The notes under the pieces were generated by a model that was given only the letters and a program-made list of their open reading frames with translations, was not told the DNA's origin and did no database searches. Of a DNA stretch of 64,000 nucleotides, positions 1 through 64,000 are shown piece by piece. The stretch is taken from the NCBI RefSeq assembly GCF_037039395.1, contig NZ_CP146242.1, forward strand, positions 372,001 to 436,000. Direction: 5' to 3'. This DNA is from Agrobacterium vitis (lineage in GTDB: Bacteria; Pseudomonadota; Alphaproteobacteria; Rhizobiales; Rhizobiaceae). The first letter of the stretch is position 1. Every line of letters starts with the position of its first letter. The translations under genes were made by a program, and so were the position numbers.

Positions 1-224
1 GCATCAACGAAGACGTTCTTCGTTACATGACCATCGCCGTTGAAGCCCACGAAGAAGGCCCGTCTGCCATGATGCAGAAGCGCGACCGCGACGACCGTCC
101 GCGCCGCGATGGCGACCGTCCGGATCGTGGCGACCGCGGTGATCGTGGTGATCGTGGTCCCCGTGAAGGTGGCCGTGAAAGCTTTGGTGATCGTCCGCGC
201 CGTCCGCGCGAAGATCGCGCATAA
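1..224 (+). CDS. rpsF: 30S ribosomal protein S6, C-terminal part (5' truncated by window)
   Basis: Open frame runs in from the window edge (codons in phase from base 3, beginning [10 protein letters not shown]) to a TAA at 222-224. The first residues match the last strand of S6, followed by the Arg/Asp/Gly-rich tail typical of alphaproteobacterial S6. S6 binds the 16S rRNA platform together with S18, whose gene starts 12 bases downstream. The tail contains Asp-Arg-Gly triplets encoded by a tandem 9-bp repeat. The start codon lies outside the window. Confidence 0.93.
123..158 (+). repeat. four tandem 9-bp units inside the rpsF tail
   Basis: Four consecutive 9-mers of the form GA(T/C)CG(T/C)GG(T/C) encode Asp-Arg-Gly repeats in the basic/acidic C-terminal tail of S6. 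Two neighbouring units (141-149 and 150-158) are identical. Such in-frame units can expand or contract without breaking the gene. Confidence 0.8.
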
Positions 225-236
225 GGAGATTTGACT

Positions 237-485
237 ATGGCTGAAGTTTCCTCTTCCACGGTTCGTCGTCCGTTCCATCGCCGTCGCAAGACCTGCCCCT
301 TCTCCGGCGCCAACGCTCCGAAGATCGACTACAAGGACGTGCGTCTGCTGCAGCGCTACATTTCCGAGCGCGGCAAGATCGTTCCCTCGCGGATCACGGC
401 TGTTTCGCAGAAGAAGCAGCGCGAGCTGGCCAAGGCCATCAAGCGCGCCCGCTTCCTCGGCCTGCTGCCTTACGTCGTTGCGTAA
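237..485 (+). CDS. rpsR: 30S ribosomal protein S18
   Basis: An 82-residue protein of normal length for alphaproteobacterial S18. It has the basic N-terminus ([13 protein letters not shown]), the conserved [24 protein letters not shown] core and a [21 protein letters not shown] end. S18 pairs with S6 in the 30S platform. The ATG at 237 was chosen over an in-frame TTG at 231 because AAGGAG at 223-228 is 8 bases from the ATG but only 2 from the TTG. It lies in the rpsF-rpsR-DUF2232-rplI ribosomal operon. Confidence 0.97.
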
Positions 486-649
486 TTTGGGCGTCGTTGC
501 TTAATCTAAGCTGACGTGACTTTGCGGCTCCCGTTTTCGGGGGCCGTCTCCCTTCCGCGATGGGCGTGGATCGGAACGGATAAATCCCATGTTGAGGTGC
601 AGGCCGCTTGCCGGTATCGCCCTCTAACTGCCAGGCGCAGGACAGCGAC

Positions 650-1687
650 GTGAAACAATTGGACGGAAAATTGCTGCTGACCGGCTTTCTCGCCGGCGTG
701 ACCGCCATCTTTTTGGTGCTGGCGGCCAATGCACAACCGTCTTTTTCTTCTGTTTTCTATGCGGCATCCGCCCTGCCCGTGATGATTGTCGGCCTGCGCT
801 GGGGCAATGTTCCCGCCATCGTCGCCATCGTTACCGCAGCCTTTGCTGGCGCGCTGGCGGTCTCGCCGCTGTTTGCCTGCGCCATGGCCGTATTTACCCT
901 TCTGCCAGCCGGCTGGATCAGCCATCTCGCCAATCTCGCCCGCCCGGCGTCTGAAATCGGCGGCCCGGACAAGCTGCTCGCCTGGTATCCCTTGTCGGAT
1001 ATCCTCATGCATCTCTGCGGATTGGTCTGTATCGGCGTTATCTTCCTCGGTGTGATGATCGGCTATGATGCTGAACTGGTCGGCACCATGATCGATGCGT
1101 TGATGCAGACGCTGACCGATCGCGATCCGACCGTTGCCGCCACCATGGGCAGCACCGCCGGGATCAAGTCCACCATGCTGCTGACCCTGCCGATCGTGCA
1201 GGGTGGCATGTGGGTCATCATGCTGTTTGCCGCCTATTACCTGGCAAGCCGGATCGTTGCTGCCTCAGGCAATGCGCTGCGTCCGCGCGAAGATATTCCC
1301 TCGGCGCTGCGCATGAACCGCAATGCGCCGTTCATCTTCCTGGCCGGCATCGTCGCCTGCTTTATCGGCGGCGTTCCGGCCCTGATCGGCGCAACTGTCT
1401 GCGGCACATTCGGGGCAGGCTTTCTGCTCGGCGGTTTTGCATCGCTGCATCAACGCACCCGTGGCAAGGAATGGCGCGTACCGGCGCTGATCCTCACCTA
1501 TATGGCGTCTCTTCTGGCCTTTCCGGCCTTCTTCATTGTCATTCTCGGCCTCATCGATACACGGCGGACCGTTGCCCTCACCCCACCGAGGACAACAGGA
1601 AAGCCCGATGCGGACGGCAAACCCGATGCGGGTCGCAAACCTGATTCAGACAGCAAGTCCGATGACGGCAACACACCCGAAACATGA
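650..1687 (+). CDS. DUF2232 (YybS-like) multi-pass membrane protein
   Basis: Predicted integral membrane protein of about 345 residues. Hydrophobic segments are spread over the first ~300 residues (for example FLAGVTAIFLVLAANA and PALILTYMASLLAFPAFF). The position between rpsR and rplI is the usual rhizobial place for a DUF2232 protein; its function is unknown. An in-frame TTG at 608 would add 14 residues without membrane character, so the GTG at 650 (VKQLDGKLLLTG), preceded by AGGACAG, is preferred. The C-terminus is a hydrophilic tail with near-repeats of GKPDADGKPDAGRKPD. A 7-bp stem (526-532 with 539-545, one G-T pair) lies in the rpsR-DUF2232 gap and may tune read-through. Confidence 0.8.
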   Translation: MKQLDGKLLLTGFLAGVTAIFLVLAANAQPSFSSVFYAASALPVMIVGLRWGNVPAIVAIVTAAFAGALAVSPLFACAMAVFTLLPAGWISHLANLARPASEIGGPDKLLAWYPLSDILMHLCGLVCIGVIFLGVMIGYDAELVGTMIDALMQTLTDRDPTVAATMGSTAGIKSTMLLTLPIVQGGMWVIMLFAAYYLASRIVAASGNALRPREDIPSALRMNRNAPFIFLAGIVACFIGGVPALIGATVCGTFGAGFLLGGFASLHQRTRGKEWRVPALILTYMASLLAFPAFFIVILGLIDTRRTVALTPPRTTGKPDADGKPDAGRKPDSDSKSDDGNTPET

Positions 1688-1732
1688 GCTTCCAAACTTG
1701 AATTGCCCAACTTGAATTGAAAGGAACATAGC

Positions 1733-2308
1733 ATGCAAGTCATTCTTCTCGAGCGCATCGCCAAGCTTGGCCAGATGGGCGAAGTGGTTAAGGTTCGCGA
1801 CGGCTTTGCCCGTAACTACCTGCTGCCAACCGGCAAGGCACTGCGCGCCAACGCCGCCAACAAGGCCCGTTTCGACGCCGAGCGCGCCACCCTCGAAGCC
1901 CGCAACCTCGAGCGCAAGTCCGAAGCCCAGACCGTTGCCGACGTTCTGAACGGCAAGTCGTTCATCGTCGTCCGTTCGGCTGGCGAAACCGGCCAGCTCT
2001 ACGGTTCGGTTGCGGCTCGTGACATCATCGAAGCTCTGGCTGCCGAAGGCTTTACCGTTTCGCGCAACCAGGTCGAGCTGAACAACCCGATCAAGACCAT
2101 CGGCCTGCACAACGTTACCATGCACCTGCATGCCGAAGTTGAAATCAGCATCGAAATCAACGTTGCTCGTTCCGCTGAAGAAGCCGAGCGCCAGGCCAAG
2201 GGCGAAAGCCTCACCTCCGCCGACGCCATCTACGGCGTGGACGAAGACGCGCTGCGTCCGGAAGACTTCTTCGATCCGGATGCCGACCGCGATGGCGACG
2301 ACGAATAA
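1733..2308 (+). CDS. rplI: 50S ribosomal protein L9
   Basis: A 191-residue L9 with the signature [19 protein letters not shown], the [13 protein letters not shown] loop and a C-terminal rRNA-binding domain. The acidic extension (DADRDGDDE) makes it longer than E. coli L9, as is usual in Rhizobiales. L9 binds near the L1 stalk of the 50S subunit. AAAGGA lies 8 bases before the ATG. It is the last gene of the ribosomal operon and is followed at once by a strong terminator. Confidence 0.97.
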
Positions 2309-2330
2309 GATATTCATCATTATCGATTGA

Positions 2331-2361
2331 AAAAACGCCCGGATTTTCCGGGCGTTTTTTT
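2331..2361 (+). terminator. Rho-independent terminator after rplI
   Basis: Stem AAACGCCCGG with CCGGGCGTTT around a short ATTTT loop, followed by seven Ts. It is a canonical intrinsic terminator 23 bases after the rplI stop codon and separates the ribosomal operon from dnaB. Confidence 0.93.
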
Positions 2362-2561
2362 GTGCGGATCGGGCTAAAATAGATGTTCACAGAACTGAGT
2401 CGCTCCATGCCACAGTCAATGGAAAAAGCAGGGTCAGCATGTTTTTTTCTGCCCTGGCGCATCAGGCCTGTGAACTACTGTGTTTATCGCAATGCGCCCT
2501 TTAACCGCCCCACAGGATCGCTAGGAATGCGGGTTCCAGCGAAAGAGAACGGATAAAGCCC

Positions 2562-4058
2562 ATGAACGATGTTGCGCGCAGGTTAAATCCTGCCCAGCCG
2601 GCAGAGCCCCATTACCGGGAAGCCCCGAACAATATCGAGGCAGAACAGGCTTTGCTTGGCGCCATTCTTGTCAATAACGATGCCTATTATCGTGTCTCGG
2701 ATTTTCTCAAACCCGCACATTTTCATGAGGGCCTGCATCGGAAGATCTACGAGGTCGCCTCCGACATTATCCGCATGGGCAAGACCGCCAATCCGGTGAC
2801 GATCAAGACCTTCCTGCCCTCCGACCAGATGATTGGCGATTTCACCATTGCCCGATATTTGGCCCGGCTGGCGTCTGAAGCCGTGTCGATCATCAATGCC
2901 GAGGACTATGGACGGGCGATCTACGATCTGGCTCTGCGACGCGCGCTGATCACCATCGGCGAAGACATGGTGAATATCGCCTTCGACGCACCGCTCGACA
3001 TGCCGCCGCAGGCGCAGATCGAAGATACCGAGCGGCGTTTGTTCGATCTCGCCGAGAACGGCCGCTATGACGGCGGGTTCCAGTCCTTCAACGATGCCGT
3101 GGCCCAGGCCGTCGATATGGCAGGCGCCGCGTTCGAGCGCGATGGTCATTTGTCCGGCATTTCCACCGGCATTCATTCACTCGACAGCAAGATGGGCGGT
3201 TTGCAGCGCTCCGACTTGATCGTCCTGGCTGGACGTCCCGGCATGGGTAAGACGTCGCTCGCCACCAATATCGCCTGGAACATCGCCGCATCCTACGAGC
3301 CGGAAGTGCAGCCGGACGGGTCGTTCAAAGCCAAGAATGGCGGCGTGGTCGGCTTCTATTCGCTCGAAATGTCGTCCGAACAACTCGCCACCCGTATCAT
3401 GTCCGAGCAGACCGAAGTGTCCTCCTCGAAAATCCGCCGTGGCGATATTACCGAACAGGATTTCGAAAAGCTGGTCGGCTTTTCCCAGACCATGCAGAAG
3501 GTACCGCTGTTCATCGACCAGACAGGTGGTATTTCCATCGCCCAGCTTTCTGCCCGTGCCCGCCGCCTGAAGCGCCAGCGTGGCCTCGATTGTCTTGTCG
3601 TGGACTATATTCAGCTGATGACCGGCTCGGGCAAGTCAGGGGAAAACCGCGTCCAGGAAATCACCCAGATCACCACCGGCCTCAAAGCGCTCGGCAAGGA
3701 GCTGAACGTGCCAATCGTCGCGCTGTCGCAGCTGTCGCGTCAGGTGGAAAGCCGCGACGACAAGCGTCCTCAGCTCTCCGACCTTCGCGAATCAGGCTCG
3801 ATCGAGCAGGACGCCGACGTGGTGATGTTCGTGTTCCGCGAGGAATATTATGTGCAGAACCTCGAACCCCGCGACCAGGGCGACCCAAAATATCCCGAAT
3901 GGGAAGCCCAGATGGAAAAAGTACGCGGCACGGCGGACGTGATCATCGCCAAGCAACGTCACGGACCGACCGGCACCGTCAAACTGGCCTTCCAGGCGCA
4001 GTTTACCCGCTTTGCTGATCTCGCCGATCCGAGCTTCACGCCTTACGAGGAAACCTGA
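2562..4058 (+). CDS. dnaB: replicative DNA helicase DnaB
   Basis: A 498-residue hexameric replication-fork helicase. The N-terminal DnaB domain (EAEQALLGAILVNN, about residues 25-130) is followed by the RecA-like ATPase domain. Walker A is GRPGMGKTS near residue 224, Walker B is CLVVDYIQLM, and SQLSRQVESR, DLRESGSIEQDAD and IIAKQRHGPTG are the later conserved blocks. The length is normal. A 253-base spacer containing the rplI terminator precedes it, so it probably has its own promoter. In other Rhizobiaceae alr usually follows directly; here about 4.7 kb of accessory DNA intervenes. Confidence 0.97.
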   Translation: MNDVARRLNPAQPAEPHYREAPNNIEAEQALLGAILVNNDAYYRVSDFLKPAHFHEGLHRKIYEVASDIIRMGKTANPVTIKTFLPSDQMIGDFTIARYLARLASEAVSIINAEDYGRAIYDLALRRALITIGEDMVNIAFDAPLDMPPQAQIEDTERRLFDLAENGRYDGGFQSFNDAVAQAVDMAGAAFERDGHLSGISTGIHSLDSKMGGLQRSDLIVLAGRPGMGKTSLATNIAWNIAASYEPEVQPDGSFKAKNGGVVGFYSLEMSSEQLATRIMSEQTEVSSSKIRRGDITEQDFEKLVGFSQTMQKVPLFIDQTGGISIAQLSARARRLKRQRGLDCLVVDYIQLMTGSGKSGENRVQEITQITTGLKALGKELNVPIVALSQLSRQVESRDDKRPQLSDLRESGSIEQDADVVMFVFREEYYVQNLEPRDQGDPKYPEWEAQMEKVRGTADVIIAKQRHGPTGTVKLAFQAQFTRFADLADPSFTPYEET

Positions 4059-4125
4059 CCATGCTTTGCGCGGAGCATGCTTAAACTTTGCGCAAATGCA
4101 CACCGTCAATACAGACAGAACCAAG

Positions 4126-4150
4126 AGCCGCCTTTTCCAGGCGGCTTTTT
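4126..4150 (+). terminator. Rho-independent terminator after dnaB
   Basis: Perfect 7-bp stem AGCCGCC / GGCGGCT with a 7-base loop and a following TTTT, 68 bases after the dnaB stop codon. Confidence 0.9.
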
Positions 4151-4204
4151 GCATAGTGGCATAGCAATTGCTTTCTGAGGAGCAACATCAACCCGGAGCA
4201 TCCT

Positions 4205-4987
4205 ATGCATCGTCGTACCCTGCTTGCCCTTGGCCTTTCCCTTGCCACCTTTGCCGCCGTGCTGCCGGCCCATGCCGATGCGCTGAGCGACATTACCACC
4301 CGGGGTACGCTGAAAGTGGCGGTGCCACAGGACTTTCCGCCATTTGGCAGCGTCGGCCCCGACATGCAGCCCGTCGGATATGACATCGATACCGCAGCCC
4401 TGATTGCCAAAAAACTGGGCGTCAAGCTGGAACTGGTGCCTGTTACCAGCGCCAACCGCATTCCCTATTTGCAGACCAACAAGGTCGATCTGGTGATTTC
4501 CAGCCTCGGCAAGAACCCGGACCGTGAAAAGGTCGTGGATTTCTCCACCGCCTATGCGCCTTTCTACAATGGCGTGTTTGCACCCGCCGACACCGCCATC
4601 AAGTCCGCTGCCGATCTGTCGGGCAAGTCGGTCGGCGTCACCCGTGGCGCGGTCGAGGATCTGGAACTGACCAAGGTTGCGCCCTCCGACGCCACTATCA
4701 AGCGCTATGAGGATAATAACGGCACAATTTCCGCCTTCCTTTCCGGTCAGGTCGATGCGGTTGCCACCGGCAATGTCGTCGCTGCCGCTATCCTCGCCAA
4801 GAACCCACCGAAGCGTCCGGAGCCCAAGTTCCTGATCAAGAATTCACCCTGCTTCATCGGCTTCAACAAGAACGAACCGGCGCTGACGGAAAAGCTCAAT
4901 GCGATTATCGCCGAAGCAAAGGCCGATGGCTCGCTGAGCAAGATTTCCGAAAAATGGTTGGGCGCCCCGCTTCCCGCCGATCTCTAA
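4205..4987 (+). CDS. amino-acid ABC transporter substrate-binding protein (SBP_bac_3 family)
   Basis: A 260-residue periplasmic binding protein. It has an N-terminal signal peptide (MHRRTLLALGLSLATFAAVL, cleavage likely after AHA near residue 25) and a family 3 solute-binding fold with TLKVAVPQDFPPFG, GYDIDTAALIAKKLGV, VDLVISSLGKNPDREKVVDFS and a C-terminal KISEKWLG. The family typically binds polar amino acids or opines; the substrate cannot be read from sequence. Two permease genes follow after a strong hairpin, but no ATP-binding subunit is present nearby. The divergently placed AraC regulator downstream is a candidate local controller. Confidence 0.9.
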   Translation: MHRRTLLALGLSLATFAAVLPAHADALSDITTRGTLKVAVPQDFPPFGSVGPDMQPVGYDIDTAALIAKKLGVKLELVPVTSANRIPYLQTNKVDLVISSLGKNPDREKVVDFSTAYAPFYNGVFAPADTAIKSAADLSGKSVGVTRGAVEDLELTKVAPSDATIKRYEDNNGTISAFLSGQVDAVATGNVVAAAILAKNPPKRPEPKFLIKNSPCFIGFNKNEPALTEKLNAIIAEAKADGSLSKISEKWLGAPLPADL

Positions 4988-5006
4988 TCGGACGGTATAA
5001 CCATTT

Positions 5007-5051
5007 CCTGCACAATCACCGCAGCCCTGACGGCTGAGGTGATTGTGCAGG
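5007..5051 (+). other. 45-nt intercistronic hairpin between binding-protein and permease genes
   Basis: A 14-bp perfect inverted repeat (5007-5020 with 5038-5051, starting CCTGCACAATCACC) encloses a second 5-bp stem CAGCC/GGCTG around a CTGAC loop. Only one mismatch interrupts the arms. There is no T-run, so it is more likely an mRNA-stabilising or partial-attenuation element than a full terminator. Comparable intercistronic hairpins in other ABC operons raise binding-protein levels over the permeases. Confidence 0.85.
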
Positions 5052-5102
5052 CCAGATACGGCAGCAAAGCCGAATACCCTCGCTTTGCCAGCAGGTTTCA
5101 TC

Positions 5103-5774
5103 ATGCATTATATTTTCGATTTCAGCTGGTTTGGCGAATACTATCCGATCATCCTCAAAGGGGTCGGGGTGACGGTCGAACTGACACTGGTCGGTGGCGT
5201 CGTCGGCATTGCCTTCGGCATCGCCTGCGCCTGGGCGCGGGCCTTGGGACCGAAATGGATCAAGCCACCGGTTGCCGCCTATGTGGAACTGATCCGCAAT
5301 ACGCCCTTCCTGATCCAGCTGTTCTTCATCTTTTTCGGCCTACCCTCCACCGGGCTGAGGCTCTCCGAGATGGAAGCCGCCAATCTGGCGATGATCATCA
5401 ATCTCGGTGCCTATAGCTGCGAAATCATCCGGGCTGGCATCGAGGCAACCCCGAAAGGCCAGTTCGAGGCCGGGACCGCGCTGGCGCTTCGACCGCTGCA
5501 AACCTTCCGGCTGATCATTCTGGTTCCAGCCCTGCAACGCATCTGGCCGGCGCTATCGTCGCAGCTGGTCATCGTTATGCTCGGTTCCGCCGTCGTGTCA
5601 CAGATTGCCGCCGAAGACCTGACCTTTGCCGCCAATTTCATCCAGTCGCGCACCTTCCGGGCCTTTGAAGCCTACATGATCTCCACCGCTCTCTATCTGG
5701 TGCTGGCCATCGGCCTTCGGCAATTGCTGGCGCTGCTCGGACGGCAGATATTTCCGAAAGGGGTGACCCGATGA
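5103..5774 (+). CDS. amino-acid ABC transporter permease (HisM/GlnP family), first subunit
   Basis: A 223-residue inner-membrane permease with hydrophobic helices and the TLVGGVVGIAFGIACAWARA and YVELIRNTPFLIQLFFIFFG signatures of HisMQ-type subunits. The cytoplasmic EAA loop (GIEATPKGQFEAGTALAL, about residues 112-130) is the contact site for the ATPase. An in-frame upstream GTG at 5043 lies inside the intercistronic hairpin, so the ATG at 5103 is used. Its stop overlaps the next permease start (ATGA), implying translational coupling and a heteromeric permease. Confidence 0.9.
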   Translation: MHYIFDFSWFGEYYPIILKGVGVTVELTLVGGVVGIAFGIACAWARALGPKWIKPPVAAYVELIRNTPFLIQLFFIFFGLPSTGLRLSEMEAANLAMIINLGAYSCEIIRAGIEATPKGQFEAGTALALRPLQTFRLIILVPALQRIWPALSSQLVIVMLGSAVVSQIAAEDLTFAANFIQSRTFRAFEAYMISTALYLVLAIGLRQLLALLGRQIFPKGVTR

Positions 5775-6430
5775 TTGAGTTCACCCTCTGGGATATGGCC
5801 CGTAATCTGTTGCTGGCTGCCCGCTGGACCCTGGTTCTATCACTGGTATCCTTCCTGTCCGGCGGCGCATTGGGACTGGTGGTCTTGATGTTGCGCATTA
5901 CCAAACAGCGCATGCCCCGAATCTTCGCGCGTGGCTTCATCGAGTTTTTCCAGGGCACGCCGCTGCTGATGCAGTTGTTCATCGCCTTTTTCGGTCTCGG
6001 CCTGTTCGGTATCGACGTTCCCGCCTGGCTCGCTGCCGGTGTGGCGCTGACCTGCTGGACCTCGGCTTTCCTGACCGAGATCTGGCGCGGCTGCGTCGAA
6101 GCCGTGCCGAAGGGCCAGTGGGAAGCGGGCACCAGCCTGGCTCTCACCTATCGTCAGCAGATGCGGCTGATCATCCTGCCGCAGGCCATGCGGATCGCCA
6201 TTCCCCCGACGGCGGGTTTTTCGGTTCAGGTGGTCAAAGGCACGGCCCTGACCTCGATCATCGGCTTTGTCGAATTGTCGAAGGCTGGCACCATCGTCAC
6301 CAATGCCACTTTTCAGCCCTTCACCGTCTATGGCTTGGTCGCGCTGTTCTATTTCGCCATCTGCTACCCGCTGTCGCGCTACTCCAAATATCTGGAACGC
6401 CGTTTCGGCGCGGCGCCCGTCGGACATTGA
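5771..6430 (+). CDS. amino-acid ABC transporter permease (HisQ/GlnP family), second subunit
   Basis: A 219-residue membrane permease translationally coupled to the preceding gene by a 4-base overlap. It shows the RGFIEFFQGTPLLMQLFIAF segment and an EAA loop (CVEAVPKGQWEAGTSLAL) near residues 107-124. With the binding protein and first permease it makes an importer lacking only its nucleotide-binding subunit, which must be encoded elsewhere or borrowed. It is the last plus-strand gene before the convergent AraC regulator; no clear terminator lies in the 41-base gap. Confidence 0.9.
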   Translation: MIEFTLWDMARNLLLAARWTLVLSLVSFLSGGALGLVVLMLRITKQRMPRIFARGFIEFFQGTPLLMQLFIAFFGLGLFGIDVPAWLAAGVALTCWTSAFLTEIWRGCVEAVPKGQWEAGTSLALTYRQQMRLIILPQAMRIAIPPTAGFSVQVVKGTALTSIIGFVELSKAGTIVTNATFQPFTVYGLVALFYFAICYPLSRYSKYLERRFGAAPVGH

Positions 6431-6471
6431 CTCGCAGGCATTGAATCAGGGGCATTGATTTCATCCGGCTT

Positions 6472-7353
6472 TTATCCCCGGCGAAATTGCGCCGGGGTCA
6501 TTCCCGTCCGCGCCTTGAAATTGCGGGTAAAATGCGCCTGATCGGCAAAGCCGCAGGCAAAGGCAACGTCGGCAGGCGCAGCATCTTTCACCAGCATATG
6601 TTCGGCCTCACGAATGCGCCGGAATGTCAGATAGGCATGCGGCGTGATGTGATAGGTGGCGCGAAAACTGCGGATGAGATGCGCTCGGCTACAGCCAACA
6701 AGGTCAGCTATGTGTTCCAGGCCAATGTCCTCAGCGAAATAGGCATCAAGATAGTCCCGCACCCGGCTCATGGCCTTATCAGGGACCTTGCCCGCGCGCG
6801 CAAAGCCAGCTTTCTGGCCAACAGACCCATGGCAGACCTTCCCATGACGGGCGAAGAGAGCGGCAAGAACCTCCAACATCCCCTCCTCCGCTTCCAAGGC
6901 GTCTCTCGCGTCCTCCATCCGCCGGTGCATCCGGTTAAAAACAAGCGCAAGCGCGGGATCGCTGACCATCTGCTGCGGGAATGATGGCGTGCCGCTGGAA
7001 GGTCGTTCACCTATGTCCTCCAGCAGTTCCCGCAGAATGGCGACCGACGGATAGATCATCCGGTATCGGTAAACCCCGCCCGCCGAACCGCCATCATGGA
7101 TCTCCTCCGGATTGATCAGATAGAGATCGCCCGGCCCGCACATCCGACGGCAGCCACGGATGGTGGCAATTTTCTGCCCGGTCTCCATGGCGCCAATACC
7201 GAAATGCTCATGGGCATGCGGGGAAAACCGGTGAGTGATGAAGGTCGCACTCATGCAATCCATGCCGCCAAACCGGGCATCCCGCCAGAAGCGGGTCTGC
7301 TCGCGGATGGGCGCTGACGCAGGGCTGGTGGAAACCGGTGAAAGCATGTTCAT
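6472..7353 (-). CDS. AraC-family transcriptional regulator
   Basis: A 293-residue regulator with an N-terminal cupin-like AraC ligand-binding domain (FSPHAHEHFGIGAMETG, GPGDLYLINPEEIHDG, about residues 40-110). The C-terminal pair of HTH motifs (DIGLEHIADLVGCSRAHLIRSF and PADVAFACGFADQAHFTRNF, about residues 200-290) ends with TGMTPAQFRRG. It converges on the ABC transporter operon, which is its plausible target, though this is inference. Its ATG (revcomp of 7351-7353) sits only about 12 bases from the end of an insertion sequence, so the native promoter and ribosome-binding region appear to have been displaced. No good Shine-Dalgarno remains. Confidence 0.88.
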   Translation of the reverse strand: MNMLSPVSTSPASAPIREQTRFWRDARFGGMDCMSATFITHRFSPHAHEHFGIGAMETGQKIATIRGCRRMCGPGDLYLINPEEIHDGGSAGGVYRYRMIYPSVAILRELLEDIGERPSSGTPSFPQQMVSDPALALVFNRMHRRMEDARDALEAEEGMLEVLAALFARHGKVCHGSVGQKAGFARAGKVPDKAMSRVRDYLDAYFAEDIGLEHIADLVGCSRAHLIRSFRATYHITPHAYLTFRRIREAEHMLVKDAAPADVAFACGFADQAHFTRNFKARTGMTPAQFRRG

Positions 7354-7364
7354 CGCCAGACATA

Positions 7365-7377
7365 TGTGGACACCCCC
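7365..7377 (+). repeat. left inverted repeat of the IS1111-group element
   Basis: TGTGGACACCCCC, exactly complementary to 8706-8718. It lies within about 12 bases of the AraC start codon. Confidence 0.9.
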
Positions 7378-7620
7378 TCGGTCAAGCCTTTCTTCTGATC
7401 TTTTTGAACCCGGCTGGCTGCTCGCATATGTCCGGCCTCTCTGATGATCGGCCGAACGGCCGCGGGCCTTGATGAAATCCGCGGATCATGGTCCCAATCA
7501 AAAAAGCGCATTCTGCAGATGCAGTCTCGCGAACGGGTTGTCCTGATCCCCGGCGGAACCGGTATTCATCACGATCGTCTGGCAGGCCCTCCGAACTCGG
7601 TGACGCTGGTGCGTCGGTTT
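7378..7620 (-). ncRNA. predicted bridge RNA / seekRNA region of the IS1111-group element
   Basis: This 243-base stretch lies downstream of the transposase stop and inside the left inverted repeat and has no plausible gene. In IS1111-group elements the structured guide RNA (bridge RNA or seekRNA) that directs target choice is encoded at this position; in IS110-group elements it lies upstream of the transposase. It contains short palindromic stems (for example GGCCGAACGGCC near 7449) and two segments (7425-7432, 7442-7448) matching the DNA that flanks this copy. Exact RNA ends and structure cannot be determined by eye. Confidence 0.55.
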
Positions 7621-8649
7621 CTATGCGATGGCGTTTGTGTATACCGTCTGCCGAGTCATCACGGCCCATGCGATCCGCGCCATCTTGTTCGCCAGCGCCA
7701 CGGTCGTCAGGCGCGGGGGCTTCGTTAACAACAATTTCCTGACCCACTCGATGAGCGGCCCGTGCATCTTATGCCTGACATGCCTGAGGACGGCTGTCGC
7801 GCCGACGATCAGCAGCGTTCGCAGATATCGGTTCCCGGCCTTCGTGATCCTGCCGAGGCGCTCTTTTCCTCCAGACGAATTCGATCGTGGCGTCAGCCCG
7901 AGCCATGCGGCAAATTCTCGCCCCGACCTGAAGACTGACGCATCAGGCACCGTCGCCGCCAGTGCTGTGGCAGTGATGACGCCGACGCCCGGGATCGTCG
8001 CAAGCCTGCGGCCTGCTTCGCTCGTTCGTTGCCATTCGCGTATCTTGGCTTCAAGTGTCCTGACCTCGGCGGTCAGGGAGTCGATTTGCCTGGCCAAGGA
8101 TACGACAATGTCAGTCACGAGCGGCGGAACGTCCAGCTCTGTCGGCTCGTGTGCGAGCACCCGCTCGACGAGCTCTGCCGTTCTTTCGATCCCGACCGGC
8201 GCCACGATGCCGATCTCGGTGAGATGGCCTCGTAAGGCGTTCACCAGCATGGTCCTCTGCCGGATGAGGAGAGCACGCGACTTGTGCACCATCAGGATCG
8301 ACTGCTGCGACGCGGTTTTGATTGGAACGAACCGCATGGTCGGCCGGGTCACAGCCTCGCAGATCGCCTCGGCATCCACCATGTCGTTCTTCCCCCGCTT
8401 CACGTACGGCTTCACATAAGCCGGCGCCATCAGCTTGACCTCATGGCCCATGCCTGTCAGTTCGCGAGCCCAGTGATGCGCGGAGCCGCACGCCTCCATG
8501 CCGATCAGACTCGGCTCCAGCTTGGCAAAGAATGCAAGAAGGTGTGTGCGCCGGAGTTTCTGAGCGATCACGACACGACTGCTGTCATCAATGCCGTGAA
8601 CCTGGAAGACATTCTTTGCAAGGTCGATTCCGATTGTCAGCCTGGACAT
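7621..8649 (-). CDS. IS110-family (IS1111 group) transposase
   Basis: A 342-residue transposase/recombinase. The N-terminal RuvC-like DEDD domain has candidate acidic residues D9 (GIDLAKN), E52 (GMEACGS), D89 and D92 (KNDMVDAEA). A coiled middle segment (about residues 185-210) is followed by the C-terminal Tnp_20 domain with IPGVGVITATAL and GLTPRSNSSGGKERLG. Ser258/Ser259 in that motif is the candidate nucleophile. No frameshift or internal stop is seen, so the element may be active. RNA-guided recombination is known for the family; activity here is inferred. Confidence 0.93.
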   Translation of the reverse strand: MSRLTIGIDLAKNVFQVHGIDDSSRVVIAQKLRRTHLLAFFAKLEPSLIGMEACGSAHHWARELTGMGHEVKLMAPAYVKPYVKRGKNDMVDAEAICEAVTRPTMRFVPIKTASQQSILMVHKSRALLIRQRTMLVNALRGHLTEIGIVAPVGIERTAELVERVLAHEPTELDVPPLVTDIVVSLARQIDSLTAEVRTLEAKIREWQRTSEAGRRLATIPGVGVITATALAATVPDASVFRSGREFAAWLGLTPRSNSSGGKERLGRITKAGNRYLRTLLIVGATAVLRHVRHKMHGPLIEWVRKLLLTKPPRLTTVALANKMARIAWAVMTRQTVYTNAIA

Positions 8650-8705
8650 CCCGTTTCCTTTCCAACGTTTGATTGGTCCCTGCCGATATTCTCGGCGGTA
8701 GTGGT

Positions 8706-8718
8706 GGGGGTGTCCACA
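8706..8718 (+). repeat. right inverted repeat of the IS1111-group element
   Basis: GGGGGTGTCCACA, exact reverse complement of 7365-7377. It lies 56 bases upstream of the transposase start. Confidence 0.9.
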
Positions 8719-8804
8719 TCATCAATAACACCAGCCCGGCATTTCAGTCTTGAAGAAAAGTGATAGGGTCCGGCTACCATTATTGTTCGCAAAAAGCTGT
8801 TTCC

Positions 8805-9968
8805 ATGACCCTCCCTGCCTTTTCCATCCCCCCCTCCGATGAATTCCTGACCGCTCCGCTGCGCGTGACAATCGACCTGCAAGCACTGGCCGACAATTGG
8901 CGCGAGATGGCGCAGCGATCCGGCAAGGCGCGGGCGGGTGCCGTGGTGAAGGCCGATGGCTACGGAATCGGCATCGAGGATGCCGGTCAGACGCTTTACA
9001 ATGCGGGTGCGCGGGATTTTTTCGTGGCGCTGCCATCGGAAGGCGCGACCTTGCGGACCTATGCGCCGGACGCCCGGATTTTCGTACTGTCAGGGATCTG
9101 GGAAGGAATGGAACCGCTGTTTTTCGAGCATGACCTGGTGCCGGTGATTGCCAGTGAGGAACAGTTGGCGTTCTGGATGCGGGCCGTGGCCGAGCATGGT
9201 GATCATCCATGCGCCCTGCATGTCGATACCGGTTTCAACCGGCTGGGCCTCAGCATGGACGACGCAATGTTCCTGGCGACTGACGTTTCGCGCCCGGCCA
9301 GCTTTTCACCGGTGCTGATTTTGAGCCATCTCGCCTGCGCAGACGATCCATCCTCGCCGATGAACCAGCAGCAATTGCAGGCTTTTCATCAGGTTAGCGC
9401 GGCTTTCGAGGGAATTGAATCAAGCCTTTCAGCCTCTGCTGGAACTTTACTCGGCCCCGGTTACCACTTCGACCTCACCCGCCCCGGCATCGCGCTTTAC
9501 GGCGGCGAAGCGGTCATGGGCCTGCCCAACCCGATGCGCCCAGTGGTCAAGGCCGAGGCGCGCATTCTCCAGATCCGCCAGGCCAGGAACGGGGAAACCG
9601 TCAGCTACGGCGCCACCTGCAAGTTGGCGAGAGAAAGCCGTCTGGCCATTGCCTCCGTCGGCTATGCCGATGGCTACCTGCGCAATCTCTCAGGCCACGG
9701 CACGGCATTGCGCGATACCGGATCGCCGGGGGCCTATGGCTCTATCGCCGGATACAAGGTGCCGGTGGTTGGCCGCATCACCATGGACATGACGATCTTC
9801 GACGTCAGTGACGTGCCGGAAAAAGCGATTGCCGCTGGCGACTATATCGAACTGTTCGGGCCAAACATGCCCATCGATGACGTCGCCCGGGCGGCAGGCA
9901 CGATCGGCTATGAAATGCTGACCGGCCTCGGCCTGCGCTATGAGCGGCATTATCTGGAGGCCGAATAG
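8805..9968 (+). CDS. alr: alanine racemase
   Basis: A 387-residue PLP enzyme that interconverts L- and D-alanine for peptidoglycan. The PLP lysine is K49 in AVVKADGYG and the second catalytic base is Y268 in VSYGATC. HVDTGFNRLGLS and the C-terminal VGRITMDMTIFDVSD block also match the family. The ATG at 8805 (MTLPAFS) is preferred over an in-frame start at 8760, which would add 15 residues reaching toward the IS end. dnaB-alr-radA is a usual rhizobial order; the accessory DNA and IS now separate dnaB from alr, leaving about 86 bases of its own upstream region. Confidence 0.95.
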   Translation: MTLPAFSIPPSDEFLTAPLRVTIDLQALADNWREMAQRSGKARAGAVVKADGYGIGIEDAGQTLYNAGARDFFVALPSEGATLRTYAPDARIFVLSGIWEGMEPLFFEHDLVPVIASEEQLAFWMRAVAEHGDHPCALHVDTGFNRLGLSMDDAMFLATDVSRPASFSPVLILSHLACADDPSSPMNQQQLQAFHQVSAAFEGIESSLSASAGTLLGPGYHFDLTRPGIALYGGEAVMGLPNPMRPVVKAEARILQIRQARNGETVSYGATCKLARESRLAIASVGYADGYLRNLSGHGTALRDTGSPGAYGSIAGYKVPVVGRITMDMTIFDVSDVPEKAIAAGDYIELFGPNMPIDDVARAAGTIGYEMLTGLGLRYERHYLEAE

Positions 9969-10093
9969 GACTTTAGCCCCTTGCATCGGCCCGGCATTTC
10001 TCTTAGTTGATAGCACGTATTCACTTTTTGTTCTCATCCTTCCCCTCGCATCGCGATGCCGGGATGGTGCAATCTTCGTGCGAAAGGCAATGC

Positions 10094-11494
10094 ATGGCCA
10101 AGGCCAAGACCCAATTCATCTGCCAGAACTGCGGAACGGTTCACAGCCGCTGGGCTGGAAAATGCGATGGTTGCGCACAATGGAACACCATTGTCGAGGA
10201 AGACCCGATGGGTGGCATCGGCTCTGGTCCCGGCAAGGTGCCAAAGAAAGGCCGGGCGGTGACGCTGACCTCGCTGTCGGGCGAAATCGAGGAAGCGCCT
10301 CGCATTCCGACCGGCCTGTCGGAGCTGGACCGGGCGACCGGCGGCGGTTTCGTGCGCGGCTCCGCCGTGCTGATCGGCGGCGATCCGGGCATCGGTAAAT
10401 CCACCCTGCTGATGCAGGCCGCCGCCGCCTTGTCGCGGCAGGGTCATCGCGTCGTCTATGTCTCGGGCGAAGAGGCGGTAGCCCAGGTGCGGCTGCGCGC
10501 CCAGCGGCTGAACGCCGCCGATACCGATGTGCTGCTGGCAGCGGAAACCAATGTCGAGGATATTCTGGCGACAATTTCCGAAGGCAAACGGCCCGATCTT
10601 GTCATCATCGATTCGATCCAGACTCTCTGGAGCGATACTGCCGATTCGGCCCCCGGCACGGTGACGCAGGTGCGCACCGGCGTGCAGGCGATGATTCGTT
10701 TCGCCAAACAGACTGGTGCCACCATGGTTCTGGTCGGCCACGTCACCAAGGAGGGCCAGATCGCCGGTCCCCGCGTCGTAGAACACATGGTCGATGCGGT
10801 CCTCTATTTTGAGGGCGACCGGGGCCACCATTACCGCATCCTGCGCACCGTCAAGAACCGTTTCGGACCCACCGACGAAATCGGCGTGTTCGAAATGTCG
10901 GACCGGGGCCTGCGAGAAGTCGCCAATCCCTCGGAACTGTTTCTGGGCGAACGCAATGAAAAAGCGCCGGGCGCTGCGGTATTTGCTGGCATGGAAGGCA
11001 CACGGCCCGTGCTGGTCGAAGTGCAGGCGCTGGTGGCCGCGACAGCGCTTGGCACGCCGCGCCGAGCCGTGGTTGGCTGGGATTCCAGCCGCCTGGCAAT
11101 GATTCTGGCCGTACTGGAGGCCCATTGCGGTGTCAGGCTTGGCCAGCACGATGTCTATCTGAATGTGGCAGGCGGCTACCGAATCACCGAACCCGCCGCG
11201 GACATGGCGATTGCCTCGGCGCTGGTCTCATCGCTGGCTGGCGTCGCTCTGCCCGCCGATTGCGTCTATTTCGGCGAAATAAGCCTTTCAGGTGCGGTTC
11301 GGCCGGTATCGCACACAGCGCAGCGGTTGAAAGAGGCCGAAAAACTTGGCTTTTCCTCCGCCGTGCTGCCCGCTTCTTCCGTCGATCTGCCGAAACGCAC
11401 CGGCAAATGGGGCGAAATCGAAAGCCTGCCGGATCTGGTGGCGCGCATTGCCGGATCGAAACTGAAATCGCGCCAGCAGGGCAATGAGGATTGA
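10094..11494 (+). CDS. radA: DNA repair protein RadA (branch-migration helicase)
   Basis: A 466-residue protein with a C4 zinc finger (CQNCGTVHSRWAGKCDGC, residues ~10-27), Walker A GGDPGIGKST near residue 95, a Walker B-like LVIIDSIQTLWS, the RadA-specific KNRFG motif, and a Lon-type C-terminal domain (DVYLNVAGGYRITEPAADMA). It promotes branch migration during recombinational repair. The ATG at 10094 (MAKAKTQF) is preceded by GAAAGG and gives the normal start; an upstream in-frame ATG at 10007 would add a non-conserved 29-residue stretch. Confidence 0.96.
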   Translation: MAKAKTQFICQNCGTVHSRWAGKCDGCAQWNTIVEEDPMGGIGSGPGKVPKKGRAVTLTSLSGEIEEAPRIPTGLSELDRATGGGFVRGSAVLIGGDPGIGKSTLLMQAAAALSRQGHRVVYVSGEEAVAQVRLRAQRLNAADTDVLLAAETNVEDILATISEGKRPDLVIIDSIQTLWSDTADSAPGTVTQVRTGVQAMIRFAKQTGATMVLVGHVTKEGQIAGPRVVEHMVDAVLYFEGDRGHHYRILRTVKNRFGPTDEIGVFEMSDRGLREVANPSELFLGERNEKAPGAAVFAGMEGTRPVLVEVQALVAATALGTPRRAVVGWDSSRLAMILAVLEAHCGVRLGQHDVYLNVAGGYRITEPAADMAIASALVSSLAGVALPADCVYFGEISLSGAVRPVSHTAQRLKEAEKLGFSSAVLPASSVDLPKRTGKWGEIESLPDLVARIAGSKLKSRQQGNED

Positions 11495-11630
11495 TGCAAG
11501 GGCTCGGTCGCACCAGTAGCGGCCAGGTTGCGAGCCTTGTCGCTCATAACGGTTGATTGCTTGTAGCCTGGAATTGACAGGGCCGGACCCCTTCCCCTAC
11601 ATGAACGGCAACGGACTGCAAGAGGACGCT

Positions 11631-12641
11631 ATGGGAAAGACACGGACGGCATTGGTGACCGGCGGCGCTGGATTTCTCGGTTCCCACGTCTGCGCACGAT
11701 TGCTTGACGAAGGCTGCGATGTGGTCTGCCTGGACAATCTCCAGACCGGGCGGCGCAAGAATATCGAACCTCTGCTGGCCAATCCCAAACTGTCCTTCAT
11801 CCAGGCCGATGTCCGCGATCCCTTGCCGGAAGGCCGCTACGACGAGATCTGGAATCTCGCCTGCCCCGCCTCGCCGCCGCAATATCAGATCGATCCTGTT
11901 GGCACGATGTTGATCAACGTGCTCGGCATGAAAAACGTGCTGGACCTGGCTGTCGCCTGCGGCGCGCGGGTGTTTCAGGCGTCGACCAGCGAGATCTACG
12001 GCGATCCGCAGGTTCATCCGCAGACGGAAAGCTATCGTGGCGCAGTCAACACGATAGGGCCTCGCGCCTGCTATGACGAAGGCAAGCGCGCCGCCGAAAC
12101 CCTGTGTTTCGATTATCACCGCCAGCATGGCGTTGAAATCAAGGTGGTGCGGATCTTCAACACCTATGGGCCCAACATGGACCCGCAGGACGGACGGGTG
12201 GTTTCCAACTTCATCGTTCGCGCCCTGGAAGAGGCGCCGCTGGAGCTTTATGGCGGCGGCACCCAGACCCGGTCCTTCTGCTATGTCGATGATCTGATCG
12301 AGGGTTTTTTCCGGCTGATGCGCTCCGACGCCTCGATCACCGGGCCTGTGAATATCGGCGATCCCGGCGAGTTTACCGTGCGGGAACTGGCTGACATCAT
12401 TCTGGAAATGACCGGAAGCCGGTCGGTTATCGTCGACAGGCCGCTGCCGAAGGACGATCCGCTGCTGCGGCGTCCCGACATCACCCTTGCCGGGCAATTG
12501 CTGGGCTGGGCGCCGAAAGTGCGGCTGCGCGAAGGACTGAAGCGGTCGATCCCGTATTTTGCGGCGGAAACGGGACGCACCATTAACATCAGTGCTGTCA
12601 ACACCAGAGCAGCCAACATCAATCTGGATACATTGTCATGA
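11631..12641 (+). CDS. UDP-glucuronate decarboxylase / UDP-xylose synthase-like NAD-dependent epimerase
   Basis: A 336-residue extended SDR. It has the Rossmann motif GGAGFLGSH, the UXS-like block [18 protein letters not shown], and active-site [11 protein letters not shown] (Tyr and Lys near residues 147 and 151). [20 protein letters not shown] also matches UXS. UXS enzymes convert UDP-glucuronate, the product of the downstream Ugd, to UDP-xylose, so the neighbourhood is coherent. AGAGGA precedes the ATG. Its stop overlaps the galE start (ATGA). dTDP-glucose dehydratase-type activity is a less likely alternative. Confidence 0.82.
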
Positions 12642-13612
12642 AGAACATCCTTGTTGTCGGCGGTGCCGGCTATATCGGAAGCCATGCCTGCAAGGCCTTG
12701 TCCAAGGCGGGCTACACACCAGTTGTTTATGACAACCTGGTCCACGGCCATGCGGATTCGGTCAAATGGGGACCGTTCGAACAAGGTGACATTGCCGATG
12801 GCGAACGGCTCGATGCGGTTCTCAGCAAATACCAGCCGGAATGCGTGATGCATTTCGCCGCCTTTGCCGCTGTTGGCGAATCGGTGACGGACCCGGCGAA
12901 ATATTACAATAACAACATCCATGGTTCGGTCTGCCTGCTGGACGCCATGCGCCGCAACGGCGTCGACACCATCGTGTTTTCCTCCACCTGCGCCACCTAT
13001 GGCGAGGTCAAAAGCCTGCCAATCGTCGAGGAAGCGCCGCAGAGCCCGGTCAATCCCTATGGATTTTCCAAGCTGGTGATCGAGCAGGCGCTGAAGGATT
13101 ACGGCCATGCCTATGGATTGAAATGGGTGGCCATGCGCTATTTCAACGCCGCCGGTCTCGATCCGGAAGGCGATCTTGGCGAACGTCACGACCCGGAAAC
13201 CCATGCGATTCCGCTGGCGGTTCTGGCAGCCATGCGCCAGACCGAGTTTAATGTGTTCGGCACCGATTACGATACGCCTGATGGCACGGCGATCCGCGAC
13301 TATATCCATGTCTGCGATCTTGCCGACGCCCATGTCCTGGCCATCGACTACCTGCAAAAGGGTGGCGAAAGTGGCGCCTTCAATCTGGCGACCGGCAAGG
13401 GAACATCGGTCAAGGAATTGCTGGACGCGGTGTCTCAGGCGGTCGGCGCCGACGTGCCGATCAAATATGCGCCGAGGCGGGCTGGCGATGCGCCGGTTCT
13501 TTACGCCTCCGGCGACAAGGCCCGCAGCCTGCTGGGCTGGACGCCCCAATATACCGATATCAACCTGATCGTGAAAACGGCGGCGGACTGGTTCAAGGCA
13601 CACCGCAATTAA
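12638..13612 (+). CDS. galE: UDP-glucose 4-epimerase
   Basis: A 324-residue extended SDR translationally coupled to the preceding gene. It has GGAGYIGSH, the catalytic SSTCATYGE and NPYGFSK segments, [18 protein letters not shown] and [17 protein letters not shown], all typical of GalE. It interconverts UDP-glucose and UDP-galactose, supplying galactose for exopolysaccharide or lipopolysaccharide. The length is normal. Confidence 0.93.
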
Positions 13613-13725
13613 GGCCAACAAAACCAGGGATTGTCGACATGGTTCGACATGAACCGCAAGGCAATCCCGTCCACCGTATACCCCCCGCCCATCCCACACC
13701 CTTTGACAGGAAAGCGGCAGAATTC

Positions 13726-15042
13726 ATGAACGTTCGCATTACCATGGTAGGCACCGGCTATGTGGGCCTGGTCAGCGGCGCATGCTTTGCCGAGCTGGGC
13801 CATGACGTGATCTGCGTCGACAAGGACCAGCGCAAGATTGAAATGCTGCATCAGGGCAAGATGCCAATCTATGAGCCGGGCCTGGATGAACTGGTGCAGC
13901 GCAATGTCGCTGCCGGGCGCATCACCTTCACCACCGACCTTGCCGCAAGCGTCAAGGACCGTGATGCCGTGTTCATCGCCGTCGGCACGCCAACCGAGGC
14001 GGGCTCGGACCGCGCCGACCTGAAATATGTGTTTGCCGCCGCCGCCGAGATTGCCAAGGCCGTCACCGGCTTTACCGTCATCGTCACCAAATCGACGGTA
14101 CCGGTTGGCACCAACCGTCAGGTGTTTGACATCGCCAAGGCCAATGCCGCCCCTGATGTACAGATCGCTGTTGCCTCCAATCCCGAATTTCTGCGCGAAG
14201 GCGCCGCCATCAAGGATTTCCTGGAGCCGGACCGGATCGTCGTCGGCGTCGATACCCCTCAGTCTGGTGAGGTGATGGAGCGGATTTATGCGCCGCTGCT
14301 GCTGAACGGCAATGTTCCCTTCTTCAGCACCGGGATTGAGACGGCTGAACTGATCAAATATGCCGCCAATGCCTTTCTCGCCGTCAAGATCAGCTTCATC
14401 AATGAAATGGCCAATCTGTGCGAGGCCGTCGGCGCCACGGTCGAAGACGTGGCCCATGGCATCGGTCTGGACAAGCGGATCGGCCGGGCCTTTCTCAATA
14501 CCGGCCCGGGCTGGGGCGGCTCCTGCTTTCCCAAGGATACCCGCGCGCTTCTGGCGACCGCCGCCGATGCCGGGATCGACTCACGTGTCGTCTCCTCGGC
14601 AGTCGATGCCAACAACCAGCGCAAGGCCGATATGGTCACCCGGGTGATCGAAGCCGCGGGCGGCGATGTCGCGGGCAAGAAAATCGCCGTGCTGGGTGTG
14701 ACCTTCAAAGGCCAGACCGATGACATGCGCGAAAGCACCAGCCTGGTGATGCTGCCCGCCTTGCAGGCAAAAGGCGCAAAGGTCGCCGCTTTCGATCCGT
14801 CGAACCCGCATGACGCCGCAAGCCAATTGCCGGGCGTCGAAATGACCAAGACAGCCAAGGAAGCCGCGACCGGTGCCGATGTTCTGGTCATCCTCACCGA
14901 CTGGATGGTCTTCAAGACCTATAATTTCAAGGAAATCGCCAGTGTCATGGCTTCTCCTGTACTGGTCGATCTTCGCAATATGTTCAGTGCCAATGAAGCG
15001 CAGAAGAACGGCTTTTCCCATTATGTCTCTCTGGGACGGTGA
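13726..15042 (+). CDS. ugd: UDP-glucose 6-dehydrogenase
   Basis: A 438-residue enzyme that oxidises UDP-glucose to UDP-glucuronate with NAD+. The N-terminal Rossmann motif is GTGYVGLVSG, STVPVGT and SNPEFLREG follow, and the catalytic cysteine is in GPGWGGSCFPKD near residue 265. The GVTFKGQTDDMRES block lies in the UDP-binding domain. The ATG at 13726 starts directly at the Rossmann fold; an in-frame ATG 87 bases upstream adds unconserved residues. It ends the UXS-galE-ugd cassette placed between radA and cvpA. Confidence 0.95.
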   Translation: MNVRITMVGTGYVGLVSGACFAELGHDVICVDKDQRKIEMLHQGKMPIYEPGLDELVQRNVAAGRITFTTDLAASVKDRDAVFIAVGTPTEAGSDRADLKYVFAAAAEIAKAVTGFTVIVTKSTVPVGTNRQVFDIAKANAAPDVQIAVASNPEFLREGAAIKDFLEPDRIVVGVDTPQSGEVMERIYAPLLLNGNVPFFSTGIETAELIKYAANAFLAVKISFINEMANLCEAVGATVEDVAHGIGLDKRIGRAFLNTGPGWGGSCFPKDTRALLATAADAGIDSRVVSSAVDANNQRKADMVTRVIEAAGGDVAGKKIAVLGVTFKGQTDDMRESTSLVMLPALQAKGAKVAAFDPSNPHDAASQLPGVEMTKTAKEAATGADVLVILTDWMVFKTYNFKEIASVMASPVLVDLRNMFSANEAQKNGFSHYVSLGR

Positions 15043-15231
15043 GTACTTCCTGGGAACGGGTCGTTCGGAATGATTTTTGGCGTAAAGTCACATTTGTGTA
15101 ACAAACTCGGCGAGGATTGATCCTTCCACTGCGTGACATCGTGGTGTAAGGAGAGGCCGCCGGAACAGCCGGACCGGAAAGATCAAGAAACCTGGCGACC
15201 CCTTCGCGGCCTAGTCCTGGAGTTGAACGGA

Positions 15232-15855
15232 ATGCCCATTACGATTTTCGACGGTATTGTCATCGGTGTCGTGCTGTTTTCAGCCGTGCTGGCGATGATC
15301 CGCGGCTTTTCACGCGAGATCCTGTCGATTGCCAGTTGGGTGGGCGCCATTGCGGCGGCCTATTATCTCTATCCCTTCATTCTTCCCTATGTGAAGAATT
15401 ATACCAATGACCAGCGGATCGCCGTTGCCGCCTCTGCCGGTGGCGTCTTCCTGCTTGCCCTGATCCTGATCTCGTTCATTACCTCGCGCATTGCCGATTT
15501 CATCATCGACAGCCGGATCGGCGCATTGGACCGCACTCTTGGCTTCCTGTTTGGAGCTGCGCGCGGCATCCTGCTGCTGGTGGTGGCCGTGGCGTTCTGG
15601 AACTGGCTGATCGATGCCAAGCAGCGGCCGGACTGGGTCAACAATGCCAAGTCGAAGCCGTTCCTCGATGCGCTGGTGGTCAAGCTGGAAGCCGTGCTTC
15701 CCGACGATATCGAGCCTCAACTGCGCGCCCGCATCCTCGGCAAGCAACAGACGGCACCAGCTGAAGGCCAGGCCCCTGCCGACGATGCACCTGCACAAAC
15801 GCCCGGCCAAACGCCAGCCCAGACACCAGGTCAGGCACCCGCGCCGGCCAACTGA
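15232..15855 (+). CDS. cvpA: CvpA family membrane protein
   Basis: A 207-residue protein with four hydrophobic segments (first FDGIVIGVVLFSAVLAMIRG) and the conserved RGFSREILSIASWVGA and IGALDRTLGFLFGAARG motifs of CvpA (named from colicin V production). It sits next to purF, its common partner in proteobacteria. The C-terminus is a low-complexity Pro/Gln/Ala tail with PAQTPGQ repeats. The ATG at 15232 was chosen since the upstream extension (from 15133) is non-hydrophobic and lacks family features. Confidence 0.9.
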   Translation: MPITIFDGIVIGVVLFSAVLAMIRGFSREILSIASWVGAIAAAYYLYPFILPYVKNYTNDQRIAVAASAGGVFLLALILISFITSRIADFIIDSRIGALDRTLGFLFGAARGILLLVVAVAFWNWLIDAKQRPDWVNNAKSKPFLDALVVKLEAVLPDDIEPQLRARILGKQQTAPAEGQAPADDAPAQTPGQTPAQTPGQAPAPAN

Positions 15856-16071
15856 TATCGTCGGCCTTCTGGACGTTGATAGCAGGCTTGCTTATATAGA
15901 GCTGGCCTGTCCGAATTGCTTAAGACCATCAGATCCTGCCAGGAACTGAACCCGGGGATTGAGCCGAGACAAAGAATGAGCGCTAACCATAATGGAAATC
16001 GGCGCTCCTCACTGCATTTCGTCACCCGTGCCCCGTATCGGCGCGCATGTATCGAGCAAAGGCTTGCTGCA

Positions 16072-17563
16072 ATGAAACAGTCTATTTCCTCGACTTTCCT
16101 CGAAGACCTCGATGGCGACACGCTGCATGAAGAATGCGGTGTGTTCGGCATTCTGGGCCATCAGGATGCCGCAACGCTGACCGCTCTCGGACTGCATGCG
16201 CTTCAGCATCGCGGCCAGGAGGCAGCCGGACTGGTTTCCTTTGACGGCAAGCAGTTTCACACCGAAAAGCATATGGGCCTTGTCGGCGACCATTATACCA
16301 ATCCGGCAACGCTCGCGAAATTGCCGGGTTCTGCGGCCATCGGCCATACCCGCTATTCCACCACTGGCGAAGTGGCGCTGCGCAATGTGCAGCCACTGTT
16401 TGCCGAACTGGAGGAAGGCGGCATCGCCATTGCCCATAACGGCAATTTCACCAATGGTCTGACGCTGCGCCGCCAGATCATCGCCACCGGCGCGATCTGT
16501 CAATCGACCTCCGATACGGAAGTCGTGCTGCATCTGATCGCCCGCTCCCGCCACAGTCTCGACCGCCGACCGCTTCATTGATGCCATCAGGCAGATGGAA
16601 GGCGGCTATTCGATGCTGGCCATGACCCGCACCAAGCTGATCGCCGCCCGCGACCCGATCGGCATCCGGCCTCTGGTGATGGGCGATCTCGACGGCAAGC
16701 CGATTTTCTGCTCGGAAACCTGCGCGCTGGACATTATCGGCGCGAAATTCGTACGCGATGTCGAAAACGGCGAAGTGATCATCTGCGAAATCCAGCCCGA
16801 CGGCTCGATCACCATCGACAGCCGCCGCCCGGCGCGTCCACAGGCCGAGCGTCCTTGCCTGTTCGAATATGTCTATTTCGCCCGCCCCGATTCGGTCGTC
16901 AGCGGTCGCAACGTCTACCAGACCCGCAAGGCCATGGGCATGAACCTGGCGCTGGAAGCGCCTTGCGACGGCGATGTCGTGGTGCCTGTTCCCGATGGCG
17001 GCACACCGGCAGCTCTGGGTTATGCCCAGGCCAGCGGCATTCCGTTCGAATACGGCATTATCCGCAATCACTATGTCGGGCGCACCTTTATCGAGCCGAC
17101 GCAGCAGATCCGCGCCTTTGGCGTCAAGCTGAAACATTCGGCCAACCGGGCGATGATCGAGGGCAAACGGGTCATCCTGGTGGACGATTCCATCGTGCGC
17201 GGTACGACCTCGCTGAAGATCGTCCAGATGATCCGCGATGCCGGTGCCAAGGAAGTTCATATTCGCGTGGCCAGCCCGATGATCTACCATCCGGATTTCT
17301 ACGGCATCGACACGCCGGATGCCGAAAAGCTGCTCGCCAATCAATATGCGGGTGCAGAAGCCATGGCGAAATTCATCGGTGCCGATTCGCTGGCCTTCCT
17401 ATCTATCGACGGGCTGTACATGGCGGTGGGCGGCGAGGCCCGCAATGCCGCCAATCCACAATTTACCGATCACTATTTCACCGGCGATTACCCGACCCGT
17501 CTTCTGGACAAGGAAGGCGAGAAAATGGGCCGCAAGGTGTCGGTTATGGCCAGCAATGGCTGA
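16072..17563 (+). pseudogene. purF: amidophosphoribosyltransferase PurF, frameshifted (possible sequence error)
   Basis: First committed enzyme of purine synthesis. The first frame (16072-16581) carries the short propeptide and nucleophile Cys22 (HEECGVFGILG), GHTRYSTTG and AHNGNFTN. The second frame (from about 16559 to 17563) begins STADRFIDAIRQMEGGYSML and holds ARDPIGIRPL, PVPDGGTPAALGYA and the PRPP loop VILVDDSIVRGTTS. The two frames join if one base is removed near 16551-16560. The total is then exactly 497 codons, the expected length, which favours a single-base error or a very recent mutation. Loss of PurF would cause purine auxotrophy. Confidence 0.9.
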
Positions 17564-17609
17564 GGCCGATTGTCGGCGTTTCATGAGATAATGAGGGGGA
17601 AGAGCGGAC

Positions 17610-18350
17610 ATGACGGTTGATCTCACGGGACGGATCGCGCTGGTCACCGGCGCGTCACGCGGCATCGGCTATTTCACCGCGCTGGAACTGGCAAAGGCAG
17701 GCGCGCATGTGATTGCCTGCGCCCGCACCGTCGGGGGCCTGGAAGATCTCGATGACGCCATTACCTCAGCGGGTGGCAGCGCAACCCTGGTGCCGTTCGA
17801 TCTCGCCGACATGGGCGCCATCGATGCCTTGGGCGGATCGATTTTCGAGCGCTGGGGCAAGCTGGATATTCTGGTTGCCAATGCCGGCGTGCTCGGCACG
17901 ATCTCGCCCGTCGCCCATGTCGAGGCCAAGGTGTTTGAAAAGGTGATGACCATCAATGTCACCGCCACCTGGCGGCTGATCCGCTCGATCGATCCGCTGA
18001 TCACCAAATCCGACCAGGGCCGCGCCCTGATCCTGTCCTCCGCTGCACCGCATAAATGCAAGCCGTTCTGGGGCCCCTATTCAGCCTCCAAGGCTGCGGT
18101 GGAAGCCTTGGCGCGCACCTGGGCTGCCGAGAACCAACGCCTGCCGCTCCGCGTCCTCTCGATTGACCCCGGCGCCACCCGCACCGCGATGCGCGCCCAG
18201 GCCATGCCAGGCGAAGACCCTGATACATTGCCGCATCCTTCGGAAGTTGCCAAAGCCCTGTTGCCACTGGTCGGTCCGCAGCAGACGGAAACGGGCAAAC
18301 TGTTTATCGTGCGGGAACAGAAGATCGTCGATTATCCGCCCTACGGCTGA
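17610..18350 (+). CDS. SDR family NAD(P)-dependent oxidoreductase
   Basis: A 246-residue classical short-chain dehydrogenase. The cofactor motif is TGASRGIG near residues 13-20, then ANAG, the catalytic Ser in LILSSAAPH and YSASK near residue 157. The substrate is unknown. A gene of this type follows purF in many Rhizobiaceae, so it belongs to the core backbone. It converges with the glycosyltransferase gene on the opposite strand, 60 bases away. Confidence 0.9.
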   Translation: MTVDLTGRIALVTGASRGIGYFTALELAKAGAHVIACARTVGGLEDLDDAITSAGGSATLVPFDLADMGAIDALGGSIFERWGKLDILVANAGVLGTISPVAHVEAKVFEKVMTINVTATWRLIRSIDPLITKSDQGRALILSSAAPHKCKPFWGPYSASKAAVEALARTWAAENQRLPLRVLSIDPGATRTAMRAQAMPGEDPDTLPHPSEVAKALLPLVGPQQTETGKLFIVREQKIVDYPPYG

Positions 18351-18410
18351 TCGCGATTGCGGACAGCCTGGACGGCATCCTGCGATCTTGAAAAATATTG
18401 AAGTCGATTT

Positions 18411-19492
18411 TTACGGTAAAAGGGGCTCGAACGCTGTGCCCATCAGCGCCACTTTGCTGCGGATGCGCTCGGCTCCCACAGCTCTTTCCGCCGGATTATC
18501 GATCAGGCGGATGATTTCCGCGATCCAGGCGGCCTGATCGTAGGGCAATCGAGGTTGCGCATCATCAGCCTCGGCGCCATAGGCCAGACCTTCCGAAAAT
18601 AGCCCTGCTGCTCCCAGCCGGGCGACATCGATGAATTTGGTGCAGGCGCGGCTATCATTGGCCTCGGACGGCGCCAAGGGCACCAGCATGATATCGACCT
18701 GCGCCCTTCCCGCGTAAACCAGATATTGCGGCCAGGAGACGGGCGCTTTCACCGTTACGCGGTTCATGTCTTTCCAGATCGCGCGCGCCTTCTTGCCCGC
18801 AAACACTTCGAACACAGCCTGGGGCCGTTGCGCCAGCACGGTCTGGATGACCGGCTTCAGGAAGTGATGTTCCGCCACATGCACCCCAGTGGCATGATAG
18901 GCAATTACCACCTTGTCCTGGCTGGCGGCGTCATTCGCTCTGCCATCGGCGTGTAATCGGCGCTCCCAAAGGCTGCTGGGGGAGCTGGTGGCAGTATCCG
19001 GGCCTTCGGTTCGCCAATCGCCTGGAACAATTGCGGTGTGGACAGCCAGAGAATGTCGAGATGGCGGTTCAGGCGCCGCAGCGGATAGAGTGCCCGAAAC
19101 CACAGAAACAGGCTATAGGCGATATCGGCGTCGCGGCTGGAGATCACCGCATTGATGTCGTCATCCAGCAGCAGACCGACGCCCGCAAGCTTGTCGGCAT
19201 GGGTTTCAATCCACCGCAGCAAGGGCCGCGATGCATAGCGACAGATCACCACAAATGCGCCCTCTGGGTCGAGTGCGCCTGCATCAAGCTTTCTGATATC
19301 GTGAACCTGATAGGGAGGCATGCCTTCTGCACTCAGCCGGACAGGCAGATAATAGTCAAACGTGGGGTTTGGAACGCGGCCAAAGACCAGTACCGATTTG
19401 ACCGGACGGCGCGGCGTTCCATCCGCGTGTTCCCGCAGGCGGGGTCGCGGCAAAGCTTGTTCCAGAACCGGCCAGTACCACCGTTTTTTCAT
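18411..19492 (-). pseudogene. glycosyltransferase-like protein, frameshifted
   Basis: Two overlapping minus-strand frames form one protein of about 360 residues. The N-terminal part (19492 down to about 18940) has VLVFGRVPNPTFDYYLPVRL and GVGLLLDDDINAVI. The C-terminal part (about 18955 down to 18411) continues VVIAYHATGVHVAEHHFLKP and ends with a group-1-like segment (FIDVARLGAAGLFSEG). The second frame is offset by a one-base deletion (1,082 bases in total, not divisible by 3) near 18921-18955; no slippery heptamer is visible. The start overlaps the stop of the upstream GT2 gene (ATGA). The family resembles group-1 or CgeB-like transferases; exact activity is unknown. Confidence 0.72.
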
Positions 19493-21477
19493 CGGATACG
19501 GCCACTCCTTGCCGACAGGTCGCGAGGCGCAGCTTCCAGCACGAAATCGCCAGCGCTCAGCGAGCAGTTCGGATTGTAGCAGGGATCATTGTCGATCACG
19601 TCAGCCCAGCGTTCGAACATTACCTTCTCCTCTCCGGCAAAACGCAGCCGCTTTTCGACGGTATCGTCCCGCCCACGTGATACGGATTCACGATGAACAA
19701 GGCGTGCATGAGGCGTCCAGACGATATCGAGACCGGCGTGGCGGAGCTTCAGACAGTAATCGACGTCGTTAAAGGCAACCGGCAAATTCGCTTCATCCAT
19801 GCCACCCACCTGCAACCAATGGCTCTTGCGGGTCAAGAGGCAGGCCGCCGTGACGGCGGAAACATGGCGGCGCTGCGCAAGCAGGCCGTGATCCTCGCCA
19901 CCGTCGGGGTCATGAAAGTGGAAGCTGTGGCGGGCGATAGAGCCCGCCCCCAGCGTGACACCGGCATGTTGCACAAAACCGTCAGGATAAAGCAACAGCG
20001 CGCCAACCGCACCGACCTGAGGATCGTTCAACTCGGCATTCATCTCTCCCAGCCAGTCGCGGTCCAGAGGCTCGACATCGTTGTTGAGCAGCAGGATCCG
20101 TTCATGCCGGGCCTGATCGACGCCGAGATTGCAGGCTCTGGAGAAATTGAAGGTGCCGGGCATCGGCAAGCGCCGCACATGGCCCTCCGCCTCGATCCTG
20201 TCGAGGAGAATGCGCGTCGCGTCCTCCTTGCTGTCATTATCGATGACGATAATGTCCAACTCGCCGCGATCGGTGCGGCCCAGCAGGCCGTCGAGACAGG
20301 CGGAGAGAAGATCCGCCCGGTCCCGGGTCGGAATGATCACGGTGACAGGGGGGCGGTAGCTGCCCTGCTGAAGCAAGGGCCGCGATGGCATAAAAGCCGG
20401 TCGTGGAGAGGACCGGTGAACCAGAACGCGGGGCAGATGAAGAATGTCCCCCGCTGCCGCCGCCTGGATGACGAGTTGGTTCGCATCGACATTGGCGACA
20501 TCGACAGGGCGCGGCAGGCAGGCCGTGCGTAAGAGAACGCAATCCATCGGCAGCCAGCCGGTTTGCACCAAGGGCAGGTTCCAGGCCGGTTTGAACAACG
20601 GCACGGCAGGTCCGCCCTTGCGGGTAGTCTGGTCCTCGTCGCAATAGACCCCCGCCGCCTCTGGGTGGCGGATCAGGCAATCCACCATCCATTGCAGCGC
20701 CAATGGCGATAAGGTGACACCCGCAGGCACCAGCAACCAGAACAGATCCTTCTGCGTCGCGCGGTTTGTTAGGCCACCGGGCAGGTCTTCCAGACCCAGG
20801 CATTCAACTGGACGATAAGTCTGCCAATCCAGGCTTTTGCGGGTGACGGCCCGCCCCTTATCCGCTCCCGTAATGCTGACCAAAACGGGAGGCGCCAAGC
20901 TACCGGCGATAGGTGGTGGTCTGTCGGTATCGTCGCGCAGCCGAAGCCAGTCACGATAGCGGGGAGACGATAAAGCCTCGAAATACCGGAGGAACCGGAA
21001 CGTCGCGCCTTTGACGTTTCGCGCCGCCAGCAAGCGGAGCAAGGTCTGCACGGTATGGGGCCAGCGGATCAGCACCCGCAGAACGGCTTCGGCGATGGAC
21101 AGCGTGCGGATCGTGACAGTCGGCTGCCGCCCCGCAACGGGCTCATCCTTTGCCGGTGGGGCCATGACCGTGCCAACAAGTGTGATGGCGTCCAGATCGT
21201 CAGGCATCCACCCCAGAAAGCGTCCGGTTTTGTTGACGATCAGCGATCGCTTGAGAATGGCAGGGACCCGACCGGGACGATGAAGCAAGAGACGCGGCGA
21301 CGGTCCAAGACAACCATCGGGATCATCAACTGAAATCATCACCGGCTTATCGGCCAGATGGCGGGCAGCCGGACCCTGCGCGGCGCATACCTGCGCCAGC
21401 CCAGCCGAATCCTGTCCATCAAGCACACTGGTCTTCAACGCATTACACCACCGATAAGACCGTTGGATGCGCTCCAC
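19489..21477 (-). CDS. large glycosyltransferase family 2 protein
   Basis: A 662-residue protein if the GTG at 21477 is used; an ATG at 21339 (616 residues) is a fair alternative and neither has a strong Shine-Dalgarno. The first ~370 residues are poorly recognisable with a degenerate GT-A-like portion (VYCDEDQ). The C-terminal half is a clear GT2 domain: PPVTVIIPTRDRADLLSACL, DIIVIDNDS, RILLLNNDVEPLD as the DXD-like site, and LPVAFNDVDYCLKLRHAGLD. It resembles rhamnosyl or O-antigen/EPS transferases. It is downstream of the rfb genes and coupled to the next transferase. Confidence 0.85.
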   Translation of the reverse strand: MERIQRSYRWCNALKTSVLDGQDSAGLAQVCAAQGPAARHLADKPVMISVDDPDGCLGPSPRLLLHRPGRVPAILKRSLIVNKTGRFLGWMPDDLDAITLVGTVMAPPAKDEPVAGRQPTVTIRTLSIAEAVLRVLIRWPHTVQTLLRLLAARNVKGATFRFLRYFEALSSPRYRDWLRLRDDTDRPPPIAGSLAPPVLVSITGADKGRAVTRKSLDWQTYRPVECLGLEDLPGGLTNRATQKDLFWLLVPAGVTLSPLALQWMVDCLIRHPEAAGVYCDEDQTTRKGGPAVPLFKPAWNLPLVQTGWLPMDCVLLRTACLPRPVDVANVDANQLVIQAAAAGDILHLPRVLVHRSSPRPAFMPSRPLLQQGSYRPPVTVIIPTRDRADLLSACLDGLLGRTDRGELDIIVIDNDSKEDATRILLDRIEAEGHVRRLPMPGTFNFSRACNLGVDQARHERILLLNNDVEPLDRDWLGEMNAELNDPQVGAVGALLLYPDGFVQHAGVTLGAGSIARHSFHFHDPDGGEDHGLLAQRRHVSAVTAACLLTRKSHWLQVGGMDEANLPVAFNDVDYCLKLRHAGLDIVWTPHARLVHRESVSRGRDDTVEKRLRFAGEEKVMFERWADVIDNDPCYNPNCSLSAGDFVLEAAPRDLSARSGRIR

Positions 21478-21616
21478 AGCCGATACAATATTTCACCGGG
21501 CCTCACTTTTGAAACGCCAACACCGACCGCAACGAGACCTTCGCTGGCATTTTACCGCATAAACCTTAAATCAAAGTCGATTTGAGGAAAAAATTATGCA
21601 GCATATATAAACTGTT

Positions 21617-21650
21617 ACAGCGCCACACCTTCTCAGGTGCGTGGCGCTGT
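21617..21650 (-). terminator. hairpin after rfbA, likely terminator
   Basis: A 10-bp perfect stem (ACAGCGCCAC at 21617-21626 with 21641-21650) encloses a second 4-bp stem ACCT/AGGT. It lies 30 bases after the rfbA stop on the minus strand. The following bases (AACAGTTTATATA) are only weakly T-rich, so it may be partial. Confidence 0.65.
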
Positions 21651-21679
21651 ATTGCAGATACGCGTTCGGTTTAAAAGCG

Positions 21680-22543
21680 TCAGAGCACTTTTTTCAGCAG
21701 ATATTGCCCATAGGCGCTCTTGCCATATTGCAGGCCGAGCGTCTCCAACTGCTGGGCGTCGATGAAGCCGAGCCGATAGGCTATCTCTTCCGGGCAGGAG
21801 ATCTTGAAGCCCTGGCGGCGTTCCAGCGTGGCGACGAATTCCGAGGCATCCAGCAGACTGTCGGGGGTCCCGGTATCCAGCCATGCATAACCACGGCTCA
21901 TCTTTTCGACACTGAGCCGGCCCCGTTCGAGATAGACCCGGTTGACGTCGGTGATTTCCAGCTCGCCGCGCGCCGATGGCTTAAGGTTTGCGGCAATATC
22001 CACGACATCCTTGTCGTAGAAGTAAAGCCCGGTCACGGCCCAGCTCGAGCGCGGTACCTGAGGCTTTTCCTCGATCGAAACCGCCTTCATGTCCTTGTCG
22101 AATTCCACCACGCCATAGCGTTCCGGATCGTTGACGTGATAGGCAAACACGGTTGCCCCGTCATTGCGGGCCACAGCACTTCTGAACAGGTCGTTGATGC
22201 CGTGACCGTAGAAGATATTGTCCCCCAGAATGAGGCAGGACGGGCTGGAGCCGACGAAATCCGCGCCGATAATATAGGCCTGAGCCAGGCCATCCGGCGT
22301 CGGCTGCTCGGCATAGGTCAGCGAAATCCCCCATTTCGACCCATCACCCAGCAGGCTTTGAAAATTCGGCAGATCCTTCGGCGTCGAAATGATCAGGATA
22401 TCGCGAATCCCGGCCAGCATCAGTGTCGAGAGCGGATAATAGATCATCGGCTTGTCATAGACAGGCATGAGCTGCTTGGAGGTGACTAGCGTCATGGGAT
22501 GCAGGCGGGTGCCGCTGCCACCGGCTAGAATGATACCCTTCAT
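21680..22543 (-). CDS. rfbA: glucose-1-phosphate thymidylyltransferase
   Basis: A 287-residue RmlA. The nucleotide-binding signature [11 protein letters not shown] is at residues 8-18; [31 protein letters not shown] and [16 protein letters not shown] follow. It activates glucose-1-phosphate with dTTP in the first step of dTDP-L-rhamnose synthesis. It is the last of four rfb genes read in the order rfbC-rfbB-rfbD-rfbA; a 77-base gap separates it from rfbD. Confidence 0.95.
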
Positions 22544-22620
22544 TTATAAAACTCCTGACACGTCATTTGTGTTCGTTGTCTTTTGAGGAAAGCCGGCGAC
22601 CATCGTTGCCCAGACAAACT

Positions 22621-23526
22621 CTAAACTGCCGCTGGCCGCCGTAACCGATCAATGACCAGTTCCGTCGACACGCGCCAATCGGGGATATCGATAGCATGAA
22701 CCCTGGCCAGTTTGGCGCAATCCAGCCGGGAATTCGCAGGCCGTTTGGCGGGCGTCGGGTAGGCGCTGGCCGGGATCGGATTGACTTTGGCCGAGGGGCC
22801 GTTTTGGTCAGCAGACAGCCTGAAAATTTCAGCTGCAAACTCCGCCCAGCTCGCCTCTCCTGATCCCGTCATATGGAATGTGCCGCGCAGATCGGCGTCC
22901 TTGGACGACAGCAGGTTTTCGGCAACTTTCAGCACCGCATCGGCAATATCGAGCGCCGAGGTCGGATTGCCGATCTGGTCGGCCACTACGCCCAGTTCAT
23001 CGCGGGTTTCGGCCAGCCGCAACATGGTCAGCAGAAAATTCTTGCCGAACGGGCTATAAACCCAGGCGGTGCGCAGGATCGCGTGGTTGTCGGTTTGCGC
23101 CGCCACCCGGCGCTCGCCTTCCAGCTTGCTGCGGCCATAGACGCCAAGCGGCGCAACCGGATCGGCCTCGTTATAGGGCGAAGCCTTGCTGCCATCGAAG
23201 ACATAATCGGTCGAGATATGGATGATCGGGATATCCAGCGCCTTGGCAACCCGCGCCAATTCCCCCGGCCCTTCGCCATTGACCGTGAAGGCTGCGGCCT
23301 CGTCGGTTTCGGCCTGATCGACTGCGGTATAAGCGGCAGCCGAAATAATCAGGTCGGGCTGAGCGGCACGCACAGCCGCTTCAATCGTCGAGGGATCGGC
23401 CAGATCGAGCTGCGGCCGCCCCAGGGCGACCAGGTCAAGATCCTTGCGATCGCTGGCTTTCTCAAGCAGTGACTGCACGACCTGCCCGGCCAGGCCAGTC
23501 ACCAGATAGCGCTTCACGCCGCTCAT
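22621..23526 (-). CDS. rfbD: dTDP-4-dehydrorhamnose reductase
   Basis: A 301-residue RmlD-type [17 protein letters not shown] at the N-terminus, [18 protein letters not shown], and an YGRSKLEGE motif with catalytic Tyr and Lys. It performs the NADPH-dependent last step to dTDP-L-rhamnose. The start overlaps the rfbB stop by 4 bases, so the two are translationally coupled. Confidence 0.94.
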
Positions 23527-24578
23527 TTCGCGGCTTTCAGCAGGCCAAGACGGCTGCCATCATAGCCCTGGCGCAACGGCTCCCACCACCAGCGGTTTTC
23601 GAGATACCATTTCACGGTCTTTTCGATGCCGGTCTCGAAAGTTTCCTGGGCCTTCCAGCCGAGTTCGGTTTCCAGCCGCGTCGCGTCGATGGCATAACGG
23701 GCGTCGTGGCCGGGACGGTCGGTCACATATTGGATCAGCGCGTCATGCGGTGCGCCCGACGGATGCAGTCCATCCATCAGCGCGCAGACGCGGTTGACGA
23801 CATCGATATTGCGTCGCTCATTGCGTCCGCCGACATTATAGGTTTCGCCGATCTGACCACGTTCAGCGATGATATCAAGCGCCCTTGCATGGTCTTCGAC
23901 GTAAAGCCAATCGCGGATATTGGCGCCATTGCCGTAAACCGGCAGAGGCTTGCCTTCCATGGCGTTGATGATCATCAGCGGAATGAGCTTTTCCGGGAAA
24001 TGGAAGGGGCCGTAATTGTTGGAGCAATTCGACACCACCACCGGCAGGCCATAGGTGCGCGCCCAGGCCTTGGCGAGATGATCGGAGGCCGCTTTCGAGG
24101 CTGAGTAGGGAGAGCTCGGATCATAAGGGGTGGTTTCGGTAAACAGACCCTCATCGCCCAGCGATCCATAGACTTCGTCGGTCGAGACATGCAGGAAGCG
24201 GAAACCGTCCTTGCTCGAACCTTCCAGCCCCTGCCAATAGGCGCGGGCGCATTCCAGCATGGTGAACGTGCCGAGCACATTGGTCTCGACGAAATCCTTC
24301 GCCCCGGTAATCGAGCGGTCGACATGGCTTTCGGCGGCCAGATGCATGACACGATCAGGCTTGAAGCTTGCAAAAGCCGAAGCAATCGCCTGGCCGTCGC
24401 AGATATCGGCCTGAAGGAACCGGTAAAGCGGATTTGCCTCGACCGATTTCAGCGAGGTCAAGGTGCCGGCATAGGTCAGCTTGTCGACATTCAGGACGTC
24501 ATAGCCTTTTTCAAGCACCAGATGCCGCACGACGGCCGATCCGATAAAGCCGGCGCCGCCGGTTACAAGTACGCGCAT
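23523..24578 (-). CDS. rfbB: dTDP-glucose 4,6-dehydratase
   Basis: A 351-residue Rml[29 protein letters not shown], the active-site [12 protein letters not shown], and [15 protein letters not shown] with Tyr-x3-Lys. [17 protein letters not shown] is also conserved. It converts dTDP-glucose to dTDP-4-keto-6-deoxyglucose. It lies 53 bases after rfbC. Confidence 0.95.
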
Positions 24579-24631
24579 GATTTTCGATATCCCCTAGCGT
24601 TCATAGAGCTGAATGGCAAAAGCAGAGGCGC

Positions 24632-25195
24632 TTAAGGCCGATAGACGAAATTCGTCTCGAGTTCACTCAGCTTTGGCTGCTTCTTGTCCTTGTCAGACAG
24701 GATGGCGTTGTCTTCCGTCACCGGCCAGTCGATCGCCAGCGCCGGATCGTTCCACAACAGGCCCCGGTCATGATCCGGGCTATAATAATCCGTCACCTTG
24801 TAGCTGATCACGGTATTGGGCTGCAATGTGCAGAAGCCATGGGCAAAACCCGGCGGCACCCAAAGCTGGCAGCCATTTTCAGCAGTCAGTTCGGCTTTCA
24901 CCATCTGGCCATAGGTCGGCGAGCCCTGGCGAATATCGACAGCGACATCCAGCAAGGCGCCAGCCGCACAGGAAACGAGCTTGCCCTGCGCCCTCGGGTC
25001 CAACTGGAAATGCAGGCCGCGAACCGTACCAACCTCTGCCGAAAACGACTTATTGTCCTGAACGAAGGTGAAAGATCCCACTTCGCTTTCAAACAGGCTG
25101 GCCCGGAAGGTTTCCATGAAATAGCCGCGCGCATCCCCAAACCGCTTTGGAGTGATCAGAAAAACGCCCGACAGCTTCGTTTCTTCAAACTGCAT
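24632..25195 (-). CDS. rfbC: dTDP-4-dehydrorhamnose 3,5-epimerase
   Basis: A 187-residue cupin-fold epimerase: FGDARGYFMETFR, QDNKSFSAEVGTVRGLHFQ with the catalytic His of the RGLHFQ motif, DVAVDIRQGSPTYG and WVPPGFAHGFCTL. It is the first gene of the rfb operon. The 184 bases upstream (25196-25379) should carry the operon promoter unless transcription continues from the GH28 gene. Confidence 0.95.
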   Translation of the reverse strand: MQFEETKLSGVFLITPKRFGDARGYFMETFRASLFESEVGSFTFVQDNKSFSAEVGTVRGLHFQLDPRAQGKLVSCAAGALLDVAVDIRQGSPTYGQMVKAELTAENGCQLWVPPGFAHGFCTLQPNTVISYKVTDYYSPDHDRGLLWNDPALAIDWPVTEDNAILSDKDKKQPKLSELETNFVYRP

Positions 25196-25379
25196 TCTTA
25201 TCCCTTTGAATTAAGCCCCTCGCGCAGTTAACAATCTCGATCTATCAGAGCAAGAAAAATGCTAGGTGCCCACCGTCTTAACCGGAAGATTATGACGTTA
25301 TTCGGACAGTTCTCTACGATCATCTGCCACCATTGCAGGCAAGCGTCTGCCATTTATGTCTTTTTACGACACTATCCGT

Positions 25380-27014
25380 TCAGAACGGTGCGCCCTCCAC
25401 AAAGCTTGAGAACGGCACGAAGGCCGACGAGCAATCGAGCGGCGGAACCGGATCTTCCTCACTGGCATCCACGAGATTGACATTTTTCACCCGGCGCGCT
25501 GGATCTGCCTTCAGAAGATCGGCAAAGCTGACCGAGCCAGGCCCCAGCGTGACATGGGCATTGAGCGGCGGATCTTTTGCCGCCGGATCGGCAGATCCGA
25601 CCAGAAGCGGCTGAGGGCCATCGAACTGCACCGTGTCAAGGAAGAGGCCGAGCGGCTGATAATGCGCATCGTCCTTGATACCACGCAGAACCACATGGCC
25701 GCCGCTGCCGGTCGTGCTGCCCGTGTAGCGCATGTTGCGCACTGTGATGCCGGAAAAATCCGGGATGCGGTCGCCGGTTTTGTCCGAGTAGCGGGTATCG
25801 AACACCAAGGGGAAGGCAACATTGCGCATGCAGACATCTTCATACAGCACATTCGTGACCTTACCGCCGCGCGACGTATCCGACTTTATCCGCAGGCCAT
25901 TGCCGTTCGGGCTGTCATGGCCGTCCATCACCAGATCGTAGACATGGATACCGTCCACGCCGGAATCGGTCTCGGAGCCAATCGACATCCCGTGGCCGTA
26001 ATAGAACCGGTTATGGGCAAAGGTCATACGCGTCGACGGTTTGTCGCCGCCGGCCTTGATCGCCACGTGATCGTCGCCAGTGCTGATCGCGCTGTAGGCG
26101 AGCACGACTTTCGAGGACTGACCCGGGTCGAACCCATCGGTATTCTTGACCGTATCAGGCGTGAAACAGGTGGCGGGCGTTAGCTTGTCAGGCGTGGTCT
26201 CCGGCGGGCAGGCATAATCCGGGCGGGTATAGACGGCACTGGGGCTGAGGATCTTTATCCCCCAGGCGGTCAGGCCCGTCACACCATTGCTCGCCACATG
26301 AAAATTCGGGCTGTTCAACAGGGTGATCCGATGCAGAGTAAAATCCTCGCCGCCATCGATTTCCATCAGCCGGAACACATGCTGGATCAGGCCCTGCTTG
26401 GATTGCCACGCCACATCCCACCAGGATCGCTTACCGGCATTGTCGCCGGACAGCAGCAGCGAGCCGCCGCGCCCATCGATTTTTCCTTCGCCAACGATTC
26501 CGCTGCCTTTGGTGTCCTTGGCCGCAATCAGCGGCTTGCAGGTCTTGGCGGATGAGGTATTGGCCGTGCCGCAATCGCCAGCACCGCTGTCGTAATCCTT
26601 GGGATCGCGGGAGGCAAACAGCGTCACCCCCTTGTCGATCCACAGCACGACGCCACTCTTCAAACTTAGCGGTCCGCTCAAAAACGCATCCTGACCCTCA
26701 CCGCCAGGCACCAGCTTGACGGCGCCGCTGGCGCAGCCGTCAATGGCAGCCTGCAAGCGCATCTGGTCTGGATGAGGAGCCTTGCCATCGGCATCGACAT
26801 GGTCGAGGGAACCGTCCTTAGCTGTCAGGCCAGCCGTCAATGTCGCGCAGAGGTTGGAGGGAGCCTCCGGCACGGTCACCGACCCCCATTGGGTGGCAAC
26901 AGCCGGCTCCGCCGCCCAGACCGCAGCAGGCGCCAGAGCGCAGAAAGCCACCGCGCCAAGCAACCGGCCAACGGCAGACTGTGGAAACAGGCGGGCAAAA
27001 ACAGGTCCGGGCAT
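25380..27014 (-). CDS. secreted glycoside hydrolase family 28 (polygalacturonase-like)
   Basis: A 544-residue right-handed beta-helix enzyme. All four GH28 signatures are visible: NTDGFDPG, STGDDHVAIKAG with the two catalytic aspartates, YYGHGMSIGSET, and RIKSD. It probably cleaves alpha-galacturonosyl or related linkages in pectin or an acidic polysaccharide. The ATG at 27014 is best supported, because AAGGA lies 7 bases upstream and it opens a signal peptide (MPGPVFARLFPQ... AAVWA-AEP). In-frame codons further upstream add charged, non-signal sequence. It lies upstream of the rfb operon on the same strand. Confidence 0.87.
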   Translation of the reverse strand: MPGPVFARLFPQSAVGRLLGAVAFCALAPAAVWAAEPAVATQWGSVTVPEAPSNLCATLTAGLTAKDGSLDHVDADGKAPHPDQMRLQAAIDGCASGAVKLVPGGEGQDAFLSGPLSLKSGVVLWIDKGVTLFASRDPKDYDSGAGDCGTANTSSAKTCKPLIAAKDTKGSGIVGEGKIDGRGGSLLLSGDNAGKRSWWDVAWQSKQGLIQHVFRLMEIDGGEDFTLHRITLLNSPNFHVASNGVTGLTAWGIKILSPSAVYTRPDYACPPETTPDKLTPATCFTPDTVKNTDGFDPGQSSKVVLAYSAISTGDDHVAIKAGGDKPSTRMTFAHNRFYYGHGMSIGSETDSGVDGIHVYDLVMDGHDSPNGNGLRIKSDTSRGGKVTNVLYEDVCMRNVAFPLVFDTRYSDKTGDRIPDFSGITVRNMRYTGSTTGSGGHVVLRGIKDDAHYQPLGLFLDTVQFDGPQPLLVGSADPAAKDPPLNAHVTLGPGSVSFADLLKADPARRVKNVNLVDASEEDPVPPLDCSSAFVPFSSFVEGAPF

Positions 27015-27359
27015 AGGCTTATCCTTCAGCGGCGTCATGCAAAACAACAGTTCGCGCACCTTCTTCAAACCGGTGAATGTCCCAAAATCAAGGCCGCTCC
27101 ATGCTCTGCGCATCCAGATAAAGCAAAAATTTTTCGCGTGGACGTAAAAACCAGCAGCAGCCGACCTCAAGGCGCAAAAATCCGTTGACCAAAAACCGGG
27201 GTCGCGTCATAAAGCCAACCATGAAAACGAGCACCTGCACCATCTGCTGGATCATTATTCGCTAGCGCATTCGCTGGCCCGGCCGTTTTCGTCTCTTGCA
27301 AAAGTCCCAGATGACAAACGCTCCGGTCCAGCCGGTTATCATTACGTCTGGAGACTGCC
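27015..27359. other. intergenic region between divergent GH28 and cysS genes
   Basis: 345 bases with no credible gene. It should hold the divergent promoters of the GH28 gene (minus) and cysS (plus). I see no clear operator or riboswitch. Confidence 0.5.
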
Positions 27360-28745
27360 ATGGCCGAGGGCCTCAAGCTTTACAACACACTGACGCGCAG
27401 CAAGGTCGAGTTTACCCCGATCGACCCTAAAAATGTGCGCATGTATGTCTGCGGTCCAACGGTTTATGATTTTGCCCATATCGGCAATGCCCGGCCCGTC
27501 ATCGTGTTTGACGTGCTCTACCGGCTGCTGCGTCATGTCTACGGCGAAAATCACGTCACCTATGCCCGCAACATCACCGACGTCGATGACAAGATCAATG
27601 CGCGGGCGCTCCGGGATTTTCCCGATCTGCCATTGAATGAGGCGATTGCCAAGGTGACGCAAAAGACGGCGGATCAGTTCCAGGCCGATGTGGCGGCACT
27701 CGGTAACTTGCCGCCGACCATCGAGCCGCGCGCCACCGACAATATTCAGCAGATGATCGACATCATCGAGACGCTGATCGCCAAGGGCCATGCCTATGTG
27801 GCAGAAGGCGAAGTGCTGTTTGATACCAAGTCCATGGCGGCTTACGGCCAGCTCTCCAAGCGCAATCTGGATGAGCAACAGGCAGGCGCACGCATTGCTG
27901 TCGAGGCTCATAAAAAACATCCCGGCGATTTCGTGCTGTGGAAACTATCGAGCCATAACGAACCCGGCTGGGACAGCCCCTGGGGCCGAGGCCGCCCCGG
28001 CTGGCATATCGAATGCTCGGCAATGTCGAAGCGCTATCTGGGCGAGGTTTTCGACATTCACGGCGGCGGGCTGGACCTGATCTTCCCCCACCACGAAAAC
28101 GAAATCGCCCAATCCTGCTGCGCCAACGACACCAGCGTGATGGCCAATGTCTGGATGCACAATGGCTTCCTGCAGGTGGAAGGCCGCAAGATGTCAAAGT
28201 CTGATGGCAACTTCTTCACCATCAACGAATTGCTGGACACAGAGAATTTCGCCGGTCGGAAATGGCCGGGCGAAGTGCTGCGGCTGGCGATGCTGATGAC
28301 CCATTACCGCGAGCCGATCGATTTTTCGGTGACGCGGCTGGAGGAAGCTGAGCGGCTGATTGCCAAATGGCCAACCGGTGGGGCAGACGATGCCGCGCCA
28401 GATCAAAGCGTGCTGGATGCACTGGCGGATGACCTGAATACGGTGGCCGCCGTGCAGGCCCTTCATGCGCTCGCATCTGCGGCCAATAGCGACCCATCCA
28501 AGCTCCCGGCCTTCGTTGCCAGCGCTGCTTTGCTTGGGCTCACGCCAAAGAAGGCGGAGGTCAATGACGATCTATCTGCCGCTATCGACGCCCTTGTCGA
28601 GATGCGCCTTGAAATGCTGAAAACTAAAAACTTTGCCGAGGCCGACAAGATCCGCGACGATCTTTTGGCAAAGGGCATTCAGCTCAAGGACGGCAAGAAC
28701 AAGGACACCGGCGAGCGCGTGACCACGTGGGAGGTCAAGCGGTAA
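27360..28745 (+). CDS. cysS: cysteinyl-tRNA synthetase
   Basis: A 461-residue class I synthetase. It has the Zn/CxxP entry [17 protein letters not shown] with the HIGN ATP motif, [31 protein letters not shown], and [10 protein letters not shown] with the KMSKS loop near residue 278. It charges tRNA-Cys. The C-terminus ends TTWEVKR; the DNA for this end is duplicated 545 bases downstream. Confidence 0.97.
28720..28741 (+). repeat. direct repeat, copy 1 (3' end of cysS)
   Basis: 22 bases starting TGACCACGTGGGAGG are identical to 29265-29286. In this copy they encode the last residues of cysS (TTWEVKR) followed by a TAA stop. Confidence 0.9.
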
Positions 28746-28756
28746 AAGGCTTGTGG

Positions 28757-28817
28757 CTCCATCCTCTTCTCCCCAGCGGGGAGAAAGTGGCGGCAGCCGG
28801 ATGAGGGGGGCGAAGCC
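28757..28817. repeat. rhizobial-type palindromic intergenic repeat
   Basis: Contains a perfect 8-bp inverted repeat TTCTCCCC-AGC-GGGGAGAA (28767-28785) followed by GTGGCGGCAGCCGGATGAGG. This wording is familiar from short intergenic repeats dispersed in Rhizobiales genomes (recalled, not searched). It lies directly after cysS. Confidence 0.7.
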
Positions 28818-28874
28818 AAAACGTCCCTCAAAACGGGTTTGGTATATCTTTGCGACGGTATGGGAGCGACATCC

Positions 28875-29267
28875 ATGATCGATCACATGAATATCAAGGT
28901 TGCCGATTTTGAACGTGCAAAGGCATTCTATGACGCAGCCTTTGCGCCGCTTGGCGCGTCGCTGCTCTACATGGTGCCCGCTGAATATTCCAACGGCGTG
29001 AAAATGGGCGGCTATGGGCGAGACAGACCCGTCTATTGGTTGCACGAAGGCACGCCACCCGCTGGTTATCATCAGCACATCGCGTTTATAGCCAACAGCC
29101 GCGCCGAGGTGGATGCGTTCTATCAAGCCGCAATCGCCGCCGGTGGAAAAGACAACGGCCCACCCGGCCTGCGCCCGCACTACCATCCAAACTATTACGG
29201 TGCGTTTGTGTTTGATCTGGATGGCAACAATATCGAGGCCGTTTGTCACGCGAGGGAAGATGTCTGA
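28875..29267 (+). CDS. VOC family (glyoxalase/bleomycin-resistance-like) protein
   Basis: A 130-residue protein opening with MIDHMNIKVADFERAKAFYD and carrying HQHIAFIANSRAEVDAFY and FVFDLDGNNIEAVCH, the paired beta-alpha-beta modules and metal-site positions (His, Glu) of the VOC fold. The substrate is unknown. The ATG at 28875 is used because the upstream extension covers a repeat. Its stop codon TGA is the first three bases of the second cysS-end repeat. Confidence 0.83.
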   Translation: MIDHMNIKVADFERAKAFYDAAFAPLGASLLYMVPAEYSNGVKMGGYGRDRPVYWLHEGTPPAGYHQHIAFIANSRAEVDAFYQAAIAAGGKDNGPPGLRPHYHPNYYGAFVFDLDGNNIEAVCHAREDV

Positions 29268-29286
29268 CCACGTGGGAGGTCAAGCG
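29265..29286 (+). repeat. direct repeat, copy 2 (duplicate of cysS 3' end)
   Basis: Identical over 22 bases to 28720-28741. In the cysS-equivalent frame it again reads TTWEVKR and is then followed by CTGA, giving a stop. It therefore looks like a remnant of a cysS 3' end downstream of the VOC gene. Confidence 0.9.
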
Positions 29287-29348
29287 CTGATTTGCATAGA
29301 ATGGATCACTGGCATATGCTAAGGCCTATGCCAGTGATGGAGGCGAGT

Positions 29349-29606
29349 ATGAGTGTGGAGCAGGAAAGACATGTGCGGGTGTTCAAGAACGGTCGCAATC
29401 GCGCCGTTCGCATCCCCGTGGAATTCGAGTTTCCGGGCGATGAAGTGATCATGCGCAAGGAAGGCGACCGGATCATTATCGAGCCTGTTGGCAATGCCCG
29501 AAAGAAGGAAAATCTTGTCGCTTTTCTGAGAAGACAGGGAAAAATCGAAGATGATTTTCCCGATGTGGATGAAGGGCTGCTTCCTTTGCCGGATGTCACC
29601 CTGTGA
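29349..29606 (+). CDS. vapB: VapB/AbrB-type antitoxin
   Basis: An 85-residue protein. The first ~50 residues are an AbrB/SpoVT swapped-hairpin DNA-binding domain (VRVFKNGRNRAVRIP and EFPGDEVIMRKEGDRIIIEP). The C-terminal tail (LVAFLRRQGKIEDDFPDVDE) would bind the toxin. GGAGG at 29338-29342 is 6 bases before the ATG at 29349, so this start is preferred over upstream in-frame ATGs. It overlaps the next gene by 1 to 4 bases, as in toxin-antitoxin pairs, which are usually autoregulated. Confidence 0.87.
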   Translation: MSVEQERHVRVFKNGRNRAVRIPVEFEFPGDEVIMRKEGDRIIIEPVGNARKKENLVAFLRRQGKIEDDFPDVDEGLLPLPDVTL

Positions 29607-30022
29607 TGGCATTTATGCTGGATACCAATATCGTCTCCGACATGGTTCGAAATCCTGATGGGCCTGCCATGGAACGCTGGAAACAAACAGGCTATGCGGA
29701 CCTGCATCTCAGCGCCATCGTTGTCTCCGAACTCTACTTTGGTATCCAAAAGCGTGAGTCGGAACGGTTGCGGCGAGGTGTCGAGACCTTTCTGAACAAC
29801 GTCGTGATTGAGGCTTTCGAGGCACGCGCTGCCCATCATTATGCCAGCATCCGCAATGCTCTGGCAAAGGCTGGCGAGATGATTTGCCCCAACGACCTGT
29901 TCATCGCCGCCCACGCGCTGTCATTGGATATGGTTCTGGTTACCAATAATACCCGCGACTTTGCCCGTGTATCGGGGCTGAAACTGGAAAACTGGCTCGA
30001 AACCACACATGAGGGACAATAG
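29606..30022 (+). CDS. vapC: VapC-type PIN-domain ribonuclease toxin
   Basis: A 138-residue PIN domain. Acidic residues are in MLDTNIVSDM, VVSELYFG, PNDLFIAAHAL and TNNTRDFARV, giving the four-acid Mg2+ site. VapC toxins cleave tRNA or rRNA and are held inactive by VapB. The ATG at 29606 overlaps the antitoxin stop; a GTG at 29603 is an alternative. The next gene starts only 3 bases after the stop, so the toxin shares a transcript with the GFA genes. Confidence 0.87.
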   Translation: MAFMLDTNIVSDMVRNPDGPAMERWKQTGYADLHLSAIVVSELYFGIQKRESERLRRGVETFLNNVVIEAFEARAAHHYASIRNALAKAGEMICPNDLFIAAHALSLDMVLVTNNTRDFARVSGLKLENWLETTHEGQ

Positions 30023-30025
30023 GCC

Positions 30026-30514
30026 ATGGCAGAGACAATCCATACCGGCGGTTGCCAATGCGGAGCCATCCGGTTTCGTGTCAACGGCGTCTTGAAAGAC
30101 TCATCGATCTGCCATTGCCGCATGTGCCAGAAGGCATTCGGGGCCTATTATGCGCCGCTGGTCTCGGTGCGCGGGGTTGATTTTCAGTGGACACGCGGCG
30201 AGCGCAAGATGTTCCGTTCCAGCAATGTGGTGTCACGCGGCTTCTGCGCAGATTGCGGCACGCCGCTGACCTATGAGGCCCCGGATGGCATGGCGGTTGC
30301 GGCAGGTGCTTTCGACGATCCATCCATCCTGCCCCCGGTGCAGCAGTTCGGGACAGAAGGGAAAATAGGCTTTGTCGATCACCTGCACGAATTGCCAGGC
30401 AATCCGACAGAAGAAGACCTTGATGAGTTTCCATTCCTTGATGGCCTCGTCTCCTACCAGCACCCTGACCATGACACCGATGCGTGGCCCACCCCCAACG
30501 GAGCAAAGTCATGA
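30026..30514 (+). CDS. GFA/CENP-V family zinc protein, tandem copy 1
   Basis: A 162-residue GFA-domain (Mss4-like) protein with three zinc-ligand groups: GGCQCGAIRF, CHCRMCQKAFG and CADCGTPLTYE. Family members are annotated as glutathione-dependent formaldehyde-activating enzymes, but activity is proven for few. It is the first of three tandem paralogues; its stop overlaps the next start (ATGA). Confidence 0.85.
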   Translation: MAETIHTGGCQCGAIRFRVNGVLKDSSICHCRMCQKAFGAYYAPLVSVRGVDFQWTRGERKMFRSSNVVSRGFCADCGTPLTYEAPDGMAVAAGAFDDPSILPPVQQFGTEGKIGFVDHLHELPGNPTEEDLDEFPFLDGLVSYQHPDHDTDAWPTPNGAKS

Positions 30515-30974
30515 GCGAGATTTTTTCCGGCGGCTGCCAATGTGGCGCGGTGCGGTTTCAGGCGGCAAAGCTGGGACAGCCTTCCATCTGTCATTGCCGC
30601 ATGTGCCAGAAACAATTTGGTGGCTTTTTCAGTGCCCTTGTCACAGCCGATCAGGCCCATCTGACCTGGACGCGCGGCCAGCCGAAATTGTTTCGCTCCT
30701 CCGCCAAGGTCAAGCGTGGCTTTTGCGAGAAATGTGGCACGCCGCTAACCTATCAGCACCCCACCGGGGTAGAGATTGCCATCGGTGCCTTTGACAATCC
30801 CGCTGCCTTTGAGCCTGCCATTCAGGTCAATCACCACAAGCGCCTGCCTTGGATCGACACATTGTTTGAGAAGCCGGTCTATACCAGCCCGGAATATGAA
30901 GCATTTTTCGACTCTATCGAATCCTGGCAGCACCCGGATTTCGACACCCAAGTCTGGCCGGTGGAGGATGAGGC

Positions 30975-30978
<4 letters not shown>
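30511..30978 (+). CDS. GFA/CENP-V family zinc protein, tandem copy 2
   Basis: A 155-residue paralogue with GGCQCGAVRFQ, CHCRMCQKQFGG and CEKCGTPLTYQ. The ATG at 30511 overlaps the upstream stop by 4 bases, and the stop overlaps the third copy by 4 bases, so the three are translationally coupled. The later part (INHHKRLPWIDTL-like region) is clearly diverged from copy 1, so the duplication is not recent. Confidence 0.85.
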
Positions 30979-32439
<1,461 letters not shown>

Positions 32440-32454
32440 TGTTTAGTGCGGATG

Positions 32455-32649
32455 TTACCCCCCTCTGCCTTGCCAGGCATCTCCCCCTCAAGGAGGGAGA
32501 TCGGCCAGACCGACGCGCCGACCATCCAGGGTTAGTCTCTCTCAAATTCCTGCGGTCACTCGCAGGCGTCAAAAGAGAATGGCGTCAGTTCGGCATGTCA
32601 ATCTCCCCCCTTGAGGGGGAGATGTCCGGCAGGACAAAGGGGGGTATAA
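32455..32649. repeat. large imperfect inverted repeat after pip
   Basis: The left arm at 32455-32500 and right arm at 32602-32649 are about 46-48 bases with few mismatches; both contain CATCTCCCCCTCAAGG in opposite orientation. About 100 bases lie between them. The sequence style (TGCC..GCCGG..CATCTCCCCC) matches dispersed rhizobial intergenic repeats as I recall them. As RNA it would fold into a long hairpin between pip and cimA. Confidence 0.75.
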
Positions 32650-32680
32650 CCGCGAAATTCAATGCCTTTGGGAGGCACTC

Positions 32681-34297
32681 ATGAGCCGCGAAAAAATCAC
32701 CCTGTTCGATACCACGCTGCGCGATGGGCAGCAGACGCCCGGCATCGATTTTTCCGTGGAAGACAAGATTGCCATTGCCGCCATGCTGGATGATTTCGGG
32801 CTGGATTATGTCGAGGGTGGCTATCCCGGTGCCAATCCGACCGACACGGCATTTTTCTCAAAGAAGCGCACCAGCCGCGCCCGGTTCACGGCGTTTGGCA
32901 TGACCAAACGCGCCGGGATTTCCGCCTCCAACGATCCGGGACTGAGCCAGCTTTTGCAATCGAAAAGCGATGCCATCTGTCTGGTGGCGAAAAGCTGGGA
33001 TTACCATGTGAAAGTGGCGCTTGGCTGCACCAATGATGAAAATCTCGACTCCATCCGCGACAGCGTCAAGGCCGTCGTGGCTGCGGGCAAGGAAGCGCTG
33101 GTCGATTGCGAGCACTTCTTTGACGGCTACAAGGCCAATGCCGATTATGCTGTGGCCTGTGCCAAAACCGCCTATGACGCCGGTGCACGCTGGGTGGTGC
33201 TGTGCGATACCAATGGCGGCACCCAGCCGCCGGAAATCCGCACCATCATCGCCAGCCTGATTGAGTCAGGTGTTCCCGGCGCAGCCCTGGGCATCCATGC
33301 CCATAATGATACCGGCCAGGCGGTTGCCAATTCGCTGGCCGCCGTAGAAGCCGGTGTGCGCCAGATTCAAGGCACATTGAACGGCATTGGCGAGCGCTGC
33401 GGCAATGCCGATCTGACCACCATCATTCCAACGCTCTGTCTGAAGACCACCTATGCCGACCGGTTCGAGACGGCTATCGATCTCGAAAAGCTGGTGGAAT
33501 TGACCCGGCTGTCGCATGCCTTCGATGAGCTGTTGAACCGCTCCCCCAACCATCAGGCTCCCTATGTCGGTGCTTCGGCCTTTGCCACCAAGGCTGGCAT
33601 CCATGCCTCGGCGCTGTTGAAGGACCCGAAAACCTATGAGCATGTGGAGCCGGGCCTTGTGGGCAATTTCCGCAAGGTTATGGTGTCGGACCAAGGAGGC
33701 AAGGCTAATTTCATCAACGAGTTGAAACGGCGTGGCATCATGGTTGCCAAGGACGATCCGAAGCTGGACCGGCTGATCGACATCGTCAAGCAGCGCGAAG
33801 CCTCCGGCTATGCCTATGAAGGTGCCGATGGCAGTTTCGAGCTGTTGGCGCATCGCACCCTCGGCACCGTCCCGGAATTTTTCGCCGTCGAGAGCTTCCG
33901 GGTGATGATCGAGCGCCGCTTCGACAGCAATGGCAACCTGAAAACCGTGTCGGAAGCGGTGGTGAAGATGGTGATCGATGGGCAGACGGTGATGTCGGTC
34001 GCCGAGGGTGACGGCCCGGTCAATGCACTCGATATTGCGCTGCGCAAGGATCTCGGCAAATTCCAGAATGAAATAAAAGATCTGGAACTGGCCGACTACA
34101 AGGTCCGTATCCTCAATGGCGGCACCGAAGCGATCACCCGCGTTCTGATCGAATCCACCGATGCCAGCGGCGCCCGCTGGTGGACGGTAGGGGTTTCGGA
34201 AAACATCATCGATGCCTCGTTCCAGGCCTTGATGGACGCTATCGTCTACAAGCTGATGAAAAACCGCGAACTGGCTGGACGGATCGCAGCGGAATGA
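32681..34297 (+). CDS. cimA: citramalate synthase
   Basis: A 538-residue member of the LeuA/CimA family. ITLFDTTLRDGQQTPG holds the metal and substrate residues, GIHAHNDTGQAVANSLAAVEAG the HxH metal motif and GTLNGIGERCGNADL the glycine loop. A C-terminal regulatory domain (about residues 400-530) follows. It condenses acetyl-CoA with pyruvate to (R)-citramalate, an isoleucine precursor route. GGGAGG lies 6 bases before the ATG. 2-isopropylmalate synthase is the nearest alternative, but length and the opening motif favour CimA. Confidence 0.88.
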   Translation: MSREKITLFDTTLRDGQQTPGIDFSVEDKIAIAAMLDDFGLDYVEGGYPGANPTDTAFFSKKRTSRARFTAFGMTKRAGISASNDPGLSQLLQSKSDAICLVAKSWDYHVKVALGCTNDENLDSIRDSVKAVVAAGKEALVDCEHFFDGYKANADYAVACAKTAYDAGARWVVLCDTNGGTQPPEIRTIIASLIESGVPGAALGIHAHNDTGQAVANSLAAVEAGVRQIQGTLNGIGERCGNADLTTIIPTLCLKTTYADRFETAIDLEKLVELTRLSHAFDELLNRSPNHQAPYVGASAFATKAGIHASALLKDPKTYEHVEPGLVGNFRKVMVSDQGGKANFINELKRRGIMVAKDDPKLDRLIDIVKQREASGYAYEGADGSFELLAHRTLGTVPEFFAVESFRVMIERRFDSNGNLKTVSEAVVKMVIDGQTVMSVAEGDGPVNALDIALRKDLGKFQNEIKDLELADYKVRILNGGTEAITRVLIESTDASGARWWTVGVSENIIDASFQALMDAIVYKLMKNRELAGRIAAE

Positions 34298-34426
34298 GCC
34301 AAAACCATCGGATGTGCTTTCAAGTTTTCGAACATTGACATGGTCGCATTCACCAAACTCACCGATCCTTCAATGGAATGAATTTGCCGTTTGCGTCTTG
34401 AAGGCGTATCGGCAGGAAAAACAGCA

Positions 34427-35365
34427 ATGGGATCGAACATCATGACCGAGGTTGCAGCGCCAGGAACTGAGAACCGCGACAGCCTGCGCGGCTTTCTTTT
34501 TGCGCTTTCGGCCTATCTGCTCTGGGGGTTTCTGCCTCTTTACATGAAGGCCGTGGCGCATATTCCGCCCATGGAAGTGATCGCCCATCGGGTGCTGTGG
34601 TCCATTCCGGTCGCCGGGCTCGTTCTTCTGGTGCTGCGGCGCACCGATGACCTGAAGCGGGCGCTGCGCAATCCGAAAATGATCGGCATGGCGGCAATCA
34701 CCGCCTGCCTGATCAGCGTCAACTGGGGCATTTATGTCTGGGCCATCGGCGCCGGCCACGCGCTGGATACCGCGCTCGGCTATTTCATCAATCCGCTGTT
34801 TTCCATTCTGCTTGGTGCTGTGCTTTTGAAGGAAAAGCTGAAACCGGCGCAAATGGCGGCGCTGGCTTTGGTGGTGGTTGCCGTCGTCATCCTCACGGTC
34901 GATGCCGGACGCCTGCCGCTGATCGCCCTCAGCCTCACCTTTTCCTGGGGCTTCTATGCGTTTTTCCGCAAGACGCTGCCTATTGGCCCCAATCAGGGCT
35001 TTCTGCTGGAAGTGCTGCTGCTGTCACCGTTTGCCATGGCCTACCTGATCTATCTCGGCGTGACCGGACAGTCGCATTTCCTGGGGGCGTCGGATGCCAG
35101 CATGTTCAACAATACCACGCTGCTGGTCTCAAGCGGGTTGGTTACAGCCGTGCCGCTGATCCTCTACGCCAATGGCGCCAAGCTGCTGCGCCTTTCCACC
35201 ATCGGCATCATGCAATATATCGCCCCGACGATGATTTTCCTGATCGCCGTCTTCCTGTTTCGCGAAGAATTCAGCACCGCCAAGGCCATTGCCTTCCCAC
35301 TGATCTGGGTGGCTCTGGTCATCTATACCGTACCGATGCTGAAACGGCGCCCATCACAGCTTTGA
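34427..35365 (+). CDS. rarD: EamA/RarD-type drug/metabolite transporter
   Basis: A 312-residue inner-membrane protein with about ten hydrophobic segments and the RarD pattern GFLFALSAYLLWGFLPLYMK, IAHRVLWSIPVAG, NWGIYVWAI, ALGYFINPL and LQYIAPT-like IMQYIAPTMIFLIAVFLF. The substrate is unknown. AGGA lies 9 bases before the ATG at 34427; an ATG at 34442 is an alternative. The 3' end overlaps the convergent LOG gene by 12 bases. Confidence 0.88.
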   Translation: MGSNIMTEVAAPGTENRDSLRGFLFALSAYLLWGFLPLYMKAVAHIPPMEVIAHRVLWSIPVAGLVLLVLRRTDDLKRALRNPKMIGMAAITACLISVNWGIYVWAIGAGHALDTALGYFINPLFSILLGAVLLKEKLKPAQMAALALVVVAVVILTVDAGRLPLIALSLTFSWGFYAFFRKTLPIGPNQGFLLEVLLLSPFAMAYLIYLGVTGQSHFLGASDASMFNNTTLLVSSGLVTAVPLILYANGAKLLRLSTIGIMQYIAPTMIFLIAVFLFREEFSTAKAIAFPLIWVALVIYTVPMLKRRPSQL

Positions 35366-35974
35366 CAACACCTCGGCATCGCCGGAGATGCGGCCGAGCT
35401 CATCCCAGCGATCGACAATCGTCGGCACGATGGCCTCGATCTCGTCAATCACCAGCGGCTGCACCTTATGGCCGGTATGGACGAAGCCCTCCTGGCGCAT
35501 ATGGGTGATCAGCTCCAGCATCGGGTCCCAGAAGCCGTTGACATTGGCAAAGACCATCGGCTTTTCATGACGGCCAAGCTGGCCCCAGGTCATGATCTCG
35601 ACGATTTCCTCCAGCGTGCCGATACCGCCCGGCAGGGTCACGAAAGCATCGGCGCGCTCGAACATCTTGTGCTTGCGCTGATGCATGTCCTCGGTGATGA
35701 TCAATTCGTTCAACTGACCGAGAGAATGGCGCGTGGCTTCCATATCGACCAGGAATTCGGGTATAATGCCCGTCACCTGGCCACCTGCGTCCAGCACGCC
35801 GCTGGCAACGGCACCCATTATGCCCTTGGTGCCGCCGCCATAGACGAGGCGCAGGCCATGGGCGGCAATCGAGTGGCCAAGTGTGCGGCCCGCAGCCATG
35901 TAATCGGGATCGCGCCCGGGCCGTGAGCCGCAATAAACGCAGATGGATCGAATCGAAGAATGGTTTTCTGTCAT
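35354..35974 (-). CDS. LOG family protein (cytokinin riboside 5'-monophosphate phosphoribohydrolase-like)
   Basis: A 206-residue Rossmann-fold protein. SICVYCGSRPG opens the fold, VYGGGTKGIMG binds phosphate, and the PGGIGTLEEIVE motif with RKHKMFERADAF is diagnostic of LOG/TIGR00730 proteins. Many were called lysine decarboxylases, but LOG enzymes release cytokinin bases from nucleotides or act on nucleotide monophosphates. The ATG at 35974 is used; an extension to 36046 has no family features. In a plant-associated bacterium a cytokinin role is possible. Confidence 0.87.
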   Translation of the reverse strand: MTENHSSIRSICVYCGSRPGRDPDYMAAGRTLGHSIAAHGLRLVYGGGTKGIMGAVASGVLDAGGQVTGIIPEFLVDMEATRHSLGQLNELIITEDMHQRKHKMFERADAFVTLPGGIGTLEEIVEIMTWGQLGRHEKPMVFANVNGFWDPMLELITHMRQEGFVHTGHKVQPLVIDEIEAIVPTIVDRWDELGRISGDAEVLSKL

Positions 35975-36322
35975 ACGTTTAGAATGGACATCGCCGCCCG
36001 CTGACGTCAATAAAATTAACGAAAACTCCAGGAAGGCTATGAACAAACCGGGTTCATCGCTTGTGCAGCGATTAAGGAAACGTTACTGCATAAAGTCTTA
36101 AATCCCAATGGATGTAAGAGATCGGACCAGAATGCGGGACGCAATTTTTGGAAAATCCGATGGAAACGCCAAGCCCGTAGCACCGCACCGGTCTGCGGTT
36201 TTGAGCTGGGTCATGCAGTGGGGACAAAACTTTTGAGCGTCCTTCATGGGGTATTCATACCCCATGGCGCTCTATCAGTTTCAAGGGATATGGCGGAATA
36301 ATCCGCCCGGAGACGTTGGACT
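35975..36322. other. intergenic region upstream of the LysM protein gene
   Basis: 348 bases between divergent LOG and LysM genes with no credible ORF. It carries the 22-bp palindrome at 36245-36266 and presumably both promoters. Confidence 0.5.
36245..36266. promoter_or_regulatory. 22-bp perfect palindrome, candidate operator or hairpin
   Basis: CATGGGGTAT, a two-base TC spacer, then ATACCCCATG. The two 10-base arms are exactly complementary. It is 57 bases upstream of the LysM gene start and may be a dimeric repressor site or an RNA hairpin; no T-run follows, so a terminator is unlikely. Confidence 0.5.
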
Positions 36323-38314
36323 ATGAAAAACCGTGCCGGTTGGCTGGCTCTCGGCGTGCTTGCCATTGCGACAGTATTGATGGTGTTTTTCGTGCTTCCG
36401 CAAATTGGCGGCACAAAGAAGACGGCAGAAACACCTGCTGCCCCGGCTGAACAGGCGGCGACGCCAGAGGCGTCCGGGCCGTCCTCGCCCACCCCTGCCC
36501 CCGATGGCCAGGCCGCCGCCAAGATGCAGCGCCTGACCAAAACCGCCGAGCAATCGGTGGCAACGCTGGAGGGCCTGTTTGCCGACCAGAAAACCCCGGC
36601 CCCCGAACTTTATGCCACAACGCGCATTGCCGCATTGACCGCGCTGAAGGCCTTGTCCGATGCCGATCTTCCGGCTGGAATTGAAGCCGGTCTTGCCGAG
36701 AGCATGACCAGGGCCAAGGCGTCGGCGGCCCGGGCCTTGCAACTCGTCGCCAAACTGCCCGCCTCACCTGAGGAAGCCGCCGCCGTGATCGCCAATATCG
36801 GTCGGGTCATGCGCGGCGAACCGGAAGTGGCTATCGATCCAGACATGCCGCGTTTTGACGTGTTGCGCGTTGAAAAAGACGGCTCGACGGTCATCGCCGG
36901 CAGTGCCGCACCGGGCGCCAAGGTCGAGGTCCATGACGGTTCCAACAATATTGCCAGCGCCACCGCTTCTCCCAATGGCGACTTCGCCATCGTGCTCGAC
37001 AAGCCCTTGTCGCCCGGCGATCATTCTCTGGATTTGAAAGCCACGACCAAGGAAGGCAAAACCATCGGGTCCGAGGAACAGGCGACGGTTTCCGTCCCGG
37101 CCGATCCATCCGGTGACGTGCTGGCCATGGTGACCAAGCCCGGCGAAGCCAGCCGGCTGATCAGTGGCCCGCAGCAGGATCAAGTCTCGCAACAGGATAA
37201 GGGCCAGCCACAGGCTCCTGAACAGATCAATGGTGTCGACAAGCAGGGCCGCGTTGCCGCAGCCACGCCTTCTACGCCCAGGACATCCCCAGGGTCTGCG
37301 TCCAGCCCATCCCTGTCCGCTGCCGATTTGCAGATCACCGCCGTCGAGCTTGAAGGCGACAAGATCTTCGTGGCAGGAAACGCCCAGAAGGCCCGCACCG
37401 TGACCGCCTATGCCGATGGCAAGCAGATCGGCTCGGCGGATGTCGACCAGAAGGGGCATTTCGTGGTCGAAGGCCAGATGGCGCTTTCCGTCGGCCAGCA
37501 TATCATCAGTGTCGACCTGAAGGATGCAGCAGGCAAGGTCACCCTGCGCGCGTCCGTGCCGTTCAACCGGCCGGAAGGCGATCAGGTTGCGGTTGTCGCA
37601 CCGGAAATCCAACCCGGCGCTGCCAGCAGCACCGTCAACCCGGCCACCGTCGATAGCAACCTGTTCGACCGGCAGCGCGATACGCTGGCCAAGTCCTTCG
37701 CATTGCTCAGCAACCTGTTTGCCGATGGCAAGACACCAACGCTGGAAAGCCTGGCCGCATCGCGCTCGGCGCTGGAATTTGCCCTGAAGGCGGTTGCCGA
37801 TTTCCGCCCGACCCCCAGCACGGACCAGACCGCCAGCACGTTCATGGCGGGCATGGCAGACCAGGCCGACAAGGCTCTGGTCGTCCTCAAGCAAGTGCCG
37901 ACCGCTTCGGTCACGGCAATGGCCAATGCCTTGCCGACCCTCAAGTCGCTTGTCGATGCGGCGCTGGAGCCGATGCCAGCCAAAATTGCCGCCGCGCAAG
38001 CCGCAGCGACGCAAAACCCGGCACCGACCCTCGCACCAACCGACGGCACATCGCCGCCAGTGCTGAGCCAGGCGCCGCTGACGGAAAGCAAGAATGCGGT
38101 GATCATCCGCCGGGGCGATACGCTCTGGCAGATTTCCCGGCGGGTCTATGGCCAGGGTGTGCGCTACACGACGATCTATGTCGCCAATGCCGAACAGATC
38201 AGCAATCCCGACCTGATCGAGCCCGGCCAGACCTTCACCGTGCCGGATCAATCCATGCCGGATGATGAGGCGGAAAAAATTCATCGCAAATGGATGCTGG
38301 AGCACAAGCGATAG
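36323..38314 (+). CDS. membrane-anchored LysM peptidoglycan-binding protein with duplicated helical and Ig-like modules
   Basis: A 663-residue protein. An N-terminal transmembrane anchor (WLALGVLAIATVLMVFFVL, residues 7-25) precedes a Pro/Ala linker. Then come helical module 1 (about 70-170, SVATLEGLFADQKTP), Ig-like domain 1 (about 175-252), a Pro/Gln/Ser linker, Ig-like domain 2 (about 336-412), helical module 2 (about 447-545, LLSNLFADGKTP) and a C-terminal LysM (VIIRRGDTLWQISRRVYG, about 592-642). Both module types occur twice in mirror order. It likely sits in the periplasm attached to peptidoglycan; exact role unknown. LysM-containing proteins of this type are common in rhizobia. Confidence 0.85.
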   Translation: MKNRAGWLALGVLAIATVLMVFFVLPQIGGTKKTAETPAAPAEQAATPEASGPSSPTPAPDGQAAAKMQRLTKTAEQSVATLEGLFADQKTPAPELYATTRIAALTALKALSDADLPAGIEAGLAESMTRAKASAARALQLVAKLPASPEEAAAVIANIGRVMRGEPEVAIDPDMPRFDVLRVEKDGSTVIAGSAAPGAKVEVHDGSNNIASATASPNGDFAIVLDKPLSPGDHSLDLKATTKEGKTIGSEEQATVSVPADPSGDVLAMVTKPGEASRLISGPQQDQVSQQDKGQPQAPEQINGVDKQGRVAAATPSTPRTSPGSASSPSLSAADLQITAVELEGDKIFVAGNAQKARTVTAYADGKQIGSADVDQKGHFVVEGQMALSVGQHIISVDLKDAAGKVTLRASVPFNRPEGDQVAVVAPEIQPGAASSTVNPATVDSNLFDRQRDTLAKSFALLSNLFADGKTPTLESLAASRSALEFALKAVADFRPTPSTDQTASTFMAGMADQADKALVVLKQVPTASVTAMANALPTLKSLVDAALEPMPAKIAAAQAAATQNPAPTLAPTDGTSPPVLSQAPLTESKNAVIIRRGDTLWQISRRVYGQGVRYTTIYVANAEQISNPDLIEPGQTFTVPDQSMPDDEAEKIHRKWMLEHKR

Positions 38315-38394
38315 ACGCAAACACTGGCAAGGACGGGGCTAAACCCGTCCGGTCCTTGCCTGTCTCGCTCATATTGCATATATCAGCAACGACC

Positions 38395-38420
38395 AAAGGC
38401 GGCCCCAGGGTCGCCTTTTT
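38395..38420 (+). terminator. Rho-independent terminator after the LysM gene
   Basis: AAAGGCGGCCC / GGGTCGCCTTT stem with one mismatch and a short CA loop, followed by a T-run. A second hairpin (GGACGGG/CCCGTCC near 38335-38350) lies upstream. Together they should end transcription. Confidence 0.75.
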
Positions 38421-38460
38421 CGTGCCGCCTCTTTTTTGCCCCCCTTCCGGGCGGCCCCAT

Positions 38461-38531
38461 AGAGCATTTCCAGGAAAAGTGGAAACCGGTTTTCCGCCCG
38501 GAAATGCGTAAAAACAAAGAGCGAGAGCGTT
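38461..38531. repeat. rhizobial intergenic repeat (GAGCATTTCC type)
   Basis: Reads AGAGCATTTCCAGGAAAAG, then an imperfect inverted segment GGAAAA..GGTTTTCC, then GGAAATGCGTAAAAACAAAG. This combination is familiar from many Rhizobium and Agrobacterium intergenic regions (recalled, not searched). A start of a similar sequence appears at the right end of the window. Confidence 0.6.
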
Positions 38532-38608
38532 GCTGCGATTTCACGAAGAGCAGAAACGCTTTAGGGAACCGACCGCGCTTCCACCAGCCCGCGCGCAGGA
38601 CATAAAGC

Positions 38609-40495
38609 ATGCATCAGAAAGTCAAAACGGTTTCGGCCGAAAGCAGCAATCCGTGGCGCACCATCGTCAATCTCTGGCCCTATATGTGGCCAGCCGAGCG
38701 CCTCGATCTGAAAATGCGGGTGGTCTGGGCCAGCCTGTTCCTGGTGATCGCCAAGCTTGTGCTGATGCTGGTGCCCTATTATTTCAAATGGGCCACCGAC
38801 GCGCTGAACGGCAAGATGGATGCGACGGGCCTGTTGCCTGCCTTCATGCTGTCGGCGGTCATGCTGGTCATCGCCTATAATCTGGCCCGCATCGTGCAGA
38901 TGGGCATCAACCAGTTTCGCGACGCGCTGTTTGCCAGCGTGGGCCAATATGCCGTGCGACGGCTTGCCCATATAACCTTTCTGCACATGCATCAATTGTC
39001 GCTGCGCTTCCATCTGGAGCGCAAGACCGGCGGGCTGTCGCGGATCATCGAGCGCGGCACCAAGGGCATCGAAACCATCGTCCGTTTCACCATTCTCAAC
39101 TCCATTCCGACGCTGATCGAATTTGCCCTGACGGCGGCAATTTTCTGGTGGGGCTATGGCCTCTCCTATCTGGCGATCACCGCCGTCACCGTCGCCGTCT
39201 ATGTCTGGTTCACGGTCAAGGCTTCGGACTGGCGCATCGCCATCCGCCGCTCGATGAATGACAGCGATACCGACGCCAATGTCAAAGCCATCGACTCGCT
39301 GTTGAATTTCGAGACGGTCAAATATTTCGGCAATGAAGCCATGGAAGCTCGCCGCTTCGATGCCTCCATGGCCCGCTATGAGAAGGCCGCGACCCAGGTC
39401 TGGACCTCGCTCGGCTGGCTAAACTTTGGCCAGGGGCTGATTTTCGGTGTGGGCATGACAGTGATGCTGGTGTTTTCAGCACTGGCCGTGCAGCGCGGCG
39501 AGCAGACCATCGGCGATTTCGTATTCGTCAACGCGCTGCTGTTGCAGCTTTCCGTGCCGCTGAATTTCATCGGCATGCTCTACCGCGAAATCCGCCAGGG
39601 CCTGACCGATATCGAGCAGATGTTCGACCTTCTGGCGGTAGAGCCGGAAGTGCGCGACGCGCCCGATGCAAAGCCGCTTGCCATCGCCAAGGGCGCGATC
39701 ACCTTCGAAAACGTGCATTTCGCCTATGACCCGGCAAGGCCGATCCTGAAGGGAATTTCCTTCACCGTGCCGGAGGGCAAGACAGTTGCCGTCGTCGGCC
39801 CATCGGGTGCGGGAAAGTCAACGATTTCACGGCTGCTCTACCGGTTTTACGATGTGCAGCAGGGCGCGATCCGCATTGATGGGCAGGATGTCCGCGACAT
39901 CACCCAGACCTCGCTGCGCGCCGCCATCGGCATGGTGCCGCAGGATACGGTGCTGTTCAACGACACCATTGCCTATAATATCCGTTATGGCAGGCCAGAG
40001 GCCAGCGACGCCGAGATGGAAGCCGCCGCCGACATTGCCCAGATCAGCCGCTCGATCCGCGAACTGCCGCAGGGCTACAAGACCATGGTCGGCGAGCGCG
40101 GCCTGAAACTGTCGGGCGGCGAAAAGCAGCGCGTCGCCATCGCCCGTACCGTGCTGAAATCCCCACCGATCCTCATTCTCGATGAGGCAACCTCGGCGCT
40201 CGACACCACGACTGAGCAGGATATCCAGGCGGCACTCGACATTGTTTCGCAAAACCGCACCACTTTGGTCATCGCCCATCGGCTGTCGACCGTGATCGGG
40301 GCTGATGAGATCGTCGTTTTGAAAGCGGGCGAAATCGCCGAGCGCGGCACTCACACGGAACTTCTGGCGCAAAACGGCCTTTATGCCTCCATGTGGAACC
40401 GACAGCGGGAGGCAACCCAGGCAGAAGAGCATCTGCGCCAGGTGCGCGAAAGCGACGATCTCGGCGTGGTCACGCGCCTGCCGCCTGCTGTGTAA
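38609..40495 (+). CDS. Atm1/HMT1-type ABC exporter (fused permease-ATPase)
   Basis: A 628-residue half-transporter. A six-helix exporter domain (about residues 35-335) contains the Atm1 hallmark LLNFETVKYFGNEAME. The ATPase domain has Walker A GPSGAGKST near residue 398, signature LSGGEKQRVAIART, Walker B ILILDEATSALD and the H-loop IAHRLST. Bacterial Atm1 homologues export glutathione-linked metal or sulfur species and are tied to metal tolerance or Fe-S homeostasis. AGGAC precedes the ATG. It would act as a homodimer in the inner membrane. Confidence 0.93.
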   Translation: MHQKVKTVSAESSNPWRTIVNLWPYMWPAERLDLKMRVVWASLFLVIAKLVLMLVPYYFKWATDALNGKMDATGLLPAFMLSAVMLVIAYNLARIVQMGINQFRDALFASVGQYAVRRLAHITFLHMHQLSLRFHLERKTGGLSRIIERGTKGIETIVRFTILNSIPTLIEFALTAAIFWWGYGLSYLAITAVTVAVYVWFTVKASDWRIAIRRSMNDSDTDANVKAIDSLLNFETVKYFGNEAMEARRFDASMARYEKAATQVWTSLGWLNFGQGLIFGVGMTVMLVFSALAVQRGEQTIGDFVFVNALLLQLSVPLNFIGMLYREIRQGLTDIEQMFDLLAVEPEVRDAPDAKPLAIAKGAITFENVHFAYDPARPILKGISFTVPEGKTVAVVGPSGAGKSTISRLLYRFYDVQQGAIRIDGQDVRDITQTSLRAAIGMVPQDTVLFNDTIAYNIRYGRPEASDAEMEAAADIAQISRSIRELPQGYKTMVGERGLKLSGGEKQRVAIARTVLKSPPILILDEATSALDTTTEQDIQAALDIVSQNRTTLVIAHRLSTVIGADEIVVLKAGEIAERGTHTELLAQNGLYASMWNRQREATQAEEHLRQVRESDDLGVVTRLPPAV

Positions 40496-40616
40496 TGCCC
40501 GTGTATAAAAGTGCGACTGCCTGCCTGTGGATGACCTCACTCAGGCCCGGCATTGCCCCTGAACACGTTTCGCGGTAGTCACGTCATCAATAGAGTTTTC
40601 AGGAGAAGTCCTACCG

Positions 40617-41316
40617 ATGTCCTTGTTCGATACGATCCGCAATACCCTCGTCCCCGTGCATAAGGAAGGCTATATCTTCGTCGGCGCTTTCTTCGTGGGA
40701 TCGCTGGTGCTCGGATGGATCTGGGGTCCGCTCTTCTGGATTGGCATGGTGCTGACCCTATGGTGTGCCTATTTCTTCCGCGACCCGGAGCGCCTCACCC
40801 CGCAGGATGACGATCTGGTGGTCAGCCCGGCCGATGGCCGCGTGTCGATGATCCAGATGGTCATCCCCCCGGAAGAATTGCAAGCTGTCGAGCGAACCGA
40901 TGCTGCGCATCTCGATCTTCATGAATGTTTTCGACGTCCATATCAATCGCGCCCCGGTGCGCGGTGCCATCCGTCAGGTCGTCTACCGCGAAGGTAGTTT
41001 CCTGAATGCCGAACTGGACAAAGCCAGCAGCGACAATGAGCGCAACTCGCTGGTCATCGACGGCCCGCGCGGCGCCATCGGCGTGGTGCAGATCGCCGGA
41101 CTGGTTGCTCGCCGCATCCTCTGCTGGTCGGTGCCCGGCCAGGCGCTCGGGGTTGGCGAACGTTTCGGCCTGATCCGCTTCGGTTCGCGACTGGATGTCT
41201 ACCTCCCAGCCGGTGCCGAGCCTCGCGTCGCGGTTGGCCAGCGTTCGATTGGTGGTGAAACCGTGATCGCGGAATATGGTTCGGCAAAGGGCCCGGTCAT
41301 CAGCCGCCGCAGCTGA
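40617..41316 (+). pseudogene. psd: phosphatidylserine decarboxylase proenzyme, frameshifted (possible sequence error)
   Basis: The first frame opens [19 protein letters not shown] and runs through a membrane segment and [10 protein letters not shown]. The second frame resumes [21 protein letters not shown] and contains the autocleavage Gly-Ser of [12 protein letters not shown]. The frames join if one base is removed near 40880-40885 (then reading [18 protein letters not shown]). The total is then 233 codons, matching the 232-residue rhizobial Psd. It makes phosphatidylethanolamine with PssA, whose gene follows 37 bases later. A true null would alter the membrane strongly, so an error is a serious possibility. 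Confidence 0.9.
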
Positions 41317-41353
41317 GACGATTTTTGCAGGCCATAACGGAGACAGGTCAGCC

Positions 41354-42262
41354 ATGAACAGCGACACGCCGCAGAATCAGGCGCATCCTTCGGAAACGCA
41401 TGAGGTGCCGAAAACTCAGGCCGATGAGAATCACGCGGGCCAGCAGGAGGTCAACGAGGCCTCACGCGGGCCTCGGCTGCGGGAAATTCCCCTGCGGCTG
41501 ATGATTCCCAACCTGATTACCGTTTTGGCAATCTGCGCTGGCCTGACCGGCGTGCGCCTGGCCTTCGAGGGGCGCTTCGAGCTTGCGGTCGGCATGGTTC
41601 TGGTGGCGGCTTTTCTCGATGGAATTGATGGACGCATCGCCCGTCTGATGAAAGCCACATCGAAATTCGGCGCCCAGATGGATTCTCTCGCCGATATCGT
41701 CAATTTCGGCGTGGCGCCCGGCCTGGTTCTCTATGTCTATATTCTGGACCAGGCCCGGTCCTTCGGCTGGATCGCGGCGCTGATCTTTGCGATATCAGCA
41801 GGCCTGCGGCTTGCCCGCTTCAATGTCATGGACGAGCGTGCCATCAAGGCCCCTTGGCAAAGCGCTTATTTCGTCGGCGTTCCGGCACCGGCTGGTGCGC
41901 TTCTGGTCATGCTGCCAATCTATCTTGGCTTTCTGGGCGTGGAAGCCACGCCTGGTTTTGCCTTTGCCTCCTCGGCCTATACGATGCTGATCGCCTTCCT
42001 GCTGATCAGCCGTTTGCCGGTCTGGTCCGGCAAATCCGAAAAGAAGGTCCGCCGCGATCTGGTTCTGCCACTGACAATCGCCGTGGTGCTTTATGTCGCC
42101 CTGCTGATGAGCTTCACCTGGGAAGTCCTGTCGGTGACGGTCATTGTCTATGTTCTCTCCCTGCCCTTCGGCGCCCGCGCCTGGAAACGGAAATACGGCA
42201 CCTTGACCGTCATGGAAGACCACGACGACCATCACGGCGCCGGAATGGATCGAGGCCTTTGA
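41354..42262 (+). CDS. pssA: CDP-diacylglycerol-serine O-phosphatidyltransferase
   Basis: A 302-residue membrane enzyme of the CDP-alcohol phosphotransferase family. Its motif DGIDGRIARLMKATSKFGAQ continuing MDSLAD gives the D-G-x2-A-R-x8-G-x3-D-x3-D pattern near residues 95-120. Several transmembrane helices follow. It makes phosphatidylserine for Psd upstream. The ATG at 41354 has GGAGAC upstream; an in-frame ATG at 41276 lies inside psd. The N-terminal ~45 residues are polar. Confidence 0.93.
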   Translation: MNSDTPQNQAHPSETHEVPKTQADENHAGQQEVNEASRGPRLREIPLRLMIPNLITVLAICAGLTGVRLAFEGRFELAVGMVLVAAFLDGIDGRIARLMKATSKFGAQMDSLADIVNFGVAPGLVLYVYILDQARSFGWIAALIFAISAGLRLARFNVMDERAIKAPWQSAYFVGVPAPAGALLVMLPIYLGFLGVEATPGFAFASSAYTMLIAFLLISRLPVWSGKSEKKVRRDLVLPLTIAVVLYVALLMSFTWEVLSVTVIVYVLSLPFGARAWKRKYGTLTVMEDHDDHHGAGMDRGL

Positions 42263-42465
42263 AACAGGCCTTTAAAACCGGAAATTGTAAAACAGACTCA
42301 CGAAAAGTAGCAGCCTTTGATTTAAATTAATTTGCATTGTTCACGAAAGTGTCATGATCTCTAAACCTGAGCAGTCAAAAAAGCACTGTTCTGGAGTTTG
42401 TTACGGGAAAAACGCAATCCGGTTTTCTCGATAAGGACAGACTGAAACAAGGGAAATGCGTATCC

Positions 42466-42488
42466 GTCAGGTTGCAAGCAAACCTGAC
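42466..42488 (+). other. hairpin in the leader of a small gene
   Basis: GTCAGGTT, a 7-base loop GCAAGCA, then AACCTGAC: a perfect 8-bp stem 31 bases before the 46-aa gene's ATG. It may be a 5' UTR structure. Confidence 0.5.
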
Positions 42489-42519
42489 AGGCCGCAATGG
42501 AAACACTTTGGAGAACATC

Positions 42520-42660
42520 ATGCCCGCCCCCCTGCAAGCTAAAGAAGCACCGCAACCGGCCAAGCCGGAATTGAGCGACAATTACCGCCCGATCGGTCTG
42601 AAAGCAGTGATTGCCGCCGCCCTGATGTTGAAGCGAGCGCCGATCAAAAAAGTCGCGTGA
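42520..42660 (+). CDS. small hypothetical protein (46 aa)
   Basis: A 46-residue ORF opened by an ATG with GGAG about 6 bases upstream. It has a Pro/Ala/Lys-rich first half, then SDNYRPIGLKAVIAAALMLK, a short amphipathic helix, and a basic end APIKKVA. The start at 42472 would lie inside a hairpin, so 42520 is preferred. I do not recognise it with certainty; short proteins with a GLKAV-A helix occur in rhizobia. It might associate with membrane or another protein. Confidence 0.55.
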   Translation: MPAPLQAKEAPQPAKPELSDNYRPIGLKAVIAAALMLKRAPIKKVA

Positions 42661-42683
42661 GGACGCCCTTTTTCCAATAGCGT

Positions 42684-43439
42684 TCAAAACAGCGATAGCT
42701 GTTGCGAAGGCGGCTTGGGTTCGGTTTTCGGCGTTGGATTCTCGATACGGACCTGCACATCCGGGCCGGTATTGGCGACCTTGTTGACCTTGTCGGACAC
42801 CGGAATGGCTTCGAATATGTCCTCGTCTGCGGGCTTTAGCAAGTCGGCGACATGGCGTGGCTCATGGCGCTTGCAATCCAGCCAACGCTCGAAATCCTCC
42901 GGGCCGATCACGACAGGCATGCGGTCATGGATCGCTCGAATGGAGCGATTGGCACGGGTGGTCAGGATGGCGCCGGTATCGATTTCAGATCCATCGGCGG
43001 CTGCAAAGGTTTCGACCAGGCCACCGAACGCGACAATCCTGCCCTGGGTGGGCCGTATCCAGTAAGCCTGCGGTTTTTCACCGCTTTCCTTTGCTGGCCG
43101 ATACCATTCGTAAAAGCCGGAGGCCGGGATCAAAACACGGCGATGGCGCATGGCGCCGCGAAACGACGCCTTGGTTTCGGCCGTCTCAGAACGCGCATTG
43201 ATCAGCAGCGGAAAATCACTCGGGTCCTTCACCCAGCCGGGCAGAAAACCCCAACGCACCAGCAGCGCCCGCCTGCTCGGCAGGTTGCTGCCCGCCATCG
43301 GCACCTCGCCATTGCCGACAGTCAGGATCGGCTGGGTCGGAGCAATGTTGAAGCGGGGCGGAAAGGCCTCGAGTTCGTGCAGACCAAAGGCCTCCACGAT
43401 TTCGTCCGGTGTCACGGTCAGGGCAAAACGTCCACACAT
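42684..43439 (-). CDS. SRAP domain protein (YedK/HMCES-like)
   Basis: A 251-residue protein beginning MCGRFAL, whose Cys2 forms the thiazolidine crosslink to abasic sites in single-stranded DNA in this family. ARSETAETKASFRGAMRHRR, RVLIPASGFYEWYRP and the IHDRMPVVIGPEDFERWLD block are also conserved. It protects abasic sites during replication. The ATG at 43439 must be the start because the catalytic Cys is second. It is divergent from the Nudix gene with 90 bases between. Confidence 0.92.
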   Translation of the reverse strand: MCGRFALTVTPDEIVEAFGLHELEAFPPRFNIAPTQPILTVGNGEVPMAGSNLPSRRALLVRWGFLPGWVKDPSDFPLLINARSETAETKASFRGAMRHRRVLIPASGFYEWYRPAKESGEKPQAYWIRPTQGRIVAFGGLVETFAAADGSEIDTGAILTTRANRSIRAIHDRMPVVIGPEDFERWLDCKRHEPRHVADLLKPADEDIFEAIPVSDKVNKVANTGPDVQVRIENPTPKTEPKPPSQQLSLF

Positions 43440-43529
43440 GCACTTGTCTTCGCAGTCACAGAGCCTATCGTCAAGCGACCTTACAATGACTGCCTGACGC
43501 ATCGGGTCAGCAAACAGAACGAGCATCGC

Positions 43530-43970
43530 ATGACCGAGCAACCCGTCCCGGTTTTTTTCGCCCCCGCCTCTTCCGCCATCGTGATCCGCCAAGGCAAGCT
43601 GCTGCTGGTCAAGCGCTCGAAGCCGCCCGCCGCCGATCTCTATGCATTTCCCGGTGGGCGTGGCGAACCCGCCGAAACACCGGAAGAGACCGCCTTGCGC
43701 GAGTTGAAGGAGGAGACCGGCCTATCGGCCCATGCGCCCAGTCTGTTTGCCAGCTACGACCTCTACCCCGACCCCGGCGGCCCCAGTCACCATCACTTCC
43801 GGCTTTCCGTTTTCCTCGTCACCCTGGACGACCCGGCGGCGGCAGCGGTCGCCCAAAGCGATGCCGCAGCCCTGGGCTGGTATAGCCCGGTGGAAATCCG
43901 GGATCTGCCCGTGCCACCCAGCGTGCTCGACTGCGTAGAAAAGCTGGTGGCTTGCGGTAAAGCAGCGTAA
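43530..43970 (+). CDS. Nudix hydrolase
   Basis: A 146-residue protein. The Nudix box GRGEPAETPEETALRELKEE, continuing TGL, is complete (G-x5-E-x7-RE-U-x-EE-x-G-U), with KRSKPPAADLYAFPGG just before it. It hydrolyses nucleoside-diphosphate derivatives; the substrate cannot be told. The ATG at 43530 is the natural start (MTEQPVPVFFAP). A longer in-frame opening from 42852 is antisense to the SRAP gene and is not real. Confidence 0.88.
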   Translation: MTEQPVPVFFAPASSAIVIRQGKLLLVKRSKPPAADLYAFPGGRGEPAETPEETALRELKEETGLSAHAPSLFASYDLYPDPGGPSHHHFRLSVFLVTLDDPAAAAVAQSDAAALGWYSPVEIRDLPVPPSVLDCVEKLVACGKAA

Positions 43971-44039
43971 ACCAAGGCGGGAATCGTGATAAGATTGACG
44001 TTAATCCCGGCGCATCCGCCGGATATGCCATGGATATGC

Positions 44040-44474
44040 ATGACCCGACGAATACTGCTTTTTCCTGTCCTTTGTACCGTGTCCGTCCTTCTGGCGGGAA
44101 CTGCTGCAGCGGCAAATGTCGCGCCCCCGGCAAAGCTGCCCGGCGAGGCTGCAACGCCTGCGCAACAGGCAACACCCTATGACGGACAGTTGAATCGGCT
44201 CTCGGAAATCCTGGGGACCGTGACCTATCTGCGCAATCTCTGTGCGGGCCAACCGGAGCAGCAATGGCGGGCTGCGGCCGAAAAGCTGATCGCGCTCGAT
44301 GCAGGCACTGAACCAGCCCGCAAGCAGATGCTGACAGCCGCCTATAACCGTGGTTATCGGGCCTTTGCCGCAGTGCATCCCTCTTGCACTTCTGCTGCTC
44401 GGGTGGCAGAAAGCCAGTATCGTGCTGAAGGCGCAACACTTGTTCGGGAAATGACGGCGCGCTTTGGAAATTAA
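44040..44474 (+). CDS. TIGR02301-like exported protein
   Basis: A 144-residue protein. A signal peptide (ILLFPVLCTVSVLLAGTAAA) precedes a mature domain with RLSEILGTVTYLRNLC, WRAAAEKLIALDA and RKQMLTAAYNRGYRAFAAVH. This resembles the alphaproteobacterial TIGR02301 family of unknown function. Two cysteines (NLC and HPSC) may pair. It would be periplasmic. The ATG at 44040 begins the signal peptide; in-frame ATGs upstream add residues before it. Confidence 0.7.
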   Translation: MTRRILLFPVLCTVSVLLAGTAAAANVAPPAKLPGEAATPAQQATPYDGQLNRLSEILGTVTYLRNLCAGQPEQQWRAAAEKLIALDAGTEPARKQMLTAAYNRGYRAFAAVHPSCTSAARVAESQYRAEGATLVREMTARFGN

Positions 44475-44573
44475 CCAATAATTCATCCGATTTAGCATTC
44501 GCCCGTGTCGTTTTGATAAAACACTGATAGAGTCGTTAACAGCTGAGTAAGTATCGCTTCGAGGACATGCAGA

Positions 44574-44831
44574 ATGGAACCACGCCGCAACGAGATTGAC
44601 GACATGATCGTTCATGAAAAGATGCAGGCTGCCCTCGAATATCAGAACGAGGCCTGGGCCGATGGCATGGCTGATGGCATCGAACCGGAAATCATCGCCG
44701 ATGCGGCCATTGCTTTGGCCATGCGCGAAACCATCCGCATTCATGGCGAAGATGGTGCGGAAGCCATGTTGGAGTCTTTGCGCGCCCGTATGCTGGCCGG
44801 TGAGTTTTCTCCCAAGCGAAGTGTTCAGTAA
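44574..44831 (+). CDS. small conserved hypothetical protein (85 aa)
   Basis: An 85-residue acidic protein, mostly predicted helix (MIVHEKMQAALEYQNEAWAD, IIADAAIALAMRETIRIHGE, AMLESLRARMLAGEF). GAGGA lies about 10 bases before the ATG. No signal peptide or known motif. It precedes an exported protein gene by 17 bases and probably forms an operon with it. Confidence 0.65.
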   Translation: MEPRRNEIDDMIVHEKMQAALEYQNEAWADGMADGIEPEIIADAAIALAMRETIRIHGEDGAEAMLESLRARMLAGEFSPKRSVQ

Positions 44832-44848
44832 GTTTCAGAGGCAATAAG

Positions 44849-45625
44849 ATGCGCAAGGCATGCCAGACCGGAGCAAAGGCAACCGGTCTCAAGAACAATG
44901 TAAAAACAATTCTGGTCTGCGGCTGGATGGCAAGCGTTGCCGTTCTGGCTCTTCCGGCCAGCGGTTTCGCTCTGTCGGAATTGCAAGGCGGTGCCAAGGA
45001 TGCGGCGCAGCAGGGACAGCAACCGCAAACCGGCCAGCAGCCGGGCCTGCCAACCGATAGCACCTCCGATCCGAAGAGCGCGCCCAGCACCGAACCACAG
45101 CAGGCAACCCCCGCCGACAAGGCGAAGGCAGCGGCTGCCGAAGCGGCACCGCACACGCCTGTTGAGGTGATCTACGATATCAGCAAGGCCCCCGAACCGG
45201 TGCGCAAACTGCGCGAAAAGCTGGTGGAAGCCGCAGCCTCCGGCGACCCGGAACGGTTGCGCGCGCTTCTGGCGGGCGGCAACGATCCGACCGCGCTGGC
45301 ACTCGGCAATGACAATGGCGACCCGATCCAGACGATCAAGAGCGTTTCTGGCGATCCCGATGGCCTCGAAGTCCTGGCCATCATGCTGGATGTGCTGTCG
45401 ACCGGCTTCGTGCATGTCAATGCTGGCACCCCGGAGGAAGCCTATGTCTGGCCGTATTTTGCCGAAAAGCCGCTGACAACGCTGACCCCACCGGAAAAGG
45501 TGGAATTGCTGCGGCTGGTGACAGCAGGCGATTTTGAAAACATGCTGGAAGTTGGCAATTACAATTTCTTCCGCATCGGCATTGCACCCGATGGAAAATG
45601 GAAATTCTTCACGGCAGGCGATTGA
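44849..45625 (+). CDS. hypothetical exported protein
   Basis: A 258-residue protein. A signal peptide (VKTILVCGWMASVAVLALP, then GFALS) is followed by a Gln/Pro/Thr-rich low-complexity stretch (about residues 50-100) and a conserved-looking C-terminal domain from VEVIYDISKAPEPVRKLREK. This contains LREKLVEAAASGDPERLRALL, YVWPYFAEKPL and NFFRIGIAPDGKWKFF. The last part resembles a domain predicted in periplasmic or SH3-like proteins, but I cannot assign a function. Probably cotranscribed with the preceding 85-aa gene. Confidence 0.75.
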   Translation: MRKACQTGAKATGLKNNVKTILVCGWMASVAVLALPASGFALSELQGGAKDAAQQGQQPQTGQQPGLPTDSTSDPKSAPSTEPQQATPADKAKAAAAEAAPHTPVEVIYDISKAPEPVRKLREKLVEAAASGDPERLRALLAGGNDPTALALGNDNGDPIQTIKSVSGDPDGLEVLAIMLDVLSTGFVHVNAGTPEEAYVWPYFAEKPLTTLTPPEKVELLRLVTAGDFENMLEVGNYNFFRIGIAPDGKWKFFTAGD

Positions 45626-45837
45626 TGGACGCGTGCTTGCCTTGGAAAAGTGGGACCCGCGTTTCCCAACAAGGCAAATGATGTCAAAGGTCACGAGAGG
45701 TTGCCGGGTTCAGTTTGAGCCAGGCAGCCTCTAGCCTATTTGACCTCGCGGCAATCAATTTGCTGAAGAGAAAAATATGCAATCCACGACCTCACCCAAT
45801 ACTGCCGTGGTTTCGCAAGATGTGATTGGATCGTCTC

Positions 45838-46680
45838 ATGCCAGCCGTTTTTCTTGAAAACCGGGCTTTTCTAAAGGTCACTGGAGCCGAGGCCGCGCAT
45901 TTTCTCAACAATTTGCTGACAGCGGATCTCGGCCTTATCGAGCCTGGGCAAGCCGCTCCTTGCGCCTTGCTGACACCTCAGGGCAAGATCCTGTTTGATA
46001 TGCTGGTCTATACGCTGGCCGATGGCTATCTGCTGGAGGTGGCAGCCGGTGAGCAGGACGCGCTACTGCGCCGCTTGACACTCTACAAGCTGCGCGCCGC
46101 CGTCACCCTTACCGCCGCTGAACTTACCGGCGTCACGGCGATCTGGGACGAGGCGCCGACTGAAACCGCTTTTCAGGACCGTCGGTTCGCCGCTGCTGGC
46201 GAAACGGTCTGGCGCGTGCCGGGTCGTGTCAACTCGGCTGGGGATGATGTCCGGCTTTATACAGCGTTGCGAATCAACGCGGGCGTGGCCGAAGCGGGGC
46301 TCGACTATCCGCTCCAGGATGCCTATCCGCACGACGTGCTGTTTGATCTCAATGGCGGCGTCTCGTTCAAGAAGGGCTGCTATGTCGGGCAGGAAGTGGT
46401 GTCGCGCATGCATCACCGCAAAATGGCCCGCCGCCGGGTCGCCATCGTTTCCGCCGACGCTCCCCTGCCCGCGACCGGCACCGAGCTTCGTGCCGATGGT
46501 AAGCCGCTTGGCACACTCGGCACCGTCTTGGACAACATGGGATTGGCGATCCTGCGTATCGACCGGGCTGGCGATGCGATAACTAATGGCACGCCTATTC
46601 TGGTCGGCGATCAGGCCGTGCGTCTGCACCTGCCCGTCTGGACGGGCCTGGATTTTCCTGCCACGTCAGACGGGGACTGA
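45838..46680 (+). CDS. ygfZ: YgfZ/GcvT-domain folate-binding protein
   Basis: A 280-residue protein. It has the diagnostic motif KKGCYVGQEVVSRMHHR near residues 180-196 with the conserved Cys, the N-terminal GcvT-like fold (LNNLLTADLG) and a C-terminal barrel. YgfZ proteins use folate to aid Fe-S cluster assembly or repair. The ATG at 45838 (MPAVFLENR) is preferred to 45826. An HD hydrolase and a phosphatase follow within 1 base and by overlap. Confidence 0.88.
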   Translation: MPAVFLENRAFLKVTGAEAAHFLNNLLTADLGLIEPGQAAPCALLTPQGKILFDMLVYTLADGYLLEVAAGEQDALLRRLTLYKLRAAVTLTAAELTGVTAIWDEAPTETAFQDRRFAAAGETVWRVPGRVNSAGDDVRLYTALRINAGVAEAGLDYPLQDAYPHDVLFDLNGGVSFKKGCYVGQEVVSRMHHRKMARRRVAIVSADAPLPATGTELRADGKPLGTLGTVLDNMGLAILRIDRAGDAITNGTPILVGDQAVRLHLPVWTGLDFPATSDGD

Positions 46681-46681
46681 C

Positions 46682-47329
46682 ATGCCCGCCGTCCCTCCTC
46701 CGATATCGGCGCGGGCCTGGCAGCGGATGCTGTCGGGTCGTCGCCTCGATCTGCTCGATCCTTCACCGCTTGATGTCGAACTTTCCGATATTGCCCATGG
46801 CCTGGCCCGCGTTGCCCGCTGGAATGGCCAGACGGTGGGCGACCATGCCTTTTCCGTTGCCCAGCACAGCCTTGTGGTGGAAGAGATCTTTCGCCGCTGC
46901 AATAGCAAATACAGCGCCAACGACCTGCAAATGGCCTTGCTGCACGATGCCCCGGAATATGTGATCGGCGACATGATTTCGCCCTTCAAGGCGGTGGTGG
47001 GCGGTGGCTACAAGCTGGTTGAAAAGCGGCTGGAGGCGGCCATCCATCTGCGATTTGGCCTACCCGCACATCCCACAGCCAGCTTGAAGAACCTCATCAA
47101 GAAAGCCGATAGCATCGCCGCCTATTTCGAGGCCACCGAGCTTGCCGGATTTACCAGCGCGGAAGCCGTGCGGATCTTCGGCCAGCCGCGCCATATCACC
47201 GTCGACATGCTACCGCTTGGCCCTATGCCAGCCATTGAAGCGCAGCGGCAGTTTGCGGAGCGTTTCGACGCCATCGAGCGCCTGCGTGAGGCGGAAAAGC
47301 ACAAAAAATCCAGTGGGGGTGCGCCATGA
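46682..47329 (+). CDS. HD-domain hydrolase (YfbR-like 5'-nucleotidase)
   Basis: A 215-residue HD protein. Metal ligands lie in GDHAFSVAQHSLVVEEIF, ALLHDAPEYVIGDMISPFK and ADSIAAYFEATE, a spacing like YfbR 5'-deoxynucleotidase. It probably dephosphorylates deoxynucleoside monophosphates. It starts 1 base after the ygfZ stop and overlaps the phosphatase gene by 4 bases, so the three are one operon. Confidence 0.85.
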   Translation: MPAVPPPISARAWQRMLSGRRLDLLDPSPLDVELSDIAHGLARVARWNGQTVGDHAFSVAQHSLVVEEIFRRCNSKYSANDLQMALLHDAPEYVIGDMISPFKAVVGGGYKLVEKRLEAAIHLRFGLPAHPTASLKNLIKKADSIAAYFEATELAGFTSAEAVRIFGQPRHITVDMLPLGPMPAIEAQRQFAERFDAIERLREAEKHKKSSGGAP

Positions 47330-47868
47330 CGTATTTCGTCGTCAGTCCGCTGGCCCGCCTTGCTGAAATGGCGGTGCGCCACAAGGCAAAAGAGATGATC
47401 AGCCTGCTGGCCAAGGGACAGGATTTTCATCGCCCCGCAGTGATTTCACCGGGCCGGCACCTGACGCTTGCCCTGAACGACATTACCTTTGCCGGTAGAG
47501 GCGATCTCATCGCCCCGCAAGATGTGCATGTGGAACAGATCATTGATTTCGTGAAGGATTGGGACCAGACGGCGCCGCTGCTGATCCATTGCTGGATGGG
47601 GGTATCACGCTCGCCAGCCGCAGCCTTGATTGCCAGTCTCGCCTTGCATCCCGAACAGGACGAGGAGGCGTTGGCGCAAGGCTTGCGGGCCGCGTCGCCA
47701 TTTGCGACGCCCAATATACGGATGGTGGAGATTGCCGATAGCCTGCTTTCACGCGGAGGGCGCTTCGTTGCGGCGATGAAAAAGCTAGGCCGTGGCCAGG
47801 ACGCCGATGGCAATGCGCCATTTGTGCTGCCAATTCTAGCAGTCGATCCGGTCTCCAGCTCCGCTTGA
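47326..47868 (+). CDS. tyrosine/dual-specificity phosphatase-like protein
   Basis: A 180-residue protein with the CX5R loop HCWMGVSRSPAAAL near residues 88-101. This matches the catalytic Cys and Arg of PTP-like enzymes; an acidic residue (Asp of IAPQDVHVEQI or KDWDQTA) may be the general acid. Substrate unknown. It is translationally coupled to the HD hydrolase (ATGA). Confidence 0.83.
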   Translation: MTYFVVSPLARLAEMAVRHKAKEMISLLAKGQDFHRPAVISPGRHLTLALNDITFAGRGDLIAPQDVHVEQIIDFVKDWDQTAPLLIHCWMGVSRSPAAALIASLALHPEQDEEALAQGLRAASPFATPNIRMVEIADSLLSRGGRFVAAMKKLGRGQDADGNAPFVLPILAVDPVSSSA

Positions 47869-48114
47869 TACGGATGGGCTCGATCCGAGGGATCTATAAA
47901 TCAGCATTGAATGGGATAAAAAGGGATAGATTGGTAAAGCTTGATGCGGGTTCAATCGGCATAGGCATCATGTCTCCATGCCGTTTGTTTGCAAGTAGCG
48001 GCCCTTCAGGGCAGCATTCAGCCTCATGGCTGCTATAACGATGTTCCAGTCTCAAGCCTGAACCGACCGGACCTGTGGTCCTGAACTGGAATGCTCGGGT
48101 GCGATAGCGACCCG

Positions 48115-48744
48115 TCAGGCGGCGGCAGTTTGTCCGGTCGTATCGGTGTCGTCGGCGGTGCCGCCAGCGGAACGATAGGCATTGATAACCGAGCTCATCT
48201 GGCTGAACACGTCATCCATGGACATGCTGTCCTCGCTACCACTGCTGTCACCGGACATCATACTGCTAAGGCTCTGCATGTCGCCCATACCACCCATACC
48301 ACCCATACCGCCCATCATCATCGGAGGAGGCATTTTGCCGTCGGGCTGCATCTGGTCTTCGGTCACATAGCCAGCATCTTCCGAGTCAATGGCCTCGAAC
48401 ATCTTGGTCGAATCTTCCTCAGACACATCCTCCGGACGTGCATTGACAAATTCTTCCTTGGTTACTTTTCCATCGCTATCGGTATCGATGGACTTGGTTG
48501 CATTCTGGTCGGTGGAAGTCGTGTCCCCACGGGACAGTTCCATCGCCATCAGGTCACTGGAAAGCTGCGAGGATGTGCTGTTGGCGGCACTGTCGCTCAG
48601 GACGGTCGGATCCTGAGTTCTGGTAGATCCTGCGGATTGTTCTTCCGCAGAAACGACACCATCGCTATTGGTGTCCAAGCTGGATGTCGAGCCGACGTTG
48701 TAAGACGATACGGACGAAAGAGACGCTGAAGAAACGCTCGTCAT
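48115..48744 (-). CDS. EF-hand domain protein, Ser/Asp-rich
   Basis: A 209-residue acidic protein. It has two good EF-hand loops, DTNSDGVVSAEE (near residue 24) and DTDSDGKVTKEE (near residue 87), plus a weaker third (DSEDAGYVTEDQ). A Met/Gly run (PPPMMMGGMGGMGGMG) sits near residues 140-155 and a Ser/Asp-rich C-terminus follows. There is no hydrophobic signal peptide, so its location is unclear. It presumably binds Ca2+. A same-length reading on the plus strand is His/Thr-rich and is a shadow. Confidence 0.8.
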   Translation of the reverse strand: MTSVSSASLSSVSSYNVGSTSSLDTNSDGVVSAEEQSAGSTRTQDPTVLSDSAANSTSSQLSSDLMAMELSRGDTTSTDQNATKSIDTDSDGKVTKEEFVNARPEDVSEEDSTKMFEAIDSEDAGYVTEDQMQPDGKMPPPMMMGGMGGMGGMGDMQSLSSMMSGDSSGSEDSMSMDDVFSQMSSVINAYRSAGGTADDTDTTGQTAAA

Positions 48745-49105
48745 TGAAAACCCCTGTCTAGGTTGTTTCTATTTTTATAGCGCCATTTAAACGCGAGACA
48801 GGACGGCGCAGGGCGATGACTATCGTGATTTGGGGTCTTTCGTCAAAAGGCAATTGTTATAGGTGATAATTTGTATGAGGCTAGAAATACCCCCATAAAT
48901 TCGGGGCTGTCTGGAGATTGGCTTGGAAAATTCTCAGGTAAGGCCGCGCAAGATCACGGAAAATTGCGTCTTTGCCTGCTCCTTTGTCTCCTGCGAAGAC
49001 CATGGCAAAATCCTGCGATTTTCAGGTTGGATTTTTTCGCCAATCTCAACGGATTTGGGCAATGATGCAGCAGACCCGACTGATTCCCTCCGAGAAGACA
49101 CTCCG
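48745..49105. other. intergenic region between divergent EF-hand and HD-hydrolase genes
   Basis: 361 bases. A longer in-frame opening of the HD gene (from 48923) crosses it but has no family features. I see only likely promoters. Confidence 0.45.
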
Positions 49106-49750
49106 ATGATCACCCCAGCCTTCGCCCCTCATGACGATCTTGCCAAATGGCTCCTGCCGCATGCCACTGAGGGCAATGACGGCTCGCATGACACCGCCCA
49201 TATCTTACGCGTGTTCAAAAACGCCATGCGCATTCACGCGGTTGAAGGCGGCGACAGTCAGGTTCTCGCCGCTGCCGTGCTGCTGCATGATTGCGTCTCC
49301 ATGGAAAAGAATGCGCCCAACCGTGCGGATGCGTCCCGCCTTGCCGCAAAGAAAGCTGAAGCGATCCTGACGGAAGGCGGTCAGTGGCCAGCCAGCAGCA
49401 TCCAAGCGGTCTCTCACGCAATCCTCACCCATAGTTTTTCCGCCAATCTTGCACCCGAAACGCTGGAAGCAAAAATTCTGCAAGACGCCGACCGGCTGGA
49501 TGCCATCGGGGTGGTCGGTGCGGCGCGCTGTTTCTACATTGCCGGGCGGCTCGGTTCCGGCCTTTACGATCCAGCCGATCCGAAGGCTTTGCAACGCCCA
49601 CTGGACGATAAGCGCTTTGCTATCGACCATTTTCAAACCAAGCTTTTCAAACTGGCGGACGGCTTCCAGACCCCGACCGGACAACGAATGGCGCGCGAAC
49701 GCCACGCCCGCCTACAGGCAATTTTCAGTGATTTTCTTGAGGAGATCTGA
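49106..49750 (+). CDS. HD-domain phosphohydrolase
   Basis: A 214-residue HD superfamily protein (YedJ/YpgQ-like). Metal-binding residues lie in GSHDTAHILRVFKNA, LAAAVLLHDCVSMEK and KILQDADRLDAIGVVG. The C-terminal KLADGFQTPTGQRMARERHA is also typical. The substrate is probably a nucleotide. The ATG at 49106 starts just before this domain. Six bases separate it from the MOSC gene, so they probably form an operon. Confidence 0.85.
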   Translation: MITPAFAPHDDLAKWLLPHATEGNDGSHDTAHILRVFKNAMRIHAVEGGDSQVLAAAVLLHDCVSMEKNAPNRADASRLAAKKAEAILTEGGQWPASSIQAVSHAILTHSFSANLAPETLEAKILQDADRLDAIGVVGAARCFYIAGRLGSGLYDPADPKALQRPLDDKRFAIDHFQTKLFKLADGFQTPTGQRMARERHARLQAIFSDFLEEI

Positions 49751-49756
49751 GATCCG

Positions 49757-50608
49757 ATGTTTCTCTCCGCCCTTTGCATCTATCCTGTGAAAAGCGCCCG
49801 GGGCATTGCCCTGACACAAGCCGACATCCGCCCCAAGGGTCTTCTCGGCGATCGCCAGTTTATGCTGGTTGAGCCTTCGGGGCATTTCGTCACCCAAAGA
49901 GAACTGCCTGAACTGGCCCGGCTGGAGGTGCGACTGGATGGCGAATTCGTACATCTGCAACTCGATAATAGCAGCAACATCAGTGTGTCGCTGAAGAGTT
50001 TTATCAGTCGCAAGCTGGTCACTGTCTGGCGGTCATTGGTTGATTCGGCCCTGGCTGATCCCGCCGTCAACGACACCTTGTCTCAATGGTTCGGCAGGCC
50101 GCTCGAACTGGTTCTGTTCGATGACCAAGCCTCGCGCCTGGCCAATCCAGACTGGGCCGGACCGGACGCGCCCGTTACCTTTGTCGATGGCTATCAGGTG
50201 TTGATCACCACGACCGCCTCGCTCGACGCACTGAATGCCGATATGGAAGCTCATGACGAAGGCATGGTTACAATGGACCGCTTCCGGCCCAACATCGTCA
50301 TCGACGGCACACTGCCCTGGGAAGAGGACCAGTGGGCCAGCATCGCCATTGGCGGATTGCGCTTCGATCTCGTCAAGCCCTGCACCCGCTGTATCATGAC
50401 AACACAGGATCAGAAAAGTGGATCACGCTCCGGCCCCTCGCCGCTTGCCGCCATGGGACGGCTACGCATGTCGGGTGACAGGCGCGTTCCCGGTCCGCTG
50501 TTCGGCTGGAACACTGTTCCTCTCGCCATTGGCACGCTGCGCCTTGGCGATACTGTGGAGGTGCTGGAAAGGCGCCCGGAAGGCATAGAACTCAAGAAGC
50601 GCCGGTAA
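49757..50608 (+). CDS. MOSC-domain protein (YcbX-like)
   Basis: A 283-residue protein. It has an N-terminal beta-barrel (IYPVKSARGIALTQADI and LLGDRQFMLVEP) and a C-terminal MOSC domain with FRPNIVIDGTLPWEEDQW and the conserved Cys block KPCTRCIMTTQD. MOSC proteins bind molybdenum cofactor sulfur; YcbX relatives reduce N-hydroxylated compounds. The start is at ATG 49757. Confidence 0.88.
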   Translation: MFLSALCIYPVKSARGIALTQADIRPKGLLGDRQFMLVEPSGHFVTQRELPELARLEVRLDGEFVHLQLDNSSNISVSLKSFISRKLVTVWRSLVDSALADPAVNDTLSQWFGRPLELVLFDDQASRLANPDWAGPDAPVTFVDGYQVLITTTASLDALNADMEAHDEGMVTMDRFRPNIVIDGTLPWEEDQWASIAIGGLRFDLVKPCTRCIMTTQDQKSGSRSGPSPLAAMGRLRMSGDRRVPGPLFGWNTVPLAIGTLRLGDTVEVLERRPEGIELKKRR

Positions 50609-50966
50609 ACGGTTCTCTTAACCGGCAGATATTTTGCATAAAAATCCAATATTTCAATTTTAACGAGAATTTCCTCTGGTTTTTTGCGACTGCGCAGGTT
50701 TGCCGCAATGCGAACGCTATTTTTCGAAATGGGGCATGTGGGATTCATTTTGCCATGAAACCTTCATATTCCGTCGATCACAAAAATATATTTTGTTTTT
50801 GATCGCATCGCCATTGACGGATTGATCCGTTGATCTTACCTTCAACGCTGTCGACAAGGTGGCGATACACGCTACCAGGATCTGCCAACCAGACAGGAAA
50901 TCCATCGACACGTGTTCAATGTCGAACCGGATCCATAACCGGTTCCTATGCAAGGAGGTAAAGCAT
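50609..50966. other. intergenic region with AT-rich stretch and a hairpin before a small ORF
   Basis: 358 bases. It contains an AT-rich segment (50640-50805) and a perfect 7-bp stem (GAACCGG at 50924-50930 with 50939-50945, 8-base loop) just ahead of the Shine-Dalgarno of the 32-aa ORF. No other gene seen. Confidence 0.5.
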
Positions 50967-51065
50967 ATGCGCAGACTATCGCACCATGCGGCGCGCTCCT
51001 CGCACCTATGCCCGCTTGGCGTGAGAGGCGTTATGATGATGTCTTTCATTTGCTGTCGAATGTGA
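50967..51065 (+). CDS. 32-aa Arg/His/Cys-rich small ORF, possible leader peptide
   Basis: ATG at 50967 has a near-perfect Shine-Dalgarno AAGGAGG (50952-50958) 8 bases upstream. The peptide opens MRRLSHHAARSSHLCPLG and ends in a Met cluster and FICCRM, with three cysteines. The basic start and the Cys/Met cluster suggest either a leader peptide sensing amino acids or metal or a tiny functional protein. A stable hairpin lies just upstream. It is 72 bases ahead of an 87-aa gene. I know no assigned homologue; leader-peptide role is inference. Confidence 0.55.
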   Translation: MRRLSHHAARSSHLCPLGVRGVMMMSFICCRM

Positions 51066-51137
51066 CGCGTTCTTAAAACAAGACACCACAATTGATCGAC
51101 TATTGGCCTGCGTATCAAAGCGGGCGGGGATATGACT

Positions 51138-51401
51138 ATGGAAAAGCAAGTTATTGAATATGCCGGTGTGCCGGTTGGAATCAGCGTCCCGGAAGGCAAC
51201 CGGGTGAAATTCATCGCGGTCAAATTTCCGGTCATCGATCTGGATGGTGGCATTTACAGCAATGTCACCGAACTGCACCGCGCCATTCGGACGCATATGA
51301 AAAAATCCGATGAGAATGCCTATGGCAACCTCACCGGTTTCGGGGCGGCTCCGCCGAGTGCGATCTCATCCGGCGTCTCCAAGGCTTTCAGCGCCGCTTG
51401 A
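51138..51401 (+). CDS. small hypothetical protein (87 aa)
   Basis: An 87-residue ORF whose ATG at 51138 lies 7 bases after GGGGA; the ATG at 51132 would be too close. It begins [20 protein letters not shown] and has a mixed beta pattern ([20 protein letters not shown]) then a helix ([15 protein letters not shown]). I do not recognise the family. Its last 82 bases overlap recO on the opposite strand. Confidence 0.6.
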
Positions 51402-52114
51402 CAGAAACCATCGCGCGCGGCTCCAGCCGTGAGCCCGCGCGGTTCATACACATGTCTTTGTAGAAAATAACCGGTCAGCCGGAAGGCCTGTTGCAGGGCA
51501 TGGGCATCGGCGTGCTTGCCTTTTCCCGCGAGCGGCTCCGGCTGTAGAAAAACCGGAAGGGATAGAAGTCTGTCCGCATAGGGCAGACCGGCGGCGTGCG
51601 AAACCGCCCTTCCCGTCTTCGGCGAAACGAAAACCAGATCCTGACGCCCGCCGGTCGCCGCGCAGGCTGTCAGGTCCAGGCCGAAACCAAGGTCATTCAA
51701 GATTGCCAGTTCAAAGCGGATGAACAACTCACCTGCCGCCAATGGCTCATGCAGGTTATCGAGAATGATATTCATCGCCTCATACAGATGTCCATGCGGC
51801 TCGCGTTCCGGCAGCAGCCGCAGCAGAGCCGCCAACGCCTGCACGCCATAGACCGCCGTAGCAGAACTCATCAGATGGCCGGCCCGCAGCTGCAACGGTT
51901 CGACGCGGAAATCGCCCAGATGTTCTTCCAGCCGCGCCCGCCAGGTGACTTCCACGACATTGCCCGGCTGCAACACCGGCTGCATGGTGCGTGATCGCCC
52001 GCCCCGCACCAGACCGAGATGTCGGCCCCGCGCCAGCGTCATCATTTCAGCAATGACGCTGGTTTCGCCATGCCTGCGCACACCCAACACAATTGCCTGA
52101 TCGGTCCATTCCAT
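51320..52114 (-). CDS. recO: DNA repair protein RecO
   Basis: A 264-residue protein. It has an N-terminal OB fold ([20 protein letters not shown] and [15 protein letters not shown]) and a helical C-terminal domain with a Cys in [10 protein letters not shown]. It mediates RecA loading with RecR. It follows era-type genes in the usual rhizobial order on the same strand, but here an AbrB-type gene on the opposite strand lies between era and recO. Its 3' end overlaps a convergent small gene by 82 bases. Confidence 0.93.
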
Positions 52115-52346
52115 GGATTGTTTTTATACCAGAGCGATGATTTTCGCCCGTAAAAAATCTGGATATTCTCTATATACGATTCCGAGCCAGCATGTCTTTT
52201 GGCAATCAGGCAGCATAGCTGGCATGCCGGAATTTTGCATGGCGCAAACAGGAAGATGGCCCTATACAACAACCAGGCCCTTCAACCTGCGGCATGCTCC
52301 ATTTCAGCGCCGTATCCCTGGTTCAGATCCCGCAAGACGGCATGAC

Positions 52347-53447
52347 ATGACCCCAATGGACACGAAAAACCCCGAACCCGCCTTGGGCGACGGTCGGCTG
52401 ACAGCGCTTCCATCCGCGCTTAAATGGATACTGCTGCTGGTTCTATCGCTGCTGGTGGCCGGGGCGTTGGAATATGTCCGCTTCCCTGCAGCCCTTCTGC
52501 TTGGGCCGATGATCGCCGCTATCGTCTTTGCCACAAATGGCGCAAGGCTTTCCCTGCCGCGCCCACCCTATATCGCCGCCCAGGCGCTGGTGGGCTGCAT
52601 GATCGCCGAATCGCTGAATGGCGATATCCTGCGACGGTTCTTGCAGGATTGGCCGCTGTTTATCGGCGCGACCCTGTCGGTGATCGCCCTCAGTTCGCTG
52701 CTCGGCTATATCATGGCGAGGCGCCATGTTCTGCCGGGGACCACGGCGGTCTGGGGCAGTTCGGCCGGAGCGGCCTCGGCCATGGTGCTGATGGCAGAAG
52801 CTTACGGCGCCGACACGCGGCTGGTTGCCTTCATGCAATATCTGCGGGTGGTCTGTGTGGCCTCGGCGGCTGCGGCCATGGCAGCCTTCGTCTTCAATAT
52901 CGCCGGTGCCGAGCCGCCACCCCTGGTATTTTTTCCTGAAATTGATTGGCAAGCTCTGGCCATGACGCTTGCGATTACCGCTGCGGCCACAGCCGCCGGT
53001 CACTATCTGAAAATCCCGGCAGGCACGATGCTGGTGCCGATGCTGGTCATGGCCGTGCTGAATTCCTTCGGGCTGGTGAAGATCGAACTGCCGCTCTGGC
53101 TGCTGGCCGTGGCCTATGCCATGGTCGGGTGGCGCATCGGGCTGGCCTTCAGCCGCCGTCTTTTGCTGCATGCCGCCAAGGCGGCACCACAGGTCGCCCT
53201 GTCGATCCTGATTCTGATTTCTTTTGGCGGCTGCCTGGCTTTTCTGCTCTGGTATTTGCTCGGCGTCGATCCGCTGACCGCCTATCTCGCCACCAGCCCG
53301 GGCGGGTTGGATTCGGTGGCGATCATTGCCGCCACCACCCATGTGGACCTGCCCTTCGTGCTGGCCCTGCAAACGGCACGCTTCCTGATGATCCTGGCGC
53401 TCGGCCCGTCGATTTCAAAGTTCATCGCCAACCGGATCAAGGCATAG
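52347..53447 (+). CDS. AbrB-type (AmoA/PF05145) multi-pass membrane protein
   Basis: A 366-residue membrane protein with two similar halves, each with several helices (ILLLVLSLLVAGALEY, AVWGSSAGAASAMVLMAEAY and later PGGLDSVAIIAATTHVDLPF). Such proteins are called AbrB or AmoA-like and are unrelated to the AbrB DNA-binding domain. Function is uncertain, possibly transport. An upstream in-frame ATG at 52113 overlaps recO; the ATG at 52347 (MTPMDTKN) is preferred. It lies opposite to and between recO and era. Confidence 0.82.
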   Translation: MTPMDTKNPEPALGDGRLTALPSALKWILLLVLSLLVAGALEYVRFPAALLLGPMIAAIVFATNGARLSLPRPPYIAAQALVGCMIAESLNGDILRRFLQDWPLFIGATLSVIALSSLLGYIMARRHVLPGTTAVWGSSAGAASAMVLMAEAYGADTRLVAFMQYLRVVCVASAAAAMAAFVFNIAGAEPPPLVFFPEIDWQALAMTLAITAAATAAGHYLKIPAGTMLVPMLVMAVLNSFGLVKIELPLWLLAVAYAMVGWRIGLAFSRRLLLHAAKAAPQVALSILILISFGGCLAFLLWYLLGVDPLTAYLATSPGGLDSVAIIAATTHVDLPFVLALQTARFLMILALGPSISKFIANRIKA

Positions 53448-53459
53448 AACGAATAGCGG

Positions 53460-54443
53460 TTAGTCCCTTGGAAACTCCAGGCCCATTTCACGGAACCGCT
53501 CGGGATCGTTGCCCCAGTTTTCACGGACTTTCACGAACAGGAACAGGTGGACCGTCTGCTCGAGAATCTCCGACATTTCCTTGCGCGAACTGGTGGAGAT
53601 CGACTTGATGGCATCGCCATTCTTGCCGAGCACGATCTTCTTCTGGCTGTCGCGCTCGACATAGATCACCTGCTCGATTCTGACCGAGCCGTCCTTGCGC
53701 TCTTCCCATTTCTCGGTTTCGACATGGGAGGAATAAGGCAATTCCTGATGCAGGCGCAGGAAGAGTTTTTCACGGGTGATTTCCGCCGCCAGCTGGCGCA
53801 TCGGCAGATCGGAAATCTGATCCTCCGGATAGTACCAGGGGCCTTCCGGAAGATAATCGGCCAGATAATCCATCACGTCCTGGCAACCAGAACCGTTGGT
53901 GGCGGAGATCATGAAGGTGCGCTCGAATTTGACCGCCTCGTTGGCGGTGGAGGCCAGTTTCAGCAGATCCTCATGACGAACCTGGTCGATCTTGTTCAGC
54001 ACCAGGATTTTCGGCTGATGCACATCCTTCAGCGCTTCCAGAATGGCTTCGCCATCGCCGCGCAATCCGCGTTCACTGTCGATCAACAACAGGATCACAT
54101 CCGCATCCTTGGCCCCGCCCCAGGCGGATGTCACCATGGCGCGGTCCAGCTTGCGGCGCGGCTTGAAAATGCCGGGCGTGTCCATGAAGACGATCTGGGC
54201 ATTGTTATGGATGGCGATGCCGCGCATGACGGCGCGCGTCGTCTGCACCTTATGGCTGACGATCGACACCTTGGCACCCACAAACCGGTTCACCAGGGTC
54301 GACTTGCCAGCATTGGTGGGACCGATCAGGGCGACGAAGCCGGAATGGGTCGGACGAACAGCAGCCGCGTCTTCGGCCACGGTACCCGCAACGGTGTCTG
54401 CGATCTGGCCATCGCCAGCCGGTTGGTTTTCATGCTCGGTCAT
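53460..54443 (-). CDS. era: GTPase Era
   Basis: A 327-residue GTPase. G1 is GPTNAGKST, G3 DTPGIFKPRRKLD, G4 LNKIDQV and G5 MISATNG. The C-terminal KH domain contains VIYVERDSQKKIVLGKNGDAIKSI. Era binds 16S rRNA 3' end in 30S assembly. The start is either ATG 54443 (MTEHENQP) or ATG 54449 (two residues longer); both sit right after the rnc stop. A polar ~35-residue N-terminal extension precedes the G domain. Minus-strand operon lepB-rnc-era. Confidence 0.95.
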   Translation of the reverse strand: MTEHENQPAGDGQIADTVAGTVAEDAAAVRPTHSGFVALIGPTNAGKSTLVNRFVGAKVSIVSHKVQTTRAVMRGIAIHNNAQIVFMDTPGIFKPRRKLDRAMVTSAWGGAKDADVILLLIDSERGLRGDGEAILEALKDVHQPKILVLNKIDQVRHEDLLKLASTANEAVKFERTFMISATNGSGCQDVMDYLADYLPEGPWYYPEDQISDLPMRQLAAEITREKLFLRLHQELPYSSHVETEKWEERKDGSVRIEQVIYVERDSQKKIVLGKNGDAIKSISTSSRKEMSEILEQTVHLFLFVKVRENWGNDPERFREMGLEFPRD

Positions 54444-54453
54444 TGTCATCCAA

Positions 54454-55173
54454 TCAATCTGAGGCGGCGGATCTCGTCCACACGCCTTCTCTTTCCAGCA
54501 ACCGGGTCGCCGCCGCCTGTTCTGCGGCGCGCTTCGACCGGTCAATTCCGGTTTCCGGCTGCAGCTTGCCGATTTCCACCGTGACCGTGAAGCTCGGATC
54601 ATGATCCGGTCCGGAGCGGTCCGCAACCCGGTAGACCGGGGTCGCTGCAAATTTTGCGTGTGCCCATTCCTGTAGCTCGGTCTTGGCGTCACGTCGACCG
54701 GCATCCTGCCGGGAGGCACGCTCAGCCCAGAACTTCAACACGAAGGCACGCGCCGCTTCCAGTCCGGCATCCAGATAAATGGCGGCAATCAGGCTTTCCA
54801 CCACATCGGCCCGCACATTCAGCATGTTCTTGTCGGTCAGCTTTTTGACGTCAGCGCCGGTGCGGATATAGCGATGCAGCTGGATTTCATCGGCCACCGC
54901 CGCACAGGTCTCCGCGCTGACCAATTGGTTCAGCCGCACCGACAACTCGCCTTCGGTGGCAGCGCGAAACACCTTGAACAAATGCTCGGCCACGCAAAGG
55001 CCAAGCACCCGGTCGCCCAGGAATTCCAGGCGCTCATAATCGCTGCCCTTGGCGGGTCGGGCGCTGGAATGGGTCAGCGCCTTGTCCAGCCGTTCCTTGC
55101 CGATAAAGCGGTAGCCGATCACGGCCTCCACTTTTTCGCGTTCCTCAGCAGTCAGGGCCTTGGGAGCCTTCAT
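54454..55173 (-). CDS. rnc: ribonuclease III
   Basis: A 239-residue enzyme. The catalytic signature ERLEFLGDRVLGL and the second metal block NVRADVVESLIAAIYLD are intact. A C-terminal double-stranded RNA binding domain (KTELQEWAHAKFAATPVY ending SKRAAEQAAATRLLE) follows. It processes rRNA and other structured RNA. The start at 55173 overlaps the lepB stop by 4 bases (ATGA). Confidence 0.96.
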   Translation of the reverse strand: MKAPKALTAEEREKVEAVIGYRFIGKERLDKALTHSSARPAKGSDYERLEFLGDRVLGLCVAEHLFKVFRAATEGELSVRLNQLVSAETCAAVADEIQLHRYIRTGADVKKLTDKNMLNVRADVVESLIAAIYLDAGLEAARAFVLKFWAERASRQDAGRRDAKTELQEWAHAKFAATPVYRVADRSGPDHDPSFTVTVEIGKLQPETGIDRSKRAAEQAAATRLLEREGVWTRSAASD

Positions 55174-55928
55174 TGAACAACCTTGAACAAACGGTCCCAC
55201 CGCATATTGGACGGCCATTTCCAAATTTCGCGGAAGGACGTGTTGTTGCCAAGCGAGAAGAAGATCACCGAGGCACGGCCGATCAGGTTTTCAGCCGGAA
55301 CCATGCCCACGTCGAAGCGACTATCAGCGGAATTATCGCGGTTATCGCCCATCATGAAATAATGACCGGCGGGAACGGTAAATTCACGGGTATTATCGCC
55401 AGCCGAATTCTGCACTTCATCCAGTGTGTCGTAATTGACGCCATTATCAAGCGTTTCGCGGAACACAGGCACGTCGCGCCCGGCATCCATCCGATAATCG
55501 GAGGTAAAGGTTCCATCCGGCACTTTCGGTATCGGCTTGCCATTCACCAGCAACACGCCATCCGTCACCTGGATACGGTCGCCCGGCAAACCGACAAGGC
55601 GCTTGATATAATCGATGTCAGGATTGGGCGGAAAGCGGAAGACGACGACATCGCCGCGCTTGGGCTCACTCGCCAGAATACGGCCGGAGAACAGATCGAG
55701 GGAAAAAGGCAGCGAATATTTCGAATAGCCGTAGGAGAACTTGTTGACGAAGATATAATCACCCACCAGCAGCGTCGGCATCATCGAGCCGGACGGAATG
55801 GTGAAAGGCTGGAACAGCACGGTGCGGATCACCATGGCAAGCACCAGCGCCTGAATGATGACCTTGATGTTCTCCCAAAGGGCATTCTGCTTCTTTTCGA
55901 CTTTATCCGTCACGCCGGTCTCTTTCAT
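55170..55928 (-). CDS. lepB: signal peptidase I
   Basis: A 252-residue membrane protease. The transmembrane anchor IIQALVLAMVIRTVLF is followed by the catalytic Ser in TIPSGSMMPTLLVGDY, the Lys in RGDVVVFRFPPNPDIDYIKR (KR pair), and GDNRDNSADSR. It removes signal peptides in the periplasm. The ATG at 55928 lacks a strong Shine-Dalgarno; GTG codon 6 is a possible alternative. A palindrome CGTCAG-T-CTGACG lies 5 bases upstream (55933-55945). acpS, a common upstream neighbour in rhizobia, is absent here. Confidence 0.95.
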   Translation of the reverse strand: MKETGVTDKVEKKQNALWENIKVIIQALVLAMVIRTVLFQPFTIPSGSMMPTLLVGDYIFVNKFSYGYSKYSLPFSLDLFSGRILASEPKRGDVVVFRFPPNPDIDYIKRLVGLPGDRIQVTDGVLLVNGKPIPKVPDGTFTSDYRMDAGRDVPVFRETLDNGVNYDTLDEVQNSAGDNTREFTVPAGHYFMMGDNRDNSADSRFDVGMVPAENLIGRASVIFFSLGNNTSFREIWKWPSNMRWDRLFKVVQ

Positions 55929-56467
55929 AATTCGTCAGTCTGACGTTTCTCTAGTCGTTTCAGGCCGACCCGGCAACGGCAAAACCGTTGCATCACGCGC
56001 TTGCGTCCCGATAACACGACAGGAACGCACACGGATCAGACAATTATCGTTGAGAAACGAACTTTAACGGGAAAGAAGCGGCATAGCGGGGGATCTTCGG
56101 TCTTCATCACAGTGCTGCCGATGTGCAGCCGTGAAACCAGGCAATCCCAGATAAATAGCAGCCAAGATGAGCAACGGACACGGATGCAAACACATGCCCC
56201 AGAAAACATCAGGCCCTAAAACATCAGAAATGTAATTTTGAAATTGGCCAGCACCCGAACGCATCGCGTTCGTCGGCGAGACCACCCAAAGACGATGGTC
56301 CCGTATCAGGAAGGCCATTCATGATGACCATTATTACACGACGTGGCTGGATGCCCCGTCTTTATTCACAAGCCCCGGCAAGACCGCGACCTTTTTCTCG
56401 ACATCCAATTTCGCCTCACCCGGCATAGCTGATTTCACAGGTCAGCCATGCGCCCGGCGTATAGCGA
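55929..56467. other. long intergenic region upstream of lepB
   Basis: 539 bases between the lepB start and the 50-aa gene, with no credible gene. It contains a 6-bp palindrome at 55933-55945 and a perfect 7-bp stem CGAACGC-ATC-GCGTTCG at 56256-56272. It is unusual because acpS and pdxJ often lie here in related genomes (recalled). Confidence 0.5.
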
Positions 56468-56620
56468 TTAACGGATGCGACGGAACAGGCCACCATCGAT
56501 TTCGCGCTGGCGATATTCCAGATCCAGGCGGTCATGAGCAGCGTTCAGATAAGCCATTTCACGTTCCTGGGCAGTCGGGACGCGCAGGGCGCGGGCAAAT
56601 TTGCGAATAGGACCAAACAT
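56468..56620 (-). CDS. DUF3563-like small protein (50 aa)
   Basis: A 50-residue basic ORF beginning MFGPIRKFARALRVPTAQER and continuing EMAYLNAAHDRLDLEYRQRE, ending IDGGLFRRIR. The pattern of a short charged helix with a LE-RQREID segment is that of small DUF3563/DUF1127-neighbour proteins common in Rhizobiales. AGAGAGA lies upstream as a weak ribosome site. The longer reading (from 56725) adds hydrophobic Cys-rich residues without support. Confidence 0.7.
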   Translation of the reverse strand: MFGPIRKFARALRVPTAQEREMAYLNAAHDRLDLEYRQREIDGGLFRRIR

Positions 56621-56922
56621 TGTCTTATCTCTCTGTGTTTGTTTCGATGACCTCAATATACGAGTGCACTGCACAAAGAACCAGAGACAAGGCGCGTTGC
56701 CAGCCATGCGCAAGATGCATAGCATCGTTAAAAACCGAAGAATTTAGCCAGAAACTGCACGAAATTTGATCAGGAACAAGGCGCCGATGTTAAAATATTG
56801 GCAACACCGCCGAGGTCGACGGTGTCCATTTGAGAGCGCCAGGCGTTTTATAAAGCGTACCTATAGCGCTGTACCGCTTTATATCTGCTGCGTAATTTCA
56901 ATTGAAGGCGTCAATCCGAACC
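56621..56922. other. intergenic region between rsh and the DUF3563-like gene
   Basis: 302 bases, AT-rich for the window, with no credible gene. It should hold the promoter of the 50-aa gene and the 3' end of the rsh transcript; I see no clear terminator. Confidence 0.45.
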
Positions 56923-59163
56923 TCAGTCATAGACCCGTTTGGCGGTTGCCACGCAATCCAGCTCCTTCAGCTGCGACAAAAGCTGGTTAAGCTGGCGCAG
57001 GTCCCAGACATCCAGATCGAAGGCCATTTCGGTGAAATCGGCAGCGACGCGCATCATGGACAGAAGCCGGATATTGATGTCCAGCCCGGCAATCAACTGC
57101 GCCACCTTGGCCAACGTGCCTGGCTCGTTGATGGCGTTGATCAGGATGCGGGAATGGAAGCGCGACTTGTTGGCCTCATCCAGATCCCAGCGGACATCGA
57201 TCCAGCGCTCCGGCTCGTCATCATATTTCTGCAAGGCAGACGCCTGGATCGGATAGATGATGATCCCCTTGCCGTCTTCCATGATGCCGACAATCCGGTC
57301 GCCGGGAACGGCACCGGCTGCGGAGAAATGCACTTCGAGATTACCGGCAAGCCCCCGGATCGGCAGCGGATCCAGCTCCTCCCCCAGACTGCCATCGGCA
57401 GGTTTTGCGGCGTCAGATGCCTTCTTGCCTTGCGGCAGCTTGAACATCATGCCGCTGGCTGAGCGCATGTTGAACCAGCCGTCGTCCATGGCGGGCTTTA
57501 CCGTAACGCGCTCGTCCTGATAATCGGGGAAAACGGCGCGCAGCACATCGAGCGAAGACACTTCACCGCGCCCGACAGCCGCGATGGCATCCTCGACATC
57601 CTTATGGCCCAGCCTGTGCAGAACCGGTTTCAGGATCTCGCGGGAAAACGTCTTGCCCGCCCGCTCGAAGGTTCGTTCCAGGATTCGGTAGCCAAGGCCG
57701 GAATATTGCTTGCGGATCGCCATGCGGGTGGCGCGGCGGATGGCGGCGCGGGCCTTGCCGGTGACGACAATCTCTTCCCAGGCCGCCGGCGGCACCTGAA
57801 CGCCGGAGCGGATAATCTCCACCTCATCGCCATTGGCAAGGCGAGTGACCAGCGGCATGATCCGGCCATTGATCTTGGCGCCGACGGTGGTATCGCCGAT
57901 ATTGGTATGAACCGCATAGGCAAAGTCGATCGGCGTGGCACCGCGCGGCAGGGCGATCAGCTTGCCCTTTGGGGTAAAGCAGAACACCTGGTCCTGGAAC
58001 AGTTCCAGCTTGGTATGTTCGAGAAATTCTTCAGGATTGTTGGCTTCCGCCAGGGCTTCGATCGTGTGACGCAGCCAGGAATAGGCATTGCTTTCACGCG
58101 ACAGCAGCTCGCCTTCGCCACCGCCCTCGCCATCCTTGTAGAGCGCATGGGCGGCGATGCCGTATTCGGCGATTTCATGCATGCGGTGGGTGCGGATCTG
58201 CAACTCGATACGCTGGCGCGACGGGCCGACGATGGTGGTGTGCAGCGACCGGTAATCGTTCTGCTTCGGCGTCGAGATATAGTCCTTGAACCGGCCAGGC
58301 ACCACCCGCCAGCGGGTATGGACAATGCCAAGCGCCCGGTAACAGGCCGCAACGCCATCGACCAGGATGCGGAAACCGTAGACATCCGAAAGCTGCTCGA
58401 AGGACAGCGATTTGGACTGCATCTTGCGAAACACCGAATAGGGTTTCTTCTGGCGACCCTTCACCGAGGCCTGGAGCAGACCATTGGCGACCAGCAGATC
58501 GCTCAACTCGTCTTCGATCTTCTTGATCAGCCCTTCGTTTCGCCGGGAAAGCTCTTCCAGCCGCTTGGTAACGGTCTCATAGGCTTCGGGATTGATATAG
58601 CGGAAGGACAGGTCCTCCAGCTCGTCGCGCATGTCCTGCATACCCATGCGACCGGCCAGAGGCGCATAGATTTCCATGGTTTCCTCGGAAATCCGGGCGC
58701 GCTTGTCTGGGCGCATATGCTCCAGCGTGCGCATATTGTGCAGGCGGTCGGCCAGTTTGACCAACAGAACCCGCACATCGTCGGAAATCGCCAGCAGCAG
58801 CTTGCGCAGGTTTTCGGCCTGCTTGGCTTTCTTGGTAACGAGATCGAGTTTCTTGAGCTTGGTCAGGCCCTCGACGAGCCGGCCGATATCCTCGCCGAAC
58901 AATTCGTCGATTTCGGCCCTGGTCGCCGTGGTATCCTCGATCGTGTCATGCAGGAGGGCAACGGCGATCGTCGACTCGTCCAGATGCATTTCGGTGAGGA
59001 TGGCGGCCACTTCCAGCGGATGGGAAATATAGGGATCGCCGCTGGCTCGCTTCTGCTGGCCATGTTTCTGCATGGCGTAGACATAGGCCTTGTTGAGCAA
59101 TGCTTCGTTGGCGTCGGGCTTGTACTTCTGTACCCGCTCCACGAGCTCATACTGCCGCATCAT
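56923..59163 (-). CDS. rsh: bifunctional (p)ppGpp synthetase/hydrolase
   Basis: A 746-residue stringent-response enzyme. The N-terminal HD hydrolase domain (ISHPLEVAAILTEMHLDEST, VALLHDTIEDT) is followed by the RelA_SpoT synthetase region (LSDVYGFRILVDGVAACY, DYISTPKQNDYRSLHT), a TGS domain (VFCFTPKGKLIALPRGATP), a helical region, and a C-terminal ACT domain (ILINAINEPGTLAKVAQLIA). Rhizobia typically have one such long RSH. The ATG at 59163 begins MMRQYELVERVQKY; an ATG one codon later is equally possible. It follows rpoZ on the minus strand by 158 bases. Confidence 0.96.
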   Translation of the reverse strand: MMRQYELVERVQKYKPDANEALLNKAYVYAMQKHGQQKRASGDPYISHPLEVAAILTEMHLDESTIAVALLHDTIEDTTATRAEIDELFGEDIGRLVEGLTKLKKLDLVTKKAKQAENLRKLLLAISDDVRVLLVKLADRLHNMRTLEHMRPDKRARISEETMEIYAPLAGRMGMQDMRDELEDLSFRYINPEAYETVTKRLEELSRRNEGLIKKIEDELSDLLVANGLLQASVKGRQKKPYSVFRKMQSKSLSFEQLSDVYGFRILVDGVAACYRALGIVHTRWRVVPGRFKDYISTPKQNDYRSLHTTIVGPSRQRIELQIRTHRMHEIAEYGIAAHALYKDGEGGGEGELLSRESNAYSWLRHTIEALAEANNPEEFLEHTKLELFQDQVFCFTPKGKLIALPRGATPIDFAYAVHTNIGDTTVGAKINGRIMPLVTRLANGDEVEIIRSGVQVPPAAWEEIVVTGKARAAIRRATRMAIRKQYSGLGYRILERTFERAGKTFSREILKPVLHRLGHKDVEDAIAAVGRGEVSSLDVLRAVFPDYQDERVTVKPAMDDGWFNMRSASGMMFKLPQGKKASDAAKPADGSLGEELDPLPIRGLAGNLEVHFSAAGAVPGDRIVGIMEDGKGIIIYPIQASALQKYDDEPERWIDVRWDLDEANKSRFHSRILINAINEPGTLAKVAQLIAGLDINIRLLSMMRVAADFTEMAFDLDVWDLRQLNQLLSQLKELDCVATAKRVYD

Positions 59164-59285
59164 GCCAAGGCTACTCCATCAATCGAAAAACAGGCCACAA
59201 GAACGCTGGTCGAGGACGCACTCTCAAAAGAAAAAGCGCGCCAACCTTCCGATTGACGCACAGAGAGTTTGAAAGATCGGACCAC

Positions 59286-59311
59286 CTCAAGACCGGTACG
59301 CCGATCTTGAG
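59286..59311 (-). other. stem-loop between rpoZ and rsh
   Basis: An 11-bp stem with one G-T pair (CTCAAGACCGG at 59286-59296, CCGATCTTGAG at 59301-59311) and a 4-base loop. On the minus strand it lies 10 bases after the rpoZ stop. There is no T-run, so it may be an RNA-processing or attenuation site instead of a full terminator. Confidence 0.55.
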
Positions 59312-59321
59312 ACTTCGGCAA

Positions 59322-59720
59322 TCAGTAATCGTCGCTCTTTTCCGGCGGAACAAGGCCCTCGATGCCGGCCAGCAGCTCTTCTTCCGACATCTGGTCGAAG
59401 GCTACGGTTTCCGGCATTTCGTCCTCGTCTTGCGAGCCGCTGGTCAGCTGGCCTTCGGCAACGGAAGCAGCATCCTGTTCCGGCTCGTCGACTTCGACAT
59501 GCTTTTGCAGGGAATGGATCAGATCTTCCTTCAGATCGTCCGGCGACAGGGTCTCATCGGCGATTTCGCGCAGGGCAACGACAGGATTCTTGTCATTGTC
59601 GCGGTCGATGGTGATCTGGGCTCCCTGGGAGATCTGACGGGCGCGATGGCTTGCCAGCAGAACCAGTTCGAAACGGTTATCGACCTTGTCGATGCAATCT
59701 TCCACGGTGACGCGTGCCAT
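59322..59720 (-). CDS. rpoZ: RNA polymerase omega subunit
   Basis: A 132-residue omega subunit. [39 protein letters not shown] and [16 protein letters not shown] are the conserved parts. A long acidic tail (from [12 protein letters not shown]) is typical of alphaproteobacteria. It stabilises the beta' subunit and affects ppGpp response. The rpoZ-rsh pairing is widely conserved. Confidence 0.95.
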
Positions 59721-60032
59721 GGTCTGTCCTTCTTTTTACTATTTAGTCCTGGGGGCTTTTAATATTTATTCCTGAGGGATTGACAGACCGGATACATGTA
59801 TTATCGCCGGAGTTCAAGTTTTTCCTGAGCGTCGTTTCAGCCGGACTCAACCTAGAAATTGTAAAAAAAAATGGAAACTAATAAAGATTCAATCAACAGG
59901 CGGTTGGAATATGCTCTATCGCTGGATACATAATTCATATATGATTAAATCATAATACATTGAGTCGGGTTGGAACCCGAGGCTGGCCGTAGATGATGCC
60001 GCGCTAATGTATATAACAAAGGATGTTGAAGG
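59721..60032. other. AT-rich intergenic region between rpoZ and the NYN gene
   Basis: 312 bases of unusually AT-rich sequence between two divergent genes. It contains a 15-bp palindrome at 59940-59954 and a short stem CGGGTT-GG-AACCCG at 59966-59979. It holds both promoters. No gene seen. Confidence 0.55.
59940..59954. promoter_or_regulatory. 15-bp AT-rich palindrome upstream of the NYN gene
   Basis: TATGATT-A-AATCATA, perfectly symmetric, 78 bases before the NYN gene start, in an AT-rich stretch. Candidate operator or bent promoter element. Confidence 0.4.
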
Positions 60033-60611
60033 ATGTTTGATCCGAGAGAAAAAATAGCGCTTTTCATAGACGGCGCAAATTTATATGCGGCTTCCAAAAG
60101 CCTTGGTTTCGATATCGACTACCGCAAGCTGCTCAAAGCATTTCAAAAGCGTGGTTATCTGCTGCGCGCTTACTATTACACCGCGTTGATCGAAGACCAG
60201 GAATATTCGTCGATCCGCCCTTTGATCGATTGGCTCGACTATAACGGCTACAAGGTCATTACCAAGCCGGCCAAGGAATTCACCGATTCCATGGGCCGTC
60301 GCAAGGTCAAGGGCAATATGGATATCGAACTGGCCATCGATGCGATGGAACAGTCCGAAACTGTGGATCATCTGGTGATATTCTCCGGCGACGGCGATTT
60401 TACCACGCTGGTCGAAGCTCTTCAGCGCAAGGGTCGCAAGGTTTCCGTGGTTTCGACCATGTCGACCCAGCCGCCGATGATTGCCGATGATCTTCGCCGC
60501 CAGGCCGATCACTTCATCGATCTCGTATCGCTGAAGGCTGAAATCGGTCGCGACCCAAGTGAACGGCCGATACGCCAGGTTGAACCTATGCTGGCCGAAC
60601 CGCAGATCTGA
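60033..60611 (+). CDS. NYN/LabA-type PIN-like nuclease domain protein
   Basis: A 192-residue protein. IALFIDGANLYAASKSLG is the first acidic site, KGNMDIELAIDAME and VIFSGDGDFTTLVEALQRKG are the others, forming the NYN/LabA PIN-like metal site. The family includes predicted RNases and the cyanobacterial clock protein LabA. Target is unknown. AGGATGTTGAAGG lies before the ATG. Genes of this family near rpoZ are common in rhizobia. Confidence 0.88.
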   Translation: MFDPREKIALFIDGANLYAASKSLGFDIDYRKLLKAFQKRGYLLRAYYYTALIEDQEYSSIRPLIDWLDYNGYKVITKPAKEFTDSMGRRKVKGNMDIELAIDAMEQSETVDHLVIFSGDGDFTTLVEALQRKGRKVSVVSTMSTQPPMIADDLRRQADHFIDLVSLKAEIGRDPSERPIRQVEPMLAEPQI

Positions 60612-61207
60612 TCGCCTACAGCGCCGTGCTCCAAATATGGCGCACTCAGTTTCGCTGTCGCGCGGCATATCTGCAGTACATTTATACCTGCTGTACAATG
60701 GGACGATCCTGGTTCAACCAGGGTCCCCTCTTCCACGGTCGGGCGAATGCCCCTTCGTGTTCTGCGCAGTGAAGCTGTGTGTTTTCTTGATAAAAAAATC
60801 TTCCGGCTCGGACAGGATGCGGCACCCGCAAGGTAGGTCGCGGCATGACTGTATCTGTTATCTATTCCGCATCGCAAGCTCAGCATATTCTAAGGGTTTT
60901 TGCGATAATTTCACGGTTTATCCGATCCTGGCGGACGAACGTTTCGGCTCGCCTTATTATCCTATTGTTAAATTTCTGAGCGTTACCTTTCCCATGGAAG
61001 ATGTGATCCTAACAGATCCACGACTGGGAGAATGATGACCGAAACCACAACCAGTGCGCGCTTTAATTGAGTTTTTTCCCTCGGTTAGCGACGTGGATAC
61101 CATGGGATGCAACGCGGACCTCTGTTATGAGTTGCGCAGTGCAAATCTCCGTTTTCAATGGTTGGTGATCATACGTTTTAAAACAGGATAAGAGACCAGG
61201 GTGTTTC
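60612..61207. other. 596-base intergenic region before the chemoreceptor gene
   Basis: A plus-strand open frame runs 60559-61035 but overlaps the NYN gene and gives no recognised protein; a later ATG at 60817 with GGACAGG upstream would give about 72 residues, unsupported. A short hairpin CCTGGTT..AACCAGG lies at 60708-60722. No RNA gene recognised. Confidence 0.45.
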
Positions 61208-62722
61208 ATGACTAATGCAACCGATGACAATGGCGATCTTCACAAGCGAATGGCTTTCCTCAAGCTGACGGCAAGCGATCTGCGGGTCGTCGCCGGCTTG
61301 CAGCCGATCATTGCCCATTCCATCGGTCCGACGCTGGACATCTTCTACCAGATCGCAAAACAGCATCCGGAAGCAGCCAAGTTCTTTTCCAGCGACAGCC
61401 ATATCGAACACGCCAAGCAGAAACAGATCCAGCATTGGAGCCACCTGCTTTCCGGCCATCTGGACGGCGCTTATGTTGCCTCGGCAACCACGATTGGTCG
61501 CACCCATGCCAAATTGGGCCTCGACCCACGCTGGTATATCGACGGCTATGGCCTGATTCTCTCAGGCCTGGTCACCGGCGTGCTGGAAGCAGAAATGCGT
61601 GGAACCGTGTTCGGCAGTCGCTTGAAGGGCGCCATTCCAAAAATCTCAGCGCTGATCCGCGCCACGATGCTGGACATGGATTTTGCCATTTCCACCTATG
61701 GCGAAGCATTGAGCGAGGAGCGCAGCAAAATTGCCGCGGAGCGCGCCAGGATCGAAGAAGAACAGCAACAGGCGCTCAGCGCGCTGGACAATGCATTGGC
61801 GGCGCTCAGCAGCGGCAATTTGACAGCGCAGATTACCACGCCGCTTGCGCCACAATATGAAGCCTTGCGCGGCAACTTCAACAAGGCCGTCGCCACCCTG
61901 GCCGGCGCTTTCGACGAAATCAGCCACGAGGCAGGCCAGGTCAATGCCAATACCCGTGAGCTGACCCGGGCGACCGACGACATGGCCAAGCGCACGGAAC
62001 AACAGGCCGCCGCCCTTGAAGAGACGGCTGCCGCGCTGGAGGAAATCAGCGTGATTGCCAAGCAATCGGCGCTGCGCAGCCGCGAAGCCCAGACGGTGGC
62101 CAGCGATGCCGCCGAGGCTGCTGGCAAATCCGCCGAGATCGTCGGCAATGCGGTCACGGCCATGAGCGCCATTGAGGAGAGTTCAAAGAAGATTTCTTCG
62201 ATCATCAGCGTTATCGACGAAATTTCCTTCCAGACCAATCTGCTGGCGCTGAATGCCGGGGTGGAAGCAGCGCGGGCGGGCGAGGCAGGCAAGGGTTTCG
62301 CGGTCGTGGCCCAGGAGGTGCGCGAACTGGCGCAGCGCTCCGCCAATGCCGCCAAGGAAATCAAGACGCTGATCGACCGCTCGTCGAAAGACGTCGCTAA
62401 TGGCGTGGCCCTGGTCAACCAGACGGGCGACGTCTTGCGTACCATCAGCGATCAGGTTCGCGAAGTAGACGGTCACATTGTAGCAATAGCCCAGGCCGCC
62501 CAGGAACAGGCGTCCGGCATGAGTGAAATCAATGCCGCGATTTCCAGCATGGACCAGTTGACCCAGCAGAATGCCTCGATGGTAGAGGAAACCAACGCCT
62601 CCACCCATACGCTGCAAGGCGTATCAGACCATCTGGCGTCGCTGCTGGCTCGTTTCCAGACTCAAGGGACGAAGGCGCATGCACCCCGTTCCGGTGCTTA
62701 TCATCAGAGCTATGCAGCCTGA
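61208..62722 (+). CDS. globin-coupled methyl-accepting chemotaxis protein (HemAT-like)
   Basis: A 504-residue soluble chemoreceptor. The N-terminal ~165 residues are a protoglobin-type sensor with a proximal His in the segment IGRTHAKLGLDPRWYIDGYG. A short coiled linker (about 170-200) leads to a methylation helix region (EQQAAALEETAAALEEISVI) and the conserved signalling tip ISFQTNLLALNAGVEAARAG with GKGFAVVAQEVRELAQRSA. There are no hydrophobic transmembrane helices, so it is cytoplasmic. It likely senses O2 for aerotaxis. ATG at 61208. Confidence 0.93.
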   Translation: MTNATDDNGDLHKRMAFLKLTASDLRVVAGLQPIIAHSIGPTLDIFYQIAKQHPEAAKFFSSDSHIEHAKQKQIQHWSHLLSGHLDGAYVASATTIGRTHAKLGLDPRWYIDGYGLILSGLVTGVLEAEMRGTVFGSRLKGAIPKISALIRATMLDMDFAISTYGEALSEERSKIAAERARIEEEQQQALSALDNALAALSSGNLTAQITTPLAPQYEALRGNFNKAVATLAGAFDEISHEAGQVNANTRELTRATDDMAKRTEQQAAALEETAAALEEISVIAKQSALRSREAQTVASDAAEAAGKSAEIVGNAVTAMSAIEESSKKISSIISVIDEISFQTNLLALNAGVEAARAGEAGKGFAVVAQEVRELAQRSANAAKEIKTLIDRSSKDVANGVALVNQTGDVLRTISDQVREVDGHIVAIAQAAQEQASGMSEINAAISSMDQLTQQNASMVEETNASTHTLQGVSDHLASLLARFQTQGTKAHAPRSGAYHQSYAA

Positions 62723-62769
62723 TGGCCGGATAAAATAAAACGGGTTATCCAGCCAAAACATTTTTGAGA

Positions 62770-62794
62770 ACGGGCATATCCATGCCCGTTTTTC
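62770..62794 (+). terminator. Rho-independent terminator after the chemoreceptor gene
   Basis: ACGGGCAT-ATCC-ATGCCCGT, a perfect 8-bp stem followed by TTTTT, 47 bases after the stop codon. Confidence 0.92.
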
Positions 62795-62831
62795 GGCGGC
62801 AGCATCCGGTAGAACGATGTAAAACCTGCTC

Positions 62832-63890
62832 ATGCTGTTCAAAAAACCTTCCGACGATACCCTCTACGCCGCACTGGTCGCCAAAGATGCATCCTATGAC
62901 GGCTTCGCCTATGTCTGCGTCACCTCGACACGGATTTTCTGCCGGTTCACCTGCACGGCGCGCAAACCCAAGCCGGAAAACTGCCGGTTCACGGAGACCA
63001 TCGCCGCCTGCCTTGAAGGCGGCTTTCGTCCCTGCAAGCGCTGCCGCCCCCTTCTTGCCTATGGCCACGCCGATCCGCTGGTGCAATCCCTGCTGGATCT
63101 GTTGGAGGCCGATCCTGGCCGTCGCTGGCGGGAGGACGATGTGATCGCGCTTGGCCATGACCCGTCCACGGTACGGCGCGCGTTTAAACGCCGGTTCGGA
63201 GTGAGCTTTATCGAAATGGCACGGCTGCGCCGGATCAGCCTTGGCACCGAAATCCTCGCCGCGGGCGAAGCCGTGATCGAAGCGCAGATGGAGGCCGGAT
63301 ATGAATCCGGCAGCGGCTTTCGTGCCGCCATCACCCAAATGCTCGGTAATGCTCCTGCACGGATGAAGGATCTCGGCCTGCTCAAGGCTGACTGGATCGA
63401 CACACCAATCGGGCCGATGCTGGCGATCGCCGACGATCATGCGCTGCATCTGCTCGAATTTGCCGACCGGCCTGCCCTGCCAACGGAACTGAACCGTCTG
63501 AAGGCAAGACAGGGCTGCGGAGTAGCAATTGGGCGAACCGCCGTGACCGAACAGATCGCTGCCGAACTGGCGCGCTATTTCAGCGGCGATCCCAATGATT
63601 TCGAAACCCGGCTTGCCGGACATGGCACTCCATTCGAGCGCGATGTGTGGCAGGCACTGCGGCAAATCCCGGTGGGGGAGACCTGTAGCTATTCAGAGCT
63701 GGCGACATCACTTGACCGTCCAAGCGCCGTGCGGGCTGTGGCGCGGGCAAATGGAGCAAACCAGATCGCTATCGTCATACCATGCCACCGCGTCATCGGC
63801 GCGGATGGCAGCCTCACCGGCTATGGCGGCGGGCTTTGGCGCAAACAGTGGCTGCTCAATCACGAACGACGCATAAAACACAACTCATAA
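62832..63890 (+). CDS. ada: bifunctional DNA alkylation repair / transcriptional activator Ada
   Basis: A 352-residue protein. The N-terminal Zn/methyl-acceptor site is FCRFTCTARKPKP...CKRCRP with C37, C41, C68 and C71. An AraC-type HTH (about residues 90-185, STVRRAFKRRFGVSF) follows. The C-terminal O6-methylguanine methyltransferase domain has the acceptor Cys in IVIPCHRVIG near residue 318. It moves methyl groups from damaged DNA and activates repair genes. The ATG at 62832 is used; no strong Shine-Dalgarno is seen. Confidence 0.93.
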   Translation: MLFKKPSDDTLYAALVAKDASYDGFAYVCVTSTRIFCRFTCTARKPKPENCRFTETIAACLEGGFRPCKRCRPLLAYGHADPLVQSLLDLLEADPGRRWREDDVIALGHDPSTVRRAFKRRFGVSFIEMARLRRISLGTEILAAGEAVIEAQMEAGYESGSGFRAAITQMLGNAPARMKDLGLLKADWIDTPIGPMLAIADDHALHLLEFADRPALPTELNRLKARQGCGVAIGRTAVTEQIAAELARYFSGDPNDFETRLAGHGTPFERDVWQALRQIPVGETCSYSELATSLDRPSAVRAVARANGANQIAIVIPCHRVIGADGSLTGYGGGLWRKQWLLNHERRIKHNS

Positions 63891-64000
63891 GCGTTGCTGA
63901 TCGTTGTCATTCAAAACATTCGCTGGACGATTTGACGCATCTCGGTCATTTTTCGCGCGTTCACTGGCAGCCAGACTATTTCCGGGAAAAGGGAAAATCT

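Follow-up and report, generated by a model that had tools for sequence, protein, structure and literature searches.

The 243-nt non-coding region on the 3' side of an IS1111-type transposase gene in Agrobacterium vitis very probably encodes a bridge RNA (seekRNA) for the adjacent recombinase, guiding it by four pairings. It lies in a stretch of 64,000 nucleotides, which we refer to as the window. A preliminary description, made from the letters of the window, had proposed that the element encodes its own guide RNA. We found support for this in a covarying structure and in guides that change together with the flanks and with the right end of the element, a correspondence that, as far as sequence comparison goes, is evolutionary evidence for a bridge RNA or seekRNA.

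The element is on the minus strand, so that its left end is at the high coordinate. Its parts are as follows.

7363 to 8724, minus strand: IS1111-group element, 1362 bp counting one TG core (from empty versus filled sites)
8723 to 8724, minus strand: left copy of the TG core (from empty-site comparison)
8706 to 8718, minus strand: left subterminal inverted repeat, on the 5' side of the transposase
7621 to 8649, minus strand: DEDD recombinase (transposase), 342 amino acids, ATG start
7365 to 7377, minus strand: right subterminal inverted repeat, on the 3' side of the transposase
7361 to 7362, minus strand: right copy of the TG core (from empty-site comparison)

The inverted repeats were perfect over 13 bp, and adding positions 7364 and 8719 extended them to 14 bp with 100% complementarity; in the IS1111 group such subterminal repeats are 7-17 bp long, with short extensions outside them. 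Here the termini (7363 and 8724, including one core copy) also lie outside the repeats, with TGATGA beyond the left repeat, and TA followed by the core TG beyond the right. Downstream of the transposase there are 243 nt of non-coding DNA (7378-7620); on the other side, the left repeat and the ATG are 56 nt apart.

An empty site corresponding to the window copy was found in a same-genus genome (locus L123) and reads, in the orientation of the element, GTTAT-TG-TCTGGCGATG, the filled site being GTTAT-TG-ATGA...TA-TG-TCTGGCGATG. For another copy in the same genome (L001), empty sites were found in two other same-genus genomes (L216 and L217), and the junctions share TG alone. Because these empty sites (three sequences, from two loci) have only TG in common with both junctions, the core is the 2-bp TG and the element is 1362 bp long. 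For these two of the eight copies, insertion was at a specific target without duplication beyond the core; searches with the flanks of L007 and L004 yielded nothing in seven sister genomes. The window copy is situated between a gene for an AraC-type regulator (start at 7353, minus strand) and an alanine-racemase-like gene on the plus strand (window 7353-7363 and 8724-8805), both names being a reading of the translations. Because the regulator's start codon is only some 10 bp away, the element may cut the regulator and the racemase-like gene off from their promoters.

The transposase matched the Pfam families DEDD_Tnp_IS110 (PF01548; 2.8e-14) and Transposase_20 (PF02371; 1.1e-26), and the NCBIfam model NF033542, "IS110 family RNA-guided transposase", with 348.5 bits (cut-off 140). 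Its combination of a DEDD domain with Transposase_20 in 342 residues agrees with the IS1111 group, whose transposases have about 330-350. When it was aligned with 11 relatives (51-80% identity), D9, E52, D89, D92, S259 and G260 were invariant in all 12 proteins; we take D9, E52, D89 and D92 to be the DEDD residues. Among solved structures, there were weak sequence matches to ISCro4 (3.3e-09) and IS621 (8wt6; 3.1e-08). The motif GL-P----S(t)G is given in the sections of PMC11187229 drawn on here. Thus, judged from its sequence, the element fits the IS1111 group by every feature examined, i.e., transposase, subterminal inverted repeats (sTIRs) and downstream non-coding region. The preliminary description had reported one minus-strand transposase, perfect 13-bp inverted repeats at both ends and 243 non-coding bases 3' of the transposase, and had assigned the element to the IS1111 group. 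All of this was confirmed, the repeats proving one base longer, and the objection that the transposase might belong to a group without an RNA at this location did not hold.

Comparison with other copies, suggested in the same description, revealed eight full copies at 100% identity, ends and RNA included, in the element's own genome (6.04 Mb in five contigs), together with four partial matches at 71%. Because an identical 1354-bp unit occurs at eight different places, the element is not a chance observation. The flanks of the eight copies differ except for a TGATGA that precedes the left repeat and a TATG that follows the right one (both in 8/8) and a common right-hand motif, which is exactly CTCGCGA in five copies (L001, L002, L004, L005 and L008) and altered in L003, L006 (the window copy) and L007. 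Across 394 genomes of the same family, full-length matches came only from the own genome among the matches listed, the others being partial and at most 81% identical; five other same-genus genomes that were drawn contained no match to the element. A protein identical to the transposase is present in Agrobacterium vitis NCPPB 3554 and on an A. vitis pAt plasmid, and on the Ti plasmid pTiS4 (L157) there is a copy with 98% identity into which an IS630 element is inserted. At the level of sequence, the identical copies point to recent spread. No title on this element was found in the literature among the matches listed.

For comparative analysis, we used the best 80 of 403 loci with related transposases plus the eight own copies. 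In 72 of these 88 loci we could identify repeats together with enough flanking sequence (11 had none by our rule, and five were truncated). Because the rule required the left repeat to lie 45-95 nt ahead of the matched frame and the right repeat 225-360 nt past it, the layout common to the 72 is in part built in. Three loci with a wrong repeat (L024, L070 and L075) were dropped before counting, and the remaining 69 elements had 58 distinct non-coding regions between them. Two alignments, A2 and A3, were made from 44 of 63 sequences (four of the 44 from plasmids), leaving out near-duplicates and three sequences with insertions (L058, L068 and L092). The predicted RNA and the parts of its target loop are listed below.

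7395 to 7576, minus strand: predicted bridge RNA/seekRNA, the span of the covariance-model match (132.8 bits)
7535 to 7550, minus strand: 5' arm of the stem closing the target loop (helices 2 and 3)
7524 to 7533, minus strand: predicted right target guide TTCGCGAGAC, RNA nt 88-97, pairing with the top strand of the right target
7508 to 7522, minus strand: covarying hairpin within the target loop (GCAT/ATGC; helix 4)
7497 to 7507, minus strand: predicted left target guide GCTTTTTTGAT, RNA nt 114-124, for the bottom strand of the left target plus the core
7483 to 7495, minus strand: 3' arm of the stem closing the target loop (helices 2 and 3)

The non-coding region has a conserved secondary structure. 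RNAalifold on alignment A2 predicted 19 pairs, 13 of them with compensatory changes. The final structure retained 17 of the RNAalifold pairs and added two helices, giving 26 pairs in six helices; for the outer helix and the inner donor hairpin, we scanned possible offsets and took the one with the best pairing. On the 44 sequences, 93.6% of 1133 cells were paired, compared with 23.3-44.5% in slid controls, a figure that is inflated because the same alignment had served to select the structure. Two-sided changes occurred at 19 of the 26 pairs and in 155 cells, whereas shuffles, which do not keep the relatedness of the sequences, averaged 13.0 and 46.1, and none of 500 reached either value. The weightiest structural evidence comes from the target stem and its hairpin, where up to 20 of the 44 sequences have two-sided changes at a single pair; the GGCC helix is almost invariant and contributes little. 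Folded as a single sequence, the window RNA had a z score of -3.19, and 0 of 200 shuffles were as low. The possibility, also raised in the preliminary description, that related copies share no conserved RNA structure here can therefore be set aside.

A search of the whole window against Rfam at gathering scores gave no match. The covariance-model search that had been proposed was carried out with a model built in this analysis (R1), which matched the loci of 38 of 41 relatives outside its training set (missing L050, L070 and L085), several of the 41 being near-identical to training rows (e.g., L013-L015). By contrast, R1 had no matches at E values up to 10 in 30 control loci of the own genome. 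In the window there was one strong match, 7395-7576 on the minus strand, with two others at chance level; the RNA ends given here are the ends of that match, and the window sequence was itself in the training set. Across the 6.04-Mb genome, R1 had 12 matches at E ≤ 0.001, eight in this element and four in a second one, and each stands behind an IS110/IS1111-type transposase. Sixteen Transposase_20 matches were found in the genome, 12 in these two elements and four (C1:412141, C5:65790, C3:15927 and C2:17829) without such an RNA; the latter may rely on a different type of RNA, or they may be remnants. The related locus L086 has two strong R1 matches, 3078-3249 (plus) and 3258-3438 (minus), facing each other 8 nt apart, and L025, L034 and L075 likewise have two strong matches each.

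Within the RNA, the target guide pair is TTCGCGAGAC and GCTTTTTTG, and the order is TTCGCGAGAC, the hairpin, then GCTTTTTTGAT. These segments pair with both strands of the target, the top-strand match coming first. As far as PMC11187229 is drawn on here, IS1111 seekRNAs likewise have the top-strand match 5' of the bottom-strand match.

Insertion sites were scored at 16 positions predicted by the RNA, against a background of the 8,546 TG positions in the window. The sites of L001 to L008 scored 12, 13, 8, 10, 12, 11, 11 and 13, and the numbers of background TG sites scoring as well were 2, 0, 480, 36, 2, 11, 11 and 0, respectively. Copies elsewhere scored 13 (pAt), 13 (pTiS4), 13 (L013), 12 (L014) and 9 (L015, from A. 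vitis; 139 of 8,546). By these background counts most of the sites are special, and those of L003 and L015 are not. Counting target-like sites across the own genome with up to three mismatches was uninformative, because the 150 places found were fewer than the 235 in a reversed control. The window copy, L006, sits at an imperfect target (11 of 16 positions match the guides), as it might if the RNA were real but this copy, or the whole lineage, were now inactive, leaving a trace of past guiding. We consider this unlikely, given the eight identical copies, in which ends and RNA are preserved, and the conservation of the candidate catalytic residues.

Conserved structure by itself does not prove guiding. 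The protein alone might read the target, the downstream structure being an RNA of other use (3' UTR, terminator or regulator) and its similarity to the target incidental. We therefore asked how the guides agree with the flanks across elements, bearing in mind that related sequences are not independent and that neither shuffles nor swaps fully allow for relatedness. When whole non-coding regions of the 58 elements were compared with flanks, the mean was 12.19 for own and 10.76 for swapped flanks (0 of 5,000 permutations). With cluster representatives at 90, 80 and 70% identity (n = 42, 29 and 19), 0, 0 and 461 of 20,000 permutations, respectively, did as well, i.e., this unrestricted test weakens with the 19 representatives below 70% identity. 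With the guide columns fixed, 44 elements gave 6.18 matched versus 3.77 swapped for the right guide, and 6.32 versus 3.76 for the left guide with core (both 0 of 20,000). Agreement persisted in 19 elements with distinct right guides, a number of classes that depends on the cut-off set in this analysis (right, 5.84 versus 3.55; left with core, 5.47 versus 3.62; 0 of 20,000). The left guide without the core gave 4.68 versus 3.42 in the 44 elements (0 of 20,000) and 3.89 versus 3.28 in the 19 representatives (44 of 20,000). In L066, the right flank was matched exactly over 12 nt.

Reading of the target by protein alone is made very improbable by these results, and an incidental likeness to the target equally so, since guide letters in fixed loops change with the flanks while the surrounding stems stay. 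Thus, L019, whose transposase is 80% identical, has CGCGCAAC in place of this element's CGCGAGAC, and is inserted at TTGCGCGA, whereas copies such as L008 are at TCTCGCGA. The published deletion and reprogramming of other IS1111 elements, as given in the portion of PMC11187229 used here, also argue against it. In its favour are modest flank fits in some close relatives, with right-guide scores of 5 or 6 on their own flanks in L020 and L153-L155; further weak fits were seen in L036 (3 and 4) and in L057 and L059 (3 on the right). That flanks and RNA agree through homologous sites inherited together, rather than through choice by the RNA, is similarly far-fetched: some close relatives do share a type of site near plasmid DUF736 genes, but the eight own copies are at eight different places, the agreement extends across the 19 right-guide classes, and empty sites exist in sister genomes.

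A DUF736 gene was found near 8 of 98 loci, counting the query's own locus, and one is annotated in L153. Copies of the element and relatives near such genes are L002, L008, L013, L019 and L153-L157; L154, L155 and L157 have an ArdC-type gene nearby as well. Slight variants of the site GGCTTTCTTG-(N)-CTCGCGAGGAATG are shared by L002, L019 and L154-L157.

The spacing between TG and the CTCGCGA-like motif varied among the identical copies, being 0 nt in L001, 1 nt in L002-L006 and 2 nt in L008 (L007 was ambiguous), and both empty sites of L001 keep the 0-nt register. It is conceivable, if rather doubtful, that the guide RNA accepts right targets at differing distances from the core. If true, this would imply a flexible, bulge-tolerant target loop, and a rule looser than a rigid guide register.

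On the donor side, two guides and a candidate promoter element were located.

7469 to 7475, minus strand: proposed left-end donor guide TCATCAA, RNA nt 146-152, pairing with TGATGA of the left end
7425 to 7431, minus strand: proposed right-end donor guide ACATATG, RNA nt 190-196, same letters as the right end
7380 to 7385, minus strand: TTGACC, candidate -35, just inside the right repeat

Both donor ends have a proposed pairing partner; the right-end guide co-varies with its end, and the left-end guide (CATCA) agrees with its own. In the latter, CAT is invariant in the 44 sequences, and the CATC that immediately precedes the GGCC stem is complementary to GATG in the left end; because it is nearly invariant, this guide is consistent rather than proven. 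An alternative left-end guide, ATCATCA at RNA nt 173-179, was dropped in favour of TCATCAA, as it is not kept in relatives. The right-end guide agreed with its own right end at 5.51 of 6 positions, compared with 4.26 for swapped ends (0 of 20,000; 57 of the 58 distinct elements, L092 being skipped and the mis-anchored rows L059 and L078 kept), an agreement to which shared descent adds because guide and end lie in the same element. CATATG, CACATG, TACATG and CAGAGA were each present together in guide and right end, and in seven elements the comparison of guide and end set CACAAG against CACAGG. In many IS1111 orthologues, potential donor-binding nucleotides are in a multiloop, according to the part of Durrant et al. 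(PMC11208160) drawn on here, and the position of the donor guides in this RNA fits that location.

Of the 58 distinct regions, 56 contained TTG within the 16 nt that immediately precede the right repeat, as against 107 of 777 other 16-nt stretches. The predicted circle junction reads ACATA-TG-ATGATGTGG, placing TTGACC 15 bp before TATGAT. TTGACC-15-TATGAT is a candidate promoter that would be completed only in the excised circle. For ISEc11, a promoter formed at the circle junction is described in the relevant part of PMC11187229.

The second IS1111-type element of the genome (L196-L199, at C2:14559, C3:107903, C5:64267 and C5:67144), represented by four RNA matches, has the same RNA scaffold with other guides, GCCGGACG and GTGAGCG. 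Three of its copies could be read at both ends, L199 not being resolved on both sides. In these three (L196-L198), a held-out case that was in none of the guide tests, the guide places hold TTCTGCCGGACGG and GTGAGCG, the left flank reads GTGAG-CG, and the right flank is either CG-TCCGGC or CG-TCCGGT. Because the flanks carry those letters, CGTCCGGC and GTGAGCG are matched. From the letters shared, the core of this element is probably CG.

We propose the following mechanism for the bridge RNA. The region would be transcribed and the RNA would form a complex with the recombinase, one stem-loop displaying both target guides. TTCGCGAGAC would pair with the top strand to the right of the core, and GCTTTTTTG with the bottom strand to the left. 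TCATCA and ACATATG, flanking the GGCC stem, would pair with the left and right ends, which would be joined in an excised circle. The recombinase would align circle and target via these four short pairings and catalyse strand exchange at the common TG dinucleotide. The element would thus land at sites like GCTTTTTTG(N)CTCGCGA, leaving only TG on both sides.

With 19 right-guide classes, known insertion sites and one conserved scaffold, the element family represents a natural experiment, and two differently programmed elements coexist in one genome. It lends evolutionary support to the guide rules published for a small number of IS1111 elements and broadens them to include the donor side. It also supplies further programmable recombinases for testing; no new kind of system emerges from it. 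Residues 182-256 of the transposase weakly resemble the TIGR-Tas endonuclease model NF052498, but the score (20.7 bits) is far below the cut-off of 100, and, unlike in TIGR-Tas, no tandem guide array was seen in the non-coding region. Within the parts of the reports used here, the element resembles the seekRNA elements ISEc11, ISKpn4, ISPa11 and ISPst6 (Siddiquee et al., 2024; PMC11187229) in its DEDD transposase of about 340 residues, subterminal repeats, 3' non-coding region and top-before-bottom guide order. It differs from them in host, in sequence and in its target (GCTTTTTTG-N-CTCGCGA), in that its RNA is predicted, and in that donor guides are proposed here too. It also resembles the IS110/IS621 bridge RNA system, as covered by the portions cited (Durrant et al., 2024; PMC11208160; structures, PMC11208158), in having two target and two donor guides and a dinucleotide core, whereas, unlike in IS621, the RNA is on the 3' rather than the 5' side and there are long sTIRs. 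This kind of mechanism was already published in 2024, and the present element is a well-supported further example of it.
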